Positions 1 to 64,000 of a DNA stretch of 64,000 bases are shown here, piece by piece. Every line of letters starts with the position of its first letter. Position 1 is the stretch's first letter. Both the position numbers and the translations under genes were made by a program. Under the pieces are notes generated by a model. It was given only the letters and a program-made list of their open reading frames with translations. It had not been told where the DNA came from and searched no databases. This stretch comes from Limnochorda sp. LNt (GTDB lineage: Bacteria > Bacillota > Limnochordia > Limnochordales > Geochordaceae): the NCBI RefSeq assembly GCF_035593265.1, contig NZ_CP141614.1, positions 868,001 to 932,000 of the forward strand, in the 5' to 3' direction.

Positions 1-1
1 G

Positions 2-304
2 ATGGCCAGGGGACGGCGGGTCGAGTTGCGCCAGCGGCCCAGGGCCGAGACGGCGGACATGGCGGTGGCGGCCGCCTCGGTGCTGGCGAGGGCGAGATTC
101 CTGCGGGAGCTGGAGCGCCTCTCCCGCACGGCCGGCATCCTGCTCCCCAAGGGCGCCACCCACGTGGAGGGACCGGCGCGGGAGCTGTGGCGGCGGGGAG
201 GGCGGGAGCTCCTGGGGCAGTTCGCGAAGCTGCACTTCGCCATCACGGAGAGGGTGGCGGCCCTGGAGGCAGGAGGCCCTCGACCGGGCGGCGAAGGGCG
301 GTAG
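2..304 (+). CDS. rnhC: Ribonuclease HIII, C-terminal fragment (5' end outside window)
   Basis: RNase HIII cleaves the RNA strand of RNA-DNA hybrids in the cytoplasm. The visible 100 residues match the C-terminal end of the family: an ETADMAVAAASVLAR-like segment (family form: S-VAAASIIAR), then LPKGAT, then FAKLHFA near the end, where RNase HIII typically has AKLHFANT. The gene enters from the left edge, so the true start and the catalytic N-terminal half are not visible. It ends at TAG 302-304, 30 bases before the next gene. RNase HII shares the AAASI/VLA motif, but the LPKGA and AKLHF pair favours HIII. Confidence 0.8.
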   Translation: MARGRRVELRQRPRAETADMAVAAASVLARARFLRELERLSRTAGILLPKGATHVEGPARELWRRGGRELLGQFAKLHFAITERVAALEAGGPRPGGEGR

Positions 305-334
305 CGAACAGATGCGCGGGAGGGGGCGACGGAC

Positions 335-1777
335 GTGCGGCGGCTGGCAGTCTGGGCCGCGTTGACGGTGGCCCTGGCCGCGGGCCCGGCCATGGCGGGC
401 GCCGCCGAGGCCCAACGGAGCGTGGCGCCAGGCACCCTGGCCCTGCGCATGTCGGAGAGCATGGGGTGGCCGGACCGCTTCAGCGCCGTGGTGCGGGTGG
501 AGCCGGTCGCGGCCGCGGCGGGGAGCGGCGCGGTTTCCTTCCGGGTCGAGTCCTTCACCCCCGACACGTTTCGGTGGACGCCCATGGACCCGCGAGGGGT
601 GGGCGGGACGGCCTGGCGGGGCTACCTCCACCTGGAGACCGGGGGGCCGGGTCCTCGCTTCACCTACGGATACGACGGCTTCCCCTTCCTGAGGGCGCTC
701 GAGGTCTACTTCGGTATCTTCCGGCCACTGCCGGAGGGATCCCGGCTGGTCCTGGGGCAGGGCGTACGCCTGCTCAACCGCTCGGCCGTGGAGGCGGTGC
801 TGTACGATAGCGGCGCCGGGCAGCAGGCTCACCTGGTGGTCGATGCCGAGACGGGGCTGGTGCTGCGGGCCTCCGTCCTGGCACCCGGGCGCAGCCAGGG
901 CGAGAGCACCCCGCTGGTGAGCGCCGTGCGCTTCGACGTGGGTGCTGCGGTGGCCACGGTGGAGTACGAGGCACCGGTGCTGGGCGATGGGGGCCGGATG
1001 GTCCTGAGCCGGCGAGGCCGGGTCTGGTTTCTGTCGGAGGCGGTGGTGCACGATGGCGCCCAGGCGCACCGGGTGCGGCTCGAACAGGTGCGGCTGGGCG
1101 ACGAGGCCGGCCCGATGACCCGGCCCGACGTCTCGACCCTCCAGCGGCTGGCGGGGGCCCTCGAGCGAGCCCAGCAGGCCGTCCAGGAGCGGCGGTGGGA
1201 GGCCGCCGCGGCCGCGGCCCGCGAGGCGCTGGGTGTGGACCCGTACAACATCCGGGCCCACAACCTCCTGGGCTACGCGGCCATGGAGCGCGGCGACTGG
1301 GTGACGGCCGCCGGCGCCTTCGACCAGATCATCCATCTCGCGCCCGACTCGCCGCTGGGCTACAACAACCTGGCGTACCTCTACGCGGACAAGGGCTTCA
1401 ACCTGTCGCGGGCGTTGTCGCTGGCCCGGCGGGCTATGGACCTCTCCGGTGACGAGCCCGACGCCTCGGTGCTCGACACCTACGGGTGGGCCCTGTATCG
1501 CAACGGGCGGATCGACGAGGCCCGTCAGGTGCTGGAGCAGGCCGTGGCCGCCTCGGGCGACGACCCGCGCTCGCAGGCCGAAATCCTCTACCACCTGGGC
1601 GTGGTCCTGATCCGCATGGAGCGCCTCGACGAGGCGCGGCGCCTGCTGGGGCGGGCGATCGAGCTCGATCCGGACCTGGAGGAGGCGCGGGAGGCCCTCG
1701 GCCTGCTCGAGAGGGGAGAGCCGGGCATGATCGGGCTTCCGGCCGCCCGGGCCGGAGGGAGGGGCGCCGCGGCGTGA
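335..1777 (+). CDS. Secreted LolA/RseB-like domain protein with C-terminal TPR repeats
   Basis: A 480-residue protein starting with GTG behind a GGGAGGGGG ribosome site. Residues 1-26 form a signal peptide (RR, hydrophobic core, AGAAEA cleavage region). Residues about 30-215 look like the outer-membrane lipoprotein-sorting (LolA/RseB) fold: repeated beta-type stretches with FSAVVRVE and LVVDAETGLVLRASV. Residues about 275-465 hold at least four tetratricopeptide repeats (for example NIRAHNLLGYAAMERGDWVTAA and AEILYHLGVVLIRMERLDEA). It probably acts outside the membrane as a lipid- or protein-binding scaffold; the ligand is unknown. Its stop overlaps the next start in a GTGA motif, suggesting translational coupling. 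Confidence 0.65.
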   Translation: MRRLAVWAALTVALAAGPAMAGAAEAQRSVAPGTLALRMSESMGWPDRFSAVVRVEPVAAAAGSGAVSFRVESFTPDTFRWTPMDPRGVGGTAWRGYLHLETGGPGPRFTYGYDGFPFLRALEVYFGIFRPLPEGSRLVLGQGVRLLNRSAVEAVLYDSGAGQQAHLVVDAETGLVLRASVLAPGRSQGESTPLVSAVRFDVGAAVATVEYEAPVLGDGGRMVLSRRGRVWFLSEAVVHDGAQAHRVRLEQVRLGDEAGPMTRPDVSTLQRLAGALERAQQAVQERRWEAAAAAAREALGVDPYNIRAHNLLGYAAMERGDWVTAAGAFDQIIHLAPDSPLGYNNLAYLYADKGFNLSRALSLARRAMDLSGDEPDASVLDTYGWALYRNGRIDEARQVLEQAVAASGDDPRSQAEILYHLGVVLIRMERLDEARRLLGRAIELDPDLEEAREALGLLERGEPGMIGLPAARAGGRGAAA

Positions 1778-2682
1778 CCCTCCGGTACGGCCAGGGCCGG
1801 GAGTGGCAGCCGTCGGGGGGCGCCGGCCCGATATGGCGCATCGACGGGCTCATCGAGCCGCAGGATGCTGGCTTACGCGCGCCCGAGGAGTCGGGGACGG
1901 AGCGTCTGGGAGCGTGGGTACGCCGGCTCCGCCTGGTCAGGGGGGTCGGACCGGTCCGCCAGCGCCGCCTGCAGGCGAGCGGCTACCAGGATCTCGTCGC
2001 CCTTCAGCGCCACCCGGCCTACGGGGCCGACGCCCGCCAGGCGTGGGGGGCCGTGGTCGAGCGTCGGCTGGAGGAGCTGCGCCGGCGCAAGGTGCGGGAG
2101 GGGGAGCTCCTCTCGATGTACGAGGCGGCGGAGCTCGTCTTCTTCGACATCGAGACGCTGGGCCTGGCGCCGGTCTTCCCCGTCTTCCTGGCGGGCCTGC
2201 TGCGGGCAGAGCGCGACGGGTGGCGGTGCACCCTGCTGCTGGCCCGCACCCCTGAGGAGGAGCCGGCCCTGCTGGCGGGGGCCGAGACGCTGCTGCGCGA
2301 GGGCCGTGCGGTCGTCACCTACAACGGGCGCGGCTTCGACGTGCCGTTCCTGGCCATGCGGCGAGCCGTCAACGGGCAGCCGGCGCCGGCGGGCTGGCCG
2401 GGAGTGGCGGTGCTCGACCTCCTCGGCGAGGCGAGGCGGCGCTTCAAAGGCGTGCTGGGCGACGCCCGGCTGGAGACGGTGGACCGCTACCTGCGATGGG
2501 CTCGGCCGGCGCAGGGCCTGCCCTCCCGGCTGGTGCCCGAGCACTATCGCCGCTTCGTGGAGAGCGGAGACCCGGCCTGGATCGAGCCCGTGCTCGAGCA
2601 CAACCTCCAGGACTTGCTGGCCATGGCCAACCTCTGGGGGGTCGTGGCCGACGCCCCCGATCCCGTGCGGGAGATGCCGTGA
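1774..2682 (+). CDS. YprB-like ribonuclease H-fold (DEDD) nuclease
   Basis: A 302-residue cytoplasmic protein of the RNase_H_2/YprB group of DEDD-type 3'-5' exonucleases. The acidic residues expected for two-metal catalysis are visible: FFDIETLGL (D and E), TYNGRGFDVPFL (D) and EHNLQDLLAM (final D). A DLLGEARRRFKG segment precedes the last motif. The start GTG at 1774 is chosen because it sits in a GTGA overlap with the upstream stop and follows a GGAGGGAGGGG site; the frame is open further upstream but only across the TPR gene. The substrate is not known. In Bacillus, yprB lies next to the helicase gene yprA; no such helicase is seen here. Confidence 0.7.
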   Translation: MTLRYGQGREWQPSGGAGPIWRIDGLIEPQDAGLRAPEESGTERLGAWVRRLRLVRGVGPVRQRRLQASGYQDLVALQRHPAYGADARQAWGAVVERRLEELRRRKVREGELLSMYEAAELVFFDIETLGLAPVFPVFLAGLLRAERDGWRCTLLLARTPEEEPALLAGAETLLREGRAVVTYNGRGFDVPFLAMRRAVNGQPAPAGWPGVAVLDLLGEARRRFKGVLGDARLETVDRYLRWARPAQGLPSRLVPEHYRRFVESGDPAWIEPVLEHNLQDLLAMANLWGVVADAPDPVREMP

Positions 2683-3287
2683 ACGAGCACTACTTCACCC
2701 GGGAGCCCGCCTCGCCCCACCGTCCCGCCGAGGTCGTCTTCGAGTGGCGCGACGTGCGGCTGCGCCTGCATACGGATCGGGGGATGTTCTCGTACCGGCG
2801 GATCGACCCGGGGACTCGCCTGCTGGCGACCCAGTTCGTGCCGGACGGGCCCGGGCGCGTGGCGGATCTGGGGGCCGGCTACGGGGCGCTGGGGCTCATG
2901 CTGGCGGCCCGGTTTCCCGATCTATCGATGGTGATGGTGGAGATCAACCAACGGGCCGCCCGGCTGTGCCGGGCCAACGCCGCCCGCAACGGGCTCCGGG
3001 CGCAGGTGCTGGTGGGAGACGGTCTGGCGGCGCTGGGACCTGGGAGTCTCGATGCCGTCGTGACCAACCCCCCGGTTCGGGCGGGACGGAGCGTCATCTA
3101 TAGGTGGATGCAGCAGGCGGCCCAGGCGCTGAGGCCGGGCGGGACCTTCTGGATGGTGGTGCGCACCCGGCAGGGCGCGGCCTCGCTGGCCAGGGCCGTC
3201 GAGGCCCGCATCGGTCCCGTCGAGCTGATGGAGCGGGGCGGGGGCTATCGAGTCTTTCGCGCTCGCAAGAGCGGCCCGGCCCCCTGA
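2679..3287 (+). CDS. RsmC-like class I SAM-dependent methyltransferase
   Basis: A 202-residue methyltransferase whose start GTG overlaps the upstream TGA (GTGA). The opening NEHYFTREP, the SAM-binding loop VADLGAGYGALGL (residues about 65-77) and the catalytic-loop motif VVTNPPVRAG match the MTS/RsmC family, which methylates the exocyclic amine of guanine in 16S rRNA. E. coli RsmC has an extra N-terminal pseudo-domain; this short single-domain form is the usual Firmicutes version. It is co-directional and coupled with the YprB-like gene. The exact rRNA position modified cannot be told from sequence. Confidence 0.75.
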   Translation: MNEHYFTREPASPHRPAEVVFEWRDVRLRLHTDRGMFSYRRIDPGTRLLATQFVPDGPGRVADLGAGYGALGLMLAARFPDLSMVMVEINQRAARLCRANAARNGLRAQVLVGDGLAALGPGSLDAVVTNPPVRAGRSVIYRWMQQAAQALRPGGTFWMVVRTRQGAASLARAVEARIGPVELMERGGGYRVFRARKSGPAP

Positions 3288-3384
3288 GCCGGGCCATCCG
3301 CTTCCAGCAGGTCGGGGGCCTGTGGCGCCGAAGACGACGGGGCGCCGGCCACGGCGTACCCGGGGAGAAGAGAAAGGGTTGACG

Positions 3385-4665
3385 ATGATCCAGGAGATGG
3401 CCACCCTGGTCAGGGCCCGGGATCGGGTGCGGGTGCGCGGCGGCATGCGGCTGTCGGGCCGGCTCCGGGTGAGCGGTGCCAAGAACGCGGCGGTGGCGCT
3501 GCTCCCCGCGACCCTGCTGGCGTCGGCGCCCGTCGAACTCGCCCAGGTGCCCGAGATCACCGACGTCGAGGTGATGGTGAGCATCCTCCGCAAGCTGGGG
3601 GCCCAGGTCGACTTCGAGGATGGGGTCGCCCGGGTCTGGCCGGATGGGCCCATCTCGCACGAGGTGCCCTACGAGGATGCCAAGCGGGTGCGCGCCTCCT
3701 CGCTGCTGCTGGGGGCGCTCCTGGCGAGGCAGGGGCGGGCCGTGGTGCCGTTGCCGGGGGGCTGCGACATCGGGCCCAGGCCGCTCGATCTGCACCTCAA
3801 GGGGCTGGGCGAGCTGGGGGCCCGCGTGCGGGTGGAGCACGGTTACGTGGTCGCCGAGGCCGATCGCCTCGTCGGCAGCGAGATCTACCTCGACTTCCCC
3901 AGCGTGGGCGCGACCGAAAACCTGATGATGGCCGCCACCGCCGCCGAGGGGACCACGGTCATCTACAACGCGGCCAAGGAGCCCGAGGTCGTCGACCTGG
4001 CCAACTTCCTGACCGCCATGGGCGCCCGGGTGGTGGGGGCCGGGACCGACCTGGTGCGCATCCAGGGCGGCTCTCGGCTGACGGGTACCTCCTACACCAT
4101 CATCCCCGACCGCATCGAGGCGGGCACCTACCTGCTGGCCGCGCTGGCCACCCGGGGCGAGATCGTGCTCGAAAACGTCATCCCCAAGCATCTCGAGTCG
4201 CTGCTGGCCAAGCTGGAGGAGGCGGGGGCGCGCATCGAGGTGGGCCTGGACCACCTGGCGGCCTCCTGCCCGCGACGTCCATCGGCCATCTCCGTCAAGA
4301 CCCTCCCGTATCCCGGCTTCCCCACCGACCTGCAGCCTCAGCTGACGGCCTTCCTGCTGACGGCCGAGGGCACGAGCATCGTGACGGAGCGGGTCTTCGA
4401 GGATCGGTTCCGTCACGTCGACGAGCTCAAGCGCATGGGCGCTCAGATCCGCACCGACAGCCGGACGGCCATCATCTCCGGGGTGGAGCGCCTCACGGGC
4501 GCGCCGGTGACGGCGACGGATCTGCGGACCGGCGCGGCGCTCGTCATCGCGGCGCTGTCGGCCACCGGTGAGACCGTCATCGACCAGTTCCATCACGTGC
4601 GACGGGGCTACGACCGCATGGTCGAGAAGCTGGCGGAGCTGGGCGCGGATATCGAGTACTGGTGA
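3385..4665 (+). CDS. murA: UDP-N-acetylglucosamine 1-carboxyvinyltransferase
   Basis: MurA adds enolpyruvate from PEP to UDP-GlcNAc, the first committed step of peptidoglycan synthesis, in the cytosol. The protein is 426 residues from ATG 3385. It shows the substrate motif SGAKNAA (K33, N34), the catalytic loop LPGGCDIGPRPLDLH with the fosfomycin-target cysteine at C127, and later PDRIEAGTYL and GFPTDLQPQ. A TTG at 3379 is an alternative start; GGGGAGAAGAGAAAGG immediately upstream could serve either. The cysteine predicts fosfomycin sensitivity for this enzyme by family knowledge. It is the last gene of the left-hand group and is followed by the arginine promoter. Confidence 0.95.
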   Translation: MIQEMATLVRARDRVRVRGGMRLSGRLRVSGAKNAAVALLPATLLASAPVELAQVPEITDVEVMVSILRKLGAQVDFEDGVARVWPDGPISHEVPYEDAKRVRASSLLLGALLARQGRAVVPLPGGCDIGPRPLDLHLKGLGELGARVRVEHGYVVAEADRLVGSEIYLDFPSVGATENLMMAATAAEGTTVIYNAAKEPEVVDLANFLTAMGARVVGAGTDLVRIQGGSRLTGTSYTIIPDRIEAGTYLLAALATRGEIVLENVIPKHLESLLAKLEEAGARIEVGLDHLAASCPRRPSAISVKTLPYPGFPTDLQPQLTAFLLTAEGTSIVTERVFEDRFRHVDELKRMGAQIRTDSRTAIISGVERLTGAPVTATDLRTGAALVIAALSATGETVIDQFHHVRRGYDRMVEKLAELGADIEYW

Positions 4666-4689
4666 CCCCTCTCGGGTCGATCCGGGGGC

Positions 4690-4718
4690 TTGCATAGTTA
4701 TGCATCGGGCGCGATAAT
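4690..4718 (+). promoter_or_regulatory. argC promoter with overlapping ArgR operator
   Basis: TTGCAT (4690-4695), 17 bases, GATAAT (4713-4718) form a good sigma-A promoter. A perfect dyad TGCATA-GT-TATGCA (4691-4704) covers the -35 and the base following it; this matches ARG boxes of high-GC bacteria. Repression by arginine-bound ArgR through -35 occlusion is inferred. The expected transcription start falls at or next to 4725, the A of the argC ATG. Confidence 0.75.
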
Positions 4719-4724
4719 GCGCCC

Positions 4725-5873
4725 ATGCGCCACGATGCTACGCCTGTCACGACAAGCGCGACCTCCGGCGCGACGCCGGCCCGCGCCGGCGACTCCACCC
4801 GCATCGCCGTCGGGATCGTGGGTGGCTCGGGCTACGCCGCCCAGGAGCTGGTGCGGCTCGTGGCCCAGCATCCTCACCTGAGGCTCGGGTGGATATTGTC
4901 CCGTTCGCATGCAGGCCAATCGCTGTCAGCGGTCTACCCTCATCTCCGGGGCCTGGTGGAGGGGCGGTTCGGCTCGCCCGACGAGCTTGTCGACCTGGCC
5001 CGCTCGGTGGGAGTGATCTTCCTGGCCACCCCGGCGGGCTTCGCCGCCGAGCAGGCGCCGGCCTTGCTGGAGCGCGGCGCGGCCGTGGTCGATCTGTCGG
5101 CCGACTTCCGATTGGATGACGCGGGGCTCTACGAGCGCGTCTACGGCCGGCCCCATCCCCACCCCGAGCTCCTGAGCCAGGCCGCCTACGGGTTGCCCGA
5201 GCTCTTCGGCGCCGAGGTGGCACGCTCCCGGCTCGTTGCCAATCCCGGCTGCTATCCCACAGCGGCCCTGCTCGCCCTGGCGCCGCTGGCCGCGCAGGGG
5301 CTGCTGGCCGTCGAGCGCCCCGTGGTGGTCTCGGCCACCTCGGGCATCTCGGGGGCCGGCAGCCAGCCGGGGCCGATGTATCACCTGCCGGTGGCCACCG
5401 AGAACGTCCGCCCCTACGGCGTCCCCGGCCACCGTCACACCCCCGAGATGCGGCTGCACCTGGGGCGCCTGCTCCGGGCGGGCGCGGGGGCCGGGACGGG
5501 GGCCGCCGGGGTCGAGCTGGCCTTCATCCCCCACCTGGTGCCGGCCAGCCGCGGCATCCTGGCCACGTGCGTGGCGGGCCTGCGGGAGCCGCACGACACC
5601 GACGAGTTGACGCAACGCTACGCGGCCTTCTACCGGGAGGCGCCCTTCGTGCGGGTGCTCCCGCCGCCCGAGCTGCCCGAGACCAAGGCGGTGCAGGGGG
5701 CCAACTTCTGCGACCTGGCGGTCCGGTGGGATCCCGGCTCCCGTTCGGCCATCGTGATGGCGGCCCTGGACAACCTGGTCAAGGGTGCCAGCGGCCAGGC
5801 CATTCAAAACGTCAACGTCCTCATGGGGTGGGACCAGACCGCGGGCCTCATGGGGGCGCCCCTCTACCCGTGA
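4725..5873 (+). CDS. argC: N-acetyl-gamma-glutamyl-phosphate reductase
   Basis: ArgC reduces N-acetylglutamyl-phosphate to the semialdehyde with NADPH, the third step of arginine synthesis. It has 382 residues, including about 25 extra at the N-terminus before the nucleotide-binding motif VGIVGGSGYAAQEL. The catalytic cysteine lies in VANPGCYPTAALLAL, and the late motif NLVKGASGQAIQN is typical. ATG 4725 is the only credible start and has no ribosome-binding site, which agrees with a leaderless mRNA from the promoter just upstream. It is first in argC-argJ-argB-argD-carB-argG-argH. Confidence 0.95.
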   Translation: MRHDATPVTTSATSGATPARAGDSTRIAVGIVGGSGYAAQELVRLVAQHPHLRLGWILSRSHAGQSLSAVYPHLRGLVEGRFGSPDELVDLARSVGVIFLATPAGFAAEQAPALLERGAAVVDLSADFRLDDAGLYERVYGRPHPHPELLSQAAYGLPELFGAEVARSRLVANPGCYPTAALLALAPLAAQGLLAVERPVVVSATSGISGAGSQPGPMYHLPVATENVRPYGVPGHRHTPEMRLHLGRLLRAGAGAGTGAAGVELAFIPHLVPASRGILATCVAGLREPHDTDELTQRYAAFYREAPFVRVLPPPELPETKAVQGANFCDLAVRWDPGSRSAIVMAALDNLVKGASGQAIQNVNVLMGWDQTAGLMGAPLYP

Positions 5874-5909
5874 TCGCACGCTCGGACCATGTCGTGAAGG
5901 AGGCTTGGC

Positions 5910-7175
5910 ATGCACAGACCCGCCGCATCCCCGCTGCCGGGCCTGGCGTCCGCCGATGAGACCCTGACCGGGCTGGCCTGGGGCGTCACCTTCCCGGAGC
6001 CCTTCGAGGCGGCAGGCGTCCATTGCGGCATCAAGCACAAGCGCCCGGACCTGGCCGTCATCCATTCGCCGGTGGACTGCTCGGCCGCCGCCGTCCTGAC
6101 CCGCAACCGGGTGAAGGCGGCGCCCCTGCGGGTGACCCAGGAGCATCTGCTGGCGGCTCCCGGCCGCATCCGTGCCATCGTGGTCAACAGCGGCAACGCC
6201 AACGCCTGCACCGGCCCGAGGGGCATGGCCGACGCCAGGGCCATGGCCGAGGTCTGCGCCGGGGAGCTCGGCGTCGATCCCGAACAGGTGCTGGTGGCCT
6301 CCACCGGCGTCATCGGCGTGCCGCTACCCATGGAGCGGGTGCGCGCGGGCATCCAGCAGGCATGCCAGCGGCTCTCCCGGGCGGGTGGGCCCGATGCCGC
6401 CATCGCCATCATGACCACGGACCGCCGCCCCAAGGCCCTGGCCTTCACCCTCGGGCTCGGCGACGGTCGAGTGGTGCGGGTGGGCGGCATGGCCAAGGGG
6501 TCCGGGATGATCCATCCTGACATGGCCACCATGCTGGCCTTCCTGACCACGGATGCGCCCGTCGAGCCGCGCCACCTGCAGCGGCTGCTGCGCGAGGTGA
6601 CCGAGCGCACCTTCAACATGATCACCGTCGACGGCGACACCAGCACCAACGACATGGCCATCCTCCTGGCCAGCGGGCAGGCAGGCGGGGAGCCCCTCGC
6701 GCCGGGGACGGAGGATTTCGCGCGACTGCAAGCAGGAATCGAACGCCTGGCCTCGTACCTGGCGAAGGAAATCGCCCGGGACGGCGAGGGTGCGACGCGC
6801 CTGGTGGAGGTGCGGGTGACGGGAGCCCGTACCCAAGCCGAGGCGCGCACTTGTGCGCGGGCCATCGCCGGCTCCAACCTGGTCAAGACGGCGATCCACG
6901 GTGCGGACCCCAACTGGGGCCGGATCGCGGCCGCGGCGGGGTATTCCGGGGTGGAGATGGACCCCGACGGCTTCTCGGTCTGGCTGGGCGACGTGCCGGT
7001 CGCGGCCGGGGGGCAGGAGGTGCCCTTCGACGAAGCGGCGGCCCGGTCGGCGCTGACGGCCCCCGAGGTGCGCCTCACCATCGACCTGGGCACCGGCGGC
7101 CGCCACGAGGCCATCGCGTGGACCTGCGACATGAGCGAGGAGTACGTGCGCATCAACGCCAGCTACCGCAGCTGA
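5910..7175 (+). CDS. argJ: Glutamate N-acetyltransferase / ornithine acetyltransferase
   Basis: ArgJ transfers the acetyl group from N-acetylornithine to glutamate, recycling it in arginine synthesis; bifunctional forms can also use acetyl-CoA. The 421-residue protein carries the autoprocessing site KGSGMIHPDMATM, where the Thr (about residue 206) becomes the N-terminal nucleophile of the beta chain after self-cleavage. GNANACTG and NWGRI are further family marks. Start ATG 5910 follows an AAGGAGG site. No argA or argE is present in the window, consistent with the cyclic pathway. Whether it is mono- or bifunctional cannot be decided by eye. Confidence 0.95.
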   Translation: MHRPAASPLPGLASADETLTGLAWGVTFPEPFEAAGVHCGIKHKRPDLAVIHSPVDCSAAAVLTRNRVKAAPLRVTQEHLLAAPGRIRAIVVNSGNANACTGPRGMADARAMAEVCAGELGVDPEQVLVASTGVIGVPLPMERVRAGIQQACQRLSRAGGPDAAIAIMTTDRRPKALAFTLGLGDGRVVRVGGMAKGSGMIHPDMATMLAFLTTDAPVEPRHLQRLLREVTERTFNMITVDGDTSTNDMAILLASGQAGGEPLAPGTEDFARLQAGIERLASYLAKEIARDGEGATRLVEVRVTGARTQAEARTCARAIAGSNLVKTAIHGADPNWGRIAAAAGYSGVEMDPDGFSVWLGDVPVAAGGQEVPFDEAAARSALTAPEVRLTIDLGTGGRHEAIAWTCDMSEEYVRINASYRS

Positions 7176-7221
7176 GGCCCGGGCCTCGGGCGGCGAGCTG
7201 GGTGGGAGGTCGGGCGGAGCG

Positions 7222-8124
7222 TTGACGCTGGAAGCCATCGTGCAACGTGCGGGCATCCTCGTGGAGGCGCTGCCCTACATCCGTGCCTTCTTCGGCAAGA
7301 CCTTCGTCATCAAGTACGGGGGCAGCACGATGCCGGACCCCGACGGCGAGGTCCAGCGCGCCGTGGCGCTGGACCTGATCCTCCTACGCTACGTGGGGGT
7401 CAAGGTCGTGCTGGTGCACGGCGGGGGCCCCGCCATCACGGAGACCATGCGAGCCCTGGGCAAAGAGCCCCGCTTCGTCAACGGACGCCGGGTGACCGAC
7501 GCGGAGACGATGCGCGTCGTCCGCATGGTGATGATGGGGCTGCTCAACATGGACATCGTGGCCACCATCAACCGCTTCGGCGGCAAGGCGGTAGGCCTGT
7601 CGGGGCACGACGCCAACCTGATGGTGGCGCGCAAACGCCTGGAGCGGGTGGAGTCGGGCCCGGAGTCCCCGGACCAGACCGTGGATCTGGGCTTCGTGGG
7701 CGACATCGAGCGGGTCAACCCCGAGATCCTGCACCTGCTCACGGATCAGGGGTACATCCCCGTCGTGGCGCCCATCGGCGCCGGCTACGCCGGCGAGAGC
7801 TACAACATCAACGCCGACAGTGCCGCCGGCGAGCTGGCCGCCGCTTTGCGGGCCGACAAGCTCATCATCCTCACCGACGTCGAGGGGATCCTGGAGGAGC
7901 CCGGCAACCCGGCCTCTCTCATCTCCGCCCTGCAGGTGCCGCGGGCGCGGCGGATGATCCAGGAGGGCACCATCTCGGCGGGCATGGTGCCCAAGGTGGA
8001 GGCGTGCATCCGGGCCCTGGAGGCGGGGGTACCCCGCACCCACATCATCGACGGCCGCACCCCCCACGCCTTGCTGCTGGAGATCTTCACGGACCGCGGC
8101 ATCGGCACCATGGTGGTGAGCTAG
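7222..8124 (+). CDS. argB: Acetylglutamate kinase
   Basis: ArgB phosphorylates N-acetylglutamate with ATP, the second step and usual feedback-controlled step of the cyclic arginine pathway. The 300-residue amino-acid kinase fold protein shows FVIKYGGSTM near the N-terminus, LVHGGGPAI, GLSGHDANL and the later NINADSAAGELAAAL and GGMVPKVEA-type segment (here SAGMVPKVEAC). The start is TTG 7222, behind a GGGCGGAG sequence. The N-terminal helix preceding the kinase core is present, as in arginine-inhibited hexameric enzymes; inhibition by arginine is therefore inferred. It is followed by argD after two bases. Confidence 0.95.
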   Translation: MTLEAIVQRAGILVEALPYIRAFFGKTFVIKYGGSTMPDPDGEVQRAVALDLILLRYVGVKVVLVHGGGPAITETMRALGKEPRFVNGRRVTDAETMRVVRMVMMGLLNMDIVATINRFGGKAVGLSGHDANLMVARKRLERVESGPESPDQTVDLGFVGDIERVNPEILHLLTDQGYIPVVAPIGAGYAGESYNINADSAAGELAAALRADKLIILTDVEGILEEPGNPASLISALQVPRARRMIQEGTISAGMVPKVEACIRALEAGVPRTHIIDGRTPHALLLEIFTDRGIGTMVVS

Positions 8125-8126
8125 CG

Positions 8127-9344
8127 ATGGCGGACGAGACGCGGCCGCAGGCCGCCTCCGACGTGATGGCCCTGGCAGCCCGCTACCTGATGGGCACCTA
8201 CCGCCGCGAACCCGTCGTGATCGTGCGGGGGAGCGGCAGCCGGGTCTGGGATGCCGAGGGACGATGCTACCTCGACTTCGTCTCGGGCCTCGGCGTGAAC
8301 GCCGTGGGACACTGCCATCCCCGGGTGGTACAGGCATTGACCCAGCAGGCCTCCCGGCTCCTGCACGTCTCCAACCTCTACTACATCGAGCCGCAGGCGT
8401 TGCTGGCGAAGTGGCTCGTCGAGCACGGGCCCTTCGACAGGGCCTTTTTTTGTAACAGCGGGGCCGAGGCGGTGGAGGCCGCCATCAAGCTGGCGCGCCG
8501 CCACCAGCGCAATCTAGGCCAGGACCGCTTCGAGATCGTGACGGCTCTCGGCTCCTTCCACGGGCGCACCATGGGGGCGCTGTCGGCCACGGGACAGCCG
8601 CGCTACCACGCCGGCTTCGAGCCGCTGGTGCCGGGTTTCCGCTACGTGCCCTTCGACGACCCCCAGGCGCTGGACCAGGCCGTCGGCCCGCAGACCGCCG
8701 CCATCCTGCTGGAGGTGGTGCAGGGCGAGGGAGGGGTGCACCCGGCCAGCCGGGCCTTCGTCGAGGCGGCCCGTCGAGCGGCGGACCGGGCGGGGGCCCT
8801 GCTGATCGTCGACGAGGTGCAAACCGGCCTCGGGCGCACGGGGCGACTCTTCGCCTTCGAGCACTACGGTGTCGTGCCCGATGCCGTGGCCCTCGCCAAG
8901 GCGCTGGGCGGGGGCGTCGCCATCGGCGCGTTGCTGGCCAGGGAGCCAGCGGCCTCGGCCTTCGGGCCCGGTCAGCATGCCTCCACCTTCGGCGGCAATC
9001 CCCTGGCCTGCGCCGCGGCCCTGGCGGCCATGCAGGTGCTGGAGGAGGAGGACCTGGTGGGCCGCGCCGAGCGCATGGGCGCCTACCTGCGTGAGCGCCT
9101 CGTGGCCATGGCGCGGCGCACCGGACACGTCTCGGAGGTGCGCGGGATCGGCCTGATGCTGGCCGTCGAGCTGGACGGGCCGGCGCGCCCCGTGGCCGAT
9201 GTGTGCCGTGCCCGGGGACTCCTGGTCAACGTGGTGACGGAGCGGGCCCTGAGGCTCTTGCCCCCGCTCGTCATCGACGAGAGGGAGGCCGACGAGGCGG
9301 TGGCCATCCTGGAGTCCGCCATCGCCGAGGCGGCCGGACGTTAG
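8127..9344 (+). CDS. argD: Acetylornithine aminotransferase
   Basis: ArgD is a class III PLP transaminase that makes N-acetylornithine from the semialdehyde and glutamate; the same enzyme can serve lysine synthesis. The 405-residue protein has [17 protein letters not shown], the cofactor Asp motif [14 protein letters not shown], the PLP lysine in [17 protein letters not shown], and [18 protein letters not shown] 8127 follows the argB stop closely, so coupling is likely; the frame is open upstream but only within argB. Ornithine or GABA transaminases are relatives, but position in the arg cluster decides the name. Confidence 0.92.
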
Positions 9345-9366
9345 GAGGCAGGCGACTCGACAACCC

Positions 9367-12300
9367 ATGCCCAAGCGCGCGGACCTCAAGAAGGTGATGG
9401 TGATCGGCTCCGGCCCCATCATCATCGGTCAGGCGGCCGAGTTCGACTACGCTGGCACCCAGGCCTGCAAGGCGCTCAAGGAGGAAGGCCTGGAGGTGGC
9501 CCTCGTCAACTCCAACCCGGCCACCATCATGACCGATGAGAACATGGCGGACCGGGTCTACCTGGAGCCGCTTGTGCCCGACGTGGTGGAGCGGATCCTG
9601 GAGCGGGAGCGCCCCCAGGGGCTCCTGCCCACCCTGGGAGGCCAGACGGGCCTCAACCTGGCCTTCGAGCTGGCTCGCCGCGGCATCCTGGAGAGGCTCG
9701 GCATCGACCTGTTGGGCACGCCCCTGCACGCCATCGAGAGGGCCGAGGATCGGGAGCGGTTCAAGGCCACCATGGAGGCCATCGGCGAGCCCGTGCCGGA
9801 GAGCCGCACCGTCACCACGGTGGAGGAGGCCCTGGCCTTCGCGGAGTCCGTCGGCTACCCCGTCATCGTGCGCCCGGCTTACACGCTGGGCGGCACGGGA
9901 GGTGGGGTGGCGCGCCGGCCCGAGCAGCTCGCCCAGGTGGCCTCCAAGGGGCTCAAGCGGAGCCTCATCGGGCAGGTGCTGGTGGAGAAGAGCGTCGTGG
10001 GCTGGAAGGAGATCGAGTACGAGGTGATGCGGGACGGGGCCGACAACTGCATCACCGTCTGCAATATGGAGAACCTCGATCCCATGGGCATCCACACGGG
10101 CGACAGCATCGTCGTGGCGCCCAGCCAGACGCTCACCGATCGCGAGCACCAGACCCTGCGCTCGGCTGCCCTGCGCATCATCCGGGCGCTGGGCATCCAG
10201 GGCGGCTGCAACGTGCAGTTCGCCCTGGCGCCCGACGGCTCGGGCCGCTACTACGTCATCGAGGTCAACCCGCGGGTGAGCCGATCGTCGGCCCTGGCAT
10301 CCAAGGCGACGGGCTACCCCATCGCGCGGGTGGCGGCCAAGATCGCCGTCGGCTTGCGGCTCGACGAGATCCCCAACGCGGTGACGGGCCAGACGCTGGC
10401 GGCCTTCGAGCCCGTGCTCGACTACGTGGTGGTCAAGATCCCCCGCTGGCCCTTCGACAAGTTTCCCCTGGCCGATCGCCGGCTGGGCACGCAGATGAAG
10501 GCGACCGGCGAGGTGATGGCCATCGACCGCACCCTGGCCGGGGCGCTGCAGAAGGCGGTGCGCTCGCTGGAGGCCGGCTACGACGGGCTGTGGGATGCGG
10601 CCATGGCGGCCCTGGACGACGGCGAGCTGCGCCGGGCCGTCTCCATGCCCGACGACCGACGCCTGCTGGCGGTGGCCGAGGCGTTTCGCCGTGGCTTCTC
10701 CGTCGAGGAGCTCAACGGCCTGACCGGCATCGCCCCCTACTTCCTCTCCGTCATCAAGGGCATCGTGGAGGCGGAGCAGGAGCTCCAGTCGCACCCCGAG
10801 GGGCTCGAGGCTCGCCTGCTGGAGCTCAAGCGTCTGGGCTTCTCCGACCGGCGGCTGGCGCGGTTGACGGGCCGCCGCGAGGACGAGGTGCGCGAGCTGC
10901 GCCATCGCCGGGGCATCGTGCCCGTCTACAAGAGCGTGGATACGTGCGCGGGCGAGTTCGAAGCGCAGACCGCCTACTACTACTCCACCTACGAGCGAGA
11001 GGACGAGGCGCCCGACAGCCAGCGGCGCAAGGTGCTCGTCATCGGTGCGGGGCCCATCCGCATCGGGCAGGGGATCGAGTTCGACTACTGCTCGGTGCAC
11101 TCGGTCTGGGCCCTGCAACGGATGGGGTACGAGGCCGTCATCGTCAACAACAACCCCGAGACGGTCAGCACCGACTTCGACACGTCGGACCGGCTCTACT
11201 TCGAGCCGCTGACGCTGGAGGACGTCCTGGAGGTGGTGCGCCGGGAGCGGCCCGAGGCCGTCATCGTGCAGTTCGGCGGCCAGACTGCCATCAACCTGGC
11301 CCGCCCCCTGGCCGACCGGGGCGTCCCCATCCTGGGCACCAGCGCCGACGCCATCGACCTGGCCGAGGACCGGCGTCGCTTTGCGGAGCTCCTCGGCTCG
11401 CTGGGCATCCCCCAGGCCGAGGGCGCGGCCGCCTCCAGCCTGGAGGAGGCCCTGGGCATCGCCAACAAGCTGGGCTACCCGCTGATGGTGCGGCCCTCCT
11501 ACGTGCTGGGAGGCCGGGCCATGGAGATCTGCCACGACGAGGACGAGCTGTTGGAGTACATCAAGATGGCGGTCCAGGTGGCGCCCGAGCACCCGGTGCT
11601 GCTGGACCGCTACCTGCCGGGCCGGGAGATCGAGGTCGACGCCATCTGCGACGGCGAGCAGGTGTTGATCCCCGGCATCATGGAGCACATCGAGCGCGCG
11701 GGGGTGCACTCGGGCGACTCGACGGCGGTCTTCCCGCCGGTGCACCTGACGCCGGAGCAGGAGGCCACCATCGTCCAGTACACGCGCCGGCTGGCCCTCG
11801 CGCTCGGGGTGCGGGGGCTGCTCAACGTGCAGTTCGTGGTCTCGCAGGGCAGGGTCTACGTCCTGGAAGCCAACCCCCGGGCCAGCCGGACCGTGCCCTA
11901 CTTGAGCAAGGTGACGGGGATCCCCATGGTCGCGCTGGCCACCCAGGTGATGGCCGGTGCCAGCCTGGCGTCGCTGGGCTACACGGTGGACGGCCTCGTC
12001 TACGGGCGGACGACGCCGCCGCCGTTCACCGCGGTCAAGGCGCCGGTCTTCTCCTTCGACAAGCTGGACGACGTCGACGTCCTGCTGGGGCCGGAGATGA
12101 AGTCGACGGGCGAGGTGCTGGGCCTCAACGGCGACTACCCGTGGGCGCTCTACAAGGCGCTGCTGGGGGCCGGCATCAACGTGCGCACCTCGGGCACCGC
12201 CCTGGTGACGCTGGCCGACCGCGACAAGCAGGAGGCGCTGCCCACGGTGCGTCGACTGGCCGAGCTGGGCTTCCGCATCCTGGCGACGACGGGGACGTTG

Positions 12301-12651
12301 CGCTTCCTGGAGGCGCACGGGGTCCGGGCCGAGTTCGCCCACAAGGTGGGCGAGGGCCATCCCGACGTGGTGGAGCTGGTGAGGGCCGGCCAGATCGACC
12401 TGGTCATCAACACCCCAACCCGGGGGCGCATCCCGGAGCGCAACGGCTTCAAGCTGCGGCGGGCCGCCGTGGAGTTCAAGGTGCCGTGCTTCACCTCCCT
12501 GGACCTGGCGGCCGCCCTGGTGGAGGCCCTCGCACAGTTGCGGGCCGGTCAGGTGCCCCAGCCGGTTTCGCTGCAGGAGTACACGATGGGTCTGATGGCC
12601 CCGGCGGGCGCAGGCCGCAGGGCGAGCTCGCCCCGCAGGGCCGATGGCTGA
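9367..12651 (+). CDS. carB: Carbamoyl-phosphate synthase large subunit
   Basis: CarB makes carbamoyl phosphate from bicarbonate, ammonia (from CarA-cleaved glutamine) and two ATP, for arginine and pyrimidines. The 1,094-residue protein shows the expected tandem ATP-grasp halves: [18 protein letters not shown] near the start and a repeat, [18 protein letters not shown], near residue 560. The C-terminal allosteric domain (MGF-like) contains [15 protein letters not shown]. The start ATG follows a GGAGG site. The small subunit carA is not adjacent, which is unusual; no ornithine carbamoyltransferase gene is seen either. A partner CarA elsewhere is assumed. Confidence 0.97.
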
Positions 12652-12665
12652 AGGAGGCATGAAGG

Positions 12666-13903
<1,238 letters not shown>

Positions 13904-13904
<1 letters not shown>

Positions 13905-15328
13905 TGGCGGGCGGGGCTCCTGGGTGGGCTTCGATGTGGGGAGGGCGCTTCTCGGAGGGGCCCGACGAGCTGCTGCGACGCTACACCACCTCGTTGCCCT
14001 ACGACCGGCGCCTGTGGCCCCACGACCTGCAGCAGAGCGTCGCCCACGCCCGGATGCTGGGCCGGCAGGGCATCATCCCCGCCCAGGATGCCCAGCGGAT
14101 CGTGCAGGGACTCGAGGCGCTGGCCGCCGAGGTCCGTGAGCGGCCGGAGCTCCTGCAGGGCCCCGACGAAGACGTCCACTCGGCCCTGGAGCGGCTGCTG
14201 GTGGAGCGCATCGGGCCCAGCGGGCTGCGCCTGCACACCGCACGCAGCCGCAACGACCAGGTGGCCACCGACCTGCGGCTCTACGCGCGGGCGCAACTGG
14301 ACCGGCTCGACGAGGCGGCGGGCCGCCTGCAGGAGGCCCTCCTGGCCCGGGCCGAGGAGGAGGCCGGGACGGTCATGCCCGGCCTCACCCACCTGCAGCC
14401 GGCTCAGCCCGTCACCCTGGGCCACCACCTGATGGCCTACGTCGAGATGCTCTTCCGTGACCGGGATCGGCTGCGAGAGGCGAGGCGCCGGGCCAACGTC
14501 CTGCCGTTGGGCAGCGGCGCTCTGGCGGGTGCCGCCTTCCCCGTGGACCGGGAGACGGTGGCGAGGGAGCTGGGCTTCGACCAGGTCAGCGCCAACAGCC
14601 TCGACGCCGTCTCGGACCGGGACTTCGCCTGCGACCTGCTCTACGCCTGCAGCCTACTCATGGTGCACCTGAGCCGGCTGGGCGAGGAGCTGGTCCTGTG
14701 GAACCACCCGGCCTTCGGCTTCGTCGAGCTGCCCGACCGGCTCGCCACGGGCTCGTCCATGATGCCCCAGAAGAAGAACCCCGACGCTGCCGAGCTGATG
14801 CGTGGCCGGGCAGGGCGGGTGGCCGGGCACCTGGTGGCGTTGCTGATGGTGCTCAAGGGCCTGCCCCTGGCCTACAACCGCGACCTGCAGGAGGACAAGG
14901 AAGGCCTCTTCGACGCCGTCGACCAGACGCTGCTCAGCCTGCAGATGGCCACCGAGCTCATCCGGTCGGTGCGCTTCCGCCGGGATCGCATGCGTGCGGC
15001 CTGCACCGGAGACCTGCTGGCGACGGAGCTGGCCGACTACCTGACCCGAAGGGGCATGCCCTTTCGGGAGGCCCACGCCGTCGTGGGGCGCATCGTCGCC
15101 GACCTGCAGGGGACGGGACGCACCCTGGATCGCCTGACCGTCGACGAGCTCCGGCGCTACAGCCCGCTCTTCGCTGCCGACGCCGCCCAGTGCCTGGACG
15201 TGGAGGCGGCGCTGCGCGCCCGCCGGGTCGTCGGGGGTACGGCGCCCGACTCGGTGCGGGAGGCCATCGCGGCGGCCCGGGCCAGGCTGCGTCGGATGGC
15301 GTCGCGGCAGGCCCAGGCCGCCTCGTAG
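13904..15328 (+). CDS. argH: Argininosuccinate lyase
   Basis: ArgH splits argininosuccinate into arginine and fumarate. The 474-residue protein shows MWGGRFSEGPDE at the N-terminus, TARSRNDQVATDLRL, HLQPAQPVTLGHHL and the superfamily signature GSSMMPQKKNPDAAEL with the catalytic serine. The start ATG overlaps the argG stop (TGATG); the second Met (MWGG) at residue 11 is an alternative. The last 172 bases are overlapped by the 3' end of a convergent patatin-like gene. It closes the arginine operon. Confidence 0.96.
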
Positions 15329-16218
15329 CCGGCCCTTATCCACCCCTCCAACGGGAGCGCCCCATCCGCCGGCGGCGCCAGGGTGGGGCGCACCACCACG
15401 TCGGCGTGCCGCTCGAGCTGCAGGTCGGTCAGCCTCTGGAGCAGGATGGCGGCGGCCCGGTCCACCACCCGTGGCAACGCGTGCACGTCGCCGTCCTGCC
15501 GGTGACCGGTGCCCAGGTCCACGGCCACCACCACCTCCGCGCCCAGGAGCCGACAGACACGCGCGGGCACCGGCTCCACGGTGCCACCGTCGATGAGAGC
15601 CCGACCGGCCAGGCGCTTGGGCGTGTACAGCCACGGGATGGAGCAGCTGGCTCGCACGGCCGATGCCGGCGTCACCTCCTCTACCACCACGGTGCGAGGC
15701 GGCAGGGGACCTGGCAGCCAGGCGCGCCGGGTCAGCAAGACGGCTTCGCCCGAGTGGAGATCGCAGGCCACCGCGGCGAAGGGAAGGCGCATCTGGCCGA
15801 ACTCCTGGACGGGCAGGTGCCGGCGCAGCCAGCTCTCGAGGCGGTTGCCGGCGGCCATCCCCTGGGGGGCGGATGGTGCCGCTCGGCGCAGGGCCTGCAG
15901 GGTGAGGCGGGAGCCCAGCACCAGCATGCCCCAGGGGGAGAGCCGCACCTCGCGGCGCACCTGCGCCAGCAGGTCGGGTGCGGCCTCGGTCATGGCCGGC
16001 GGCTCCACGCCCGCGGCGAAGAGCGCCCCCACCAGGCTGCCGGCGCTGGTGCCGGCCACCACCTGAGGTCGGATGCCGGCGTCGAGGAGTGCCTGCAGCA
16101 CGCCGATGTGGGCGAGACCCCGTACGGCCCCGGCTCCGAGGGCAAGCCCGAGGGCGGGCCGCCCGGTGGCGACGGGCCGCCAGGACGTGGCGGGCTCCTG
16201 CGTCGGCGACGGGCCCAT
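15157..16218 (-). CDS. Patatin-like phospholipase family protein
   Basis: A 353-residue acyl hydrolase of the RssA/patatin family, with a Ser-Asp catalytic dyad. Visible motifs: oxyanion loop GLALGAGAVRGLAHIGVL, nucleophile elbow GTSAGS, and the catalytic Asp in ALIDGGTVEPVP. This would hydrolyse ester bonds in membrane lipids; the physiological substrate is unknown. Start ATG 16218 follows a GGGGAG sequence; GTG codons lie just upstream in frame. The basic C-terminal tail of about 55 residues is antisense to the end of argH and may not be functional. It is divergent from the flavodoxin-like gene. Confidence 0.8.
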   Translation of the reverse strand: MGPSPTQEPATSWRPVATGRPALGLALGAGAVRGLAHIGVLQALLDAGIRPQVVAGTSAGSLVGALFAAGVEPPAMTEAAPDLLAQVRREVRLSPWGMLVLGSRLTLQALRRAAPSAPQGMAAGNRLESWLRRHLPVQEFGQMRLPFAAVACDLHSGEAVLLTRRAWLPGPLPPRTVVVEEVTPASAVRASCSIPWLYTPKRLAGRALIDGGTVEPVPARVCRLLGAEVVVAVDLGTGHRQDGDVHALPRVVDRAAAILLQRLTDLQLERHADVVVRPTLAPPADGALPLEGWIRAGYEAAWACRDAIRRSLARAAAMASRTESGAVPPTTRRARSAASTSRHWAASAAKSGL

Positions 16219-16359
16219 CGGCTCCCCAACCCCCCAGGAGCCCACCCTATGCCGTGGAGGCGGGGGAGAGGGAGTCGTCCCGGCGAAGCGAAAAGGCGTG
16301 ATCGGCCGGGTCCGGGATCGGTGCCGTGGCGATGCCGGGCCGGCGCCCGGCGGGAGAGG

Positions 16360-16794
16360 ATGGCGAGGGTGAGAGCGCTTGTCTTGATAAGCGCCCACGG
16401 GCGGCTCGAGCGGCTGGCCCGCGCGTTGGCCGAGGGGCTCGAGTCGGTGCAGATCCGCACCGACGTCATGACGGCCGATCCGTCGCGGAGCCAGCCCATC
16501 AGCGTGGCCCCCTACGACCTGGTCTGCGTGGGAAGCCCCAGCCTGGGCTTCATCCGGGGGCGTCCGGCCGACGACGTGCAGGAGGCCCTGACGCGCTGCA
16601 CCCGCCTGGAGGGCAAGCGGACCGCGGCCTTCGTGAGGCGGGGTGGGTTGGGCACGGGGCGTGCGCTCAAGGCGCTGATGGCGGCGCTGGAGCGCCAGGG
16701 TGCCTGGGTGGAGGACTTCGCCGACCTGGGCAGCGAGGAGGAGGCGCGGGCTTTCGGGCGCCGGCTCAAGAACGTGGCAGGCGCCCGCGAGTAG
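16360..16794 (+). CDS. Small flavodoxin-like domain protein
   Basis: A 144-residue protein with the flavodoxin alternating fold: LVLISAHGRLERLARALAEGL in the first strand-helix, then YDLVCVGSPSLGFIRGRPADDV, where flavodoxins carry the second FMN loop, and KRTAAFVRRGGLGTGRALKAL. The canonical phosphate loop T/S-x-T-G-N-T is not conserved (SAHGRLE), so FMN binding is uncertain. ATG 16360 has GGGAGAGG almost touching it; GTG 16369 gives better spacing and would shorten the protein by three residues. It is alone between the patatin gene and the ilv T-box leader, so context gives no function. Confidence 0.6.
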   Translation: MARVRALVLISAHGRLERLARALAEGLESVQIRTDVMTADPSRSQPISVAPYDLVCVGSPSLGFIRGRPADDVQEALTRCTRLEGKRTAAFVRRGGLGTGRALKALMAALERQGAWVEDFADLGSEEEARAFGRRLKNVAGARE

Positions 16795-16831
16795 CGGGGA
16801 GAGATTTCCTGCGCGAAGCTGCGAGAGGGTC

Positions 16832-16860
16832 TTGACGGGTCCGGAAAGCGTACGTATAGT
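16832..16860 (+). promoter_or_regulatory. Sigma-A promoter of the ilv-ser-leu leader
   Basis: TTGACG (16832-16837), 17 bases, TATAGT (16855-16860): close to consensus in an otherwise very GC-rich region. The predicted start at about 16867 is immediately before the T-box leader RNA. Confidence 0.75.
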
Positions 16861-16866
16861 TATCGC

Positions 16867-17246
16867 TAACAACCTATGGTCGACCCTGACAGGGTCGGCG
16901 TTTGAATGGCGAAGATGGGGACGATCGTAGGGGCCCCCGAGGCCGTCCTTCAGAGAGCCGGCGCATGGTGCGAGCCGGCGGGGCCAGGGTCCCGAACTCC
17001 CCCCGGAGCCGCCGGGCCCAACGGGCATCCCTCAGCGGGGGCGCCCCAGTAGGTCCGGCCGGAGCAGCTCGCACCCGCACAGGGTGGGCGCCCGTTATCG
17101 CGCAGGCCTTCGATCCGCCCGTCGCGGATCGCGAGGCGTCGAGCGAGGGATCCGCCCCGTGTCGGCGGATCCGAAGCAGGGTGGTACCGCGAGGCCTGGC
17201 CGTCGCCCCTGTCGCCGCATCGTGGCGGCGACAGGGGCTTATTCGT
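16867..17246 (+). ncRNA. T-box leader, probably leucine-specific, upstream of ilvB
   Basis: A T-box RNA reads uncharged tRNA and decides between termination and transcription of the operon. The hallmark T-box sequence AAGCAGGGTGGTACCGCG occupies 17174-17191. Upstream are the Stem I elements expected in order: GATGGGGACGATCGTA (about 16912-16927), AGAGAG followed by GGTGCGAGCC (about 16953-16976), GAACTC with GGAGC downstream (16994-17009), and AGTAGG (17049-17054). By alignment to the GAA-specifier-GAG pattern, the specifier codon is CUC (16997-16999), leucine. The TGGT in the T-box bulge would pair with ACCA, fitting tRNA-Leu with discriminator A. Codon assignment is inference; T-box identity is firm. 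Confidence 0.88.
17205..17246 (+). terminator. T-box regulated terminator before ilvB
   Basis: A perfect 14-bp stem (17205-17218 with 17225-17238, loop ATCGTG) is followed by a short U-rich TTATTCGT. CCCCTG in the left arm can instead pair with CAGGG of the T-box motif, giving the antiterminator. The U-tract is weak but such leaders in high-GC genomes often have weak tracts. Confidence 0.8.
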
Positions 17247-17286
17247 ACATCCGCCGCCGAGCATCTGACGTGGGGGGCGAGAGCGC

Positions 17287-19059
17287 ATGGGTGACGGGTA
17301 CTACGCGAGGGGGTCACCTGCTGCACCGGCGGGACAGATGGTGTCCCAAGCCCGGCTGCCAGAGCCCGGGCAGGTCGTGACAGGCGCCGAGGCGGTGGTC
17401 TGGTCGCTGGTCGCCGAGGGCGTGGAGGTGGTCTTCGGCTATCCTGGCGGCGCCATCTTGCCGACGTACGACGCGCTCTTTCGCATCGGGGAGCCCCGTC
17501 ACGTCCTGGTGCGCCACGAGCAGGGCGCCGCCCACATGGCCGAGGGCTACGCCCGGGCGTCGGGCAAGGTGGGGGTCTGCGTGGCCACTTCGGGCCCCGG
17601 GGCCACCAACCTGGTGACGGGACTGGCCAGCGCCTACATGGACTCCGTGCCCGTGGTGGCCATCACCGGGCAGGTGCCCACGGCGCTCATCGGACGTGAC
17701 GCCTTCCAGGAGTCGGACGTCTGCGGCATCACCATGCCCATCACCAAGCACAACTACCTGGTGCGGGACGCGGGCGACATCCCCCGGGTCATCCACGAGG
17801 CCTTCCACCTGGCCCGCTCGGGGCGTCCCGGCCCTGTCCTCGTCGACCTGCCCAAGGACGTGGCCAACGCCTCGCTCCGGTGGGCGCCGTACCCGCCCCC
17901 GCTCGACCTGCCGGGCTACCGGCCGACCCTGGACGGGCATCCTCGCCAGATCGAGCAAGCGGCCCGGCTCATCGAGGAGGCCAGCCGGCCGGTGCTCTAC
18001 GTCGGCGGAGGCGTCATCGCGTCGGGCGCCCAGGCCCAGGTGCAGGAGCTGGCGGAGCGGGCCCACCTGCCCGTGGTCATGACGCTGATGGGGCTGGGCG
18101 CGCTGCCGGGACGGCACCCTCTGAGCCTGGGCATGCTGGGGATGCACGGCGCCGCCTACGCCAACTACGCCGTCAGCCAGGCCGACCTGCTCATCGCGGT
18201 GGGGGCGCGCTTCGACGACCGGGTGACGGGTGACGTCAAGCGCTTCGCGGCCAAGGCCCGCAAGATCCATATCGACGTGGACCCGGCCGAGATCGGCAAG
18301 AACGTCCCCGTCGACGTCCCCATCGTGGGCGACGCCCGCCGGGTCCTGCAGGAGCTGGTGCGTCTGGTGGCGCCGGGGCGGCGGGACGCCTGGTGGGAGC
18401 AGATCCGGGCCTGGCAGGAGTCTTTCCCGCTGGTGTACGAGCGGCGAGCCCCCTACATCGCCCCCCAGGACGTCGTCGTACAGCTGGACGCCCTGACGGC
18501 CGGCGAGGCGGTGGTCGTGACGGACGTGGGGCAGCACCAGATGTGGGTGGCGCAGTTCTACCGCTTCCAGGCGCCGCGCCTCAACGTCACGTCGGGCGGG
18601 CTGGGCGCCATGGGCTTCGGGCTACCGGCCGCCATCGGGGCGCGCCTGGCGGTGAGCGACCGGCCCGTCGTCGCCGTCTTGGGCGACGGCGGCCTGTTGA
18701 TGACCGTGCAGGAGCTGGCCACCGCAGCGGACCTGGGGCTGCCCCTACCCATCGTGGTGCTCAACAACTACGCCCTGGGGATGGTGAAGCAGTGGCAGGG
18801 CATCTTCTACCAGGGCCGCTTCTCCCACAGCCTCCTGCCCGCTCGCACGGACCTGGTGGCGGTGGCGCGAGGCTTCGGGGTGCCGGGCCGGCGTGTGGAG
18901 CGGCCCGAGGAGCTGACCGAGGCCCTGGCCCAGGCCCTGGCCGCCCCCGGTCCCTACCTGCTCGACGTCCAGGTGGATCCCGACGCGCAGGTGATGCCGA
19001 TGGTGCCGCCGGGGGGCGCGATCGACGAGATGATTGGCGTGAAGGGGCGGCAGGCTTGA
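17287..19059 (+). CDS. ilvB: Acetolactate synthase, large (catalytic) subunit
   Basis: IlvB is the ThDP-dependent enzyme that makes acetolactate or acetohydroxybutyrate, the first common step to valine, leucine and isoleucine. The 590-residue protein has the catalytic Glu region VFGYPGGAILPTYDAL...RHEQGAAHMAEGYARA, and the ThDP-Mg motif GDGGLLMTVQELATA...NNYALGMVKQWQ. ATG 17287 follows GGGGGGCGAGAG; a Met at residue 18 is an alternative. Expression is presumably controlled by the T-box leader directly upstream. ilvN follows after one base. Confidence 0.96.
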   Translation: MGDGYYARGSPAAPAGQMVSQARLPEPGQVVTGAEAVVWSLVAEGVEVVFGYPGGAILPTYDALFRIGEPRHVLVRHEQGAAHMAEGYARASGKVGVCVATSGPGATNLVTGLASAYMDSVPVVAITGQVPTALIGRDAFQESDVCGITMPITKHNYLVRDAGDIPRVIHEAFHLARSGRPGPVLVDLPKDVANASLRWAPYPPPLDLPGYRPTLDGHPRQIEQAARLIEEASRPVLYVGGGVIASGAQAQVQELAERAHLPVVMTLMGLGALPGRHPLSLGMLGMHGAAYANYAVSQADLLIAVGARFDDRVTGDVKRFAAKARKIHIDVDPAEIGKNVPVDVPIVGDARRVLQELVRLVAPGRRDAWWEQIRAWQESFPLVYERRAPYIAPQDVVVQLDALTAGEAVVVTDVGQHQMWVAQFYRFQAPRLNVTSGGLGAMGFGLPAAIGARLAVSDRPVVAVLGDGGLLMTVQELATAADLGLPLPIVVLNNYALGMVKQWQGIFYQGRFSHSLLPARTDLVAVARGFGVPGRRVERPEELTEALAQALAAPGPYLLDVQVDPDAQVMPMVPPGGAIDEMIGVKGRQA

Positions 19060-19060
19060 G

Positions 19061-19582
19061 ATGCGCAGGATCCTGGCGGTGCTGGTGCGCAACCGCCCTG
19101 GCGTGATGGCGCGGGTGGCTTCCCTCTTCTCCCGCCGTGGCTTCAACCTGTCGAGCGTGGCGGTGGGGCCCACCGACGACCCCGACCTGGCCCGCATGAC
19201 GCTGGTGGTCGACGAGGACGAGGCGGGCGTCGAGCAGGTGGTCAAGCAGCTCCACAAGCTCATCGACGTGCTCAAGGTGAGTGACATCACCACCGACGCC
19301 CCCATCGCCCGGGAGCTGGCGCTGGTACGGGTCAGTGCCGACTCGGGTCGACGGCTCGAGGTGGTGCACCTGGCCGAGGTCTTCGGCGGTCGGGTGGTGG
19401 ACGTCGACGAGGAGTCGGTCACCCTGGAGCTGGTGGGGATGCCCGACGACGTCGAGGCCGCCCTGCGGATCCTGAGAGGCTTCGGCCTCAAGGAGCTGGT
19501 GCGCAGCGGCACGCTGGCCATGGCGCGACCCGGCCGGCTCGCCGCCGCCCGCAGCGCGGAGATGGAGGGGGTGCGCATCTGA
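19061..19582 (+). CDS. ilvN: Acetolactate synthase, small (regulatory) subunit
   Basis: A 173-residue regulatory subunit that binds IlvB and usually confers valine feedback inhibition. The N-terminal ACT domain is clear: [35 protein letters not shown], followed by the typical middle region [14 protein letters not shown] and a C-terminal ALS_ss_C domain with [15 protein letters not shown]. It starts one base after ilvB and its stop overlaps the ilvC start (TGATG), so the three are coupled. Confidence 0.95.
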
Positions 19583-20634
19583 TGGCCCGTCTGTACTACG
19601 ACGCGGATGCGGATCTGCAGCGTCTGACCGGCAAGACGGTGGCGGTGGTCGGATACGGCAGCCAGGGACACGCCCACGCGCTCAATCTGCGAGACAGCGG
19701 CATCCGGGTGGTGGTGGCCAACCGGCCGGGCGGCCGCAACTGGCGGCGCGCGCTGGATGACGGCTTCGAGCCGGTGGCGCCGGCCGAGGCGGCAGCCCAG
19801 GCGGACGTGGTGATGCTGCTGGTGCCCGACCATGTGATGCCGGCGGTCTTCGAGGAGATGCGTCCGGCTCTGGCGGAGGGCAAGGCCCTGGCCTTCGCCC
19901 ACGGCTTCAACGTCCACTTCGGGCAGATCCGGCCGCCCGAGGGCGTGGACGTCTTCATGGTAGCGCCCAAGGGACCCGGCCACCTGGTGCGGCGCATGTA
20001 CCGGGAGGGCAAGGGCGTCCCGGCCCTCTTCGCCGTCCATCGCGACGCGTCGGGCTACGCCCGGGAGCTGGCCCTGGCCTACGCCAAGGGCATCGGCGCC
20101 ACCCGGGCGGGGGTGCTGGAGACCACCTTCGCCGAGGAGACGGAGACGGACCTCTTCGGCGAGCAGGCGGTGCTGTGCGGCGGCATGACGGAGCTGGTAC
20201 GGGCGGGCTTCGAGACGCTGGTGGCCGCCGGCTATCAGCCCGAGGTGGCCTACTTCGAGTGCCTGCACGAGATGAAGCTCATCGTGGACCTGATGTGGGA
20301 GGGCGGCATCACCTGGATGCGCCACTCCATCTCCGACACGGCCGAGTACGGGGACCTGACCGTGGGTCCGCGGGTCATCGACCAGCACGTGCGCGACAAC
20401 ATGCGGCGGGTGCTGGAAGACGTCCGCTCCGGGCGCTTCGCCAGGGAGTGGATCCTGGAGAACCGGGCCGGCCGGCCCATCATGAACGCGCTGCGCCTCT
20501 CCCAGGCCCGCCACCCCATCGAGGAGGTGGGGCGACGGCTGCGGGCGATGATGCCCTGGATCGAGACCCCTCAGGAGGCTCGCGAGGTCGAGTCGGAGCT
20601 GCTCGGCCGGCCCGCGACTCGGGCGGAGGCATAG
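19582..20634 (+). CDS. ilvC: Ketol-acid reductoisomerase (class I)
   Basis: IlvC isomerises and reduces acetolactate in one active site using NAD(P)H and magnesium. The 350-residue length is class I with a slight C-terminal extension. The Rossmann motif [17 protein letters not shown] is near residue 20, the cofactor loop is [11 protein letters not shown] (arginines suggest NADPH), and metal ligands lie in [15 protein letters not shown] and [27 protein letters not shown] is another family mark. ATG overlaps the ilvN stop. Confidence 0.96.
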
Positions 20635-20779
20635 GTGAGCCGAGCGGCAAGCGGATCCGGCGGCCGGCACGCACGGGGGGCGCATCGGGGCCGGTGACGA
20701 TCGACGAGGTCAGCCGGCGCCTGCGTTGAAGAGCCCTGGCACGAGACTCTACCCGGGTGGGAAGGAAGGACCGAGGGTG

Positions 20780-21982
20780 ATGGCCAAGGTGCAGACCTCC
20801 GCTGGTGTGGGCGTCTTCCCCGAGAAGCAGGACCTGCGCATCCCGGGGCCGACGCCCGTGCCCCCCGCCGTGCTGCGTGCCATGTCGCGTCCCATGATCA
20901 ATCACCGTGGCCCGGAGTTCGCCGAGCTGCTGGGCAGGGTGACCCGACGGCTGCAGAGCTTGATGCAGACCGACCGGTACGTGGCCATCCTGACCGGCTC
21001 CGGCACCGCCGGCATGGAGGCGGCGTGCGCCAACCTCGTCTCACCGGGCGACCCGGTGCTGGTGCTGGAGGGGGGCGTTTTCGGGCACCGGTGGGCCGAG
21101 ATCGCCCGGGCCTTCGGGGCCCAGGTGCATCGTTACGAGTACCCCTGGGAGACGGGGGCCGACCCCGACGAGCTGGCGCGACGGTTGCGGGCCACGCCGG
21201 GGGTGCGGGTGGTCTTCGCCACCCACAACGAGTCGTCGACGGGCGTGCTCAACGACATCGAGGCCCTCAGCCGGGCCTGCCGGGAGACCGCGCCCGACGC
21301 CCTGTTCGTCGTCGACTCGGTCAGCGGCCTGGGCGGTGCACCCCTGGCCATGGACGCCTGGGGGCTCGACGCGGTGGTGAGCGCCTCCCAGAAGTGCATC
21401 ATGGCGCCTCCCGGGCTGGCCTTCGTCGCGCTGTCGGAACGGGCGTGGCGGCGGGCCGCCGAGAGCCGGGCCGCCCGCTACTACCTCGACCTGGCGGCCC
21501 ACCGGCGGCTGTACGAGAAGGGGCAGACGCCCTGGACGCCGGCCGTCTCGGTGCTCTATGCCCTCGACGAGGCCCTGGCCTTGCTGGAGGCCGAGGGAGA
21601 CGAGGCGCGCCTGGCCCGGCACCGGCTGATGCGCGACATGGTGCGAGGCGGGCTGGCGGCTGCCGGCTTCGAGCTGATGGTGGAGGCGCGCTTCGCCTCT
21701 CCGACCGTAACGGCGGTGCGCCCGCCGGCGGGCGTCGACATCGAGGCGGTGCGCCGGGTGGCGCGCCAGGAGCTGGGAGTGGTCTTCTCCGGCGGCCAGG
21801 GCAAGCTGAGCGGCCAGATCCTGCGCGTGGGCCACATGGGCTACGCCACGCCGCTGGACATGATCGGGGCGGTCGCCGCGGCCGAGATGGCCCTGATGCG
21901 CCTGGGAGCGCCCATCTCGCCGGGCGCCGGCGTCGCGGCGGCCCAGCGGGTCTGGGTCGAGGCGGGGGGCGCGGGCCGGTGA
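20780..21982 (+). CDS. Alanine-glyoxylate / serine-pyruvate type class V aminotransferase
   Basis: A PLP-dependent class V aminotransferase of about 400 residues. It opens with LRIPGPTPVPPAVLRAMSRPMINHRGPEF, typical of the AGXT group; the PLP lysine is in VVSASQKCIMAPPGLAF. Its stop overlaps the start of serA (GTGA), and such aminotransferase-serA pairs are thought to carry out the phosphoserine/serine transamination in lineages lacking SerC. That role is inferred from context; serine-pyruvate or alanine-glyoxylate activity remains possible. Start ATG 20780 sits behind GGAAGGA; an upstream in-frame Met at 20726 lacks a ribosome site. The 145 bases after ilvC hold no recognisable gene or terminator. 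Confidence 0.85.
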   Translation: MAKVQTSAGVGVFPEKQDLRIPGPTPVPPAVLRAMSRPMINHRGPEFAELLGRVTRRLQSLMQTDRYVAILTGSGTAGMEAACANLVSPGDPVLVLEGGVFGHRWAEIARAFGAQVHRYEYPWETGADPDELARRLRATPGVRVVFATHNESSTGVLNDIEALSRACRETAPDALFVVDSVSGLGGAPLAMDAWGLDAVVSASQKCIMAPPGLAFVALSERAWRRAAESRAARYYLDLAAHRRLYEKGQTPWTPAVSVLYALDEALALLEAEGDEARLARHRLMRDMVRGGLAAAGFELMVEARFASPTVTAVRPPAGVDIEAVRRVARQELGVVFSGGQGKLSGQILRVGHMGYATPLDMIGAVAAAEMALMRLGAPISPGAGVAAAQRVWVEAGGAGR

Positions 21983-23586
21983 GAGTGCTGGTGGCCGATC
22001 CGCTCGACGAGGCGGGGCTGGAGCGGCTGCGCCAGGGCGGCGTCGAGCTCGACGTGCGCACGGGGCTGCCGCGTGCGACGCTGCTGTCCCGCATCGGCGA
22101 GTACGAGGCCGTCATCGTCCGCAGCGAGACCCGCATCGACGCCGAGGTGGTGGAGGCGGGCCGGCGCCTGGCCGTCATCGGTCGGGCGGGCGTCGGGGTC
22201 GACAACATCGACGTGGAGGCGGCGACCCGGCGCGGCATCGTGGTGGTCAACGCCCCCGAGGCCAATACCATCAGTGCCGCCGAGCACACGCTGGCCATGA
22301 TGCTGGCGGTGGCGCGCCGCATCCCGTGGGCCCACCACGCGCTGGCTCAGGAGCGGCGGTGGGAGCGGCGGCGATTCGTGGGGGTGCAGCTGGCCGGCAA
22401 GACGCTGGGGCTGGTCGGATTGGGACGCATCGGCTCCGAGGTGGCGCGGCGGGCGCGTGCCTTCGGCATGCACGTGCTGGCGTACGACCCCTACGTGGTG
22501 CCGGAGCGGGCGGCCGAGACGGGCGTCGAGCTGGTCGAACTGGAGGACCTGTTGGGCCGCTCGGACTTCATCAGCATCCACTGCCCGTTGACGGCGCGCA
22601 CCCGCCACCTGATCGACGCCGAGCGCCTGCGCCGGGTGCGGCCGGGAGCCTACCTCGTCAACTGCGCGCGGGGCGGCATCGTCGACGAGGCGGCGCTGGC
22701 CGAGGCTTTGCGCGAGGGCCGGCTGGCCGGGGCCGCTCTGGACGTCTTCGCCGAGGAGCCGCCCGGCGACAACCCCCTGCTGGGCCTGCCCAACGTGGTG
22801 GTGACGCCTCACCTGGGAGCCAGCACCCAGGAGGCCCAGAGCGCGGCGGCGCTGGCGGTGGCCGAGGAGGTGCTGCGGGTGCTGGCCGGTGACGTGCCCC
22901 GCCATGCGGTCAACGTGCCGGCCATCTCCCCGGACCGCTGGGCGTGGGCGCGGCCCTACCTGGACCTGGGGCGGCGGCTGGGCCGGGTCTTCACCGAGCT
23001 GTTTGGGCTGCCGCCGGCCGGACGCATCGAGATCGTCTACCGCCGGGAGTTGGCCCACGCGCCCGAGAGCGAGGCGCTGACGGCGGCGACCCTCTGGGGG
23101 ATCCTGAGCCCCATCACGCCCGAGGGCGTCTCCATGGCCAACGCCCGGCTCCTGGCCTGCCAACGCGGCATCGAGGTGGTGGAGTCCCACAGCCGCCCCT
23201 CCGGAGACCGGCCGGGTCAGGAGGCGGGCCCGGCCATGCTGGTGCAGGCCCAGCTGGGGGGCCAGGGGCAGACGGTGAGCGTCGGCGGGGATCTGGGCCC
23301 GGAGCGGCGGCCGCGCCTGTTGACCATCGACGGCTACCGCGTGCACATCGAGGAGCCCGGCCACCTGCTGGTCTCCGAGCACATGGACCGCCCCGGCATC
23401 ATCGGAACGGTGGGGACGCTGCTGGGGCGCCACCGGATCAACATCGCCTACATGCAGCTGGGCCGGGATCGGCCCGGTGGCCAGGCAGTCATGGTGCTGG
23501 GCGTCGACGGCCCGGTGCCCGAGGACGTGCTGCGCCAGCTCCGGCAGATCCCGGACCTGTGGAACATGCGGGCCGCCGAGTGGTGA
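21979..23586 (+). CDS. serA: D-3-phosphoglycerate dehydrogenase
   Basis: SerA oxidises 3-phosphoglycerate, the first step of serine synthesis. The 535-residue protein is the long type: Rossmann motif LGLVGLGRIGSEVA (about residue 150), active-site segments CARGGIVDE and PHLGASTQEAQ (the catalytic His), then the intervening ASB domain (residues about 320-455) and a C-terminal ACT domain starting at HMDRPGIIGTVGTLLG, which usually binds serine for feedback inhibition. Start GTG 21979 overlaps the aminotransferase stop. Its location between ilvC and leuA puts serine synthesis under the same leader. Confidence 0.95.
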   Translation: MRVLVADPLDEAGLERLRQGGVELDVRTGLPRATLLSRIGEYEAVIVRSETRIDAEVVEAGRRLAVIGRAGVGVDNIDVEAATRRGIVVVNAPEANTISAAEHTLAMMLAVARRIPWAHHALAQERRWERRRFVGVQLAGKTLGLVGLGRIGSEVARRARAFGMHVLAYDPYVVPERAAETGVELVELEDLLGRSDFISIHCPLTARTRHLIDAERLRRVRPGAYLVNCARGGIVDEAALAEALREGRLAGAALDVFAEEPPGDNPLLGLPNVVVTPHLGASTQEAQSAAALAVAEEVLRVLAGDVPRHAVNVPAISPDRWAWARPYLDLGRRLGRVFTELFGLPPAGRIEIVYRRELAHAPESEALTAATLWGILSPITPEGVSMANARLLACQRGIEVVESHSRPSGDRPGQEAGPAMLVQAQLGGQGQTVSVGGDLGPERRPRLLTIDGYRVHIEEPGHLLVSEHMDRPGIIGTVGTLLGRHRINIAYMQLGRDRPGGQAVMVLGVDGPVPEDVLRQLRQIPDLWNMRAAEW

Positions 23587-23626
23587 CCGGTCGCCGGGCG
23601 GCGGCCCGCCACCCTGTGGAGGGGGG

Positions 23627-25231
23627 ATGGAGATGGACGCATCGGGCGTCCGTGGCGACAAGGTACGGATCCAGGTCTTCGACACGACCCTGCGGGACGG
23701 CGAGCAGTCGCCCGGGGCCAGCCTGGACGAGATGGAGAAGCTGGAGGTGGCCAAAGCCCTGGAGGCGCTGGGGGTCGACGTCATCGAGGCAGGCTTCCCC
23801 GTGGCGTCACCCGGCGAGCTCAAGGCCGTGCAGGAGATCTGCCGGCAGGTGCGGCGGCCGGTCATCTGCGCCCTGGCCCGAGCCAACCCCGTCGACATCG
23901 AGCACGCGGGCGAGGCCCTCAAGGGGGCGTCCGTCAGCCGGATTCACATCTTCCTGGCGACTTCGGAGATCCACATGCGCTACAAGCTGCGCAAGACGCC
24001 TCAGGAGGTGCTGGAGATCGCCAGGGAGGCGGTCGCCCTGGCCCGCCGCCACGCGCATCAGGTGGAGTTCTCGGCCGAAGACGCCACCCGCAGCGACTGG
24101 GACTTCCTCTGCCGGGTCTTCGAGGCCGCCATCCGGGCGGGGGCGACGGTCATCAACATCCCCGACACCGTGGGCTACACGACGCCGGCGGAGTACGCCG
24201 AGCTGTTTCGCTACGTGGCGGCCCACACCGAGGGCATCGAGCGGGTGGTGCTCAGCGCGCACTGCCACGACGACCTGGGGCTGGCGGTGGCCAACAGCCT
24301 GGCCGCCATCGAGGCGGGCGCACGCCAGGTGGAGGGCACCATCAACGGCATCGGCGAGCGGGCGGGCAACGCGGCCCTCGAGGAGATCGTGATGGCCCTC
24401 GAGGTGCGGGAGGACCGCTACCCCTACGGCACGGGCGTGGTGACCGAGCAGCTGTACCGCACGAGCCGCCTCGTCAGCCGTCTCACGGGCATCCCGGTGC
24501 AGCCCAACAAGGCCATCGTCGGCGAAAACGCCTTCGCCCATGAGGCGGGCATCCACCAGGATGGGATCCTCAAGCACCGCAGCACGTACGAGATCATGGT
24601 GCCCGAGCGGGTGGGCCAGACGTCGACCCGGCTGGTGCTGGGGAAGCACTCCGGGCGGCACGCACTGCGCCAGCGCCTGGCCGAGCTCGGCTACGAGCTG
24701 ACGCCCGAGCTCCTGGAGGCCACCTACCGCCGCTTCCTCGAGGTGGCCGACCGCAAGAAGCACGTCACCGACCGGGACCTGGTGGCGCTGGTGGAGGAGC
24801 AGCAGGCCGCGACCGCCCCGGAGCGCTTCGCTCTCGAGTACTTCCATGTGGACGACGGCAACACCTCCGTCGCGACGGCCACCGTGCGGGTCCGCATCGC
24901 CGGCGTGGAGGCGCCGGTGCAGGAGGCGGCCTGCGGCGACGGCCCCGTGGATGCCCTGCTGCGTGCCATCGAGCGTGCCACCGGGGTGCGGGCCGAGCTG
25001 GAGAGTTACCACCTGCAGGCGGTCACCTCGGGCAAGGACGCGATGGGCGAGGTAACGGTGCGGGTGCGCGACGACGGTCGCGTCCACGTGGGGCGGGCGG
25101 TCAGCACCGATGTGCTGGAGGCCAGCGCCCGGGCCTACGTGCAGGCCCTCAACCGGATGGTGCACGCGGCCGGCGAGCGGGCGCCGGCCGATGAGCCGGC
25201 CTCCACCGCGGCGGCCGGCGCACGGGGGTGA
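23627..25231 (+). CDS. leuA: 2-isopropylmalate synthase
   Basis: LeuA condenses acetyl-CoA with 2-oxoisovalerate, committing carbon to leucine. Motifs: [16 protein letters not shown] (catalytic Arg-Asp), [10 protein letters not shown], metal-binding [12 protein letters not shown] and [17 protein letters not shown]. The C-terminal regulatory domain ([18 protein letters not shown] through [13 protein letters not shown]) is complete, so leucine feedback inhibition is expected. Length is about 534 residues. GGAGGGGGG touches ATG 23627; ATG 23633, two codons later, has better spacing. Citramalate synthase is a relative, but the leuCDB neighbours support LeuA. Confidence 0.95.
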
Positions 25232-25238
25232 CGGACCG

Positions 25239-26552
25239 ATGGGCATGACCCTCGTCGAGAAGATCCTGGCCGACCACTCGGGGCGACGGGAGGTGCGAGC
25301 CGGCGACATCGTCTCGGCCCGGGTCGACATGATCCTGGCCAACGACGTGACGGCGCCCTTGAGCATCCGGGAATTCCGCAAGATGGGGGCCACGCGGGTC
25401 TTCGACCCGGAGGCCATCGCCATGGTGCCCAGCCACTTCGCGCCGTCACCCAGCATCCAGGCGGCGGCCCAGATCCAGGCGATGCGGGAGTTCTCCCGCG
25501 AACAGGGGCTCCCGTACTTCTTCGAGATCGGGCGGATGGGCATCGAACACGTGCTCCTGCCCGAAGAGGGACTGGTGGTGCCGGGCGACGTCGTCATCGG
25601 CGCCGACTCGCACACCTGCACCAACGGCGCGCTGGGGGCCTTCGCCACGGGGATGGGCTCCACCGACATCGCCGCCGCCATGGCGCTGGGCGAGACCTGG
25701 CTGCGGGTGCCCGAGACACTGCGCATCGTCTACTACGGCGCGATGAAGCCCTGGGTGACCCCCAAGGACCTGATCCTGTACACCATCGGCAAGATCGGCG
25801 TGGCCGGCGCGCTCTACCAGGCCCTGGAGTACACCGGCGAGACGGTGCGCTCCATCAGCATGGAGGGCCGCTTCACCATGGCCAACATGGCCATCGAGGC
25901 TGGCGCCAAGACGGGCATCTTCGAGGCCGACGAGGTGACGCTGGCCTGGGAGGAGGGGCGGGCCCGCAGGCCTCCCCGCGTCTACCGCGGCGACCCCGAC
26001 GCGACCTACGCCGGCACGGTCGAGATCGACGTGAGGCAGGTCCAACCGCAGGTCGCCTTCCCGCACCTGCCGGAGAAGACGCGGCCTGTCAGCGAGGCGG
26101 CCTCCATGGACCTGCGGATCGATCAGGCCTTCATCGGCTCGTGCACCAACGGGCGACTCGAGGACCTCCGCCTGGCCGCCCGGGTGCTGCGCGGCCGCAA
26201 GGTGCACCCCGACGTGCGGCTCATCGTGATCCCCGCCAGTCAGCGGGTCTACCGCCAGGCGCTGGCCGAGGGGCTCCTGGACGTCTTCGTGGAGGCGGGG
26301 GGCGCGGTCAGCACGCCGACGTGCGGTCCCTGTCTCGGCGCCCACATGGGGGTGCTGGCGCGGGGCGAGCGTGCCATCTCCAGCAGCAACCGCAACTTCC
26401 GGGGCCGCATGGGGCACCGCGAGAGCGAGGTCTACCTGGCGAGCCCCGCCGTGGTGGCGGCCTCGGCGGTGCTGGGGCGGATCGCCTCGCCCGAGGAGCT
26501 GGGACTCGACGAAACGGCCTTCTTCGAGACAGTGGGGGTGAGGGCGTCGTGA
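25239..26552 (+). CDS. leuC: 3-isopropylmalate dehydratase, large subunit
   Basis: LeuC with LeuD isomerises 2- to 3-isopropylmalate via a [4Fe-4S] cluster. The 437-residue protein has VIGADSHTCTNGALGAFATGMGSTD, and cluster cysteines in FIGSCTNGR and PTCGPCLGAHMG. Length and motifs match the shorter LeuC2/homoaconitase-like group. ATG 25239 is two codons before another Met (MTLVEKILADHSG); either may be used. The stop overlaps leuD (GTGA). Confidence 0.94.
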   Translation: MGMTLVEKILADHSGRREVRAGDIVSARVDMILANDVTAPLSIREFRKMGATRVFDPEAIAMVPSHFAPSPSIQAAAQIQAMREFSREQGLPYFFEIGRMGIEHVLLPEEGLVVPGDVVIGADSHTCTNGALGAFATGMGSTDIAAAMALGETWLRVPETLRIVYYGAMKPWVTPKDLILYTIGKIGVAGALYQALEYTGETVRSISMEGRFTMANMAIEAGAKTGIFEADEVTLAWEEGRARRPPRVYRGDPDATYAGTVEIDVRQVQPQVAFPHLPEKTRPVSEAASMDLRIDQAFIGSCTNGRLEDLRLAARVLRGRKVHPDVRLIVIPASQRVYRQALAEGLLDVFVEAGGAVSTPTCGPCLGAHMGVLARGERAISSSNRNFRGRMGHRESEVYLASPAVVAASAVLGRIASPEELGLDETAFFETVGVRAS

Positions 26553-27121
26553 CCAGCGAGCGGACCGACCAGCCGGCTCCGGCGCCGGCGCAGACGTTGC
26601 CCCGCCGGATCCGGGGGCGGGCATGGGTGGTGGGCGATCACGTCGACACCGACGTCATCATCCCCGCCCGGTACCTGACCACCTCCGATCCGGTGGAGCT
26701 GGCCCGCCACGTCCTGGAGGACCTGGACCCGACCCTCAAGAGTCGCATCCAGCCGGGCGACATCCTGGTGGCGGGGGACAACTTCGGCTGCGGCAGCTCC
26801 CGAGAGCACGCCCCCATCGCCCTCAAGGCGGCGGGCATCGCTTGCGTGGTGGCGCGCTCGTTCGCCCGCATCTTCTACCGCAATGCGGTCAACGTGGGGC
26901 TTCCCGTGGTGCAGTGCAAGCAGGGCGTGCCGGTGGCGTCGGAGCGGGTCGTCGTCGTCGACTTCGACGCCGGCACCGTCACGGACGAGGCGACGGGTGC
27001 GGTCTACCCGGCGGAGCCGCTCCCCGAGGTGATGCGGGAGATCCTGGAGGCCGGGGGGCTGGTGCCCTACGTGGCGCGGCGACTCGAGGAGCAGCGACGC
27101 CATGCCGCCGCATCCGCCTGA
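26549..27121 (+). CDS. leuD: 3-isopropylmalate dehydratase, small subunit
   Basis: A 190-residue swivel-domain subunit that completes the LeuCD active site. Motifs VGDHVDTDVIIPARYL, GDNFGCGSSREHAPIALKAAGI and FARIFYRNAVNVGLPV are diagnostic. About 22 residues precede the conserved core, longer than usual. GTG 26549 overlaps the leuC stop, and the 3' end overlaps leuB by 20 bases in another frame. Confidence 0.94.
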   Translation: MTSERTDQPAPAPAQTLPRRIRGRAWVVGDHVDTDVIIPARYLTTSDPVELARHVLEDLDPTLKSRIQPGDILVAGDNFGCGSSREHAPIALKAAGIACVVARSFARIFYRNAVNVGLPVVQCKQGVPVASERVVVVDFDAGTVTDEATGAVYPAEPLPEVMREILEAGGLVPYVARRLEEQRRHAAASA

Positions 27122-28274
27122 GGCCTCGGGCGGGGGGCCCGTCTCCCGACGGGACGGCACCCCGGTGGTGCTGCTGCTGGGAGGCGACGGCATCGGGCCC
27201 GAGGTGGTGGAGGCGGCCGCTGCTTGCATGCAGGCGGCCGCCCGTCGCCTGGGCCGGGCCATCCGGTTGGAGGAGGCTCCCATCGGCGGGGCGGCCCTGG
27301 AGATGGGGTTGCCGCCCCTGCCCGAGCCGACCCTGCGCATGGCCCTCGACGCCGACGCCGTGCTGCTGGGCGCCGTAGGCGGCCCACGGTGGGATGGCCT
27401 GCCCGGGCCGCAGCGCCCCGAGGCGGGGCTCCTGGAGCTGCGCCGGCAGCTGGGTGTCTTCGCCAACGTCCGGCCGGTCCGGATGTTCGCGGGGCTGGAG
27501 ACCACCTCGCCGTTGCGGCCCGAGGTGGTGGCGGGCACCGACCTGGTGGTGGTGCGCGAGCTGTTGGGGGGGCTCTACTACGGGCCCCGCGGACGCCGCC
27601 AGGGCCCGGGAGGCCCGGTGGTCTTCGACACGCTGGAGTACGACCAGGCACAGATCGACCGCGCGGCGCGCTTCGCCCTGGAGATGGCGCGACGGCGCCG
27701 GCGCTCGCTGACCCTGGTCGACAAGGCCAACGTGCTGGAGAGCTCCCGCATGTGGCGAGAGCGGGTCCAGGCGCTCGCCCCGGCTTACCCCGACGTGGCG
27801 GTCAGCTTCCAGTACGTGGACAGCTGCGCCATGCGGCTCGTCCGTGAGCCGCGGGCCTTCGACGTCCTGCTGTGCGAGAACATGTTTGGGGACATCTTGA
27901 GCGACGAGGCGGCGGTGCTGGCCGGATCCATCGGGATGCTGCCATCGGCCAGCCTGGGCGGGCGCGTGGGGCTTTACGAGCCGGTGCACGGCTCGGCCCC
28001 CGACATCGCCGGGCGGGGGGTGGCCAACCCCATCGGCGCCATCCTCGCCGGTGCGATGCTCCTGGAGTGGAGCCTGGGGTGGCGCGACGCGGCGGCCTGC
28101 ATCGAGGCGGCCGTCGCACGGGTGCTGGCCGACGGCTGGCGCACCGGGGATCTGGTCCCGGCGGGCGGGCCGGCCCCCGGTGTCAGCGTCGTCGGCACGC
28201 AGGCCCTGACGGACCGGATCCTGGCAGCCATCGAGCAGTCCACCCCGCAGGAGGGGTCGTCGGCCCCGTCGTAA
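27102..28274 (+). CDS. leuB: 3-isopropylmalate dehydrogenase
   Basis: LeuB oxidatively decarboxylates 3-isopropylmalate with NAD+. The 390-residue protein begins with about 20 extra residues before VLLLGGDGIGPEVVEAA. LGAVGGPRWDG, the catalytic region RELLGGLYYGPRG, LVDKANVLESSRMWRE, CENMFGDILSDEAAVLAGSIGMLPSAS and EPVHGSAPDIAGRGVANP identify it. The start lies inside the end of leuD, so it is coupled. It ends the ilv-ser-leu operon; phoP begins 20 bases later without an obvious terminator between. Confidence 0.95.
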   Translation: MPPHPPEASGGGPVSRRDGTPVVLLLGGDGIGPEVVEAAAACMQAAARRLGRAIRLEEAPIGGAALEMGLPPLPEPTLRMALDADAVLLGAVGGPRWDGLPGPQRPEAGLLELRRQLGVFANVRPVRMFAGLETTSPLRPEVVAGTDLVVVRELLGGLYYGPRGRRQGPGGPVVFDTLEYDQAQIDRAARFALEMARRRRRSLTLVDKANVLESSRMWRERVQALAPAYPDVAVSFQYVDSCAMRLVREPRAFDVLLCENMFGDILSDEAAVLAGSIGMLPSASLGGRVGLYEPVHGSAPDIAGRGVANPIGAILAGAMLLEWSLGWRDAAACIEAAVARVLADGWRTGDLVPAGGPAPGVSVVGTQALTDRILAAIEQSTPQEGSSAPS

Positions 28275-28294
28275 GCTGGTACGGGGCGAATGCG

Positions 28295-29008
28295 TTGACG
28301 ACGGGCCACCGCGTGCTGATCGTGGACGACGAGCCTTCCATCGTCGAGCTGGTGCGCTTCACCCTGGAGAAGGAGGGCTTCCAGTGCGACGTGGCCTCGG
28401 ACGGGCCCAAGGCGCTGGAGATGGTGGAGCGCACCAAGCCCGACCTGGTCGTGCTGGACCTGATGCTGCCGGGCCTCGACGGCCTGGAGGTCTGCCGCCG
28501 CATCCGCCAGCGGGCCTCGGTGCCCATCGTCATGCTGACGGCCAAGGCCAGTGAGGTCGACAAGGTGGTCGGCCTCGAGCTGGGGGCCGACGACTACGTC
28601 ACCAAACCCTTCAGCCCCCGCGAGCTGGTGGCGCGCATCCGAGCCGTGCTGCGCCGGTTTCAGGCCGCCAGGGAGGCGAGCCAGCAGGCCGATGCGGGTG
28701 GCGAGCTGCGCGTCGGCGAGGTCATCATGGACGTCGCGCGCCACCAGGTCTGGGTCAAGGGCCGCCCCGTCGAGCTGACCCCCAAGGAGTACGATCTCTT
28801 GCGGATGCTGATGAGCAACAAGGGGATCGTGCTGACCCGGGAGCTCTTGCTGGACAAGGTGTGGGGTTACGACTTCGCCGGCGACACCCGCACCGTCGAC
28901 GTCCACGTGGTGCGCCTGCGCCAAAAGCTGGAAGATGACCCGGCCCACCCTCGCTACATCGAGACGGTGAGGGGCGTGGGCTACCGGATGCGAGAGCACC
29001 CTGCGTAA
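28295..29008 (+). CDS. phoP: OmpR/PhoB-family response regulator
   Basis: A 237-residue two-component regulator. The receiver domain has the acidic pair VDDEP, the phosphorylated Asp in DLVVLDLMLPGLDG (about residue 55) and the conserved Lys in GADDYVTKPFSPREL. A winged-helix DNA-binding domain follows (VELTPKEYDLLRMLMSNKG ... TVDVHVVRLRQKLEDDP). The adjacent kinase and phoU point to phosphate control; WalR is the closest alternative by sequence style. TTG 28295 is the best available start but has only a weak GGGGCG upstream. Confidence 0.85.
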   Translation: MTTGHRVLIVDDEPSIVELVRFTLEKEGFQCDVASDGPKALEMVERTKPDLVVLDLMLPGLDGLEVCRRIRQRASVPIVMLTAKASEVDKVVGLELGADDYVTKPFSPRELVARIRAVLRRFQAAREASQQADAGGELRVGEVIMDVARHQVWVKGRPVELTPKEYDLLRMLMSNKGIVLTRELLLDKVWGYDFAGDTRTVDVHVVRLRQKLEDDPAHPRYIETVRGVGYRMREHPA

Positions 29009-29099
29009 GGACGCGGCCAGGCGCCCATCGTGGCGAAGAGCGCTCGTCGGGTCGCACCTGCTGGTCGCCGGCGCCTCAGCCAGCGCCGCCGCGCTGGCC

Positions 29100-30449
29100 A
29101 TGGCGGTCGCGCACGACCCGTGGCTGGCGGCGGTGGCGGGGGGCGCGACGGGCTTGGGGCTGGGAGCGCTCCTGGCCATCAGGACGTGGCGCCAGCTACA
29201 GGGCAGCATCGCACCGCTCGTCGACACGGTGGCCGAGCTGGCGCGGGGCCGTCCCATCCAGGTGGTGCTGCCCGAGCCGGAGGAGCTGGCGGAGCTGGGC
29301 CGGCGTCTGCGGGAGCTCTCCGAGCGCATCGCGACCGCCGTCCAGCACTCGTCGCGCCGCGAAGCCCAGCTGGCCGGGGTGCTGGGCAGCCTGGTGGACG
29401 GTTGCGTCGCTGTCGACGCCGGCGGACGGATCATCCTCTTCAACGAGGCGGCGTCCCGGCTCTTCGGCAAGCCGGCCTCCGACGTGCTGGGCCGACCCCT
29501 CATGGAGGCCATCCGCAGCTACGACCTGGCCACGGCCATCGGCGAGACGCTGGCCACGGGACGGCAGCAGCTGCGGGAGTTTCGGGTCTCGGGGGCGACC
29601 GAGCGGGTGCTGCAGGTGACCGCGACCCCCCTCTCCCGAGCCGAGGGACGCAGGAGCCCCGATGGCAGGCCCGGCGATGAGGCGGAGGAGGCGGTGCCCG
29701 AGGGCGAGCGTTGGGGTGCCGTGGCCCTGGTGCGAGACGTGACGGAGCTGCGGCGGCTCGAACGGGTGCGCAGCGACTTCGTCGCCAACGTCTCCCACGA
29801 GCTGCGTACCCCCCTCACGGCTCTCAAGGGCTTCATCGAGGCGCTGCAGGAGGGAGCGGCCGAGGACCCCGCCACCCGCACACGGTTCCTCGACATCATG
29901 GCGCGGGAGACGGACCGGCTGGTGGCGCTCATCAACGACCTGCTGGATCTCTCGCACCTGGAGTCCCGCAACGTGGAGCTGCGGCGCACCCCCCTGGAGC
30001 TGGCCAGCGTCGCCGGGGCCGTGGTCGCCATGTTCGCCCGAAAGGCCGCGGCCAAGCGGCTGGCGCTCGAGCAGGATCTCCCACCCGACCTGCCGCCGGT
30101 GCTGGCGGACGAGGACATGTTGCGCCAGGTCTTCATCAATCTGCTGGACAACGCGGTCAAGTACACCCCCTCCGGCCGCATCACGGTGCGGGCTCGGGCG
30201 GAGCCGCAAGAGCCCCTGGTGCGGGTGGAGGTGTCCGATACCGGCATCGGCATCCCGCGCCAGCACCTGGGACGCATCTTCGAGCGCTTCTACCGGGTCG
30301 ACCGGGCTCGCTCCAGGGAGCTGGGCGGCACGGGGCTGGGGCTCTCCATCGTCCGGCACATCATCGAGCTGCACGGCGGGCGCATCGAGGTGGAAAGCGA
30401 GGTCGGCGCGGGCACGACCTTTCGGTTTTGGCTGCCCCGGGCGCCTTGA
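29100..30449 (+). CDS. phoR: Sensor histidine kinase, PhoR/WalK type
   Basis: Membrane kinase partner of the preceding regulator. From ATG 29100 there is one membrane segment (residues about 6-27), a short linker, a PAS domain (LAGVLGSLVDGCVAVDAGGRII...), HisKA with the phospho-His in FVANVSHELRTPLTALKGF, and an HATPase domain with NLLDNAVKYTPSGR, DTGIGIP and GTGLGLSIV. The frame is open and protein-like back to 28971: residues encoded from 29040 to 29099 would add a second hydrophobic segment. No ATG/GTG/TTG lies there; CTG 29001, overlapping the phoP stop, is possible. So the N-terminus is uncertain. Confidence 0.85.
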   Translation: MAVAHDPWLAAVAGGATGLGLGALLAIRTWRQLQGSIAPLVDTVAELARGRPIQVVLPEPEELAELGRRLRELSERIATAVQHSSRREAQLAGVLGSLVDGCVAVDAGGRIILFNEAASRLFGKPASDVLGRPLMEAIRSYDLATAIGETLATGRQQLREFRVSGATERVLQVTATPLSRAEGRRSPDGRPGDEAEEAVPEGERWGAVALVRDVTELRRLERVRSDFVANVSHELRTPLTALKGFIEALQEGAAEDPATRTRFLDIMARETDRLVALINDLLDLSHLESRNVELRRTPLELASVAGAVVAMFARKAAAKRLALEQDLPPDLPPVLADEDMLRQVFINLLDNAVKYTPSGRITVRARAEPQEPLVRVEVSDTGIGIPRQHLGRIFERFYRVDRARSRELGGTGLGLSIVRHIIELHGGRIEVESEVGAGTTFRFWLPRAP

Positions 30450-30475
30450 AGGGCTCCGGGCCCGGCCCGTATACT
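30446..30475 (+). promoter_or_regulatory. Promoter in front of phoU
   Basis: TTGAAG (30446-30451), 18 bases, TATACT (30470-30475). The -35 overlaps the kinase stop codon. It would let phoU be expressed apart from phoP-phoR. Confidence 0.55.
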
Positions 30476-30505
30476 GGGAGCACCAAGCGGGTGGAGGCGA
30501 GGGCG

Positions 30506-31219
30506 GTGGCCCGGGGGGCCTTTGACCAGGAGCTGGCGCAGCTCCAGCAGGAGATCCTCCGCATGGGCTCGCTGGTGGAGCGCGCTGTGGAGCTGGCGGT
30601 CCAGTCGTTGCGCGACGGCGACGTGCAGCTGGCCGTGCAGATCATCGACGACGACGACCTGGTCGACCAGCTGGAGATGGAGCTGGAGCAGCGTTGCATC
30701 CGGCTCATCGCCCTCCAGCAGCCCCTGGCCACGGATCTGCGCACCATCGGCTCGGTGCTCAAGCTGATCACGGATCTGGAGCGGGTGGCCGACTACGCCA
30801 CCAACATCGCAGAGATCACGGTGCGGCTGGCGGGCGCCCCCCTCTTCAAGCCACTGGTCGACATCCCCCGCATGGCCCGGATGGCCCAGCAGATGCTGCG
30901 GCAGAGCCTGGACGCCTTCGTCCAGCGGGACGTGGAGCTGGCCGAGTCGGTGTGCCGGGCCGATGACCCCGTCGACGAGCTGTTCGCCTCGCTGTACGAG
31001 GAGCTGATGGGGTACGTGGACGCCGGCGACCGGCAGCGCATCACCCAGGCCATCAATCTCATCTTCGTGGCGCGCTACCTGGAGCGCATCGCCGATCATG
31101 CCACCAACATCGGCGAGCGGGTGATCTACATGGTGACGGGCAAGCGCGTGGCACACCAGTTGAGGGGCCGCATCCTCGGCTCCCAGAGGGCTCGCCAGGG
31201 GGCGGCAGGCGATCCCTAA
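30506..31219 (+). CDS. phoU: Phosphate signalling regulator PhoU
   Basis: PhoU is a cytoplasmic negative modulator linking phosphate transport to the PhoR kinase. The 237-residue all-helical protein contains two copies of the three-helix PhoU repeat, each with its metal-binding E-x-x-x-D motif region: TDLERVADYATNIAEI (about residue 95) and RYLERIADHATNIGERV (about residue 198). GTG 30506 is chosen because GGAGG lies eight bases upstream; GTG 30491 is also in frame. No pst transporter genes are present here, unlike many pho loci. Confidence 0.92.
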   Translation: MARGAFDQELAQLQQEILRMGSLVERAVELAVQSLRDGDVQLAVQIIDDDDLVDQLEMELEQRCIRLIALQQPLATDLRTIGSVLKLITDLERVADYATNIAEITVRLAGAPLFKPLVDIPRMARMAQQMLRQSLDAFVQRDVELAESVCRADDPVDELFASLYEELMGYVDAGDRQRITQAINLIFVARYLERIADHATNIGERVIYMVTGKRVAHQLRGRILGSQRARQGAAGDP

Positions 31220-31243
31220 CTTGCATGCGCGGGTCTGCCCCGC

Positions 31244-31267
31244 CCCCGGCCACAACTAGGGCCGGGG
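31244..31267 (+). promoter_or_regulatory. Hairpin that includes the SASP ribosome-binding site
   Basis: CCCCGGCC (31244-31251) and GGCCGGGG (31260-31267) form a perfect 8-bp stem with loop ACAACTAG. The right arm overlaps the GGGGAGG ribosome site (31264-31270) of the SASP gene. It may be a phoU terminator lacking a U-tract or a device limiting SASP translation. Confidence 0.45.
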
Positions 31268-31279
31268 AGGTGAACAGGG

Positions 31280-31627
31280 TTGGCCGCAGGCCAGAAGCGT
31301 AACCGGCCGCTCATCACGCAGGCGCTGGGAGCGCTGGATAAGTTCAAGTACGAGGTTGCCTCCGAGCTCAACATCAATCCCGAGTACAAGTCGGGCTACT
31401 GGGGCAACATCAGCGCCCGGGAGTGCGGCGCTGTCGGCGGCAACATGGTGCGCCGGATGATCGCGGCGGCCGAGCAGACGCTGGCCCAGCAGGCGGCGGG
31501 GGCGGCACAGCAGGCCTTCCGAGCGTCGCTGCCGCTCGAGCCCGACGCCCAGAGGGGTACCACGTCGGCTCACAATCCGTCGGAGATTCGACCCGGGCAG
31601 TCCCAGTCGGCGTTCGGCATCCAGTAG
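31280..31627 (+). CDS. Alpha/beta-type small acid-soluble spore protein, long variant
   Basis: SASPs coat forespore DNA and protect it; they are degraded by the GPR protease on germination. Residues about 12-70 carry the family signature: LDKFKYEVASELNINPEY (GPR-site region E-V-A-S-E-L) and NISARECGAVGGNMVRRMIAAAEQ. The 115-residue length exceeds the usual 60-90; the extra C-terminal 40 residues are rich in Q, P, S and A and are not recognised. TTG start with a strong GGGGAGGTGAA site. This gene is direct evidence that the organism is from a spore-forming lineage. Confidence 0.8.
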   Translation: MAAGQKRNRPLITQALGALDKFKYEVASELNINPEYKSGYWGNISARECGAVGGNMVRRMIAAAEQTLAQQAAGAAQQAFRASLPLEPDAQRGTTSAHNPSEIRPGQSQSAFGIQ

Positions 31628-31630
31628 GGG

Positions 31631-31646
31631 CGCCGGGTGCCCGGCG
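31631..31646. terminator. Possible bidirectional hairpin between SASP and opp operon
   Basis: CGCCGGG-TG-CCCGGCG just after the SASP stop, between convergent genes. No T-tract on either side, so termination is only inferred from position. The rest of the 96-base gap shows nothing else. Confidence 0.35.
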
Positions 31647-31723
31647 TGCCGACCTGCCGGCCCGACCTGTCGATGGGCTCGCCCTCGGCAGGCCGGGCCG
31701 CTTCGCGCCGGGTGGGCTTGCCG

Positions 31724-32737
31724 TCAGTAGAGGTGGCACGCCACCCGGTGGGCGGGGGCCACCTCGGTGAGGGACGGCTCCACCTCCGCGCAGATCGGCC
31801 TGGCATGGGGACACCGGGTGCGAAACGGGCAGCCCGAGGGCGGGTCGATGGGCGAGGGGATCTCCCCCTCCATGGGGATGCGCTGGCGACCCCGCTCCCG
31901 TCGGGGATCGGGGATGGGTACCGCCGACAGCAAACCCTGCGTGTAAGGGTGCAGCGGCTGCCGATAGACCTCGGCGGTCGGGCCCGTCTCCACCAGCCGC
32001 CCCAGGTACATCACGCCGACACGGTCGCTGATGTGGCGCACCATGGACAGGTCGTGCGCGATGAAGAGGTAGGTGAGCCGGCGCTGTCGCTGCAGGCGCG
32101 CCAGCAGGTTGACGACCTGGGCCTGGATGGAGACATCCAGCGCCGAGATGGGCTCGTCGGCGACGACGAACTCGGGGTCCACCGCCAGGGCCCGGGCGAT
32201 GCCGATGCGCTGGCGCTGGCCGCCGCTGAACTCGTGGGGGTAGCGCCCGGCGTGTTCGGCGGAGAGGCCCACCACCGACAGGAGTTGGGCGATGCGCTCC
32301 TGGCGCTCCTTGCGGGTGCGGGTGAGCCGGTGGGTGTCGAGGGCCTCGCCGATGATCTCGCCCACCGTCATGCGCGGGTTGAGCGAGGCGTACGGATCCT
32401 GGAAGATGATCTGGGCCCTCCGCTTGAAGGCGTACAGGGCCGACCCCGACAGCGCATGGACGTCGGCACCGTCAAAGCGCACCGTGCCGCCGGTCGGGCG
32501 ATACAGCCCGATGACCGTGCGGCCCACCGTCGTCTTGCCCGAGCCGCTCTCTCCCACCAGGGCGAAGATCTCCCCCCGGGCGATGGAGAAGGTGACCTTC
32601 TCCACGGCTCTCACGCGAAGGCCTCGACGGATGACGAAGTGCTTCTGAAGATCGTGCACCTCGACGAGCGGCCGCTGGGCCGACTCCGCGGCGCTCCGGG
32701 CCAGCGAGCCGCTCGGGTGGACCTGTGGCATGGCCAT
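31724..32737 (-). CDS. oppF: Oligopeptide ABC transporter ATP-binding protein (OppF type)
   Basis: A 337-residue ATPase powering peptide import on the inner face of the membrane. Walker A is [16 protein letters not shown], the Q-loop is [16 protein letters not shown], the signature is [17 protein letters not shown], Walker B is [14 protein letters not shown], and the H-loop is [10 protein letters not shown]. The C-terminal oligopeptide-specific domain contains the cysteine cluster [15 protein letters not shown], which in Opp/Dpp ATPases can hold an iron-sulfur cluster. The start overlaps the oppD stop by one base. Last gene of oppA-oppB-oppC-oppD-oppF. Confidence 0.93.
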
Positions 32738-33795
32738 CACCGGATCGCCTCCCGGGAAGCGGCATGGTGGCTCGCCGCCGTGTCGTGCCCGTTGGCCTCG
32801 AGGAACCGCCGTCCCCACTGGCCTGCGCGTAGATCCAGCAGCCAGCACCGGCTGACGTGGTGGGCTCCCACCTCCACCTCGGGCGGGGCGAAGCGAGCGC
32901 AGACCTCCATGGCGAAGGCGCAACGGGGTGCGAAGGCGCAGCCCTCCGGCTCCCGGTAGAGGTCCGGGGGCGAGCCGGGGATGGCCTCCAGGTCCCGGCG
33001 CCCCTCGGCCTGGGGGTTGGGGATGGCCCGTAGCAGGGCGCGGCTGTAGGGATGGCGCGTCACGTGGAAGAGGTCGTCCACCGGCGCCTGCTCCACCACT
33101 TGTCCGGCGTACATGACGACGACCCGGTCGGCCAGCCGCGCCACGATGCCCAGGTCATGGGTGATGAGCAAGATGGCCATGCCGAGCCGGCTCTGCAGCG
33201 ACGCCATCAGATCCAGGATCTGGGCCTGGATGGTGACGTCCAGGGAGGTGGTGGGCTCGTCGGCGATGAGCAGCTTGGGCTCGCAGGCCAGCGCCATGGC
33301 GATCATGACCCGCTGACGCATGCCCCCGCTGAACTCGTGGGGATACTGCCCGAGCCGGGTGCGTGGGTTGGGGATGCCCACCAGCGCGAGCATCTCGGCC
33401 GCCCGGTCCATGGCCTCCTTGCGGGAGAGGCCCCGGTGCTTCTCCACCATCTCGGCGATCTGGCGACCCACGGTCATGGTGGGGTTGAGCGAGCTCATCG
33501 GGTCCTGGAAGATCATGCCGATCTCAGCCCCTCGGACCCGCCGCATCTCGGGGTCGCTCGAGGCCGTCAGGTCCCGCCCGTCGAAGCGGATCCGCCCCCC
33601 GTCGATGCGGCCCGGTCGGGGCACCAGTCGCATGACGGCGAGGGCCGTCACGCCCTTGCCCGAGCCCGACTCGCCCACCAGAGCCACCGTCTCGCCCGGC
33701 TGCACGGCGAAGGAGGAGCCCCGGACCGCGTGCACCACCCCGGCGTGGGTGTAGAAGTTGACCTCGAGTCCGATGATCTCCAGCAACGGTTGCAC
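32737..33795 (-). CDS. oppD: Oligopeptide ABC transporter ATP-binding protein (OppD type)
   Basis: A 352-residue ATPase partner of OppF. Walker [19 protein letters not shown]-loop [16 protein letters not shown], signature [17 protein letters not shown], Walker [15 protein letters not shown] and H-loop [10 protein letters not shown] are intact. The cysteine motif [15 protein letters not shown] lies near the C-terminus, although one spacing differs from OppF. Best start is GTG 33795; AGGAGG lies 14 bases away, longer than usual, and no better codon exists before the oppC stop. Confidence 0.92.
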
Positions 33796-33815
33796 CTTGG
33801 CCGATGACGCCTCCT

Positions 33816-34757
33816 CTAGCGACGCTCCCGGGGATCGAGGGCATCCCGCAGCCCGTCGCCCAGGAAGTTGAAGCCCAGCAAGATCAGGCTCAGGACCGCG
33901 GCCGGGAAGAAGAGCTCGTGGGGATAGACCCTCAACACCTGGTACGACGAGTAGATCATGGAGCCCAGGCTCGCCAGCGGGTCCTGCACGCCCAGCCCGA
34001 TGAAGGAGAGGAACGCCTCGCCGAAGATGGCCCCCGGCACCGTCAGCGTGATGTTGACCAGGATGACGCCCATGGTGTTGGGGATGACGTGGCGCCAGAC
34101 GATCTGCAGCGGGCGCACCCCCAGGGCACGGGCGGCCAGCACGTACTCCTGCTCCTTGATCTGCAGCACCTGGCCCCGCACCAGCCGTGCCATGCCGACC
34201 CAGCCCACCGAGCCCATGGCGATGACGATGGACCACAGCCCCGGTCCCACCACCACCACCAGCAGGATGACGATGAGCAGGTAGGGGATGCCGTAGAGGA
34301 CGTCGACCACCCGCATCATGACGTCGTCGACGACCCCGCCGAAGTAGCCAGCGATGCCGCCCCAGGCCACCCCGATGACCAGGTCGATGGAGGCCGCCAG
34401 GATGCCGATCGCAAGCGAGATGCGGGCGCCGTACCACAGCCGGGTGAAGATGTCCCGCCCCAGCTCGTCGGTGCCGAACCAGTGCTCGGCCGACGGCGGC
34501 AGATCGGTGTCGAGCAGGCTGGTCTGCCGGTAATCGTACGGGGTCAGGTGGGGGCCGACGATGGCCATGATGCCCACCAGCAGCAGGACGATGAGGCCTA
34601 CGACCGCCATGCGGTTCTGCCGGAAGCGAGCCCAGGCGTCAGCCCAGTACCCCACGGCGGGCCGGGTGATGGCCTCGGCGGCCTGGTGCACGCCGGGGGC
34701 GGGGCGGAAGAGCTCGGCTGCGGGGGCCTCCCTCGAAGCGGAAGGGTACGTCGCCAT
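33816..34757 (-). CDS. oppC: Oligopeptide ABC transporter permease (OppC type)
   Basis: A 313-residue inner-membrane permease. Residues 1-45 are cytoplasmic, then the OppC N-terminal domain (RFRQNRMAVVGLIVLLLVGIMAIVG), the periplasmic-side motif HWFGTDELGRDIFTRLWYGARISL, five further membrane segments, and the EAA loop EYVLAARALGVRPLQIVWRHVIPN that contacts the ATPases. It starts one base after oppB stops. It forms the channel with OppB. Confidence 0.94.
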   Translation of the reverse strand: MATYPSASREAPAAELFRPAPGVHQAAEAITRPAVGYWADAWARFRQNRMAVVGLIVLLLVGIMAIVGPHLTPYDYRQTSLLDTDLPPSAEHWFGTDELGRDIFTRLWYGARISLAIGILAASIDLVIGVAWGGIAGYFGGVVDDVMMRVVDVLYGIPYLLIVILLVVVVGPGLWSIVIAMGSVGWVGMARLVRGQVLQIKEQEYVLAARALGVRPLQIVWRHVIPNTMGVILVNITLTVPGAIFGEAFLSFIGLGVQDPLASLGSMIYSSYQVLRVYPHELFFPAAVLSLILLGFNFLGDGLRDALDPRERR

Positions 34758-34758
34758 C

Positions 34759-35685
34759 TCAATCCGCGGCCTTTCCGAGACGGATGCGTGGGTCGACCAG
34801 GGTGTAGGCCAGGTCGACCAGCAGATTGAGCCCGACCAGCAGCACCGAGTAGAAGACGGTGGTGCCCATGATGAGCGGGTAGTCGCGGTTGTATACGCTC
34901 TGGACGTAGTACTTGCCGAGCCCCGGGATGCCGAACATGGTCTCCACCACGAAGGTGCCGGTGACGATGCCCGCCGTCAGCGGCCCCATGATGGTCACGA
35001 TGGGCAGGATGGCGTTGCGCAGGGTGTGGCGACGCAGCACCTCACCCGACGACAGGCCCTTGGAGCGGGCGGTGCGGATGTAGTCCTGCCCCAGCACCTC
35101 CAGCACGCTGGTGCGCATGAGCCGGGTCTGCCCCGCCAGCATGCTGACGGCCAGCGTCAGCGTGGGCAACAGCGTGTGGATGGGCGTCTCCCACCGCGCC
35201 ACCGGCAGCCAGCCCAGCTTGACGCCGAAGACGTACTGGGCGATGGAGCCCACCACGAAGTTGGGCACCGAGATGAAGACGAGAGCCAGGAAGACCGCCG
35301 CGTAGTCGGGCCAGCGATTGTGGTGAAGCGCCGCCACCGTCCCCAGGGCCAGCCCGGCCGTCAGCCCCACGGCCAGCGCCTGCAGCCCCAGGTGTGCGGA
35401 GACCGGGAACCCCTCGCGGATCATGTCGGTGACGGTGCGGTTCATCTGGCGCATGGAGTAGCCCAGGTCGCCCCGCACCAGGTTGCCCAGGTAGGTGAGG
35501 TATTGCTGCCACAGGGGGCGATCCATGTTGTACTTCTTCAGCATCAGCTGGTGGATCTGCGGCGTCAGCTTCTCGCTGGAGAAGGGATCGCCGGGCACCA
35601 GGTGCATCAGCACGAAGGTCAGGGTGGCGATGAACCAGAGCGTCACCACCGCGTAGACCAGGCGTCTCGTCACGTAGCGAAGCAA
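34759..35685 (-). CDS. oppB: Oligopeptide ABC transporter permease (OppB type)
   Basis: A 308-residue permease with six membrane segments. N-terminal MLRYVTRRLVYAVVTLWFIATLTFVLMHLVPGDPF is typical of OppB/DppB, and the EAA loop DYIRTARSKGLSSGEVLRRHTLRNA is clear. The start is TTG with GGAGG nine bases upstream. A strong hairpin separates it from the upstream binding-protein gene. Confidence 0.94.
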   Translation of the reverse strand: MLRYVTRRLVYAVVTLWFIATLTFVLMHLVPGDPFSSEKLTPQIHQLMLKKYNMDRPLWQQYLTYLGNLVRGDLGYSMRQMNRTVTDMIREGFPVSAHLGLQALAVGLTAGLALGTVAALHHNRWPDYAAVFLALVFISVPNFVVGSIAQYVFGVKLGWLPVARWETPIHTLLPTLTLAVSMLAGQTRLMRTSVLEVLGQDYIRTARSKGLSSGEVLRRHTLRNAILPIVTIMGPLTAGIVTGTFVVETMFGIPGLGKYYVQSVYNRDYPLIMGTTVFYSVLLVGLNLLVDLAYTLVDPRIRLGKAAD

Positions 35686-35726
35686 CGAAGCTTACCTCCC
35701 GGATGGGCCTCCAGCGGGCACAGGTT

Positions 35727-35757
35727 CGGGGCCGTGGGCCCCATGCCCACAGCCCCG
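35727..35757 (-). other. Intergenic hairpin between binding-protein gene and oppB
   Basis: A 12-bp stem with one C-A mismatch (arms 35727-35739 and 35745-35757, loop CCCAT) lies in the 116-base gap. No T-tract follows on the minus strand. Such structures commonly lower downstream transcription or stabilise the abundant binding-protein mRNA; the role here is inferred. Confidence 0.45.
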
Positions 35758-35801
35758 AGCAGAGTCGACGAGCCCCGCAGGGGGCGCCGTTGCCGTGCCC
35801 C

Positions 35802-36953
35802 TCAGCGGGCGACGGCTGGCACCTCGTAGCCCAGCTCCTGCAGGCCCTCCCGCAGCAGCTGGCGTGCCAGCTGGACGTTGGGCCGCAAGGGGAAGAGCTG
35901 CCCGACGCGCCCCTGGAAGGCCCCGCCCTTGGCCGCATCCGTGATGACCGGCGGCGTCAGGGACGTGGCCGGGTAGGAGCCGTTGCGCAGCACCCGATCC
36001 GCGAACGCCTGGCGGTCGATGGCCAGGGCGATGGCCCGGCGCACCTTGGCGCTCTTGAGGACGGGGTGCTCGACGTTGAACTCCCAGTAGAAGGCCGAGC
36101 CGTCAGGCCAGGGCTCCTGCAGATCGGGGTGGTTGCGGTAGACGTCGACGAAGCGGGAGGAGACGCCGGCGATGTCCAACGAGCCCTGCTCGTAGAGCTG
36201 CAGGGTCGTGCCCACGTCCTGGATCATGTCGAAGTGGATGCGCTGCAGCTTGACGCTGGCGGCATCCCAGTAGCGCGGGTTCTTCTCCAGCACCAGCTCG
36301 TAGCCGTGGGTCCACGAGGCGATGCGGAACGGCCCGGAGGCGCCCATCTTGTCCGCGTCGGCTGCGTACCGCTCGCCGTAGCGCTCCACCAGGTGTCGCG
36401 GCGCCGGCAGGAAGCTGATGAACGTGGTCAGCTCCAGGAAGAGCGGGTTGGGCTCCTCCAGCGTCACCTGCAGCGTGCGCTCGTCGAGGGCCTTGACTCC
36501 GAAGGTCTCCAGCGCCGCGTCGATGTCCTCCTCCGGATCCATCCGGGCGATGGCGCTGCCGTTTTGGATGCCGGCCAGCTCCATCATGAACTGGTACTGG
36601 GATGCGGTGCGGGGATCGATGACCCGCCGCCACTGGTAGACGAAGTCCTCCGCCGTGATGGGCGTACCGTCGTCCCACGTGGCCTGCCGCAGCTTGAAGG
36701 TGTAGACCCGCCCGTCGGGTGAGACGGTCCAGCTCTCCGCCAGCCCGCTGCCCGGCTTGATGGAGCCGTCCGGGCCCTTACGGGCGAGCCCCTCCAGGGT
36801 GGCGTTGAGGATCAGGAAGGAGACCGTGTCGGTCGACGTGGCCGGATCGAGGTCGGGCGGCTCCTCGCCCAGGTTGAGGTTGAGGTACATGGGCGAGTCG
36901 CCACCGGGCCGGCCCTCGGTGTAGGCCCACTTGTACTCCGCATCGGCGCCCAC
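35802..36953 (-). CDS. oppA: Oligopeptide-binding protein, N-terminal lobe (downstream half of rearranged oppA)
   Basis: SBP_bac_5 family segment of about 383 residues. It contains what is normally the start of mature OppA: LGEEPPDLDPATSTDTVSFLILNATLEGLARKGPDG-type sequence, then WDDGTPITAEDFVYQWRR and a long run to LLREGLQELGYEVPAVAR, where it stops. The usual C-terminal lobe is absent. There is no signal peptide. In the same frame upstream, from 37004 to 36954, the sequence still encodes protein-like residues (LYKPWVKGVVRR), which normally end OppA. GTG 36953 is the first possible start but has no ribosome site. Best read as the second part of a permuted gene broken by TGA 37005-37007. Confidence 0.75.
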   Translation of the reverse strand: MGADAEYKWAYTEGRPGGDSPMYLNLNLGEEPPDLDPATSTDTVSFLILNATLEGLARKGPDGSIKPGSGLAESWTVSPDGRVYTFKLRQATWDDGTPITAEDFVYQWRRVIDPRTASQYQFMMELAGIQNGSAIARMDPEEDIDAALETFGVKALDERTLQVTLEEPNPLFLELTTFISFLPAPRHLVERYGERYAADADKMGASGPFRIASWTHGYELVLEKNPRYWDAASVKLQRIHFDMIQDVGTTLQLYEQGSLDIAGVSSRFVDVYRNHPDLQEPWPDGSAFYWEFNVEHPVLKSAKVRRAIALAIDRQAFADRVLRNGSYPATSLTPPVITDAAKGGAFQGRVGQLFPLRPNVQLARQLLREGLQELGYEVPAVAR

Positions 36954-37004
36954 GGCTCGGCGGACGACGCCCTTGACCCAGGGCTTGTAGAGCGAAAGGC
37001 GGGA

Positions 37005-37475
37005 TCACCAGTAGATGGGGGCGATGGGCGCCTCCTCGGCCAGGATGCGCTCCGCCTCCACGAAGTACTGCATGCGGCGCTCCTGGTCGGTGGTGCTCTT
37101 GGCGAGCTCGATGAGCTCGTCGTAGCGGGCGTTGCTCCAGCCCGGGTCGTTGAAGGCACCGCCGGTGACCCACAGATCCAGGAAGGTCAGGGGATCGTCG
37201 TAGTCCGGCCCCCAACCCGCGAAGGCGATGGCGAAGCTCTTATTGCGCATGCGCTCCAGGCGGGTCTTGAAGTCCATGTACTCCACCTGGATCTCGATCC
37301 CGAGGTTGGTGCGGATCATCTCCTGGAGGGCCTGGTTCATGGTGCGGACCGTGTCCGAGGTGTCGCTGATCATGACCAGGGGCGGCAGGGGCTTGGGCGC
37401 TGCGGCGAGGGCCGCGCCGGCGGCCAGGACCATGACGGCCACGGCCGCGCCCATCACGGCTAGCAACCGTCGCAA
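37005..37475 (-). CDS. oppA: Oligopeptide-binding protein, signal peptide plus C-terminal lobe (upstream half of rearranged oppA)
   Basis: A 156-residue product from TTG 37475 (AGGAG site nine bases upstream). Residues 1-26 are a signal peptide (MRRLLAVMGAAVAV..., AALAAA). It is followed directly by what is normally the last third of OppA: PLPPLVMISDTSDTVRTMNQ, FAIAFAGWGPDYDDPLTFLDLW, DPGWSNARYDELI and AEEAPIAPIYW, then TGA. In relatives the sequence continues as Y-x-x-x-LYKPWVKGV, which is encoded here in frame right after the stop. On its own this half cannot form a complete binding cleft. Confidence 0.75.
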   Translation of the reverse strand: MRRLLAVMGAAVAVMVLAAGAALAAAPKPLPPLVMISDTSDTVRTMNQALQEMIRTNLGIEIQVEYMDFKTRLERMRNKSFAIAFAGWGPDYDDPLTFLDLWVTGGAFNDPGWSNARYDELIELAKSTTDQERRMQYFVEAERILAEEAPIAPIYW

Positions 37476-37607
37476 CGGGCTCCACTCCTCTCAGATGGTG
37501 CGTCGTCCGGGTTGCGTCGACTGCGACGTCGCCTCGGAGCCGGCGCGGCGACCGCCGGGGCGAGGCCGGATAGAGGGGGTGCGTCCGGCCGCTGTCACCT
37601 CCTGGCC

Positions 37608-37637
37608 AATCGACGTGATTTCGATTGATGTCGAAAG
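37608..37637 (-). promoter_or_regulatory. AT-richer island with phased TCGA repeats upstream of opp operon
   Basis: In the 337-base gap 37476-37812, the stretch 37608-37637 carries three TCGA copies at 37610, 37621 and 37631, about one helical turn apart, including the dyad AATCGA-N7-TCGATT. It lies about 135 bases before the oppA start. A regulator site is inferred. No convincing -35/-10 pair was found, only a weak GTGACA-18-TCTATC nearer the gene. Confidence 0.35.
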
Positions 37638-37711
37638 GCTCTGACGGGCGGTTTACGACCCGGCGGTCACATCTCCTGCTGGTCCCACGAATGGGGGCTG
37701 TATACATGATC

Positions 37712-37740
37712 GGGCCGGCCGGCCCCGCGCCGGCCGGCCC
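37712..37740 (-). terminator. Strong GC hairpin after the membrane-protein gene
   Basis: Perfect 11-bp stem GGGCCGGCCGG / CCGGCCGGCCC with a seven-base loop, 73 bases beyond the stop of the gene ending at 37813. No T-tract, so it may terminate poorly or only protect the 3' end. Confidence 0.4.
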
Positions 37741-37769
37741 GCCAGCTCGACCGTAGACGGCGACCCGCG

Positions 37770-37805
37770 GTCGCCAGGGTCGCCAGGGTCGCCAGGGTCG
37801 CCAGG
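37770..37805. repeat. Four tandem 9-bp repeats
   Basis: GTCGCCAGG occurs four times head to tail (37770-37805) between the stop of the membrane-protein gene and the GC hairpin. It is non-coding in the chosen annotation; slippage-prone. No known function. Confidence 0.85.
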
Positions 37806-37812
37806 GCGCGGG

Positions 37813-38532
37813 TCAGGCGCGCGGGACGGCTGGCGACGAGGGCGCGGCGGCCCCCGCGGGCGCCCGCGAGGCGGAGGCCCGCACGAACCCTTCGTAGAGC
37901 AAGACGGCTCCCACCAGCTCGCCGACGTACAGCCCCGGCAAGCCGAAGCGGCTCAACGTGCCCCCGATGGCGGGCGCCAGGCCACCGGCGGCGATGAGCA
38001 CGTTGCCGATCATGCGATCCCGGGAGCCGCCACGCCGGTAAAACTGCCATGCCGAGTAGGCCGCCCCGCCCACCAACAGCAGCGTGCCGTAGACGTTGAA
38101 GAAGGGCGTGAGCACCCGTACGCCCGGCGAGACGATGACCCGGCCCGTCAGTTCCACGCCCTGAGCCGCTGCCGGGTCGAGCACGGCCGTCATGACCCGC
38201 CAGGCCGCGAAGGCCGATCCGGCCAGCAGCAGTACGGTCAGGGCGTCCGCCACCCTCGGCCGCAGCAGCAGATAGGCGGTGCCCTGCCCCAGGTAGGCGG
38301 CCACCAGCACCGCTCCGCTCAGGTACCACAGCCGAAAGCCCAGATCGGTGAAGCCGAAGAGGGCACGATGCACCTCGGCCCAGCCGCCCACCGCGTACAT
38401 CACCAGGCCGATGCCCCAGAAGAGATGATGCGGCCTCCGGCGTTGCCGGTAGCGCCGCAGCACCAGGACGGCCAGAACGCTGCTCGTCAGCCCCGCGGCC
38501 GCCGGCACCACGGCGTGCAGCCACGACGCCAT
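37813..38532 (-). CDS. Polytopic membrane protein, unknown function (linked to two-component pair)
   Basis: A 239-residue protein with about six or seven membrane segments (for example LHAVVPAAAGLTSSVLAVLVL, LFWGIGLVMYAVGGW, VLVAAYLGQGTAYLLL, NVYGTLLLVGGAAYSAW, LIAAGGLAPAIGGTLS). The sequence HHLFWGIGLVMYAVGGWAEV resembles RHLPLLGTFGILQALASWGEV in the sensor region of the kinase two genes upstream, suggesting a shared seven-helix module. A basic/Ala-rich tail ends it. It starts 44 bases after the response regulator stops, so it is probably in that operon. Function not recognised; an accessory sensor is a guess from context. Confidence 0.65.
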   Translation of the reverse strand: MASWLHAVVPAAAGLTSSVLAVLVLRRYRQRRRPHHLFWGIGLVMYAVGGWAEVHRALFGFTDLGFRLWYLSGAVLVAAYLGQGTAYLLLRPRVADALTVLLLAGSAFAAWRVMTAVLDPAAAQGVELTGRVIVSPGVRVLTPFFNVYGTLLLVGGAAYSAWQFYRRGGSRDRMIGNVLIAAGGLAPAIGGTLSRFGLPGLYVGELVGAVLLYEGFVRASASRAPAGAAAPSSPAVPRA

Positions 38533-38576
38533 GCCATGCCCACCCCTCTCGTTCGCGTGCCCGCGTCATGAGATGC

Positions 38577-39293
38577 TCAGGGCTGGCCGTCGCCGGACTT
38601 GAAGTCGTGCACCATGTTCTGCCGTACGGCGTAGGCGGCCGCCTCCGCCCGGTTGGCCAGGCCCAGCTTGCTGAGGATCATGGAGACGTAGTTGCGCACC
38701 GTCTTCTCGCTCAGGAAGAGGGTCTCGGCGATCTCCCGGTTGGTCTTGCCCTGGGCGATGAGGGCCAGGATGCGGCGCTCCTGGATGTTGAGCTTCTCGT
38801 GGGGCGGCTGCTCGTCGGCGCTCATCATGCGGACGCGCTCGAGGAGCTTGCCCGTCACCGAGGGGTCCAGCAACGACTCGCCGCGGGCGACGGTGTGGAT
38901 GGCGTCCACCAGCTCCGTCGAACCCACCTGCTTGAGGACGTAGCCGCTGGCTCCCGCCATGACGGCGCCGAAGACGGCCTCGTCGTCGGGGTAGGAGGTG
39001 AGCATGATCACCTTGACCTCGGGGTGGCGCTCCCGGATGCGCCGGCAGGCATCGACCCCGTTGACCTCGGGCATGCGGATGTCCATGACGACCACGTCGG
39101 GGAGCAGGCGATCGACCATCTCGATGGCGGCCGCGCCCGAGGAGGCCTCGCCCACCACCTGAAACTCCGGGTAGCGCTCCAACAGCGAGCGCAGCCCGAT
39201 CCGCACCACCTCGTGGTCGTCGGCGATGAGGATCCGGACCACCTTGGACCCCTCGGGTCGGTGGGGTCCGCCCCCCGCCTGCGTCGTGGCCAT
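38577..39293 (-). CDS. NarL/LuxR-family response regulator
   Basis: A 238-residue regulator. The receiver domain shows IADDHEVVRIGL, the phosphorylated Asp in PDVVVMDIRMPEVNG and the Lys in GASGYVLKQVGSTEL. The LuxR-type helix-turn-helix is near the C-terminus: LNIQERRILALIAQGKTNREIAETLFLSEKTVRNYVSMILSKLGLANR. ATG 39293 follows GGAGAG closely; an upstream in-frame ATG at 39347 is less likely. Its partner kinase is the next gene upstream. Similar to DevR/LiaR/NarL types; the signal is unknown. Confidence 0.9.
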   Translation of the reverse strand: MATTQAGGGPHRPEGSKVVRILIADDHEVVRIGLRSLLERYPEFQVVGEASSGAAAIEMVDRLLPDVVVMDIRMPEVNGVDACRRIRERHPEVKVIMLTSYPDDEAVFGAVMAGASGYVLKQVGSTELVDAIHTVARGESLLDPSVTGKLLERVRMMSADEQPPHEKLNIQERRILALIAQGKTNREIAETLFLSEKTVRNYVSMILSKLGLANRAEAAAYAVRQNMVHDFKSGDGQP

Positions 39294-39366
39294 CCGCTCT
39301 CCATCCCTCTCCTGCCGATGCTCGTTCGCCCGCGGCGGCCGTGGCACCGGCCCCGTGCCGGGGGCC

Positions 39367-40878
39367 TCAGGCGCCGATGCCGTGGCCGGGGCTCACCCCC
39401 GGTACGCTGGCGACCGCGGTGCGCCCGGCCCGCTGCGGCCCGGCGGGCGGCGCCGGGAGCGGCACCCTGACGATGACCGTGGTGCCCTCGCCGGGCCGGC
39501 TGTCGATGTCGAGATCGCCGCCCAGGATCGCGGCGCGCTTCTTCATGTTGGAGAGGCCCCACCCACGAGCCTGCCCGGCCGCCGACGGATCGAAGCCCCG
39601 CCCGTCGTCCTGGACGTAGAGCACGAGCTCGCCCTCGTCCCCGGGGTGCAGACCCACCTGGATGCGCTGGGGCTGTCCGTGACGCGCGGCGTTGCTGACC
39701 GCCTCCTTGACGATCTGGGAGAGCTCGTTGGCGGCGGCCGGGCTGAGCGCCTGCTCGTCGACGGCTCCCATCTCCAGCGAGATGGGCAGGTGATAGACCC
39801 GGGAGGCCTCGTTGACTACCGCGCGCAGCTTCTGGGCCAGGGTCAGCGCCGTCTCGCCGGGCAGGCGCAGGTCCATGATGTAGCCCCGCACGTCCTGGAT
39901 GATCTCGTTGACCCGTGAGACCATGTCGGTCAGCGAGCTCCGGGCTTGAGCCGTCAAGCCCCGATCCAGCTGGTACGCCGTGTTCTCGAGACCCAGCCCC
40001 AGGGCGTACAGCGACTGGATGACGCCGTCGTGGAGCTCACGGGCGATGCGGTCCCGCTCCTCGAGGATGGCCCGCATGCGCCGCACCTCTTCCAAGCGCT
40101 GGGCCGCCTCGATGTCGAAGACCTCCATCACCCGGATCATGAAGGCGGCCATCCCCAGCCCGGCCAGCGCGCGCACCACCTCGACGGGCACCCCGGTCCA
40201 CTGGAAGAAGCGGTCGGCATTGAGGGCCGTCGAGGGGAAGAAGCCTGCCTCGGGCACGATGACACCGGCCGCCACCCCGTAGGCGCCGAAGGCGATGATG
40301 GCCCAGCGCAAGGGCCGCACCAGGTGGGCGCCGTTTTGCTGGCGCAGCACGTCGATCTGGGTCGACAGGGCCGCGCCCGCCAGCACGGCGCCGGGCAGCG
40401 CCAGCAGGTAGCGAGACCAGGTGTCGCTCACCACGAGCCACTGCTCGTAGGTGGGGGGCAGGGCCAGCACCGGGTAGAGGAAGAAGCTGAGCGCCCACAC
40501 CGCCGTCACCAGCACCGGCAGTGCCCGCAGCCACCCCAGCCGGGGCCAGCGGTCCGCCAGCACCTGCACCCCAAAGGCGATGAGGAAGGCGAAGGTGAGC
40601 GCGTTGAGCAGCGCGTGCAGGGCCTGCAGGGTGACGATGATGGCCTGCGGCGTGTAGCTGCGCTGGATGGGGATGAAGACCTCGCCCCAGCTGGCCAGCG
40701 CCTGCAGGATGCCGAAGGTGCCCAAGAGCGGCAGATGACGGGCCACGGGCAGGCGGCTCGGGTGGCGGGAGTAGAGCGCGATGCTGAGCCCCATGGCGAA
40801 GAAGGCCAGCCCGTAGGCGAACTGCACCACCATCATGTTGGCCCGGAAGAACTCCACCAGGGCTTGCTTGAGTGCCAT
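39367..40878 (-). CDS. NarX/LiaS-type sensor histidine kinase with seven-helix sensor
   Basis: A 503-residue kinase. Residues about 15-255 hold seven hydrophobic segments. A coiled linker (AAQRLEEVRRMRAILEERDRIARELHDGV) leads into the HisKA_3 domain with the phospho-His in ELHDGVIQSLYALGLGLE. The HATPase domain has EAVSNAARHG, DDGRGFD and GWGLSNMKKRA. ATG 40878 is the first Met before the first helix; the frame is open to an ATG at 40980, inside the putative promoter dyad, making it doubtful. Probably phosphorylates the NarL-type regulator downstream. Confidence 0.88.
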   Translation of the reverse strand: MALKQALVEFFRANMMVVQFAYGLAFFAMGLSIALYSRHPSRLPVARHLPLLGTFGILQALASWGEVFIPIQRSYTPQAIIVTLQALHALLNALTFAFLIAFGVQVLADRWPRLGWLRALPVLVTAVWALSFFLYPVLALPPTYEQWLVVSDTWSRYLLALPGAVLAGAALSTQIDVLRQQNGAHLVRPLRWAIIAFGAYGVAAGVIVPEAGFFPSTALNADRFFQWTGVPVEVVRALAGLGMAAFMIRVMEVFDIEAAQRLEEVRRMRAILEERDRIARELHDGVIQSLYALGLGLENTAYQLDRGLTAQARSSLTDMVSRVNEIIQDVRGYIMDLRLPGETALTLAQKLRAVVNEASRVYHLPISLEMGAVDEQALSPAAANELSQIVKEAVSNAARHGQPQRIQVGLHPGDEGELVLYVQDDGRGFDPSAAGQARGWGLSNMKKRAAILGGDLDIDSRPGEGTTVIVRVPLPAPPAGPQRAGRTAVASVPGVSPGHGIGA

Positions 40879-40972
40879 CGTCGCGCTCGCGGCCTCGCCT
40901 CGTCCTCCCCGGGACACCCGGGCGCTCGGCGGGGCCCGTGTCCCGGACCTTTGCCCCAACTCGCTGACAGTT

Positions 40973-41010
40973 GGCACCATTGAAACAACGGTGCCTCGAT
41001 CATTGTACCA
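40973..41010 (-). promoter_or_regulatory. Extended -10 promoter and dyad before the kinase operon
   Basis: Reading the minus strand, TGGTACAAT (41010-41002) is an extended -10; no good -35 is seen. A dyad GGCACC-N11-GGTGCC (40973-40995) lies at the expected start of transcription and could be an operator, possibly for autoregulation. Confidence 0.5.
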
Positions 41011-41039
41011 CAGGTCAGGGCAATGCCGGGAAAGGCGTC

Positions 41040-42458
41040 TCAGTGCCGGCGGCCGGGCCTCGGGCGAGGCGGGGAGGGAGGGGCGACGAGCGGCGCGTCG
41101 GGGAGTGACCCGGATGCGGCCACTTCCTGGCGCCCGTCGGTACCGGTCGCGACCGCCATGCCCGCGGCCACCGCGGGCAGCTCCGGGCGACTGACGCCCC
41201 GGCGCACCGGGGTGGGGCCCTCGCCGGGCAGGTAGCGCACCTCACCCGTCAGGAAGGCGTCCATGGCCACCAGGAAGTTGCGGTAGACCTGCTGCAGCTC
41301 GTGGATGATCCCCAACGGTCCCAGCTGCCACCACTCGCGGGGCGTGAAGTAGGCCGACACCTCCGCCTCCGAGCCGAAGCGGCCGAACCACTGGATCAGG
41401 TGGAGGTTGTCGGATTGCAGCAGCCAAAGGGCCAGGTCGACGATGGCGGGGTCCCGGGTGAGCAGGGCCTTGTGGTAGACGTGGTGCATCAGCTGAAAGA
41501 TGGCCTGCTGGGCCGGATTGCCCAGGAAGAACTCGACGCCTCCCTCGCCTGCCCACGTGGTGGGGAAGGCGGGAAGGGGCAGGTGGTGACTGCGCGGCCC
41601 CAGGCGCTCGATGGCCTCGCTGGCCAACAGTGGTCCGACGCCCCGCCGCTGGAGCTCCCCCGGGAGCGCCCGCATGAACTCGAAGATCCCCGTCTCCTTC
41701 CAGTGATGCTCGCCGAAGGTCTCGAAGTCCCAGCCGATGGTGACCAGGTCGCCCTCGGTCTCCGCCACCCAGCGTGCGTACGTGTCGGCGAAGAGCGGCC
41801 ACAGCGGCCATGATCGGTTGGAGAACCGGTAGCCCACGTCGTCGCTGAGGCGGTAGTGGCGGGTGAGCAGGTAGAGCTCCTTGGTGTAGTGATACAGGTA
41901 CGAAGGCTGGCGCCAGCCCATCACCCACGGGCGCCCGTCCATGAAGGCCCCCCGGAAGCCCGCGCGCACCAGCGCGAAGTAGATGTCGTTGGATATGAAC
42001 ATCTCGGTGGTGTCGGTCACCACCGGCGCTCGCCGCAGCCCGAAGAGCCTGCGCACGTAGTCGGCCGCTTGCCGCATCCGCCGCCAGAACGCGTCGATGT
42101 CGACGTAGAAGAGGAAGCTGTGGTAGGGCTCGACGTTGATGAGTTCGGCGTTGGGGTGCTGAACCAGCCTTTGAAAGCGCGCCAGCAGTTCCTCGTCCCA
42201 CATCTCCGCCTGGCGAAGGAAGGAGAGGGAGAAGCCGATGCAGACCTTGAGGCCGCGGTCGGCCAGCTCCAGGAAGAGTTGCGACGCGGGGCGGTAGCAC
42301 GTCCGCGCCACCTTCTCGAAGTAGCGGCGGTTCATCCGCTCATCGAAGAGGCAGCGCTCGATGTCACGGGGCACCGCCCCCCGGGGGATGGGCTGCGCGG
42401 GAAGCTTGAGCCGACGGGGCTGGTGGACCACCGTGTAGACGACCAGGTGCTCCGCCAC
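41040..42458 (-). CDS. Glycoside hydrolase family 57 protein
   Basis: A 472-residue protein of GH57, a family of amylases, branching enzymes and 4-alpha-glucanotransferases. The family opening with HQP is visible (YTVVHQPRRLKLP), and GWDFETFGEHHW holds the conserved Asp-Glu region; DTTEMFISNDIYFALVRAGFRGAFMDG is another recognisable block. The last 60 residues are low-complexity and proline-rich. GTG 42458 starts one base after the glycosyltransferase stop. Clustered with a GT4 enzyme and a sugar nucleotidyltransferase, it may trim or branch an alpha-glucan or related polymer; substrate unknown. Confidence 0.8.
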   Translation of the reverse strand: MAEHLVVYTVVHQPRRLKLPAQPIPRGAVPRDIERCLFDERMNRRYFEKVARTCYRPASQLFLELADRGLKVCIGFSLSFLRQAEMWDEELLARFQRLVQHPNAELINVEPYHSFLFYVDIDAFWRRMRQAADYVRRLFGLRRAPVVTDTTEMFISNDIYFALVRAGFRGAFMDGRPWVMGWRQPSYLYHYTKELYLLTRHYRLSDDVGYRFSNRSWPLWPLFADTYARWVAETEGDLVTIGWDFETFGEHHWKETGIFEFMRALPGELQRRGVGPLLASEAIERLGPRSHHLPLPAFPTTWAGEGGVEFFLGNPAQQAIFQLMHHVYHKALLTRDPAIVDLALWLLQSDNLHLIQWFGRFGSEAEVSAYFTPREWWQLGPLGIIHELQQVYRNFLVAMDAFLTGEVRYLPGEGPTPVRRGVSRPELPAVAAGMAVATGTDGRQEVAASGSLPDAPLVAPPSPPRPRPGRRH

Positions 42459-42459
42459 G

Positions 42460-43869
42460 CTACAAGGCCTCCTCCGCCGCAGCCGCTGCCTCCCTCACCC
42501 GGCCGGGCTCCTCGGCCTCGACGGCCCGGGCGGTCGGCCAGCGCACCCCCTGCAGCTGCGCGGCGAAGTCGAGCTTGTCGAGCATCCCCTCGATGACCCG
42601 GGGCCAGACGAAGCGGGCCGCCGTCTCGTGGCCGTTGCGGCGCAGGCGCTCCCCGAGGCCGGGGTCGTCCTGCAGGCGCGCCACGCCGTGGGCAATCTCC
42701 CGCGCGTCGTCGGTCTCGATGACCAGCGCGTTGTGGTAGGCCACCGCGTAGTCCTCTCCCGTGGCCCCCGTCACGGCCACCCCGCCGGCGCCCATCACCT
42801 CGAGGCCCACCAGGCCGAAGGGCTCGATGCCGCTGTTGGCCAGGACCGCGTCCGCCGCTCGGTACAGGGCCCGCAGGAGGCCGTCCGGGACGAAGAACTT
42901 CAAGTTGAAGACGTCCACCGTCGGGTGGGCGGCCAGGACGTCCCCCAGGCGCGCCGCGGTCATCTCGCCCTCGGCGTGCACCGGCATGACCGAGAGTCCC
43001 AGGGCCTGGGCTCGCCCCAGCACCTCGTACTCGTGGGGCTCGATGCCGCCCCGCATCACCAGGCGCGGTGCCCGCCCCATGGCCTTGAGCTGGGCCACCG
43101 CCTCCATGGCCATCAGCCAGCGCTTGTCGGGGTCGAAGCGACCCACCTTGATCAGCAGCAGACGCCCGCCACCCGCCTCGAGGCCGCGGCGCAGGGCCGA
43201 CACCTGCCGGGGGTGGACGGGGGCCAGCGCCTCGGGAGCGATGCCGTTGGGGATGACCAGGGGATTGACCCCCCGGCCCCACATGACGTGCTTCATGTAT
43301 CGGCTGACGGTGGTCAGCGTCGTGACGTAGCCGAGGCGCCCCCAGTTGACGCGGTCGAAGCCCATGGTGTTGTTGGCGTTCCACAGGAGCAGGGCATGGT
43401 GCCGCAGGCCCGCCATCCAGAGCCGGTCGCTCACCTCGCAGATGGCGTGAGCCGTGTGCCACTCCTCGGCCAGCACCACCAGCGCCCGGCCGGACCGTAC
43501 CGCCGCCGGGGCGAGGCGCTCCGCCACCAAGTCGGGCACGGTCTCGTTGAAGTCGTACAGCTTCTCGTTCTCGCCCTCGTACACGCCCTGGGGGTAGTAC
43601 CGGCTGATCCACTGGCACCACCGGTAGAGCCGCAACAGGCCCCCCTCCTGCTCCTCGTACCCCGGCCGATCGGGGCTGCCGACGAAGATGAGGTGGGTGC
43701 GGTACCCCAGGCGGGCCAGCGACTGGGCCAGCTGGCTCACCCGCACCCCCAGCCCTCCGGCCCGGCTGTAGGGGTCCGGGCCCTCGAAGGAGAGGAGCAC
43801 CAACTCGGTGCGCTCCGGCGACAGTCGGGTCGTCTGGCCGTTGGCCGGCCGGCTCTCCGCTGGGCTCAC
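42460..43869 (-). CDS. Glycosyltransferase family 4 (glycogen-synthase-like) protein
   Basis: A 469-residue GT-B fold enzyme. The N-terminal half has SFEGPDPYSRAGGLGVRVSQLAQSLARLGYRTHLI, like the GT5/GT4 acceptor side. The C-terminal half has LLLIKVGRFDPDKRWLMAMEAVAQLK and the donor-binding GIEPFGLVGLEVMGAGGVAV, with the E-x7-E pattern. Start GTG 43869 lies eight bases after the previous gene. The donor may be a GDP- or ADP-sugar supplied by the neighbouring nucleotidyltransferase; this is inferred. Confidence 0.8.
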   Translation of the reverse strand: MSPAESRPANGQTTRLSPERTELVLLSFEGPDPYSRAGGLGVRVSQLAQSLARLGYRTHLIFVGSPDRPGYEEQEGGLLRLYRWCQWISRYYPQGVYEGENEKLYDFNETVPDLVAERLAPAAVRSGRALVVLAEEWHTAHAICEVSDRLWMAGLRHHALLLWNANNTMGFDRVNWGRLGYVTTLTTVSRYMKHVMWGRGVNPLVIPNGIAPEALAPVHPRQVSALRRGLEAGGGRLLLIKVGRFDPDKRWLMAMEAVAQLKAMGRAPRLVMRGGIEPHEYEVLGRAQALGLSVMPVHAEGEMTAARLGDVLAAHPTVDVFNLKFFVPDGLLRALYRAADAVLANSGIEPFGLVGLEVMGAGGVAVTGATGEDYAVAYHNALVIETDDAREIAHGVARLQDDPGLGERLRRNGHETAARFVWPRVIEGMLDKLDFAAQLQGVRWPTARAVEAEEPGRVREAAAAAEEAL

Positions 43870-43877
43870 CGCGCCCG

Positions 43878-46388
43878 TCAGGCCCCCTTCTTCTGCAGCT
43901 CGCGGATGCGATTGGCGTAGCGCCCGATGAGCTCCGTCGCGTCCGTGGGGCTCTTGCCTTCGGCGATGAGGTGGAAGACGGGCTCGGAGGCATCGGGCAG
44001 GGCGAGCACCCATCCGCGCTCGTAGAACATCTTGATCCCGTCGATGTACTCCGCCTCCCGGGCCGACACGGCCTCCCGTGCCAGCAGGCGCATCACCCGG
44101 CCCTTCTGCTCCCAGGGGCACTCGATGGCTTGCTGCTGCACGTAGAAGGCCGGCACCTGGGCCACCAGCTCCGACAGGCGATGGCCCTCGGCCAGCGCGA
44201 GCAGCACCCTGCCCAGGGCCACCACCGCGTCCTGGGTAAGGTGAAACTCGGGGAAGACGAATCCACCTCGGGTATCGCCTGCCACGACCATATTGTCCCG
44301 GTGGGCGGCGGCCAGATGCATGAGGGCCCGCGCCTCGTGCTTGGTGCGCAGCACCTGGGCGCCGTGCTGGCGAGCGATCTGATCGATGACACTCGGTGCG
44401 CTGACGGGCACCCCGATGAGGCCACCGGAGCGGCCCCTCAGCGCCACCATGGTCACGAGGGCCAGGAGTCGCTCGTCCTGGATCCCCTGACCCTGCTCGT
44501 CGACCAGGTAGAGGCGCTCGCCGTCGTCGTCGATGAGGGCGCCGGCGTCGGCGCCCAGCATGGCCACGGCCCGGCCCAGCTCCTCCAGGAGCCTCGCCCG
44601 CTCCTCCCGGCTGCGGGGGGCCCGGGCAGGATCCGGATAGGGGTGCAGCGCCACCACCTCGAGGCCCAGCCGCGCCAGCAGGCTCGGCAGGACCGTGGAG
44701 AGGCGCCCGTAGGCGTAGTCGACCACCAGCTTGAGCCGCCGGCGGACGATGCGGGCCGGGTCGACGAAGGCGTAGAAGGCGTCCACGTAACTTTCCAGGA
44801 CCCGGGCGGGAAAGTCGAGCGTGCCCACCTCGTCGGCAGGGGTGCGGCGAAACTCCTCCCGGAAGAAGAGCGACTCGATGCGCCGCTCGACGGGCCGGCC
44901 CACGTTGATGCCCCGGTGATCCAGGAACTCGATGAGGGTGCAGGCGGGGTCCCGGGTATCGACGCGCACGTGCACCCCGCCGGCGCACCCCAGCGCCGGG
45001 ATGGCCCGGCGGGCGATGGTGACCGGCATGGAGCGCAGATCCCGGACATGGGCGCCGACGGTGAGGAAGCCGACGATGAGCGAGCGCAGGATCATCCGGG
45101 AGGCCGGATGGTCATCGCGGCTGGTGGTGATGGTGGCCCCCTTGCCCAGGTGCGTGCCGAAGGCGGCGCCCAGTCGCACGGCGAACTCCGGCGTGATCTC
45201 GACGTTGGTGAGGCCGCTGACGCCCCGCTCCTTGAAGAGGGACTCCTGCCACGACGAGCCCCAGATGAGGCTCATCGTGACCCGGGCGCCCGCCTCCACC
45301 ACCTTGTTGGGCCAGAGTTTGACGTTGGCCGCCACCTGGGCGCCCTGGCGCAGCACGCTGCGGTCGCCGATGACGGCGCCCTCCCCCACCATGCAGCCCC
45401 GGTCCACCGTCACCTGCTGGGCCAGGATGGCACCGGAGACGTGGGCGCCTCGTCCGATGTAGCCGTTGCTCCAGACGATGGAGCGCTGGATGGTGGCCTG
45501 CTCCTCGACCAGGGTGTTGGCGCCCAGCACCGTGTAGCCCAGGATCCGCGCGCCCGGCCCGATGCGGCAGCCGTCGCCGATGACGACGGGGCCCCGCACC
45601 TCGGCCGTGGGGTCGATGAGGACGTCCCGGCCGATGCGCACGTCGTTGGCCAGGCGCCGTCCGGGCAGCTCGATGTCGACGAGCCCCTGCAGCACCTGCT
45701 CGTGGGCCTGGCGGTAGGCCCCGATGTGGCCGATGTCGCACCAGTAGCCCGACGCGACGTAGCCGTAGATGGGGGCCCGCCTCTTGAGCAGGGCGGGGAA
45801 GACGTCCTGGCTGAAGTCCACCGGGCGGGAGGCCTCCACCGACTTGAGCACCTCGGGCTCCAGCACGTAGATGCCCGAGTTGATGGTGTCGGAGAAGACC
45901 TCCCCCCAGCTCGGCTTCTCCAGGAATCGGCGGATGCGCCCCTCGTCATCGGTCACCACGATGCCGTACTCCAACGGGTTTTGGACCCGGGTGAGCACGA
46001 TGGTGGCCAGCGCGCCCCGCTGGCGGTGGAAGGCCACCGCCGCGGAGAGGTCGATGTCGGTCAGGGCGTCGCCGCTGATGACGATGAAGGGCTCCTGTCC
46101 CACGAACTCCTCGCACCGCTTGACGCTGCCGGCGGTGCCCATGGGCGTCTCCTCGACGGAGTAGCTCAGCCTCACGCCCCTCTCCGTGCCGTCGCCGAAG
46201 TGGCTGCGGATGTCGTCCCCCAGGTAGTAGAGGGTGGCGCGGACATCTAGTACCTGATGCCGTCGGAGCAGCAGCAGGATGTGGTGGAGGATGGGCTGGT
46301 TGACCACCGGCACCATCGGCTTCGGTCGCTGCACCGTCAGGGGACGAAGTCTCGTCCCTTCTCCTCCGGCCATGACGATGGCCTTCAA
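43878..46388 (-). CDS. Sugar-1-phosphate nucleotidyltransferase fused to phosphomannomutase-like domain
   Basis: An 836-residue fusion. Residues 1-230 form the nucleotidyltransferase (AIVMAGGEGTRLRPLTVQRPKPMVPV, later VISGDALTDIDL and FLEKPSWGE). Residues about 250-370 are left-handed beta-helix repeats. Residues about 380-836 resemble phosphoglucomutase/phosphomannomutase but with altered loops: TTSRDDHPASRM in place of TASHNP, DDDGERL for DGDGDR, GDTRGGF for GEMSGH. Known relatives are annotated as mannose-1-phosphate guanylyltransferases. The start is TTG 46388 with AAGGGGG upstream. It probably makes an activated sugar for the adjacent glycosyltransferase; activity of the mutase part is uncertain. 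Confidence 0.8.
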   Translation of the reverse strand: MKAIVMAGGEGTRLRPLTVQRPKPMVPVVNQPILHHILLLLRRHQVLDVRATLYYLGDDIRSHFGDGTERGVRLSYSVEETPMGTAGSVKRCEEFVGQEPFIVISGDALTDIDLSAAVAFHRQRGALATIVLTRVQNPLEYGIVVTDDEGRIRRFLEKPSWGEVFSDTINSGIYVLEPEVLKSVEASRPVDFSQDVFPALLKRRAPIYGYVASGYWCDIGHIGAYRQAHEQVLQGLVDIELPGRRLANDVRIGRDVLIDPTAEVRGPVVIGDGCRIGPGARILGYTVLGANTLVEEQATIQRSIVWSNGYIGRGAHVSGAILAQQVTVDRGCMVGEGAVIGDRSVLRQGAQVAANVKLWPNKVVEAGARVTMSLIWGSSWQESLFKERGVSGLTNVEITPEFAVRLGAAFGTHLGKGATITTSRDDHPASRMILRSLIVGFLTVGAHVRDLRSMPVTIARRAIPALGCAGGVHVRVDTRDPACTLIEFLDHRGINVGRPVERRIESLFFREEFRRTPADEVGTLDFPARVLESYVDAFYAFVDPARIVRRRLKLVVDYAYGRLSTVLPSLLARLGLEVVALHPYPDPARAPRSREERARLLEELGRAVAMLGADAGALIDDDGERLYLVDEQGQGIQDERLLALVTMVALRGRSGGLIGVPVSAPSVIDQIARQHGAQVLRTKHEARALMHLAAAHRDNMVVAGDTRGGFVFPEFHLTQDAVVALGRVLLALAEGHRLSELVAQVPAFYVQQQAIECPWEQKGRVMRLLAREAVSAREAEYIDGIKMFYERGWVLALPDASEPVFHLIAEGKSPTDATELIGRYANRIRELQKKGA

Positions 46389-46471
46389 AGAGCGAGATCC
46401 CCCTTCTCGGCGAGAGACGAGCGACGGGTGCGTCGGGTACGGCGAAGGTAGGACAGGCGATTCTGACTGCT

Positions 46472-46501
46472 ATCCTATCACCTCGTCTGATGGCGGTTCA
46501 A
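46472..46501 (-). promoter_or_regulatory. Promoter of the nucleotidyltransferase-GT-GH57 operon
   Basis: On the minus strand TTGAAC (46501-46496), 18 bases, TAGGAT (46477-46472). It lies about 85 bases before the TTG start. Confidence 0.55.
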
Positions 46502-46514
46502 TCCGCTTGACGAT

Positions 46515-46550
46515 CAAAAACACGCTTCGAATCACGCCGCTTTTTGAAGC
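46515..46550 (-). terminator. Possible weak terminator after the M42 peptidase gene
   Basis: On the minus strand, GCTTC and GAAGC (46550-46546 and 46528-46524) can pair around a 17-base loop, followed by GTGTTTTTG. Short stem, long loop; offered only because of position after the stop at 46593 and the T-run. Confidence 0.25.
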
Positions 46551-46592
46551 CATGCTCCCCTTTTCATCGTGAGCCGTCGTCTCGACGGTCCG

Positions 46593-47681
46593 TCAGCCCC
46601 GGATGCGGCCCAACGCCGCCTCGTCCAGCGCCCGCACCACGGCCGTCACCAGCTCGGCGGCCGCCTCGAAGTCGCCCAGGTCGATGATGCTGGAGCCGGT
46701 GTGGATGTAGCGCGAGGGCACCCCGATGACCAGCGAGGGCACGCCCCGGCGCCAGATGTGGAAGCGCCCCGCGTCGGTGCCGCCGCCGGGCATCACGTCG
46801 AACTGGTAGGGGATCCCCTCACGCTCGGCCACCTCGATGACGAAGTCGCGCAGCCGCCGGTGGGGCACCATGGACGCGTCGTACAGGGTGATGGCCGGCC
46901 CCTTGCCCAGTTTGGCCTGGGCATCCTCGACCCGCACGCCCGGGGTGTCGCCGGCGATGCAGACCTCCAGCGCGAAGGCCACGTCGGGCTCGGCCGCGTC
47001 GACCACCGTCGCCGCGCCCCGGAGCCCCACCTCCTCCTGCACCGTGCCGGCCGCGATCAGGGTGTTGGGGTGACCCGTCTCGGCCACCCGGCGCAGCACC
47101 TCCACGGCCAGGGCGCAGCCCACGCGGTCGTCGAAGGCCTTGGCCATGGCACGCCGGCCCCCGGCCAGCCGTGTGAAGGGACCATGGGGCACCACCGGGT
47201 CGCCGGGCCGGATGCCCAGGGCCTCCACCTCGGCGCGGCCGGAGGCGCCGACGTCGATGAACATCTCCTTGCGCTCGACGACCTTCTTGCGGTCGTCGGG
47301 GGAGAGGATATGCGGGGGCTTGCTCCCGATGACCCCGGGGACGGGCCCGTCCTTGCCCATCACGACCACGCGCTGGGCCTGCATAACCTGCTCCCACCAG
47401 CCGCCCAGCGTCTGAAAGCGGATGAATCCCTCATCGGTGATGGAGCTGACGAGGAAGCCGATCTCGTCGAGGTGGCCGGCTACCAGGAGACGGGGCCGCG
47501 GCGCGTTGCCCCGTCGCACCGCCATGACGCTGCCGAGGTTGTCGGTGCTCACCTCGGCGTACGGGCGGAGGTGGCGCTGCATGGTCTCGCGCACGGGATC
47601 CTCGAAGCCGGGCACGCCCAGGCTCTCGGTCAACTCTTGCAGCAACTGGATGGTTCGCTCGGGGATGGTGCGATCCGTCAC
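46593..47681 (-). CDS. M42 family metallopeptidase (glutamyl aminopeptidase / FrvX-like)
   Basis: A 362-residue cytosolic aminopeptidase of the tetrahedral TET type. Metal and catalytic motifs are visible: VAGHLDEIGFLV (first His-Asp), AKAFDDRVGCALAVEVLRR (bridging Asp), GTVQEEVGLRGAATV (catalytic and metal Glu), ALEVCIAGDTPGV (metal Asp) and the last His in SRYIHTGSSIIDLGDFEAA. The start GTG 47681 follows a GGAGAG sequence. Sometimes called endoglucanase M, but peptidase function is the family norm. Peptide breakdown fits loosely with the nearby opp importer. Confidence 0.9.
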   Translation of the reverse strand: MTDRTIPERTIQLLQELTESLGVPGFEDPVRETMQRHLRPYAEVSTDNLGSVMAVRRGNAPRPRLLVAGHLDEIGFLVSSITDEGFIRFQTLGGWWEQVMQAQRVVVMGKDGPVPGVIGSKPPHILSPDDRKKVVERKEMFIDVGASGRAEVEALGIRPGDPVVPHGPFTRLAGGRRAMAKAFDDRVGCALAVEVLRRVAETGHPNTLIAAGTVQEEVGLRGAATVVDAAEPDVAFALEVCIAGDTPGVRVEDAQAKLGKGPAITLYDASMVPHRRLRDFVIEVAEREGIPYQFDVMPGGGTDAGRFHIWRRGVPSLVIGVPSRYIHTGSSIIDLGDFEAAAELVTAVVRALDEAALGRIRG

Positions 47682-47826
47682 GCCTGACCGCTCTCCTCTC
47701 CGGTCTTCGCCGTCTCGACGCCTCCGGCCACGCCCGGTCGGAAGCGTCGGTGCCAGCCGTGGCACCGTCGGGTCTTCGCCAGGCCCGGCGGCGATGCCTT
47801 CCCCGGACGTGGCAGGAGCATCCTGT

Positions 47827-47879
47827 ACGATTCCCGAAAACCCGGCCTGGTTCGAGGCTTCCCGGCCGGGCAGAATCGT
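47827..47879. other. Imperfect inverted repeat between divergent genes
   Basis: Outer arms ACGATTC (47827-47833) and GAATCGT (47873-47879), inner arms CCCGGCC (47841-47847) and GGCCGGG (47864-47870). It sits in the 249-base divergent gap between the M42 and GH13 genes; a second perfect dyad CGGTGCCA-GCCG-TGGCACCG is at 47748-47767. Regulatory use is inferred; no clear promoter boxes were found. Confidence 0.4.
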
Positions 47880-47930
47880 TGTGTGTACGCCCCGGATCGC
47901 GGGTGACCTCGAGCGTGCGGACGAGAGGCG

Positions 47931-49781
47931 ATGGCCATCGTGCGTGTCGACTCCGTCGAACGGCTGGCCACGTTGCTTTCGGCAGGTCGTGTGCACCACG
48001 TGCCCGGCGCGGACGGTGCCCTGACGCGATGGGGCCGGGGGCGCCGGCTCTACGTGCGCCTCGCCTGGTCCGGCGATCGACCGCCGCGTCGGGTGTGGCT
48101 GGCCTGGGACGACGGCGCCCTGCGCCGAAGGCCGGCCGTGATGGTGGCCGGCGGTCGCGGCCGCTGGGAGTATCTGGCCTGCATCGAGCCCGCGCGGGGC
48201 ACGGTCGCCTACCAGGCGGAGGCCGAGCTCGACGGCCCTGACGGGTCGAGGGTAGGCCCTGCGGTCTTCTACGGGCCCGATGCCGCGGACGGGCCGTCGG
48301 TGAGCCGATCAGCGGCGGGATGGTGGCGGGTCGACGTCGACGCCCTGCCGCCCTTCGACGTCCCCGGCTGGACCCGGGGTGCGGTCCTCTACCAGATCTT
48401 CCCCGACCGCTTCTACGACGCGGATCCCGCCAACGACCCCCCCGGCACCGAACCATGGGGAGGGGAGCCGACCTTCTACAACTTCTTCGGGGGTGACCTG
48501 GAGGGCATCCGCCGCCGGCTCGACTACCTGCAGGCCCTGGGTGTCGGCGCCATCTATCTCAACCCCATCCACCAGGCGCCGTCCAACCACCGCTACGACG
48601 CGTCGGACTACCTGAGGGTCGATCCCGCCCTGGGCGGGTGGGACGACTTTCGCCGGCTGGTGGAGGCGGCCCACCGCCGACGGATCCGCGTCATCCTCGA
48701 TGCCGTCTTCAACCATACCGGCGAGACGTTCTGGGCCTTCCGCGACGTGGTGCGCAGGGGGCCGGAGTCGCCCTACTACGGCTGGTATCATGTGCACGAG
48801 TGGCCCATTCGGCGGGATCCCCCCAGCTACGAGTGCTGGTGGGGGCTGCCCCACCTGCCCAAGCTCGATACGACCCATCCCGAGGTGCGGTCGTACCTCT
48901 TCAGCGTGACGCGGGCCTGGATGGAGGCCGGCATCGACGGCTGGCGGCTCGACGTCCCCAACGAGCTGGAGCCGGGCTTCTGGGAGGAGTGGCGCAGGCT
49001 CGTCAAGTCGCTCAACGCCGACGCCTACATCGTCGGGGAGATCTGGCACGACGCCGACGAGTGGCTGCGCGGCGACCGCTTCGATGCCGTCATGAACTAC
49101 CCCCTGCGCGACGCGCTCGTCGACTTCTTCGTGCACCGCCGCATCGAAGCGGCCGCACTGCGGGACCGCGTCGAGGGGCAGCTGCGTCGCTACCCGCCCC
49201 CCGCCGTGCACAACCTGATGAACCTCCTGGGCAGCCACGACACCGAGCGCATCGCCACGGTGGCGGGCGGGGATCGGCGGGCTGTCGAGGCGATGATGCT
49301 GGTGACCATGACGTGGCCGGGGGTGGCGACCATCTACTACGGCGACGAGGTGGGCCTGACCGGGGGCAAGGATCCCGAGTGCCGGCGGTGCTTCCCCTGG
49401 GACGAGCGTCAGCAGGACCTGCAGCGATGGCGATGGGTCCGGCGGCTGGCGCACCTGCGGCGAGCGTTGCCGGCGCTGGCGGCCGGTGAGCCGGTGGCGG
49501 TAGGGTGCACGTCGGACGATGTGCTGGCCTTCGGCCGGCTCGACGCCTGGCAGACGGGCCAGGCCGCCGTGGTGGTGGCCGGACGCAACGAGTCACCCCT
49601 GCGCCTGGAGCTGGATATCGGTGATCCGCTGGCCGACGTGGCCCGTCGCGATCCGAGGTGGCCCGGCACGTGGGTCGACCTGCTCGGCTGGCGGACCGTG
49701 ACGGGCGACCGACGGCTCGTGGTGGAGCTGGCGCCGTGGGGCCGGGTGATCCTGGTGCCGCGCTGGACCCTTGGACGGTGA
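47931..49781 (+). CDS. GH13 alpha-glucosidase / neopullulanase-type enzyme
   Basis: A 616-residue alpha-glucan hydrolase without a signal peptide, so cytoplasmic. An N-terminal beta domain (CBM34-like, residues about 1-130) precedes the barrel starting at AVLYQIFPDRFYDAD. Conserved regions: I DAVFNHTG, II GWRLDVPNEL (nucleophile Asp about residue 341), III VGEIWHDADEW (acid Glu about 370), IV LGSHDTERI. This pattern and domain layout fit cyclomaltodextrinase/neopullulanase/maltogenic amylase. ATG 47931 follows GAGAGG. Likely degrades imported or stored maltodextrins. Confidence 0.88.
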   Translation: MAIVRVDSVERLATLLSAGRVHHVPGADGALTRWGRGRRLYVRLAWSGDRPPRRVWLAWDDGALRRRPAVMVAGGRGRWEYLACIEPARGTVAYQAEAELDGPDGSRVGPAVFYGPDAADGPSVSRSAAGWWRVDVDALPPFDVPGWTRGAVLYQIFPDRFYDADPANDPPGTEPWGGEPTFYNFFGGDLEGIRRRLDYLQALGVGAIYLNPIHQAPSNHRYDASDYLRVDPALGGWDDFRRLVEAAHRRRIRVILDAVFNHTGETFWAFRDVVRRGPESPYYGWYHVHEWPIRRDPPSYECWWGLPHLPKLDTTHPEVRSYLFSVTRAWMEAGIDGWRLDVPNELEPGFWEEWRRLVKSLNADAYIVGEIWHDADEWLRGDRFDAVMNYPLRDALVDFFVHRRIEAAALRDRVEGQLRRYPPPAVHNLMNLLGSHDTERIATVAGGDRRAVEAMMLVTMTWPGVATIYYGDEVGLTGGKDPECRRCFPWDERQQDLQRWRWVRRLAHLRRALPALAAGEPVAVGCTSDDVLAFGRLDAWQTGQAAVVVAGRNESPLRLELDIGDPLADVARRDPRWPGTWVDLLGWRTVTGDRRLVVELAPWGRVILVPRWTLGR

Positions 49782-49831
49782 CGGGGGGCGATGGGCCCGC
49801 CCGTGCGATGGACGGGGGAGGGTGGGTACTG

Positions 49832-51289
49832 GTGGGCCGACTCTTCGGGACCGACGGGGTACGAGGCGTCGCCAACCTGGAGCTTTCACCGCTGCTGGCC
49901 TACCGGCTGGGGCGCGCCACCGGGGCGCTGGTCACGGGATGGGGAGACGGGGAGGCCGGCCTGGGGCGATCCCCCGTGGCCGGGTCGGCGGCGCGGGATG
50001 AAAGGCCACAGCGTCCCTTCGTGCTGGTGGCCACCGACACGCGCGTCTCGAGCGGGATGCTGGAGGCGGCGGTGACGGCCGGACTGACCTCGGCCGGGGC
50101 GGACGTGGTGCGCCTGGGGGTACTGCCCACGCCCGCGCTCAGCTGGCTGGTCCCCCATGCCGGGGCGGCGGCGGGCGTCATGATCTCGGCGTCGCACAAC
50201 CCCGTGGAGGACAACGGGATCAAGATCGTGGGCGCCGACGGCTACAAGCTCCCCGACCGCATCGAGGCCCTGCTGGAGCGCACCGTCGACGAGATGGACG
50301 GGCAGGACCGGCTGCCACGGCCCGTCGGACTGTCCGTGGGCCGGGTCCGCTACGAGCCTCACTGGCAGGAGGCCTACCTCTCCCACCTGATCGACCTGGT
50401 GGGCACCACCTTCGAGGGGTGGAGGGTGGTGGTGGACTGCGCCAACGGGGCGGCGCACCGGCTGGCGCCCGAGCTCCTGCGGCGCCTAGGCGCCGACGTG
50501 GTGGCCATCAACACGGGAGACTCCGGCGAGGACATCAACGTGGGCTGCGGCTCCACCCACCCGCAGCGAGCCGCCGACGTGGTGCGCCAGTCGGGGGCCC
50601 GGGTGGGGCTGACCTTCGACGGGGACGCCGACCGATGCATCGCCATCGACGAGCAGGGGCAGGTCGTCGACGGCGACCAGATCCTGGCCATCTGCGCGCT
50701 GGAGCGCCTGCGCCACGGCACCCTGCCCGGGCGGGCCGTGGCCGTCACCGTCTACTCCAACGGCGGGTTGCGGGAGGTCTTGCGCAAGGCCGGCGGCGAC
50801 GTCGTGGTCACCCCGCCGGGCGACCGCCACGTGCTGGAGGCCATGCTCCGCCAGGGCCTGGTGCTGGGAGGCGAGCAGTCGGGTCACGTCATCTTCCTGG
50901 AGCATGCCCGCACGGGTGACGGGCTCCTGACGGGACTCATGCTGCTGGCGGCCATGCGACGCTCGGGATGGCCGCTCTCCCATCTGGCGGCTCAGATGCC
51001 GCGCTACCCGCAGGTGCTCCTCAACGCCCGCGTGGCCGGCAAGGAGTCGCTGCTGGAGCAGCCTGAGGTGCGCCAGGTCATCGAGTCGGCCGAGCGTGCG
51101 CTGGGCGAGTCGGGGCGCATCCTGGTGCGCCCCTCGGGCACCGAGCCGGTGGTGCGGGTCATGGTGGAGGGCCCCGACCGGCAACGGGTGGAGCGGCTCG
51201 CCCGCGAGGTGGTGGAGGTGTTGGAGCGGGCGAGTCGAACGATGGCCCAACGCTCCGAGGGGGTGGTGACAGGGCAGGTCGAGGCCTAG
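49832..51289 (+). CDS. glmM: Phosphoglucosamine mutase
   Basis: GlmM converts glucosamine-6-phosphate to glucosamine-1-phosphate for UDP-GlcNAc. The 485-residue protein has MGRLFGTDGVRGVAN at the N-terminus, the phosphoserine loop MISASHNPVEDNGIK (Ser about residue 120), metal loop FDGDADRCI, GGEQSGHVIF and the phosphate loop RPSGTEPVVRVMVEGPD. GTG 49832 is preferred because it gives the family-typical N-terminus and has GGGGGAGGG nine bases upstream; ATG 49808 is an alternative. About 15 extra residues (GDGEAGLGRSPVAG region) are inserted after the first helix. glmS follows under its own ribozyme. Confidence 0.94.
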   Translation: MGRLFGTDGVRGVANLELSPLLAYRLGRATGALVTGWGDGEAGLGRSPVAGSAARDERPQRPFVLVATDTRVSSGMLEAAVTAGLTSAGADVVRLGVLPTPALSWLVPHAGAAAGVMISASHNPVEDNGIKIVGADGYKLPDRIEALLERTVDEMDGQDRLPRPVGLSVGRVRYEPHWQEAYLSHLIDLVGTTFEGWRVVVDCANGAAHRLAPELLRRLGADVVAINTGDSGEDINVGCGSTHPQRAADVVRQSGARVGLTFDGDADRCIAIDEQGQVVDGDQILAICALERLRHGTLPGRAVAVTVYSNGGLREVLRKAGGDVVVTPPGDRHVLEAMLRQGLVLGGEQSGHVIFLEHARTGDGLLTGLMLLAAMRRSGWPLSHLAAQMPRYPQVLLNARVAGKESLLEQPEVRQVIESAERALGESGRILVRPSGTEPVVRVMVEGPDRQRVERLAREVVEVLERASRTMAQRSEGVVTGQVEA

Positions 51290-51407
51290 CGAGTCGTCTT
51301 GCGTCCGCGCGGCGTCCTTGGACGACGGCCCATCACGGCGACGCGCCGACCGACGCGACGGACGGGCGCCTGATCGAGCGGCCCCCCGGCGGGCCGCCGA
51401 GGCAGAT

Positions 51408-51562
51408 GAAGCGCCAGGGCTTGCAGGTGCCAGCCTGCAAGTTGACGAGGCGGGGGATCTCGGATCATCGGCGGGTGACCCCCGGCCGGCCACGGTCGTC
51501 AGGAGGCTGCCAAAGACCGGGAGCGATCCCGGGGACAAAAGGCCTCCGGGTGGCCAGGTGCC
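51408..51562 (+). ncRNA. glmS ribozyme-riboswitch
   Basis: The glmS leader RNA self-cleaves when bound to glucosamine-6-phosphate, lowering glmS expression. The cleavage motif AAGCGCC puts the cut between A51410 and G51411. The conserved core follows: GTTGACGAGG (51441-51450), GGGGAT with TCG (51453-51461), CGGCGGGTGACCCCCGG (51469-51485), then CAAAG (51513-51517) and GGGACAAAAGG closing on GCCTCC (about 51533-51550), which can pair with GGAGGC at 51502-51507. Bases 51290-51407 upstream hold no gene; a promoter there was not identified. Confidence 0.92.
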
Positions 51563-51638
51563 CTACGAGGCGTGACGGTACGAAGGCACCGGTGCGCCGC
51601 GCGTCGCCGCGGGGCGACGAAAGGGGTACCTGAGGCCA

Positions 51639-53453
51639 ATGTGTGGCATCGTCGGCTACGTCGGGAGCCGTCCGGCCCTGCCCGTGCTGCTGGGCGGGCT
51701 GCGACGGCTGGAGTATCGTGGGTACGACTCCGCGGGCGTGGCGGTGGTCAACCACCGCCTGGAGGTGCTCAAGGTGGTCGGGCGCGTCGAGCGTCTGGCC
51801 CGGATGGCGGACCCCTCTCGACTGACGGGCGAGCTGGGCATCGGACATACCCGCTGGGCTACCCACGGGGCGGTCAGCGACCGAAACGCCCATCCCCACG
51901 TCGACTGCACCGGGCACCTCGCCGTCGTGCACAACGGCATCATCGACAACCACGCGGAGCTGCGGCGGGAGCTGGAGGCCAGGGGACACCGCTTCGTCTC
52001 CGACACCGATACGGAGGTCGTCGCGCACCTGCTCGAGGAGCTGGACCAGGTCGACCTGGCCGCGGCGCTGCGAGCGGCCAGCCGGCGGCTGCGCGGGTCG
52101 TGGGCCCTGGGGGTGGTCAGCGCCCGTCGACCCGGGGTGCTGGCGGTCGCTCGCCAGGACAGCCCCCTGGTCATCGGCCTCGGCGATGGCCAGCAGGTGG
52201 TGGGCTCGGACGTCACGGCCGTGCTCGACCTGACCCGCCGGGTCCTCTACCTGCGAGACGGCGAGGTCGCCTGCCTCACCCCCGAGGGCGTGACGGTATG
52301 GGATGCTGACGGCCGGCGGGTCGAGCGGGAGCCGTTCGAGGTGCCCTGGGAGGCCAGCGCCGTCGAGCTGGGCCCCTACCCGCACTTCATGGCCAAGGAG
52401 ATCTTCGAGCAGCCCCAGGCGGTGCGGCAGGCCCTGGCCGGGCGGGTGGAGCCGGGCAGCGGCCGGGTGGATCTGGGGGAGACCGGGCTCGACCCCGCGA
52501 CCCTCCGGAGCTTCCAGCGCTACGCCATCGTGGCCTGCGGCACGGCGTGGCACGCCGGGCTGGTGGGGCGGCACCTGCTGCAGCGCGCCACCGGCCGGCC
52601 CGTTTCGGTCGAGGTCGCCTCGGAGTTTCGCTACGGCGACCCGATGGTGGACGCCGGCACGCTGACGGTGGCCATCAGCCAATCGGGGGAGACGGCCGAC
52701 ACCCTGGCGGCGGTGCGAGAGGCGAGGCGCCGCGGCTCTCCGGTGCTGGCCATCGTCAACGTGGAGGGCAGCTCCCTCTCCCGAGAGGCCGACTGGGTCC
52801 TCTACACCCGGGCCGGGCCGGAGGTGGCGGTGGCGTCCACCAAGGCGTACCTCACCCAGGTCGTCGCTCTGCACCTCCTGGCGGCCTGGGCCGCTCCCAC
52901 GGGAGCGGAAGCCACGGGGCTCCAGCTGTTGCAGCTGCCCTCGCGCCTCGAGGCGACGCTGGGCCTGGACCCGGCTGTGCAGGAGCTGGCCCGCGAGCTG
53001 GCGGGGTCGGAGCACCTCTTCTACGTCGGGCGTGGCCTCGACTACGCCGTGGCCCTGGAGGCGGCGCTCAAGATCAAGGAGATCTCGTACGTCCATGCCG
53101 AGGCGTACGCGGCGGGCGAGTTGAAGCACGGCACCCTGGCCCTCATCGAGCCCGGCCGGTGGGTGGTGGCGCTGGCCACCCAGCGTGCGCTCCTGGCCAA
53201 GACCGCCGGCAACGTGGCCGAGGTCAGGGCCAGGGGTGCACAGGTGGTGGTAGTGGGGCCCGGCGCCTCACCCGGCCGGGCCGAGCTGGAGCCGATGGCC
53301 GATCGCTACCTGCCCCTGCCCGAGGCGCCCGAGCCCCTGCTGCCCGTCCTGGCGGTGGTGCCCATGCAGCTGCTGGCCTATCACGCTGCGCGAGCGCGGG
53401 GTTGCGACGTGGACCGGCCGCGCAACCTGGCCAAGAGCGTGACGGTGGAGTAA
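51639..53453 (+). CDS. glmS: Glutamine-fructose-6-phosphate aminotransferase (isomerising)
   Basis: GlmS makes glucosamine-6-phosphate from fructose-6-phosphate and glutamine, the entry to amino-sugar and cell-wall synthesis. The 604-residue protein starts MCGIVGYVG, so Cys2 is the glutaminase nucleophile once Met is removed. YRGYDSAGVA, GHTRWATHG and HNGIIDNH complete the glutaminase domain; the sugar isomerase half has CGTAWHAG, SQSGETADTLAA and the C-terminal NLAKSVTVE. Expression is expected to respond to the ribozyme 80 bases upstream. Together with glmM upstream it provides glucosamine-1-phosphate. Confidence 0.97.
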   Translation: MCGIVGYVGSRPALPVLLGGLRRLEYRGYDSAGVAVVNHRLEVLKVVGRVERLARMADPSRLTGELGIGHTRWATHGAVSDRNAHPHVDCTGHLAVVHNGIIDNHAELRRELEARGHRFVSDTDTEVVAHLLEELDQVDLAAALRAASRRLRGSWALGVVSARRPGVLAVARQDSPLVIGLGDGQQVVGSDVTAVLDLTRRVLYLRDGEVACLTPEGVTVWDADGRRVEREPFEVPWEASAVELGPYPHFMAKEIFEQPQAVRQALAGRVEPGSGRVDLGETGLDPATLRSFQRYAIVACGTAWHAGLVGRHLLQRATGRPVSVEVASEFRYGDPMVDAGTLTVAISQSGETADTLAAVREARRRGSPVLAIVNVEGSSLSREADWVLYTRAGPEVAVASTKAYLTQVVALHLLAAWAAPTGAEATGLQLLQLPSRLEATLGLDPAVQELARELAGSEHLFYVGRGLDYAVALEAALKIKEISYVHAEAYAAGELKHGTLALIEPGRWVVALATQRALLAKTAGNVAEVRARGAQVVVVGPGASPGRAELEPMADRYLPLPEAPEPLLPVLAVVPMQLLAYHAARARGCDVDRPRNLAKSVTVE

Positions 53454-53535
53454 ACCCGGTCCGGATGCCCCCGGAGCGGCCTCGGATCTGGTAAAACAGG
53501 GGTGACGAGCAACGGCCGAGGGGGGACGGCTGCCC

Positions 53536-53967
53536 TTGGGCTGTAAGACGGGGCCCGCCGAGGTGGTGGGGGTGGGCGTCGACGTGGTCGAGCTGGACCG
53601 CATCGGCCGCGCCTATGCCCGGCACGGGGCCCGCTTCCTGGAGCGCCTGTACGCGGCCGACGAGGTGGCCTACTGCACCGCCAAGCGTCCGCACGCCGCC
53701 GTGGCCTGCCTGGCGGCCCGCTTCGCCGCCAAGGAGGCGGTCATGAAGGCCTTGGGGACCGGGCGGATCGGGGTCGCCTTCAGCGAGATCGCCGTCGTCC
53801 ATCGACGAGGCGGGCGTCCGGGCATCCGCCTCGTCGGCCGGGCGGCCCGGGTCGCGGATAGGCTCGGGGTGGACGAGGTCTGTCTGTCCATCAGCCACGG
53901 CCGTGACGTGGCGGTGGCCGTGGCCATCGCCATCAGCCGGCGACCGGGGGGCCCCGCCCCGCCGTGA
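53536..53967 (+). CDS. acpS: Holo-[acyl-carrier-protein] synthase
   Basis: AcpS attaches the phosphopantetheine arm of CoA to acyl carrier protein. The 143-residue trimer-type protein shows VGVGVDVVELDRI (metal Asp), FLERLYAADEVAYC, and the RFAAKEAVMKALGTG signature with the metal Glu. VCLSISHGRDVAVAVAI closes the fold. TTG 53536 is used with GGGGGGA about 11 bases upstream; GTG codons a few residues in are alternatives. The stop overlaps the next gene by four bases, a conserved acpS-nnr neighbourhood. Confidence 0.92.
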   Translation: MGCKTGPAEVVGVGVDVVELDRIGRAYARHGARFLERLYAADEVAYCTAKRPHAAVACLAARFAAKEAVMKALGTGRIGVAFSEIAVVHRRGGRPGIRLVGRAARVADRLGVDEVCLSISHGRDVAVAVAIAISRRPGGPAPP

Positions 53968-55612
53968 TCAAGGTCGTCGCCCGCCATGCCATGCAGGCCA
54001 TCGATCGGCAGGCGGCGGCCGAGTACGGCGTGCCGACCCTGCTGCTGATGGAGAACGCGGGAGCCGCCGTGGCGCGGCGGGCGGCCGCGCTCCTGGGAGG
54101 ACGGCTCCAGGGCAGGAGGGTCGTGGTCGCTGCCGGGCCCGGCAACAACGGAGGCGACGGTCTGGTGGCGGCCCGCCGGTTGGCGGCCGCGGGCGCCCGG
54201 GTGAGGGTCGTGATGGCTGTGGACGGGGGGCCCGAGCAGCCCAGGCTCTCCGAGGACGCCGCCGTCCAGTACCGCCTGGCTCGCGCCTTCGACCTCGAGT
54301 GGAGCTGGGTCGACGACGAGCCCCCGCCGGCGCTGATGGGCGACGCGGATCTGATCGTGGACGCGGTGCTGGGCACCGGCAGCCGGGGGGCGCCCCGAGG
54401 CAAGGCCGCGCGGGTCATCGAGTGGATGGCACAGGCCGGCCGGCCCTCGCTGGCTGTCGACATCCCCTCGGGCGTCGACGCCGACACGGGCCAGGTGCCC
54501 GGGCCGGCCGTCCGTTGCGTCGAGACCGTCACCTTCGGTGCGCCCAAGCCCGGGCTGCTGACCTTTCCCGGGGCGGCTCACGCCGGGCGCATCTGGGTGG
54601 CCGAGATCGGCTTCCCGCCGGCGCTCATCGAGGGTGCGCCAGCGGCGGCCCTCCTGCTCGACGCCGCCACGGTGCGCGACTGGCTGCCCCATCGCCCCCT
54701 CGACGCGCACAAGGGCCGCTTCGGTCACGTGCTGGTGGTGGCGGGCAGCCGGGGCATGATCGGCGCCGGCGCGCTGGCAGCGCGGGCGGCGCTGACGGCA
54801 GGGGCCGGCCTGGTCACGTGGGCGGTGCCCGCGTCTGTGCAAGACGTGGCGGCGCCCCTGGTGCCGGAGGCGCTGACGGCGGCCCTGCCCGACACGGGCG
54901 AGGGCCGGCTGGGTGACGGGGCCGACGAGGCCATCCTGGGCCTGCTGGTCGACCGCGACGTGCTCCTGATGGGGCCGGGCCTCGGCACCCACCCGGCGAC
55001 GGCCCGTGCCGTGCGCCGGGTGGTGCAGGCGTGGGATGGCCCCATGGTGGTCGATGCCGATGGCCTCAACATCCTGGCCGACGACGCCGGGCGGCCGTCG
55101 GACCTGGCCGCTCCCGACGGGGGCCTGGCGGCGGTCGGCCCGTGGGGAGCGAGCCGGACGGTGCCGCCGGTGCTGACGCCCCATCCGGGCGAGATGGCGC
55201 GCCTGTTGGGGTGGAGCGTGGCCCAGGTGCAGGCTGACCGGCTGGCGGCCGCGCGGGAGGCCGCGGTGCGGCTGCAGGCGGTGGTGGCGCTCAAGGGGGC
55301 TCGCACCGTCATCGCCACGCCCGCGGGCGATCGCTGGATCAATCCCGCGGCCTCGCCGGCCCTGGCCACCGGCGGCTCGGGAGACGTGCTGGCCGGGGTG
55401 GTCGCCGGCCTGATGGCCAGGGACCGAGCCCGCCCGGCGGCAGCCTGCGCCTGCTTCGTGCACGGGCTGGCGGCCCACCTGGCGGCCGGGGCGGCGAGGC
55501 CGGCATCACCGCCACGGACCTGGCACGCGCGATGGGGGAGGCCCTGCGCGCCCTCAGGCGGGCCGACCCGATGCCCCCCGAGATGGAGCCGGCCGCACCT
55601 CTGCCCCTGTGA
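53964..55612 (+). CDS. nnr: Bifunctional NAD(P)HX epimerase/dehydratase, probable 3' frameshift
   Basis: Repairs hydrated NADH/NADPH. The N-terminal YjeF_N epimerase domain (residues about 1-215) has AAGPGNNGGDGLVAAR and VDIPSGVDADTG; the C-terminal ADP-dependent dehydratase (ribokinase-like) has HKGRFGHVLVVAGS, TPHPGEMARLLG and ATGGSGDVLAGVVAGLMA. After HGLAAHLAAG the frame runs on through unrelated sequence to 56459, across bioY. In the -1 frame from G-run 55488-55491, the family-like ending GITATDLARAMGEALRALR continues to TGA 55610-55612. So one G is probably missing, by mutation or sequencing. Only the last 40 residues are affected. Confidence 0.85.
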
Positions 55613-56153
55613 CGGCGCGCTCGACGTAGGGAGCCGCCAGGCAGGCGGCCACCGCCTTGGCCAGGTCCGCTGCCACGAAAGGGCCGGCCCCCAGGGCCAG
55701 GGCCCGCATCCACGGCAGCCCCGTCACCGCCGCCAGCTGGGTGACACCCAGGGCGTAGATGACGGCCACCCCTGCCGCCGAGGCGACGGCGGCTCGGGCC
55801 GCGGCCGGCAGGCGCCCAGGGGCGGACCGCCCCATGCGGAAGAGGGCGCTCGAGATGGGCGCCGCCAGCACGAAGCCCCACAGATACCCTCCCGTCGGGC
55901 CCGCCAGATGGTGCGCTCCCGCGCCGAAGCCAGCGAAGACCGGCAGCCCCGCGGCGCCCAGGGCCAGGTAGGCGACCTGGCTGAGGGCGGCCGCTCCCGG
56001 TGGCAGCGCCAGCGCGGCCAGCAGGACGCCCAGCACCTGGAGGGTGACGGGTACGGGTGTGAAGGGCAGCGGGATGGTCACCTGCGCGAGGGCGGCGGTC
56101 AGCGCGGTGGCCACGGCCGCCCGACTCAACGTGGCGACGGAGACGGTCGACAC
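55554..56153 (-). CDS. bioY: Biotin transporter substrate-binding component BioY
   Basis: BioY is the membrane S-component of an ECF-type biotin importer. The 199-residue protein has six hydrophobic segments and family motifs TIPLPFTPVPVTLQVLGVLLAALAL, GGYLWGFVLAAPI and the AGLPVFAGFGAG stretch. GTG 56153 follows AAGGGGG by eight bases and begins four bases after the birA stop; the frame extends upstream into birA without a better start. No EcfA/EcfT genes are nearby, so a shared energising module or solo function is assumed. Its 3' end overlaps the nnr 3' end on the other strand. Confidence 0.92.
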   Translation of the reverse strand: MSTVSVATLSRAAVATALTAALAQVTIPLPFTPVPVTLQVLGVLLAALALPPGAAALSQVAYLALGAAGLPVFAGFGAGAHHLAGPTGGYLWGFVLAAPISSALFRMGRSAPGRLPAAARAAVASAAGVAVIYALGVTQLAAVTGLPWMRALALGAGPFVAADLAKAVAACLAAPYVERAVTGAEVRPAPSRGASGRPA

Positions 56154-56157
56154 GGCC

Positions 56158-57225
56158 TCAACCCCCTTGCGGTGTACCGGAGACGGCGCGCTCCCGCCCC
56201 GCGGAGGCGCGCAGGGAGACGTCACCGGCCATCAGGTCGAGCCTGCGCCCGGACGCATCGCGGAGCACCAGGGCGCCGCCGTCGTCCACGCCCACCAGGT
56301 GGCCCTCGACGGCGGTCGAGCCGGTCTCGACCCGCACCGGACGGCCCCGCCAGGCCAGCCGCTGCTCGACGGCACGGGCCACCTCCATGCAGGCCGCCTG
56401 CGCGTCGGCCTGCAGCCGGGCGAGGAGGGCCTCCAGCTCCTGGACGGCACGAGCGATGAGGCCCGCACGGTCCACGCGGTGGCCCAGCTCCGAGAGGCTG
56501 ATCGGCGGCAGGGCCCCTGCGGGCCAGGCATCGCCCGGGCGGGCGGCGACGTTGATGCCGATGCCGATGACCGACCAGCGGATGGCCTCCTGGTCGCCGG
56601 CGACCTCCGTCAGCACGCCGCACAGCTTGCGATCGTCCACCAGGACGTCGTTGGGCCACTTGATGGCGGCCTGCAGTCCGTGCAGCGCCTCGACGGCCCG
56701 GGCGACGGCCAGCGCGGCGGCCAGGGCGATGACGGCTGCATGACGGGGATGGCAGCGGGGACGCGCCACCAGGGAGAGGTAGATGCCCCCGGGCGGGGAG
56801 TGCCATGCCCGCCCGCGCCGCCCGCGACCCGACGTCTGGCGATCGGCGACGACGAGCGTGCCGGCCGGTGCCCCGTGACGCTCGGCCAGATCCCTGGCCA
56901 CGTCGTTGGTGGAGGAGACGGAGGGAAAGAAGTAGATGGGCCGGGGGGCGTCGTCGGGCTCGCCCAGGCGCAGCGCCACCTCCCACGGGAGCGGCCAGTC
57001 GGGCACGGAGACGAGCCGATAGCCTCGGTGCGGTACGGCCTCGATGCCGTAGCCGTACTGGCGCAGCCGGTCCAGGAGCTTCCAGACGGCGGCTCGCGTG
57101 ATGCCCAGCTCGGCGGCCAGGTGCTCGCCCGAGCGATACGCGCCGTCGTCGAGCAGGCGCCGAAGGATCTGCAGGCGGGGCAGCAGCGGGATGGCCTCGT
57201 CCAAGGAGACCGACCGTCCGTTCAC
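56158..57225 (-). CDS. birA: Biotin-[acetyl-CoA carboxylase] ligase and biotin operon repressor
   Basis: BirA attaches biotin to carboxylase carriers and, when biotinyl-AMP accumulates, represses biotin genes. The 355-residue protein is the bifunctional type: an N-terminal helix-turn-helix (LQILRRLLDDG...SGEHLAAELGITRAAVWKLLDRLRQYGYGIEA), ligase core with SSTNDVARDLAERH, the biotinyl-AMP loop QTSGRGRRGRAWHSPPGG, KWPNDVLVDDRKLCGVL, GIGINV, and the C-terminal SH3-like domain. GTG 57225 lies about 11 bases after the predicted transcription start and has no clear ribosome site. It is transcribed with bioY. Confidence 0.93.
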   Translation of the reverse strand: MNGRSVSLDEAIPLLPRLQILRRLLDDGAYRSGEHLAAELGITRAAVWKLLDRLRQYGYGIEAVPHRGYRLVSVPDWPLPWEVALRLGEPDDAPRPIYFFPSVSSTNDVARDLAERHGAPAGTLVVADRQTSGRGRRGRAWHSPPGGIYLSLVARPRCHPRHAAVIALAAALAVARAVEALHGLQAAIKWPNDVLVDDRKLCGVLTEVAGDQEAIRWSVIGIGINVAARPGDAWPAGALPPISLSELGHRVDRAGLIARAVQELEALLARLQADAQAACMEVARAVEQRLAWRGRPVRVETGSTAVEGHLVGVDDGGALVLRDASGRRLDLMAGDVSLRASAGRERAVSGTPQGG

Positions 57226-57242
57226 AAATGGTACTCGAAGGC

Positions 57243-57296
57243 AGTCTAAGGTGGGAGGCAGCCATTGTCAACCCATCGGACAGATCCGGTTGACGT
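57243..57296 (-). promoter_or_regulatory. birA-bioY promoter with BirA operator
   Basis: Minus strand: TTGACA (57271-57266), 17 bases, TAGACT (57248-57243), a strong promoter. TTGTCAACC (57265-57273), 14 bases, GGTTGACGT (57288-57296) matches the Gram-positive BirA operator form TTGTTAACC-N-GGTTAACAA and covers the -35. Autorepression of birA-bioY is inferred. The same operator includes the alr start codon. Confidence 0.75.
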
Positions 57297-58446
57297 TTGG
57301 GGCGGCGAGCCGATCGTCCAGTCCCAGGACAGGCTCCGCCGGGCCTGGGTCGAGGTGGACCTGGGGGCGGTCGCGGCCAACACGCGCCGCCTGGTGGCGC
57401 TGGTGCGACCCGCCCGGCTGGTGGCGGTGGTCAAGGCCGACGGGTACGGCCACGGAGCCACGGCGGTGGCGAGAGCCGCGCTCGATGCGGGCGCGTCGGC
57501 CCTGGGCGTGGCCACGACGGCGGAAGGGCTGGCCCTGCGGGCCGACGGCATCCGGGCGCCCATCCTGGTGCTGGGGGTCGAGGGGGCCGCGGAGCCCCTC
57601 GAGGCCCTGGTGGCTGCGGACCTGACCGCGACGGTGACGACCCTGGCCTTCGCCCGACGGCTGGCCGACGAGGCGCACCGCCAGCGGCGCCGGGTGCGGG
57701 TGCACCTCAAGGTGGAGACCGGCATGGGGCGGCTCGGCGCCCTTCCCGAGGAGGCGCCCGCACTGGCGCGGTGGATCGCTGCCGCGTCGGCCCTCGAGCT
57801 GGAGGCCGTCTACTCGCACCTGGCCACGGCCGACGAGGAGGACCCCTCGTACCTGCGCGAGCAGGCGGACCGGTTTCGCGCGGCATGCGAGGCCATCGAG
57901 GCGGCGGGGGTCGCCGTCCCGGCGCGCCACATCGCCAACACGGCCGGGCTCCTGGCCGCTCCCGAGCTCCGCTACGACATGGTGCGGGTCGGGCTGGGGC
58001 TGTACGGCTACTACCCGGCCGACCACCTGCGCGGGCGGGTCGCGTTGCGCCCGGCACTGCGGGTGATGGCAGCGGTGGCCGAGGTGCGCCGCCTGCCGGC
58101 GGGCAGCGGCATCGGCTACGGGCGCACTCATGTCCTGTCCCGGCCGTCGGCGGTGGCCACGCTGCCGGTCGGCTACGCCGATGGCCTGACCCGCCGTCTT
58201 TCCAACCGGGCCCGGGCCTCGTGGGAGGGGCGGGCCTACCCCGTGGTGGGCCGCATCTGCATGGACCAGTGCATGGTGGAGACGGGCGACGACGTCCCGC
58301 CGGTCGGCGCCGTCATGTGCGTGCTGGGGCCGGGAGATGGAGGCGAGACGACGGTCGAGGAGGCCGCTCGGTTGACCGGGAGCATCCCCTACGAGATCAT
58401 CACGCAGCTGGGGCCCCGCCTCCCACGGGTCTACGTCGGGGCCTAG
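57265..58446 (+). CDS. alr: Alanine racemase
   Basis: Alr is the PLP enzyme making D-alanine for peptidoglycan. The 393-residue protein has the PLP lysine in VAVVKADGYGHGATAVAR, MVRVGLGLYGY, LPVGYADGLTRRLSNR and the catalytic Tyr/anion-hole region VGRICMDQCMVE. TTG 57265 has GGGAGG six bases upstream and no other start exists before the conserved AWVEVDLGAVAANTR. About 28 residues precede that motif, longer than usual. The start codon lies within the BirA operator of the divergent gene. No promoter for alr was identified. Confidence 0.93.
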   Translation: MSTHRTDPVDVWGGEPIVQSQDRLRRAWVEVDLGAVAANTRRLVALVRPARLVAVVKADGYGHGATAVARAALDAGASALGVATTAEGLALRADGIRAPILVLGVEGAAEPLEALVAADLTATVTTLAFARRLADEAHRQRRRVRVHLKVETGMGRLGALPEEAPALARWIAAASALELEAVYSHLATADEEDPSYLREQADRFRAACEAIEAAGVAVPARHIANTAGLLAAPELRYDMVRVGLGLYGYYPADHLRGRVALRPALRVMAAVAEVRRLPAGSGIGYGRTHVLSRPSAVATLPVGYADGLTRRLSNRARASWEGRAYPVVGRICMDQCMVETGDDVPPVGAVMCVLGPGDGGETTVEEAARLTGSIPYEIITQLGPRLPRVYVGA

Positions 58447-58461
58447 TCCCGGCGCCACGGC

Positions 58462-58491
58462 TTGTGAGAGGGTGCCGGCACGGGGTAAGAT
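58462..58491 (+). promoter_or_regulatory. Promoter of glnR
   Basis: TTGTGA (58462-58467), 18 bases, TAAGAT (58486-58491), in the short gap after alr. Confidence 0.55.
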
Positions 58492-58554
58492 GGGACCGCC
58501 ACCGATGACAGGATGCCGCCTCCGCGGGGCGGGGGCGGGAGAGGGGGACCGGCG

Positions 58555-59040
58555 GTGCCGGGCGTGGATCCCTCGGTACCCGTCTACCCGATCGGTGTGG
58601 TCCAGCGGCTCACCGGACTGTCAGCTCGCCAAATCCGCTACTACGAGAAGGAAGGGCTCCTCGCCCCCAGCCGCAGCCGAGGCAACCGCCGACTCTACTC
58701 GGTCGCCGACGTCGAACGGTTGCGGCACATCAAGTCCTTGCTGCAGCAGGGCCTCAACCTCGAGGGCGTGCGGTCCTATCTGGCCGCGGGCCAGGCTCCG
58801 CAGGCGCCTGCGCCGGCCGCGGGCACGGAGCCGGCGGCCGGGCCTGCCGAGGCCGAAGTGACCACGGCTGCGAGCGGCACGTCGGCGGGCGCCCGTCCTG
58901 AGCATCCTCTCGACCCCGCCATCTTCCGGCAGGCGCGGGGCCGTCGGCTCTCCTCGCTCTTTCCGGTCGATCGGCAGGCGGAGCTGGTGAGCTGGCTCGA
59001 GGAGGAGCGTCAGCAGCCCAAGACGAGCCCCACACCTTGA
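58555..59040 (+). CDS. glnR: MerR-family regulator, probable GlnR
   Basis: A 161-residue regulator with a MerR-type N-terminal winged helix: YPIGVVQRLTGLSARQIRYYEKEGLLAPSRSRGNRRLYSVADVERLRHI. The middle is an Ala/Pro/Glu-rich linker and the C-terminus ends LSSLFPVDRQAELVSWLEEERQQ, resembling the C-terminal region of GlnR that senses feedback-inhibited glutamine synthetase. Location immediately before glnA supports GlnR. GTG 58555 follows GGGAGAGGGGGA; an ATG at 58513 is upstream in frame but less suited. No clear TGTNA-N7-TNACA box was found around the two genes. Confidence 0.75.
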   Translation: MPGVDPSVPVYPIGVVQRLTGLSARQIRYYEKEGLLAPSRSRGNRRLYSVADVERLRHIKSLLQQGLNLEGVRSYLAAGQAPQAPAPAAGTEPAAGPAEAEVTTAASGTSAGARPEHPLDPAIFRQARGRRLSSLFPVDRQAELVSWLEEERQQPKTSPTP

Positions 59041-59116
59041 TGTCACCTCGATAGCAGGATGGTGTCCAGCGACGGCGTACCGACCCAGGTGACGTGACGC
59101 CGCCGCCCGGGGGCGT

Positions 59117-59137
59117 CGACCGCGCTCGACGCGGTCG
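59117..59137. other. Perfect hairpin in the glnR-glnA gap
   Basis: CGACCGCG-CTCGA-CGCGGTCG, an 8-bp stem with a five-base loop, 54 bases before glnA. No T-tract. It may attenuate read-through from glnR to glnA; unproven. Confidence 0.4.
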
Positions 59138-59190
59138 GACGGCCGGCCCGGGCGGTCAGGGTCACGATAGGAGGGCGGTGCGCCGGCGAG

Positions 59191-60522
59191 ATGCAAGAGG
59201 AGACCATCGAGCAGCTGATCCGCCGCGCCCAGGAGGATCGCGTCGACTTCGTGCGCCTGCAGTTCACCGATATCCTGGGCATCGTCAAGAACGTCGCCAT
59301 CCCCGTCCGGCAGCTGGAGCGGGCGCTGCGACAGGGCATCCAGTTCGACGGCTCCTCCATCGAGGGCTTCGCCCGGATCGAGGAGTCGGACATGATCCTG
59401 CGGCCCGACCCCTCCACCTACTGCCTCTTCCCCGGGCTGCGGCCCGAGGGCCGTACGGCCCGGTTCATCTGCGACGTCTACCGACCCGACGGTCGGCCCT
59501 TCGAGGGCGACCCGCGATGGGTGCTGCGGCGCGTGCTGCAGGAGGCGGCCGAGATGGGCTTCCGCGTCATGCTGGGGCCCGAGTGCGAGTTCTTCCTCTT
59601 CAAGCGGGACGCCGACGGGCGCCCGACGGTGCAGACGCAGGACGAGGCCGGCTACTTCGACCTGGGGCCCATCGACCTGGGCGAGGACGCCCGCCGGGAG
59701 ATCGTGCTCGCCCTGGAGTCGATGGGCTTCGAGGTGGAGGCGAGCCACCACGAGGTGGCGCCGGGCCAGCACGAGATCGACTTCCGGTACGACGACGCCC
59801 TGGTGGCGGCGGACCGGGTGGCCACGCTCAAGGTGGTGACGCGCACCATCGCCGCCCGCCACGGGCTGCACGCCACCTTCATGCCCAAGCCCATCTACGG
59901 CATCGCCGGCAACGGCATGCACACGCACATCTCCCTCATGGCCGGAGAGACCAACGCCTTCTTCGACCCCTCGGGCCCGTATCAGCTCTCCGGCACGGCC
60001 CTGCACTTCATCGCCGGCCTGCTGCACCACGCCCGGGGCTTCACCGCGGTGACCAACCCCCTGGTCAACTCCTACAAGCGCCTGGTGCCGGGCTACGAGG
60101 CGCCCGTCTACATCTCGTGGTCCGCCCAAAACCGCAGCGCCCTGGTGCGGGTGCCGGCCGCGCGGGGGGCCGCCACCCGGGTGGAGCTGCGGTCGCCGGA
60201 TCCCTCGGCCAACCCGTACCTGGCCTTCGCCGTCGTCATCGCGGCCGGGCTCGACGGCATCCGACGGGCCTTGAGCCCGCCCGAGTCGCAGGACGCCAAC
60301 GTCTACCGCATGACCCCCGAGCAACGCCTGCGGGCGGGCATCGAGAGCCTCCCCGGCTCCCTGGAGGAGGCGCTGGAGGAGCTGGTGCAGGACGACGTCG
60401 TGGTGCGCACGCTGGGTCCCCACGTCTTCGCCCGGTTCGTGGAGGCCAAGCGCATCGAGTGGGACGTCTACCGCACCCAGGTGCACCGGTGGGAGGTCGA
60501 GCAGTACCTGGGCACCTTCTGA
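59191..60522 (+). CDS. glnA: Glutamine synthetase, type I (alpha)
   Basis: GlnA makes glutamine from glutamate, ammonia and ATP. The 443-residue length matches the GSI-alpha form, which lacks the adenylylation loop and is feedback-inhibited. Motifs: DILGIVKNVAIP, FDGSSIEGFARIEESDM, metal ligands GPECEFFLF, HHEVAPGQHEIDFRYDD, FMPKPIYGIAGNGMHTHIS, NSYKRLVPGYEAPVYISWS and RSPDPSANPYLAFA. ATG 59191 has only a weak GGCGAG site; AGGAGGG is 15 bases away. Likely regulated by the adjacent GlnR. Confidence 0.96.
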   Translation: MQEETIEQLIRRAQEDRVDFVRLQFTDILGIVKNVAIPVRQLERALRQGIQFDGSSIEGFARIEESDMILRPDPSTYCLFPGLRPEGRTARFICDVYRPDGRPFEGDPRWVLRRVLQEAAEMGFRVMLGPECEFFLFKRDADGRPTVQTQDEAGYFDLGPIDLGEDARREIVLALESMGFEVEASHHEVAPGQHEIDFRYDDALVAADRVATLKVVTRTIAARHGLHATFMPKPIYGIAGNGMHTHISLMAGETNAFFDPSGPYQLSGTALHFIAGLLHHARGFTAVTNPLVNSYKRLVPGYEAPVYISWSAQNRSALVRVPAARGAATRVELRSPDPSANPYLAFAVVIAAGLDGIRRALSPPESQDANVYRMTPEQRLRAGIESLPGSLEEALEELVQDDVVVRTLGPHVFARFVEAKRIEWDVYRTQVHRWEVEQYLGTF

Positions 60523-60523
60523 G

Positions 60524-60551
60524 TTGTGTCGCCCCGGCGGGCGTGTATGAT
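60524..60551 (+). promoter_or_regulatory. Promoter of hpt-guaA
   Basis: TTGTGT (60524-60529), 16 bases, TATGAT (60546-60551), just after the glnA stop. A leader of about 120 bases follows; no riboswitch was recognised in it. Confidence 0.6.
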
Positions 60552-60677
60552 AGGGCTAAAGCATCGACATCGGCGTCCGAAACTCGGCATCCCTCTCGCC
60601 GCTTGTGGCGGCGGGGGGTGGGGTGGCGGTCGCGGGGAGGGTGGGCAGGTCGCGCCGCCGGGGGCGGCAGCGGGATC

Positions 60678-61298
60678 ATGGAGCAGGACGAGCCCGTCAC
60701 GCTGGACAGGGCCGCGCACGCAAGTGCAAGGGCCCTCGCATCTCCATTGCTGGACGACGTGCAGGAGGTCCTCGTCAGCGAGCAGCATATCGCCCGGCGC
60801 GTCCAGGCGCTGGGCCAGCAGATCTCGGCCGACTACCGTGGTCGGGAGCCGGTGCTGATCGGCATCCTCAAGGGGGCCGTGCTCTTCCTCTCCGATCTCC
60901 TCCGGGCCCTGACCATCCACGCGTCGGTCGACTTCATGGCCATCTCCAGCTACGGCACCGGGACCCAGTCCAGCGGGGTGGTCCGCATCCTCAAGGACCT
61001 CGACCACCCCATCGCCGGGCGCGACGTCCTCATCGTCGAGGACATCGTCGACACCGGGCTGACCATCCGCTACCTCCTCGACAACCTGCGTTCGCGCCGG
61101 CCGGCCAGCCTGCGGGTCTGCGTCCTGCTCGACAAGCGGGAGCGGCGCCAGATCCCCGTCGAGCTGGACTACGTCGGCTTCGAGATCCCCGATCGGTTCG
61201 TGGTGGGCTACGGGCTGGACTACGCCGAGCGCTACCGCAATCTCCCGTTCATCGGCGTGCTGCGGCCCGAGGTGATCCGCGACCAGGGCGGGCGCTGA
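60678..61298 (+). CDS. hpt: Hypoxanthine phosphoribosyltransferase
   Basis: Hpt salvages hypoxanthine and guanine to IMP and GMP using PRPP. The 206-residue protein has about 25 extra N-terminal residues before [20 protein letters not shown]. The PRPP-binding motif is [34 protein letters not shown] and [20 protein letters not shown] are family features. ATG 60678 is chosen as the first Met after the leader. Its stop overlaps the guaA start by one base, coupling salvage with GMP synthesis. Confidence 0.93.
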
Positions 61299-62911
61299 TG
61301 AGCGGGCCCTCCGTCTCTGCCGAGGTCGTCACCGTCGATCCGGGGGGCCTGGCCGGCGCGGAGCCGGTCCTGGTGCTGGACCTGGGAGCCCAGTACGCCC
61401 TGCTCATCGCCCGGCGCATCCGGGAGCTGGGCGTCTACTGCGAGGTGGTGCCCGGCGACCTGCCCGCGCAGGCGCTGCTCGAGCGCCGGCCTCGCGCGCT
61501 GGTGCTGTCGGGAGGCCCGTCGAGCGTCTACGCCCCCGGGGCGCCCGGCGTGGACCCGGAGCTCTGGTCGGCCGGAGTGCCCGTCCTGGGCATCTGCTAT
61601 GGCATGCAGCTGATGGCGCAGGCGCTGGGGGGCGAGGTGCGGCGGGGCGACCGGCAGGAGTTCGGGCGCAGCGAGCTGGAACTGTTGGGCGCGCCCGACG
61701 GCTCCTCGAGCGGGCGCCTCTTCGATGGGGTCGGTCGGCCGGGCGACCGGCTGGTCTGCTGGATGAGCCACGGCGACGTCGTGGTGGAGCCGCCGCCCGG
61801 CTTTCGATCGGTGGCGCGCACGGCCGTCTCGCCGGTGGCAGCCATGGAGCACGAGCAGCGCCCCCTTTTCGGGGTGCAGTTCCACCCGGAGGTCGCGCAC
61901 ACGCCCTTCGGCACGGCGCTGCTTCGCCACTTCCTCTACGACCTGGCCGGCGTCTCGGGAGGGTGGGACCCGCGTGACTTCGGGCGGCGGGCCGTCGACG
62001 CACTGCGCCAGCAGCTGCCCGAGGGGCGGGCCGTGGTGGCCCTCAGCGGAGGGGTCGACTCGGCGACGGCGGCGGCGCTCGTGCACAGGGCCCTGGGTGA
62101 CCGGCTCACCGCCATCTTCGTCGACCACGGTCTGATGCGGCAGGGCGAGCCCGACTTCGTGCGGCGGGAGCTGGGAGAGCGACTCGGCATGCCGCTCATC
62201 GCGGTGGATGCAGGGGCACGTTTCTTGCAGGCGCTGCGGGGCGTGCGCGACCCCGAGCGCAAGCGACGGATCATCGGCCAGGAGTTCATCCGGGTCTTCG
62301 AGGAGACGGCCGGCGCCTTGCCCGATGTGCGCTACCTGGTCCAGGGGACGCTCTATCCCGACGTGGTGGAGTCGGGCGGCGGCAAGACGGCCACCATCAA
62401 GAGCCACCACAACGTCGGGGGGCTTCCCGAGCGCATGGGGCTGCGGCTGGTGGAGCCGCTACGCTTCCTCTTCAAGGACGAGGTGCGGGCCCTGGCGCGG
62501 GAGCTGGGGCTGCCCGACCGCATCGTGGACCGCCATCCCTTTCCGGGGCCCGGGCTCGCCGTGCGTATCGTGGGCGAGGTGACCCCCGAGGCGCTGGAGA
62601 CGGTGCGGGCTTGCGATGCCATCGTCGTGGAGGAGGTGGAGCGGGCCGGGCTCGCCCGGGAGGTCTGGCAGGCCTTCGCTGTCTGGACCGGCAGCTACAG
62701 CGTCGGGGTCAAGGGCGACGCCAGGCTGTACGGCCCGGTGGTGGCGGTGCGCTGCGTGCAGAGCCACGACGGCATGACGGCCGACTGGGTGCGGCTCCCG
62801 TACGAGCTCTTGGATCGCATCTCCCACCGCATCACCAACGAGGTGCCCTACGTCTCCCGGGTGGTGTACGACATCAGCCCCAAGCCGCCCGCCACCATCG
62901 AGTGGGAGTGA
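61298..62911 (+). CDS. guaA: GMP synthase (glutamine-hydrolysing)
   Basis: GuaA aminates XMP to GMP. The 537-residue protein has a class I glutaminase domain with the Cys nucleophile in GICYGMQLM and the His/Glu in [11 protein letters not shown], then the ATP-pyrophosphatase P-loop [16 protein letters not shown], and the C-terminal dimerisation domain ([17 protein letters not shown], ending TIEWE). About 20 residues precede the usual start ([10 protein letters not shown]). ATG 61298 overlaps the hpt stop. Confidence 0.97.
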
Positions 62912-62923
62912 CGCAGAGGCACC

Positions 62924-64000
62924 GTGACGGATCTGCCACCGCTTCAGCCACCGCCCGGGACCCTGGACCTCCTGCCCGATGCCGCATCGGCCCGCAGGCG
63001 CCTCGAGGCCCGGCTGCGGGCGCGCTTCGAGCGCTGGGGCTACCGTGAGGTCGTCACCCCCACCCTGGAGCTCGAGGAGGTGGTCCGCCGGGCGGGCGGG
63101 CAGCTCCCCGCTCGCCAGCTCTACCGGTTCGTGGACCGGGAGGGCCAGGTGGTGGTGCTCCGCCCCGACTGGACCGCGTCGGTGGCGCGGCTCATCGCCG
63201 GGCGGCTCCGAACGGCCCCGCTGCCGCTGCGGCTCTTCTACATCGGCAGCGTCTTCCGGTACGACCGGCTCCGTCCCGACGATCCCCGGGAGTTCGGGCA
63301 GGCGGGGGTCGAGCTGGTGGGCGCCTCCTCCGAGATGGCCGACGCCGAGGTGATGGCGCTGGCCTGGGAGAGCTGCCGCGAGGCCGGCATCGAGGGGCCG
63401 CACCTGGAGGTGGGGCACGCCGGCTACGTCCAGGCCCTGCTCGACCAGCTGCCGGCCACGCTGCGGGCCGATGTGCAGCAGGCCCTGGTGCGGCGAGACT
63501 TCGTCACCTTCGAGGCGTTGCTGGGCCGCTCCGACGTACCGGACCGGGTGGCGCGGCTCTTGGCCGGACTCGTGGAGGCCCGGGGCGACGCCCGTGTGGT
63601 GCGCCGTGCTCTGGACGAGTGCCCCGTGGAGAGCGCGAGGGCGGCGCTGGCCTCGCTCGAGCGGCTCATCGGACACCTCGCCTCGCTGGGCCTGGGGCCG
63701 CACCTGGCCGTCGACCTGGGCATGGTCAAGGACCTGGACTACTACACCGGTGCCATCTTCGAGGTGTACGCGCCGGGCGGCGGCGCGTCGCTGGCGACGG
63801 GAGGGCGCTACGACACCCTGATGGCGCGCTTCGGCCTGCCGCTACAGGCCACGGGCTTCGCCCTGAGCCTGGAGCGGCTGACCCGGGCTCGCCAGCGTCG
63901 GGGTCTCCCGGACGGTCAGCCGCGCCTCGACGCCTGGGTCGTCGCGGGTGACGCCCGCGCAGACGAGGATGGCGGCGCGGGTGCCGTCTGGCAGCTGCTG
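62924..64000 (+). CDS. hisZ: ATP phosphoribosyltransferase regulatory subunit HisZ (3' end outside window)
   Basis: HisZ is a histidyl-tRNA-synthetase-like protein that activates the short HisG in the first step of histidine synthesis. The 359 visible codons read PPGTLDLLPDAASARRRLE at the start, LRPDWTASVARL and FYIGSVFRYDRLRPDDPREFGQAGVELVG, then DLGMVKDLDYYTGAIFEVYAPG and ATGGRYDTLMARFG. The short motif-3 region and lack of an anticodon-domain signature so far favour HisZ over HisS; a his operon (hisG next) is expected to the right. GTG 62924 follows AGAGGC and lies 12 bases after guaA. The gene runs off the window. Confidence 0.82.
   Translation, partial: MTDLPPLQPPPGTLDLLPDAASARRRLEARLRARFERWGYREVVTPTLELEEVVRRAGGQLPARQLYRFVDREGQVVVLRPDWTASVARLIAGRLRTAPLPLRLFYIGSVFRYDRLRPDDPREFGQAGVELVGASSEMADAEVMALAWESCREAGIEGPHLEVGHAGYVQALLDQLPATLRADVQQALVRRDFVTFEALLGRSDVPDRVARLLAGLVEARGDARVVRRALDECPVESARAALASLERLIGHLASLGLGPHLAVDLGMVKDLDYYTGAIFEVYAPGGGASLATGGRYDTLMARFGLPLQATGFALSLERLTRARQRRGLPDGQPRLDAWVVAGDARADEDGGAGAVWQLL

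Follow-up and report, generated by a model that had tools for sequence, protein, structure and literature searches.

A probable natural circular permutant of an importer-linked OppA-type binding protein, conserved across several bacterial families

Organization of the oppA locus

The window, which is the whole 64 kb stretch of DNA analyzed here, carries an OppA-type gene followed by the genes of an oligopeptide importer, all on the reverse strand (Table 1). Translated from its TTG start at 37475, the frame (37475→35802) reads LRRLLAVMGAAVAVMVLAAGAALAAAPKPLPPLVMISDTSD...APIAPIYW, TGA (37007-37005), SRLSLYKPWVKGVVRRAVGADAEYKWAYTEGRPGGDSPMYLNLNLGEEPPDLDPATST...LQELGYEVPAVAR, with the stop codon at 35802, and thus encodes a signal peptide, a C-terminal OppA part, the TGA, the OppA tail, a short linker (GRPGGDSP), and an N-terminal OppA part. 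The stretch before the TGA matched positions 269-366 of the Pfam SBP_bac_5 profile (E 1.6e-12) and the stretch after it positions 3-276 (E 1.4e-69), so the profile order is reversed. The set of PF00496 segments is complete in the window protein, in two stretches above the curated cut-off, and its canonical N-to-C order is reversed at one cut, as in every protein of this form (hereafter type 1). Family models render the permuted proteins simply as SBP_bac_5 with two stretches.

Table 1. Positions of the OppA-type gene, its parts, and the downstream importer genes in the window
Feature	Position	Strand	Evidence
Type-1 oppA in circularly permuted order, with a TTG start and interrupted by a single in-frame TGA	35802..37475	-	Pfam, relatives, alignment
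Shine-Dalgarno-like stretch GAGAGGAGTGGAG 5′ of the TTG start	37480..37492	-	Scan and by eye
Signal peptide, no lipobox cysteine, end approximate	37401..37475	-	By eye
C-terminal OppA part, now first (KPLPPLVM...APIYW), with conserved GWGPDYDDP motif	37008..37394	-	
In-frame TGA; L009, L038, and L011 have CGA (Arg)	37005..37007	-	
Remainder of normal OppA C-terminus (SRLSLYKPWVKG...KWAYTEG)	36912..37004	-	
Junction linker RPGGDSP, old C-terminus to old N-terminus	36891..36911	-	RPGGD in all type-1 relatives
N-terminal OppA part, now last, terminal residues LQELGYEVPAVAR	35805..36890	-	Pfam, structures, alignment
oppB permease, same operon	34759..35685	-	
oppC permease	33816..34757	-	
oppD ATPase, start approximate	32737..33840	-	
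oppF ATPase, start approximate	31724..32923	-	

The permuted lobe order with an in-frame TGA, as described in the first-pass annotation, was therefore confirmed by the frame translation and by the Pfam order, and two further comparisons agreed. Alignment to solved OppA/DppE structures, which that annotation had proposed as a check, gave the same split, the N half reaching to about DppE residue 368 and residue 364 marking the start of the C half, and the proposed position of the cut at a loop was supported. Aligned to the nearest normal-order protein, the window pieces corresponded to residues 376-535 and then directly to 2-379. Chance cannot explain this reversed order of OppA pieces.

Conservation of the permuted order in other genomes

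The swapped order was found in single uninterrupted ORFs of ten other genomes, giving 11 genomes from four families in total. Two relatives showed about 81% identity, namely L009 (G002, one contig of 3.31 Mb) and L010/L038 of the Limnochordaceae MAG Bu05 (G003), while L011, from another family of the order (G011), showed 58%; all have the same order and no stop. With a 120-residue junction profile, seven more genomes (L047-L053) came to light, from two additional families that lie outside the class; in each, the gene is likewise a single ORF and carries the RPGGD linker. Across the 11 genomes the type-1 junction showed about 50-85% identity and a conserved linker. G001, the one genome of the same genus, gave no junction match. 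The stop-free relatives that the first-pass annotation had suggested looking for are thus present, and the permuted form is an old and conserved lineage, which had been missed there.

Since the same order occurs in stop-free ORFs of ten other genomes, the alternatives that could have overturned this reading, namely a misassembly or a collapsed repeat hiding one or more normal-order oppA genes in the true genome, were refuted as exceedingly improbable: relatives do carry tandem oppA genes (L076) able to mislead assembly, but the junction is common to four families with its linker conserved, and no second close oppA copy that could have collapsed was found in the window's genome, where the remaining oppA-type proteins are only distant relatives.

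Genes for oppB, oppC, oppD, and oppF lie downstream of the type-1 gene in all 11 genomes, the contig of L067 ending within oppD. We consider the window gene to encode a natural circular permutant of a conserved, importer-linked OppA-type (SBP_bac_5, cluster C) binding protein, with a probability of roughly 0.9 judged from sequence comparison; this value covers the permuted, conserved, importer-linked protein and no particular reading of the TGA.

The in-frame stop codon

The three nearest genomes (L009, L038, and L011) have CGA (Arg) opposite the window TGA, which indicates a single C→T change; in eight genes of the window, CGA makes up 6.6% of Arg codons. The TGG-to-TGA change supposed in the first-pass annotation was therefore not borne out, the ancestral codon being CGA, and no positive evidence emerged for the read-through that it offered as the other explanation. 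Among the type-1 genes only that of this genome shows the stop, a recent event distinct from the permutation, and the TGA would be a later single C-to-T substitution at a CGA codon of an already established permuted gene.

Both sides of the TGA look alike in composition and constraint. Between the window and Bu05, dN/dS was about 0.25 before the TGA and about 0.22 after it, and GC3 was 0.96 and 0.95, respectively. Changes on the window lineage were not in excess around the TGA (6 vs 10; 17 vs 15), and oppB-oppD were alike; the oppF row with G011 in this comparison, which was out of frame, was left out. A test for pseudogene decay on both flanks gave no signal. As purifying selection persists on both flanks, the TGA is either very recent or an error. 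In a codon-usage scan of the window, only the TGA at 37007 had a strong same-frame coding signal on both sides. A weak second candidate, an in-frame TAG in coding-like sequence at window 302 on the + strand, scored far below it.

A sequencing or assembly error in an intact gene has close to an even chance of being the explanation. It would account for a single C-to-T difference in a sequence that otherwise looks selected, and for the lack of any comparable stop elsewhere in the window. The Geochorda subterranea type-strain genome is a Nanopore assembly polished with Illumina reads (PMC11456536), which would favor an error if that strain is the source, but substitutions are usually right after Illumina polishing. 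A genuine, very recent nonsense mutation, leaving a first-stage pseudogene, is a serious though tentative reading. The TGA is one transition away from the conserved CGA, and the TTG start is preceded by a good Shine-Dalgarno sequence, while the ORF after the TGA has none before its first start codon and no signal peptide; 14 other SBP_bac_5 proteins of the genome could compensate in part. Neither a second lesion nor a rate increase accompanies the TGA, however.

Functional recoding, in which an amino acid is inserted at the TGA or the gene yields a pair of chains that assemble, is less likely than either error or nonsense mutation, and we regard it as improbable. Frame and selection are preserved on both sides of the TGA, but the stop is absent from all type-1 relatives, and a second chain would have to be made and exported from the ORF that has neither Shine-Dalgarno sequence nor signal peptide. 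Selenocysteine was ruled out, since the genome has no tRNA-Sec: both Rfam hits over the cut-off were tRNA-Ser according to ARAGORN.

Origin of the type-1 order

In the nearest normal-order proteins (L054), KWAYTEGRGQ forms the C-terminus and GGPDSPNYLKLNLG opens the sequence that follows the lipoprotein linker, and the permuted junction KWAYTEGRPGGDSPMYLNLNLG looks like a fusion of such C- and N-terminal ends. In a neighboring normal-order group, L076 (G318:C6) has two tandem oppA genes directly 5′ of oppBCDF, the arrangement from which a permutation by duplication would be expected to start, and hence a candidate precursor. In such a scheme, a normal-order oppA would first have been duplicated in tandem; the end of copy 1 would then have been fused to the start of copy 2 through a short RPGGD-type linker, joining the old N- and C-termini, both of which lie in the same domain; and finally the outer ends would have been lost, so that the new ends came to lie in the loop that follows the helix ending ELGY. 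The tandem duplication followed by deletion that the first-pass annotation had put forward is thus plausible, given the oppA-oppA-oppBCDF arrangement and a linker resembling fused normal ends.

In trees, the type-1 permuted proteins were nested inside a normal-order OppA clade, and a single origin of type 1 was not rejected (p-AU 0.34). It falls short of proof, since three normal-order proteins of family f24 (L054, L056, and L057) are placed among the permuted proteins; their position could reflect a reversal, a second origin, or a tree error.

Two further permuted types

Tracing a weak junction match (L043) led to a second permuted clade (type 2: L043/L077, L078-L091, L112-L128), in which the cut falls just after an NPxYW motif. 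Of the 73 genomes examined in the class, 18 carry it, as do 26, in about ten families, of the 399 drawn from across the phylum, and the copy in G009 (L043/L077, G009:C31) has oppBCDF-type genes downstream. By scanning PF00496 across the window's own genome, we found a third type (L005/L130/L132; G000:C1:2228129-2229580), which has the C-part (288-363) before the N-part (1-278) in one frame and two permease genes behind it. Two of the 15 family-5 binding proteins of this genome are thus permuted. The whole type-3 junction occurs in 24 of the 399 phylum genomes at an identity of at least 54%, and compared with normal-order relatives type 3 showed about 55% identity in the N half and 41-52% in the C half. 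One type-3 gene of another genome (L139, G299:C44:5678-6190) has a single in-frame stop (TAG).

Types 1 and 3 are cut in the same loop and type 2 elsewhere. In a joint tree each type was tight and lay among different normal-order proteins, implying at least three independent permutations in the SBP_bac_5 family as judged from these placements. The AU test rejected types 1 and 3 as one clade (p-AU 2e-67), a constraint that cost 552 log-likelihood units. Possible rather than probable, in our view, is that family-5 (cluster C) proteins would form a hot spot for permutation, with at least three events in Bacillota, two of them in the same loop and each fixed, spread over several families, and retained next to importer genes; permutation may have been selected for moving the exported or anchored end to another domain, and the f24 group may then be a reversal.

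Function and significance

Type-1 proteins have both an export signal, recognized by eye, and linked OppBCDF genes. Oligopeptide binding of the usual kind, by a protein of changed topology, is favored by the conserved operon, the signal peptide, the purifying selection, and the conserved GWGPDYDDP segment; in Salmonella OppA, the GWxxDYxxP segment carries the peptide-amine-binding Asp419. The permuted protein would keep the normal two-lobed fold and peptide binding, and would supply peptides to the adjacent OppBCDF importer. By the domain limits of Salmonella OppA, the third domain would contain the cut and the first domain the joined termini. A model predicted for the Bu05 protein from a two-sequence alignment with the window protein reached a pLDDT of 40, too low to be usable. 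A lipobox was found in 0 of 11 type-1 and 0 of 15 type-2 proteins, while most normal-order relatives of type 1 have one; several type-3 proteins retain it, which rules out lipobox loss as a trait common to all permuted types.

Natural circular permutation of binding proteins has rarely been documented, and in the searchable literature none was found for peptide-binding (cluster C) proteins. One family would here combine at least three natural permutations with close normal-order controls (about 55% identical for type 3) and tandem duplicates as candidate intermediates, so that the origin of permutation, the reuse of a loop, and the sensitivity of an importer to the location of termini become testable. 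The relatives come from apparently thermophilic bacteria, which suits structure work, and the proteins could serve as natural templates for permuted binding-protein biosensors. A caution also follows for annotation by profiles, which masks a permutation as two matches to one family.

Comparison with known systems

With Bacillus subtilis OppA/DppE and Salmonella OppA (PF00496; PDB 8are, 8ay0, 1b05), the window protein shares all sequence elements of OppA and its place in an opp operon. In contrast to them, it has the C-part first, the old termini fused, new ends in the loop behind the ELGY helix, and no lipobox cysteine. Types 2 and 3 (L043/L077; L005/L132) resemble type 1 in having the C-part before the N-part, a signal peptide, and opp-type permease genes downstream, but belong to other branches of the family, and only type 3 shares the type-1 loop.

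In the searchable literature, which most subscription papers lie outside, no natural permutation was found for OppA, DppA, or cluster C. The domain dislocation of OpuA was considered as a precedent and set aside, the OpuAC paper being silent on permutation. The only natural precedent found there is TpMglB-2 (Tp0684) of Treponema pallidum, a naturally circularly permuted binding protein of an ABC importer that still binds its ligand and was placed in a 'cluster Bc'; permuted proteins of this kind occur in Gram-positive bacteria too (PMC4990184). The window protein gave only PF00496 (cluster C) matches and does not belong to 'cluster Bc', TpMglB-2 being a cluster B sugar binder outside PF00496 with another cut. 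Like TpMglB-2, however, type 1 is naturally permuted, with its old termini joined and its order conserved in relatives.
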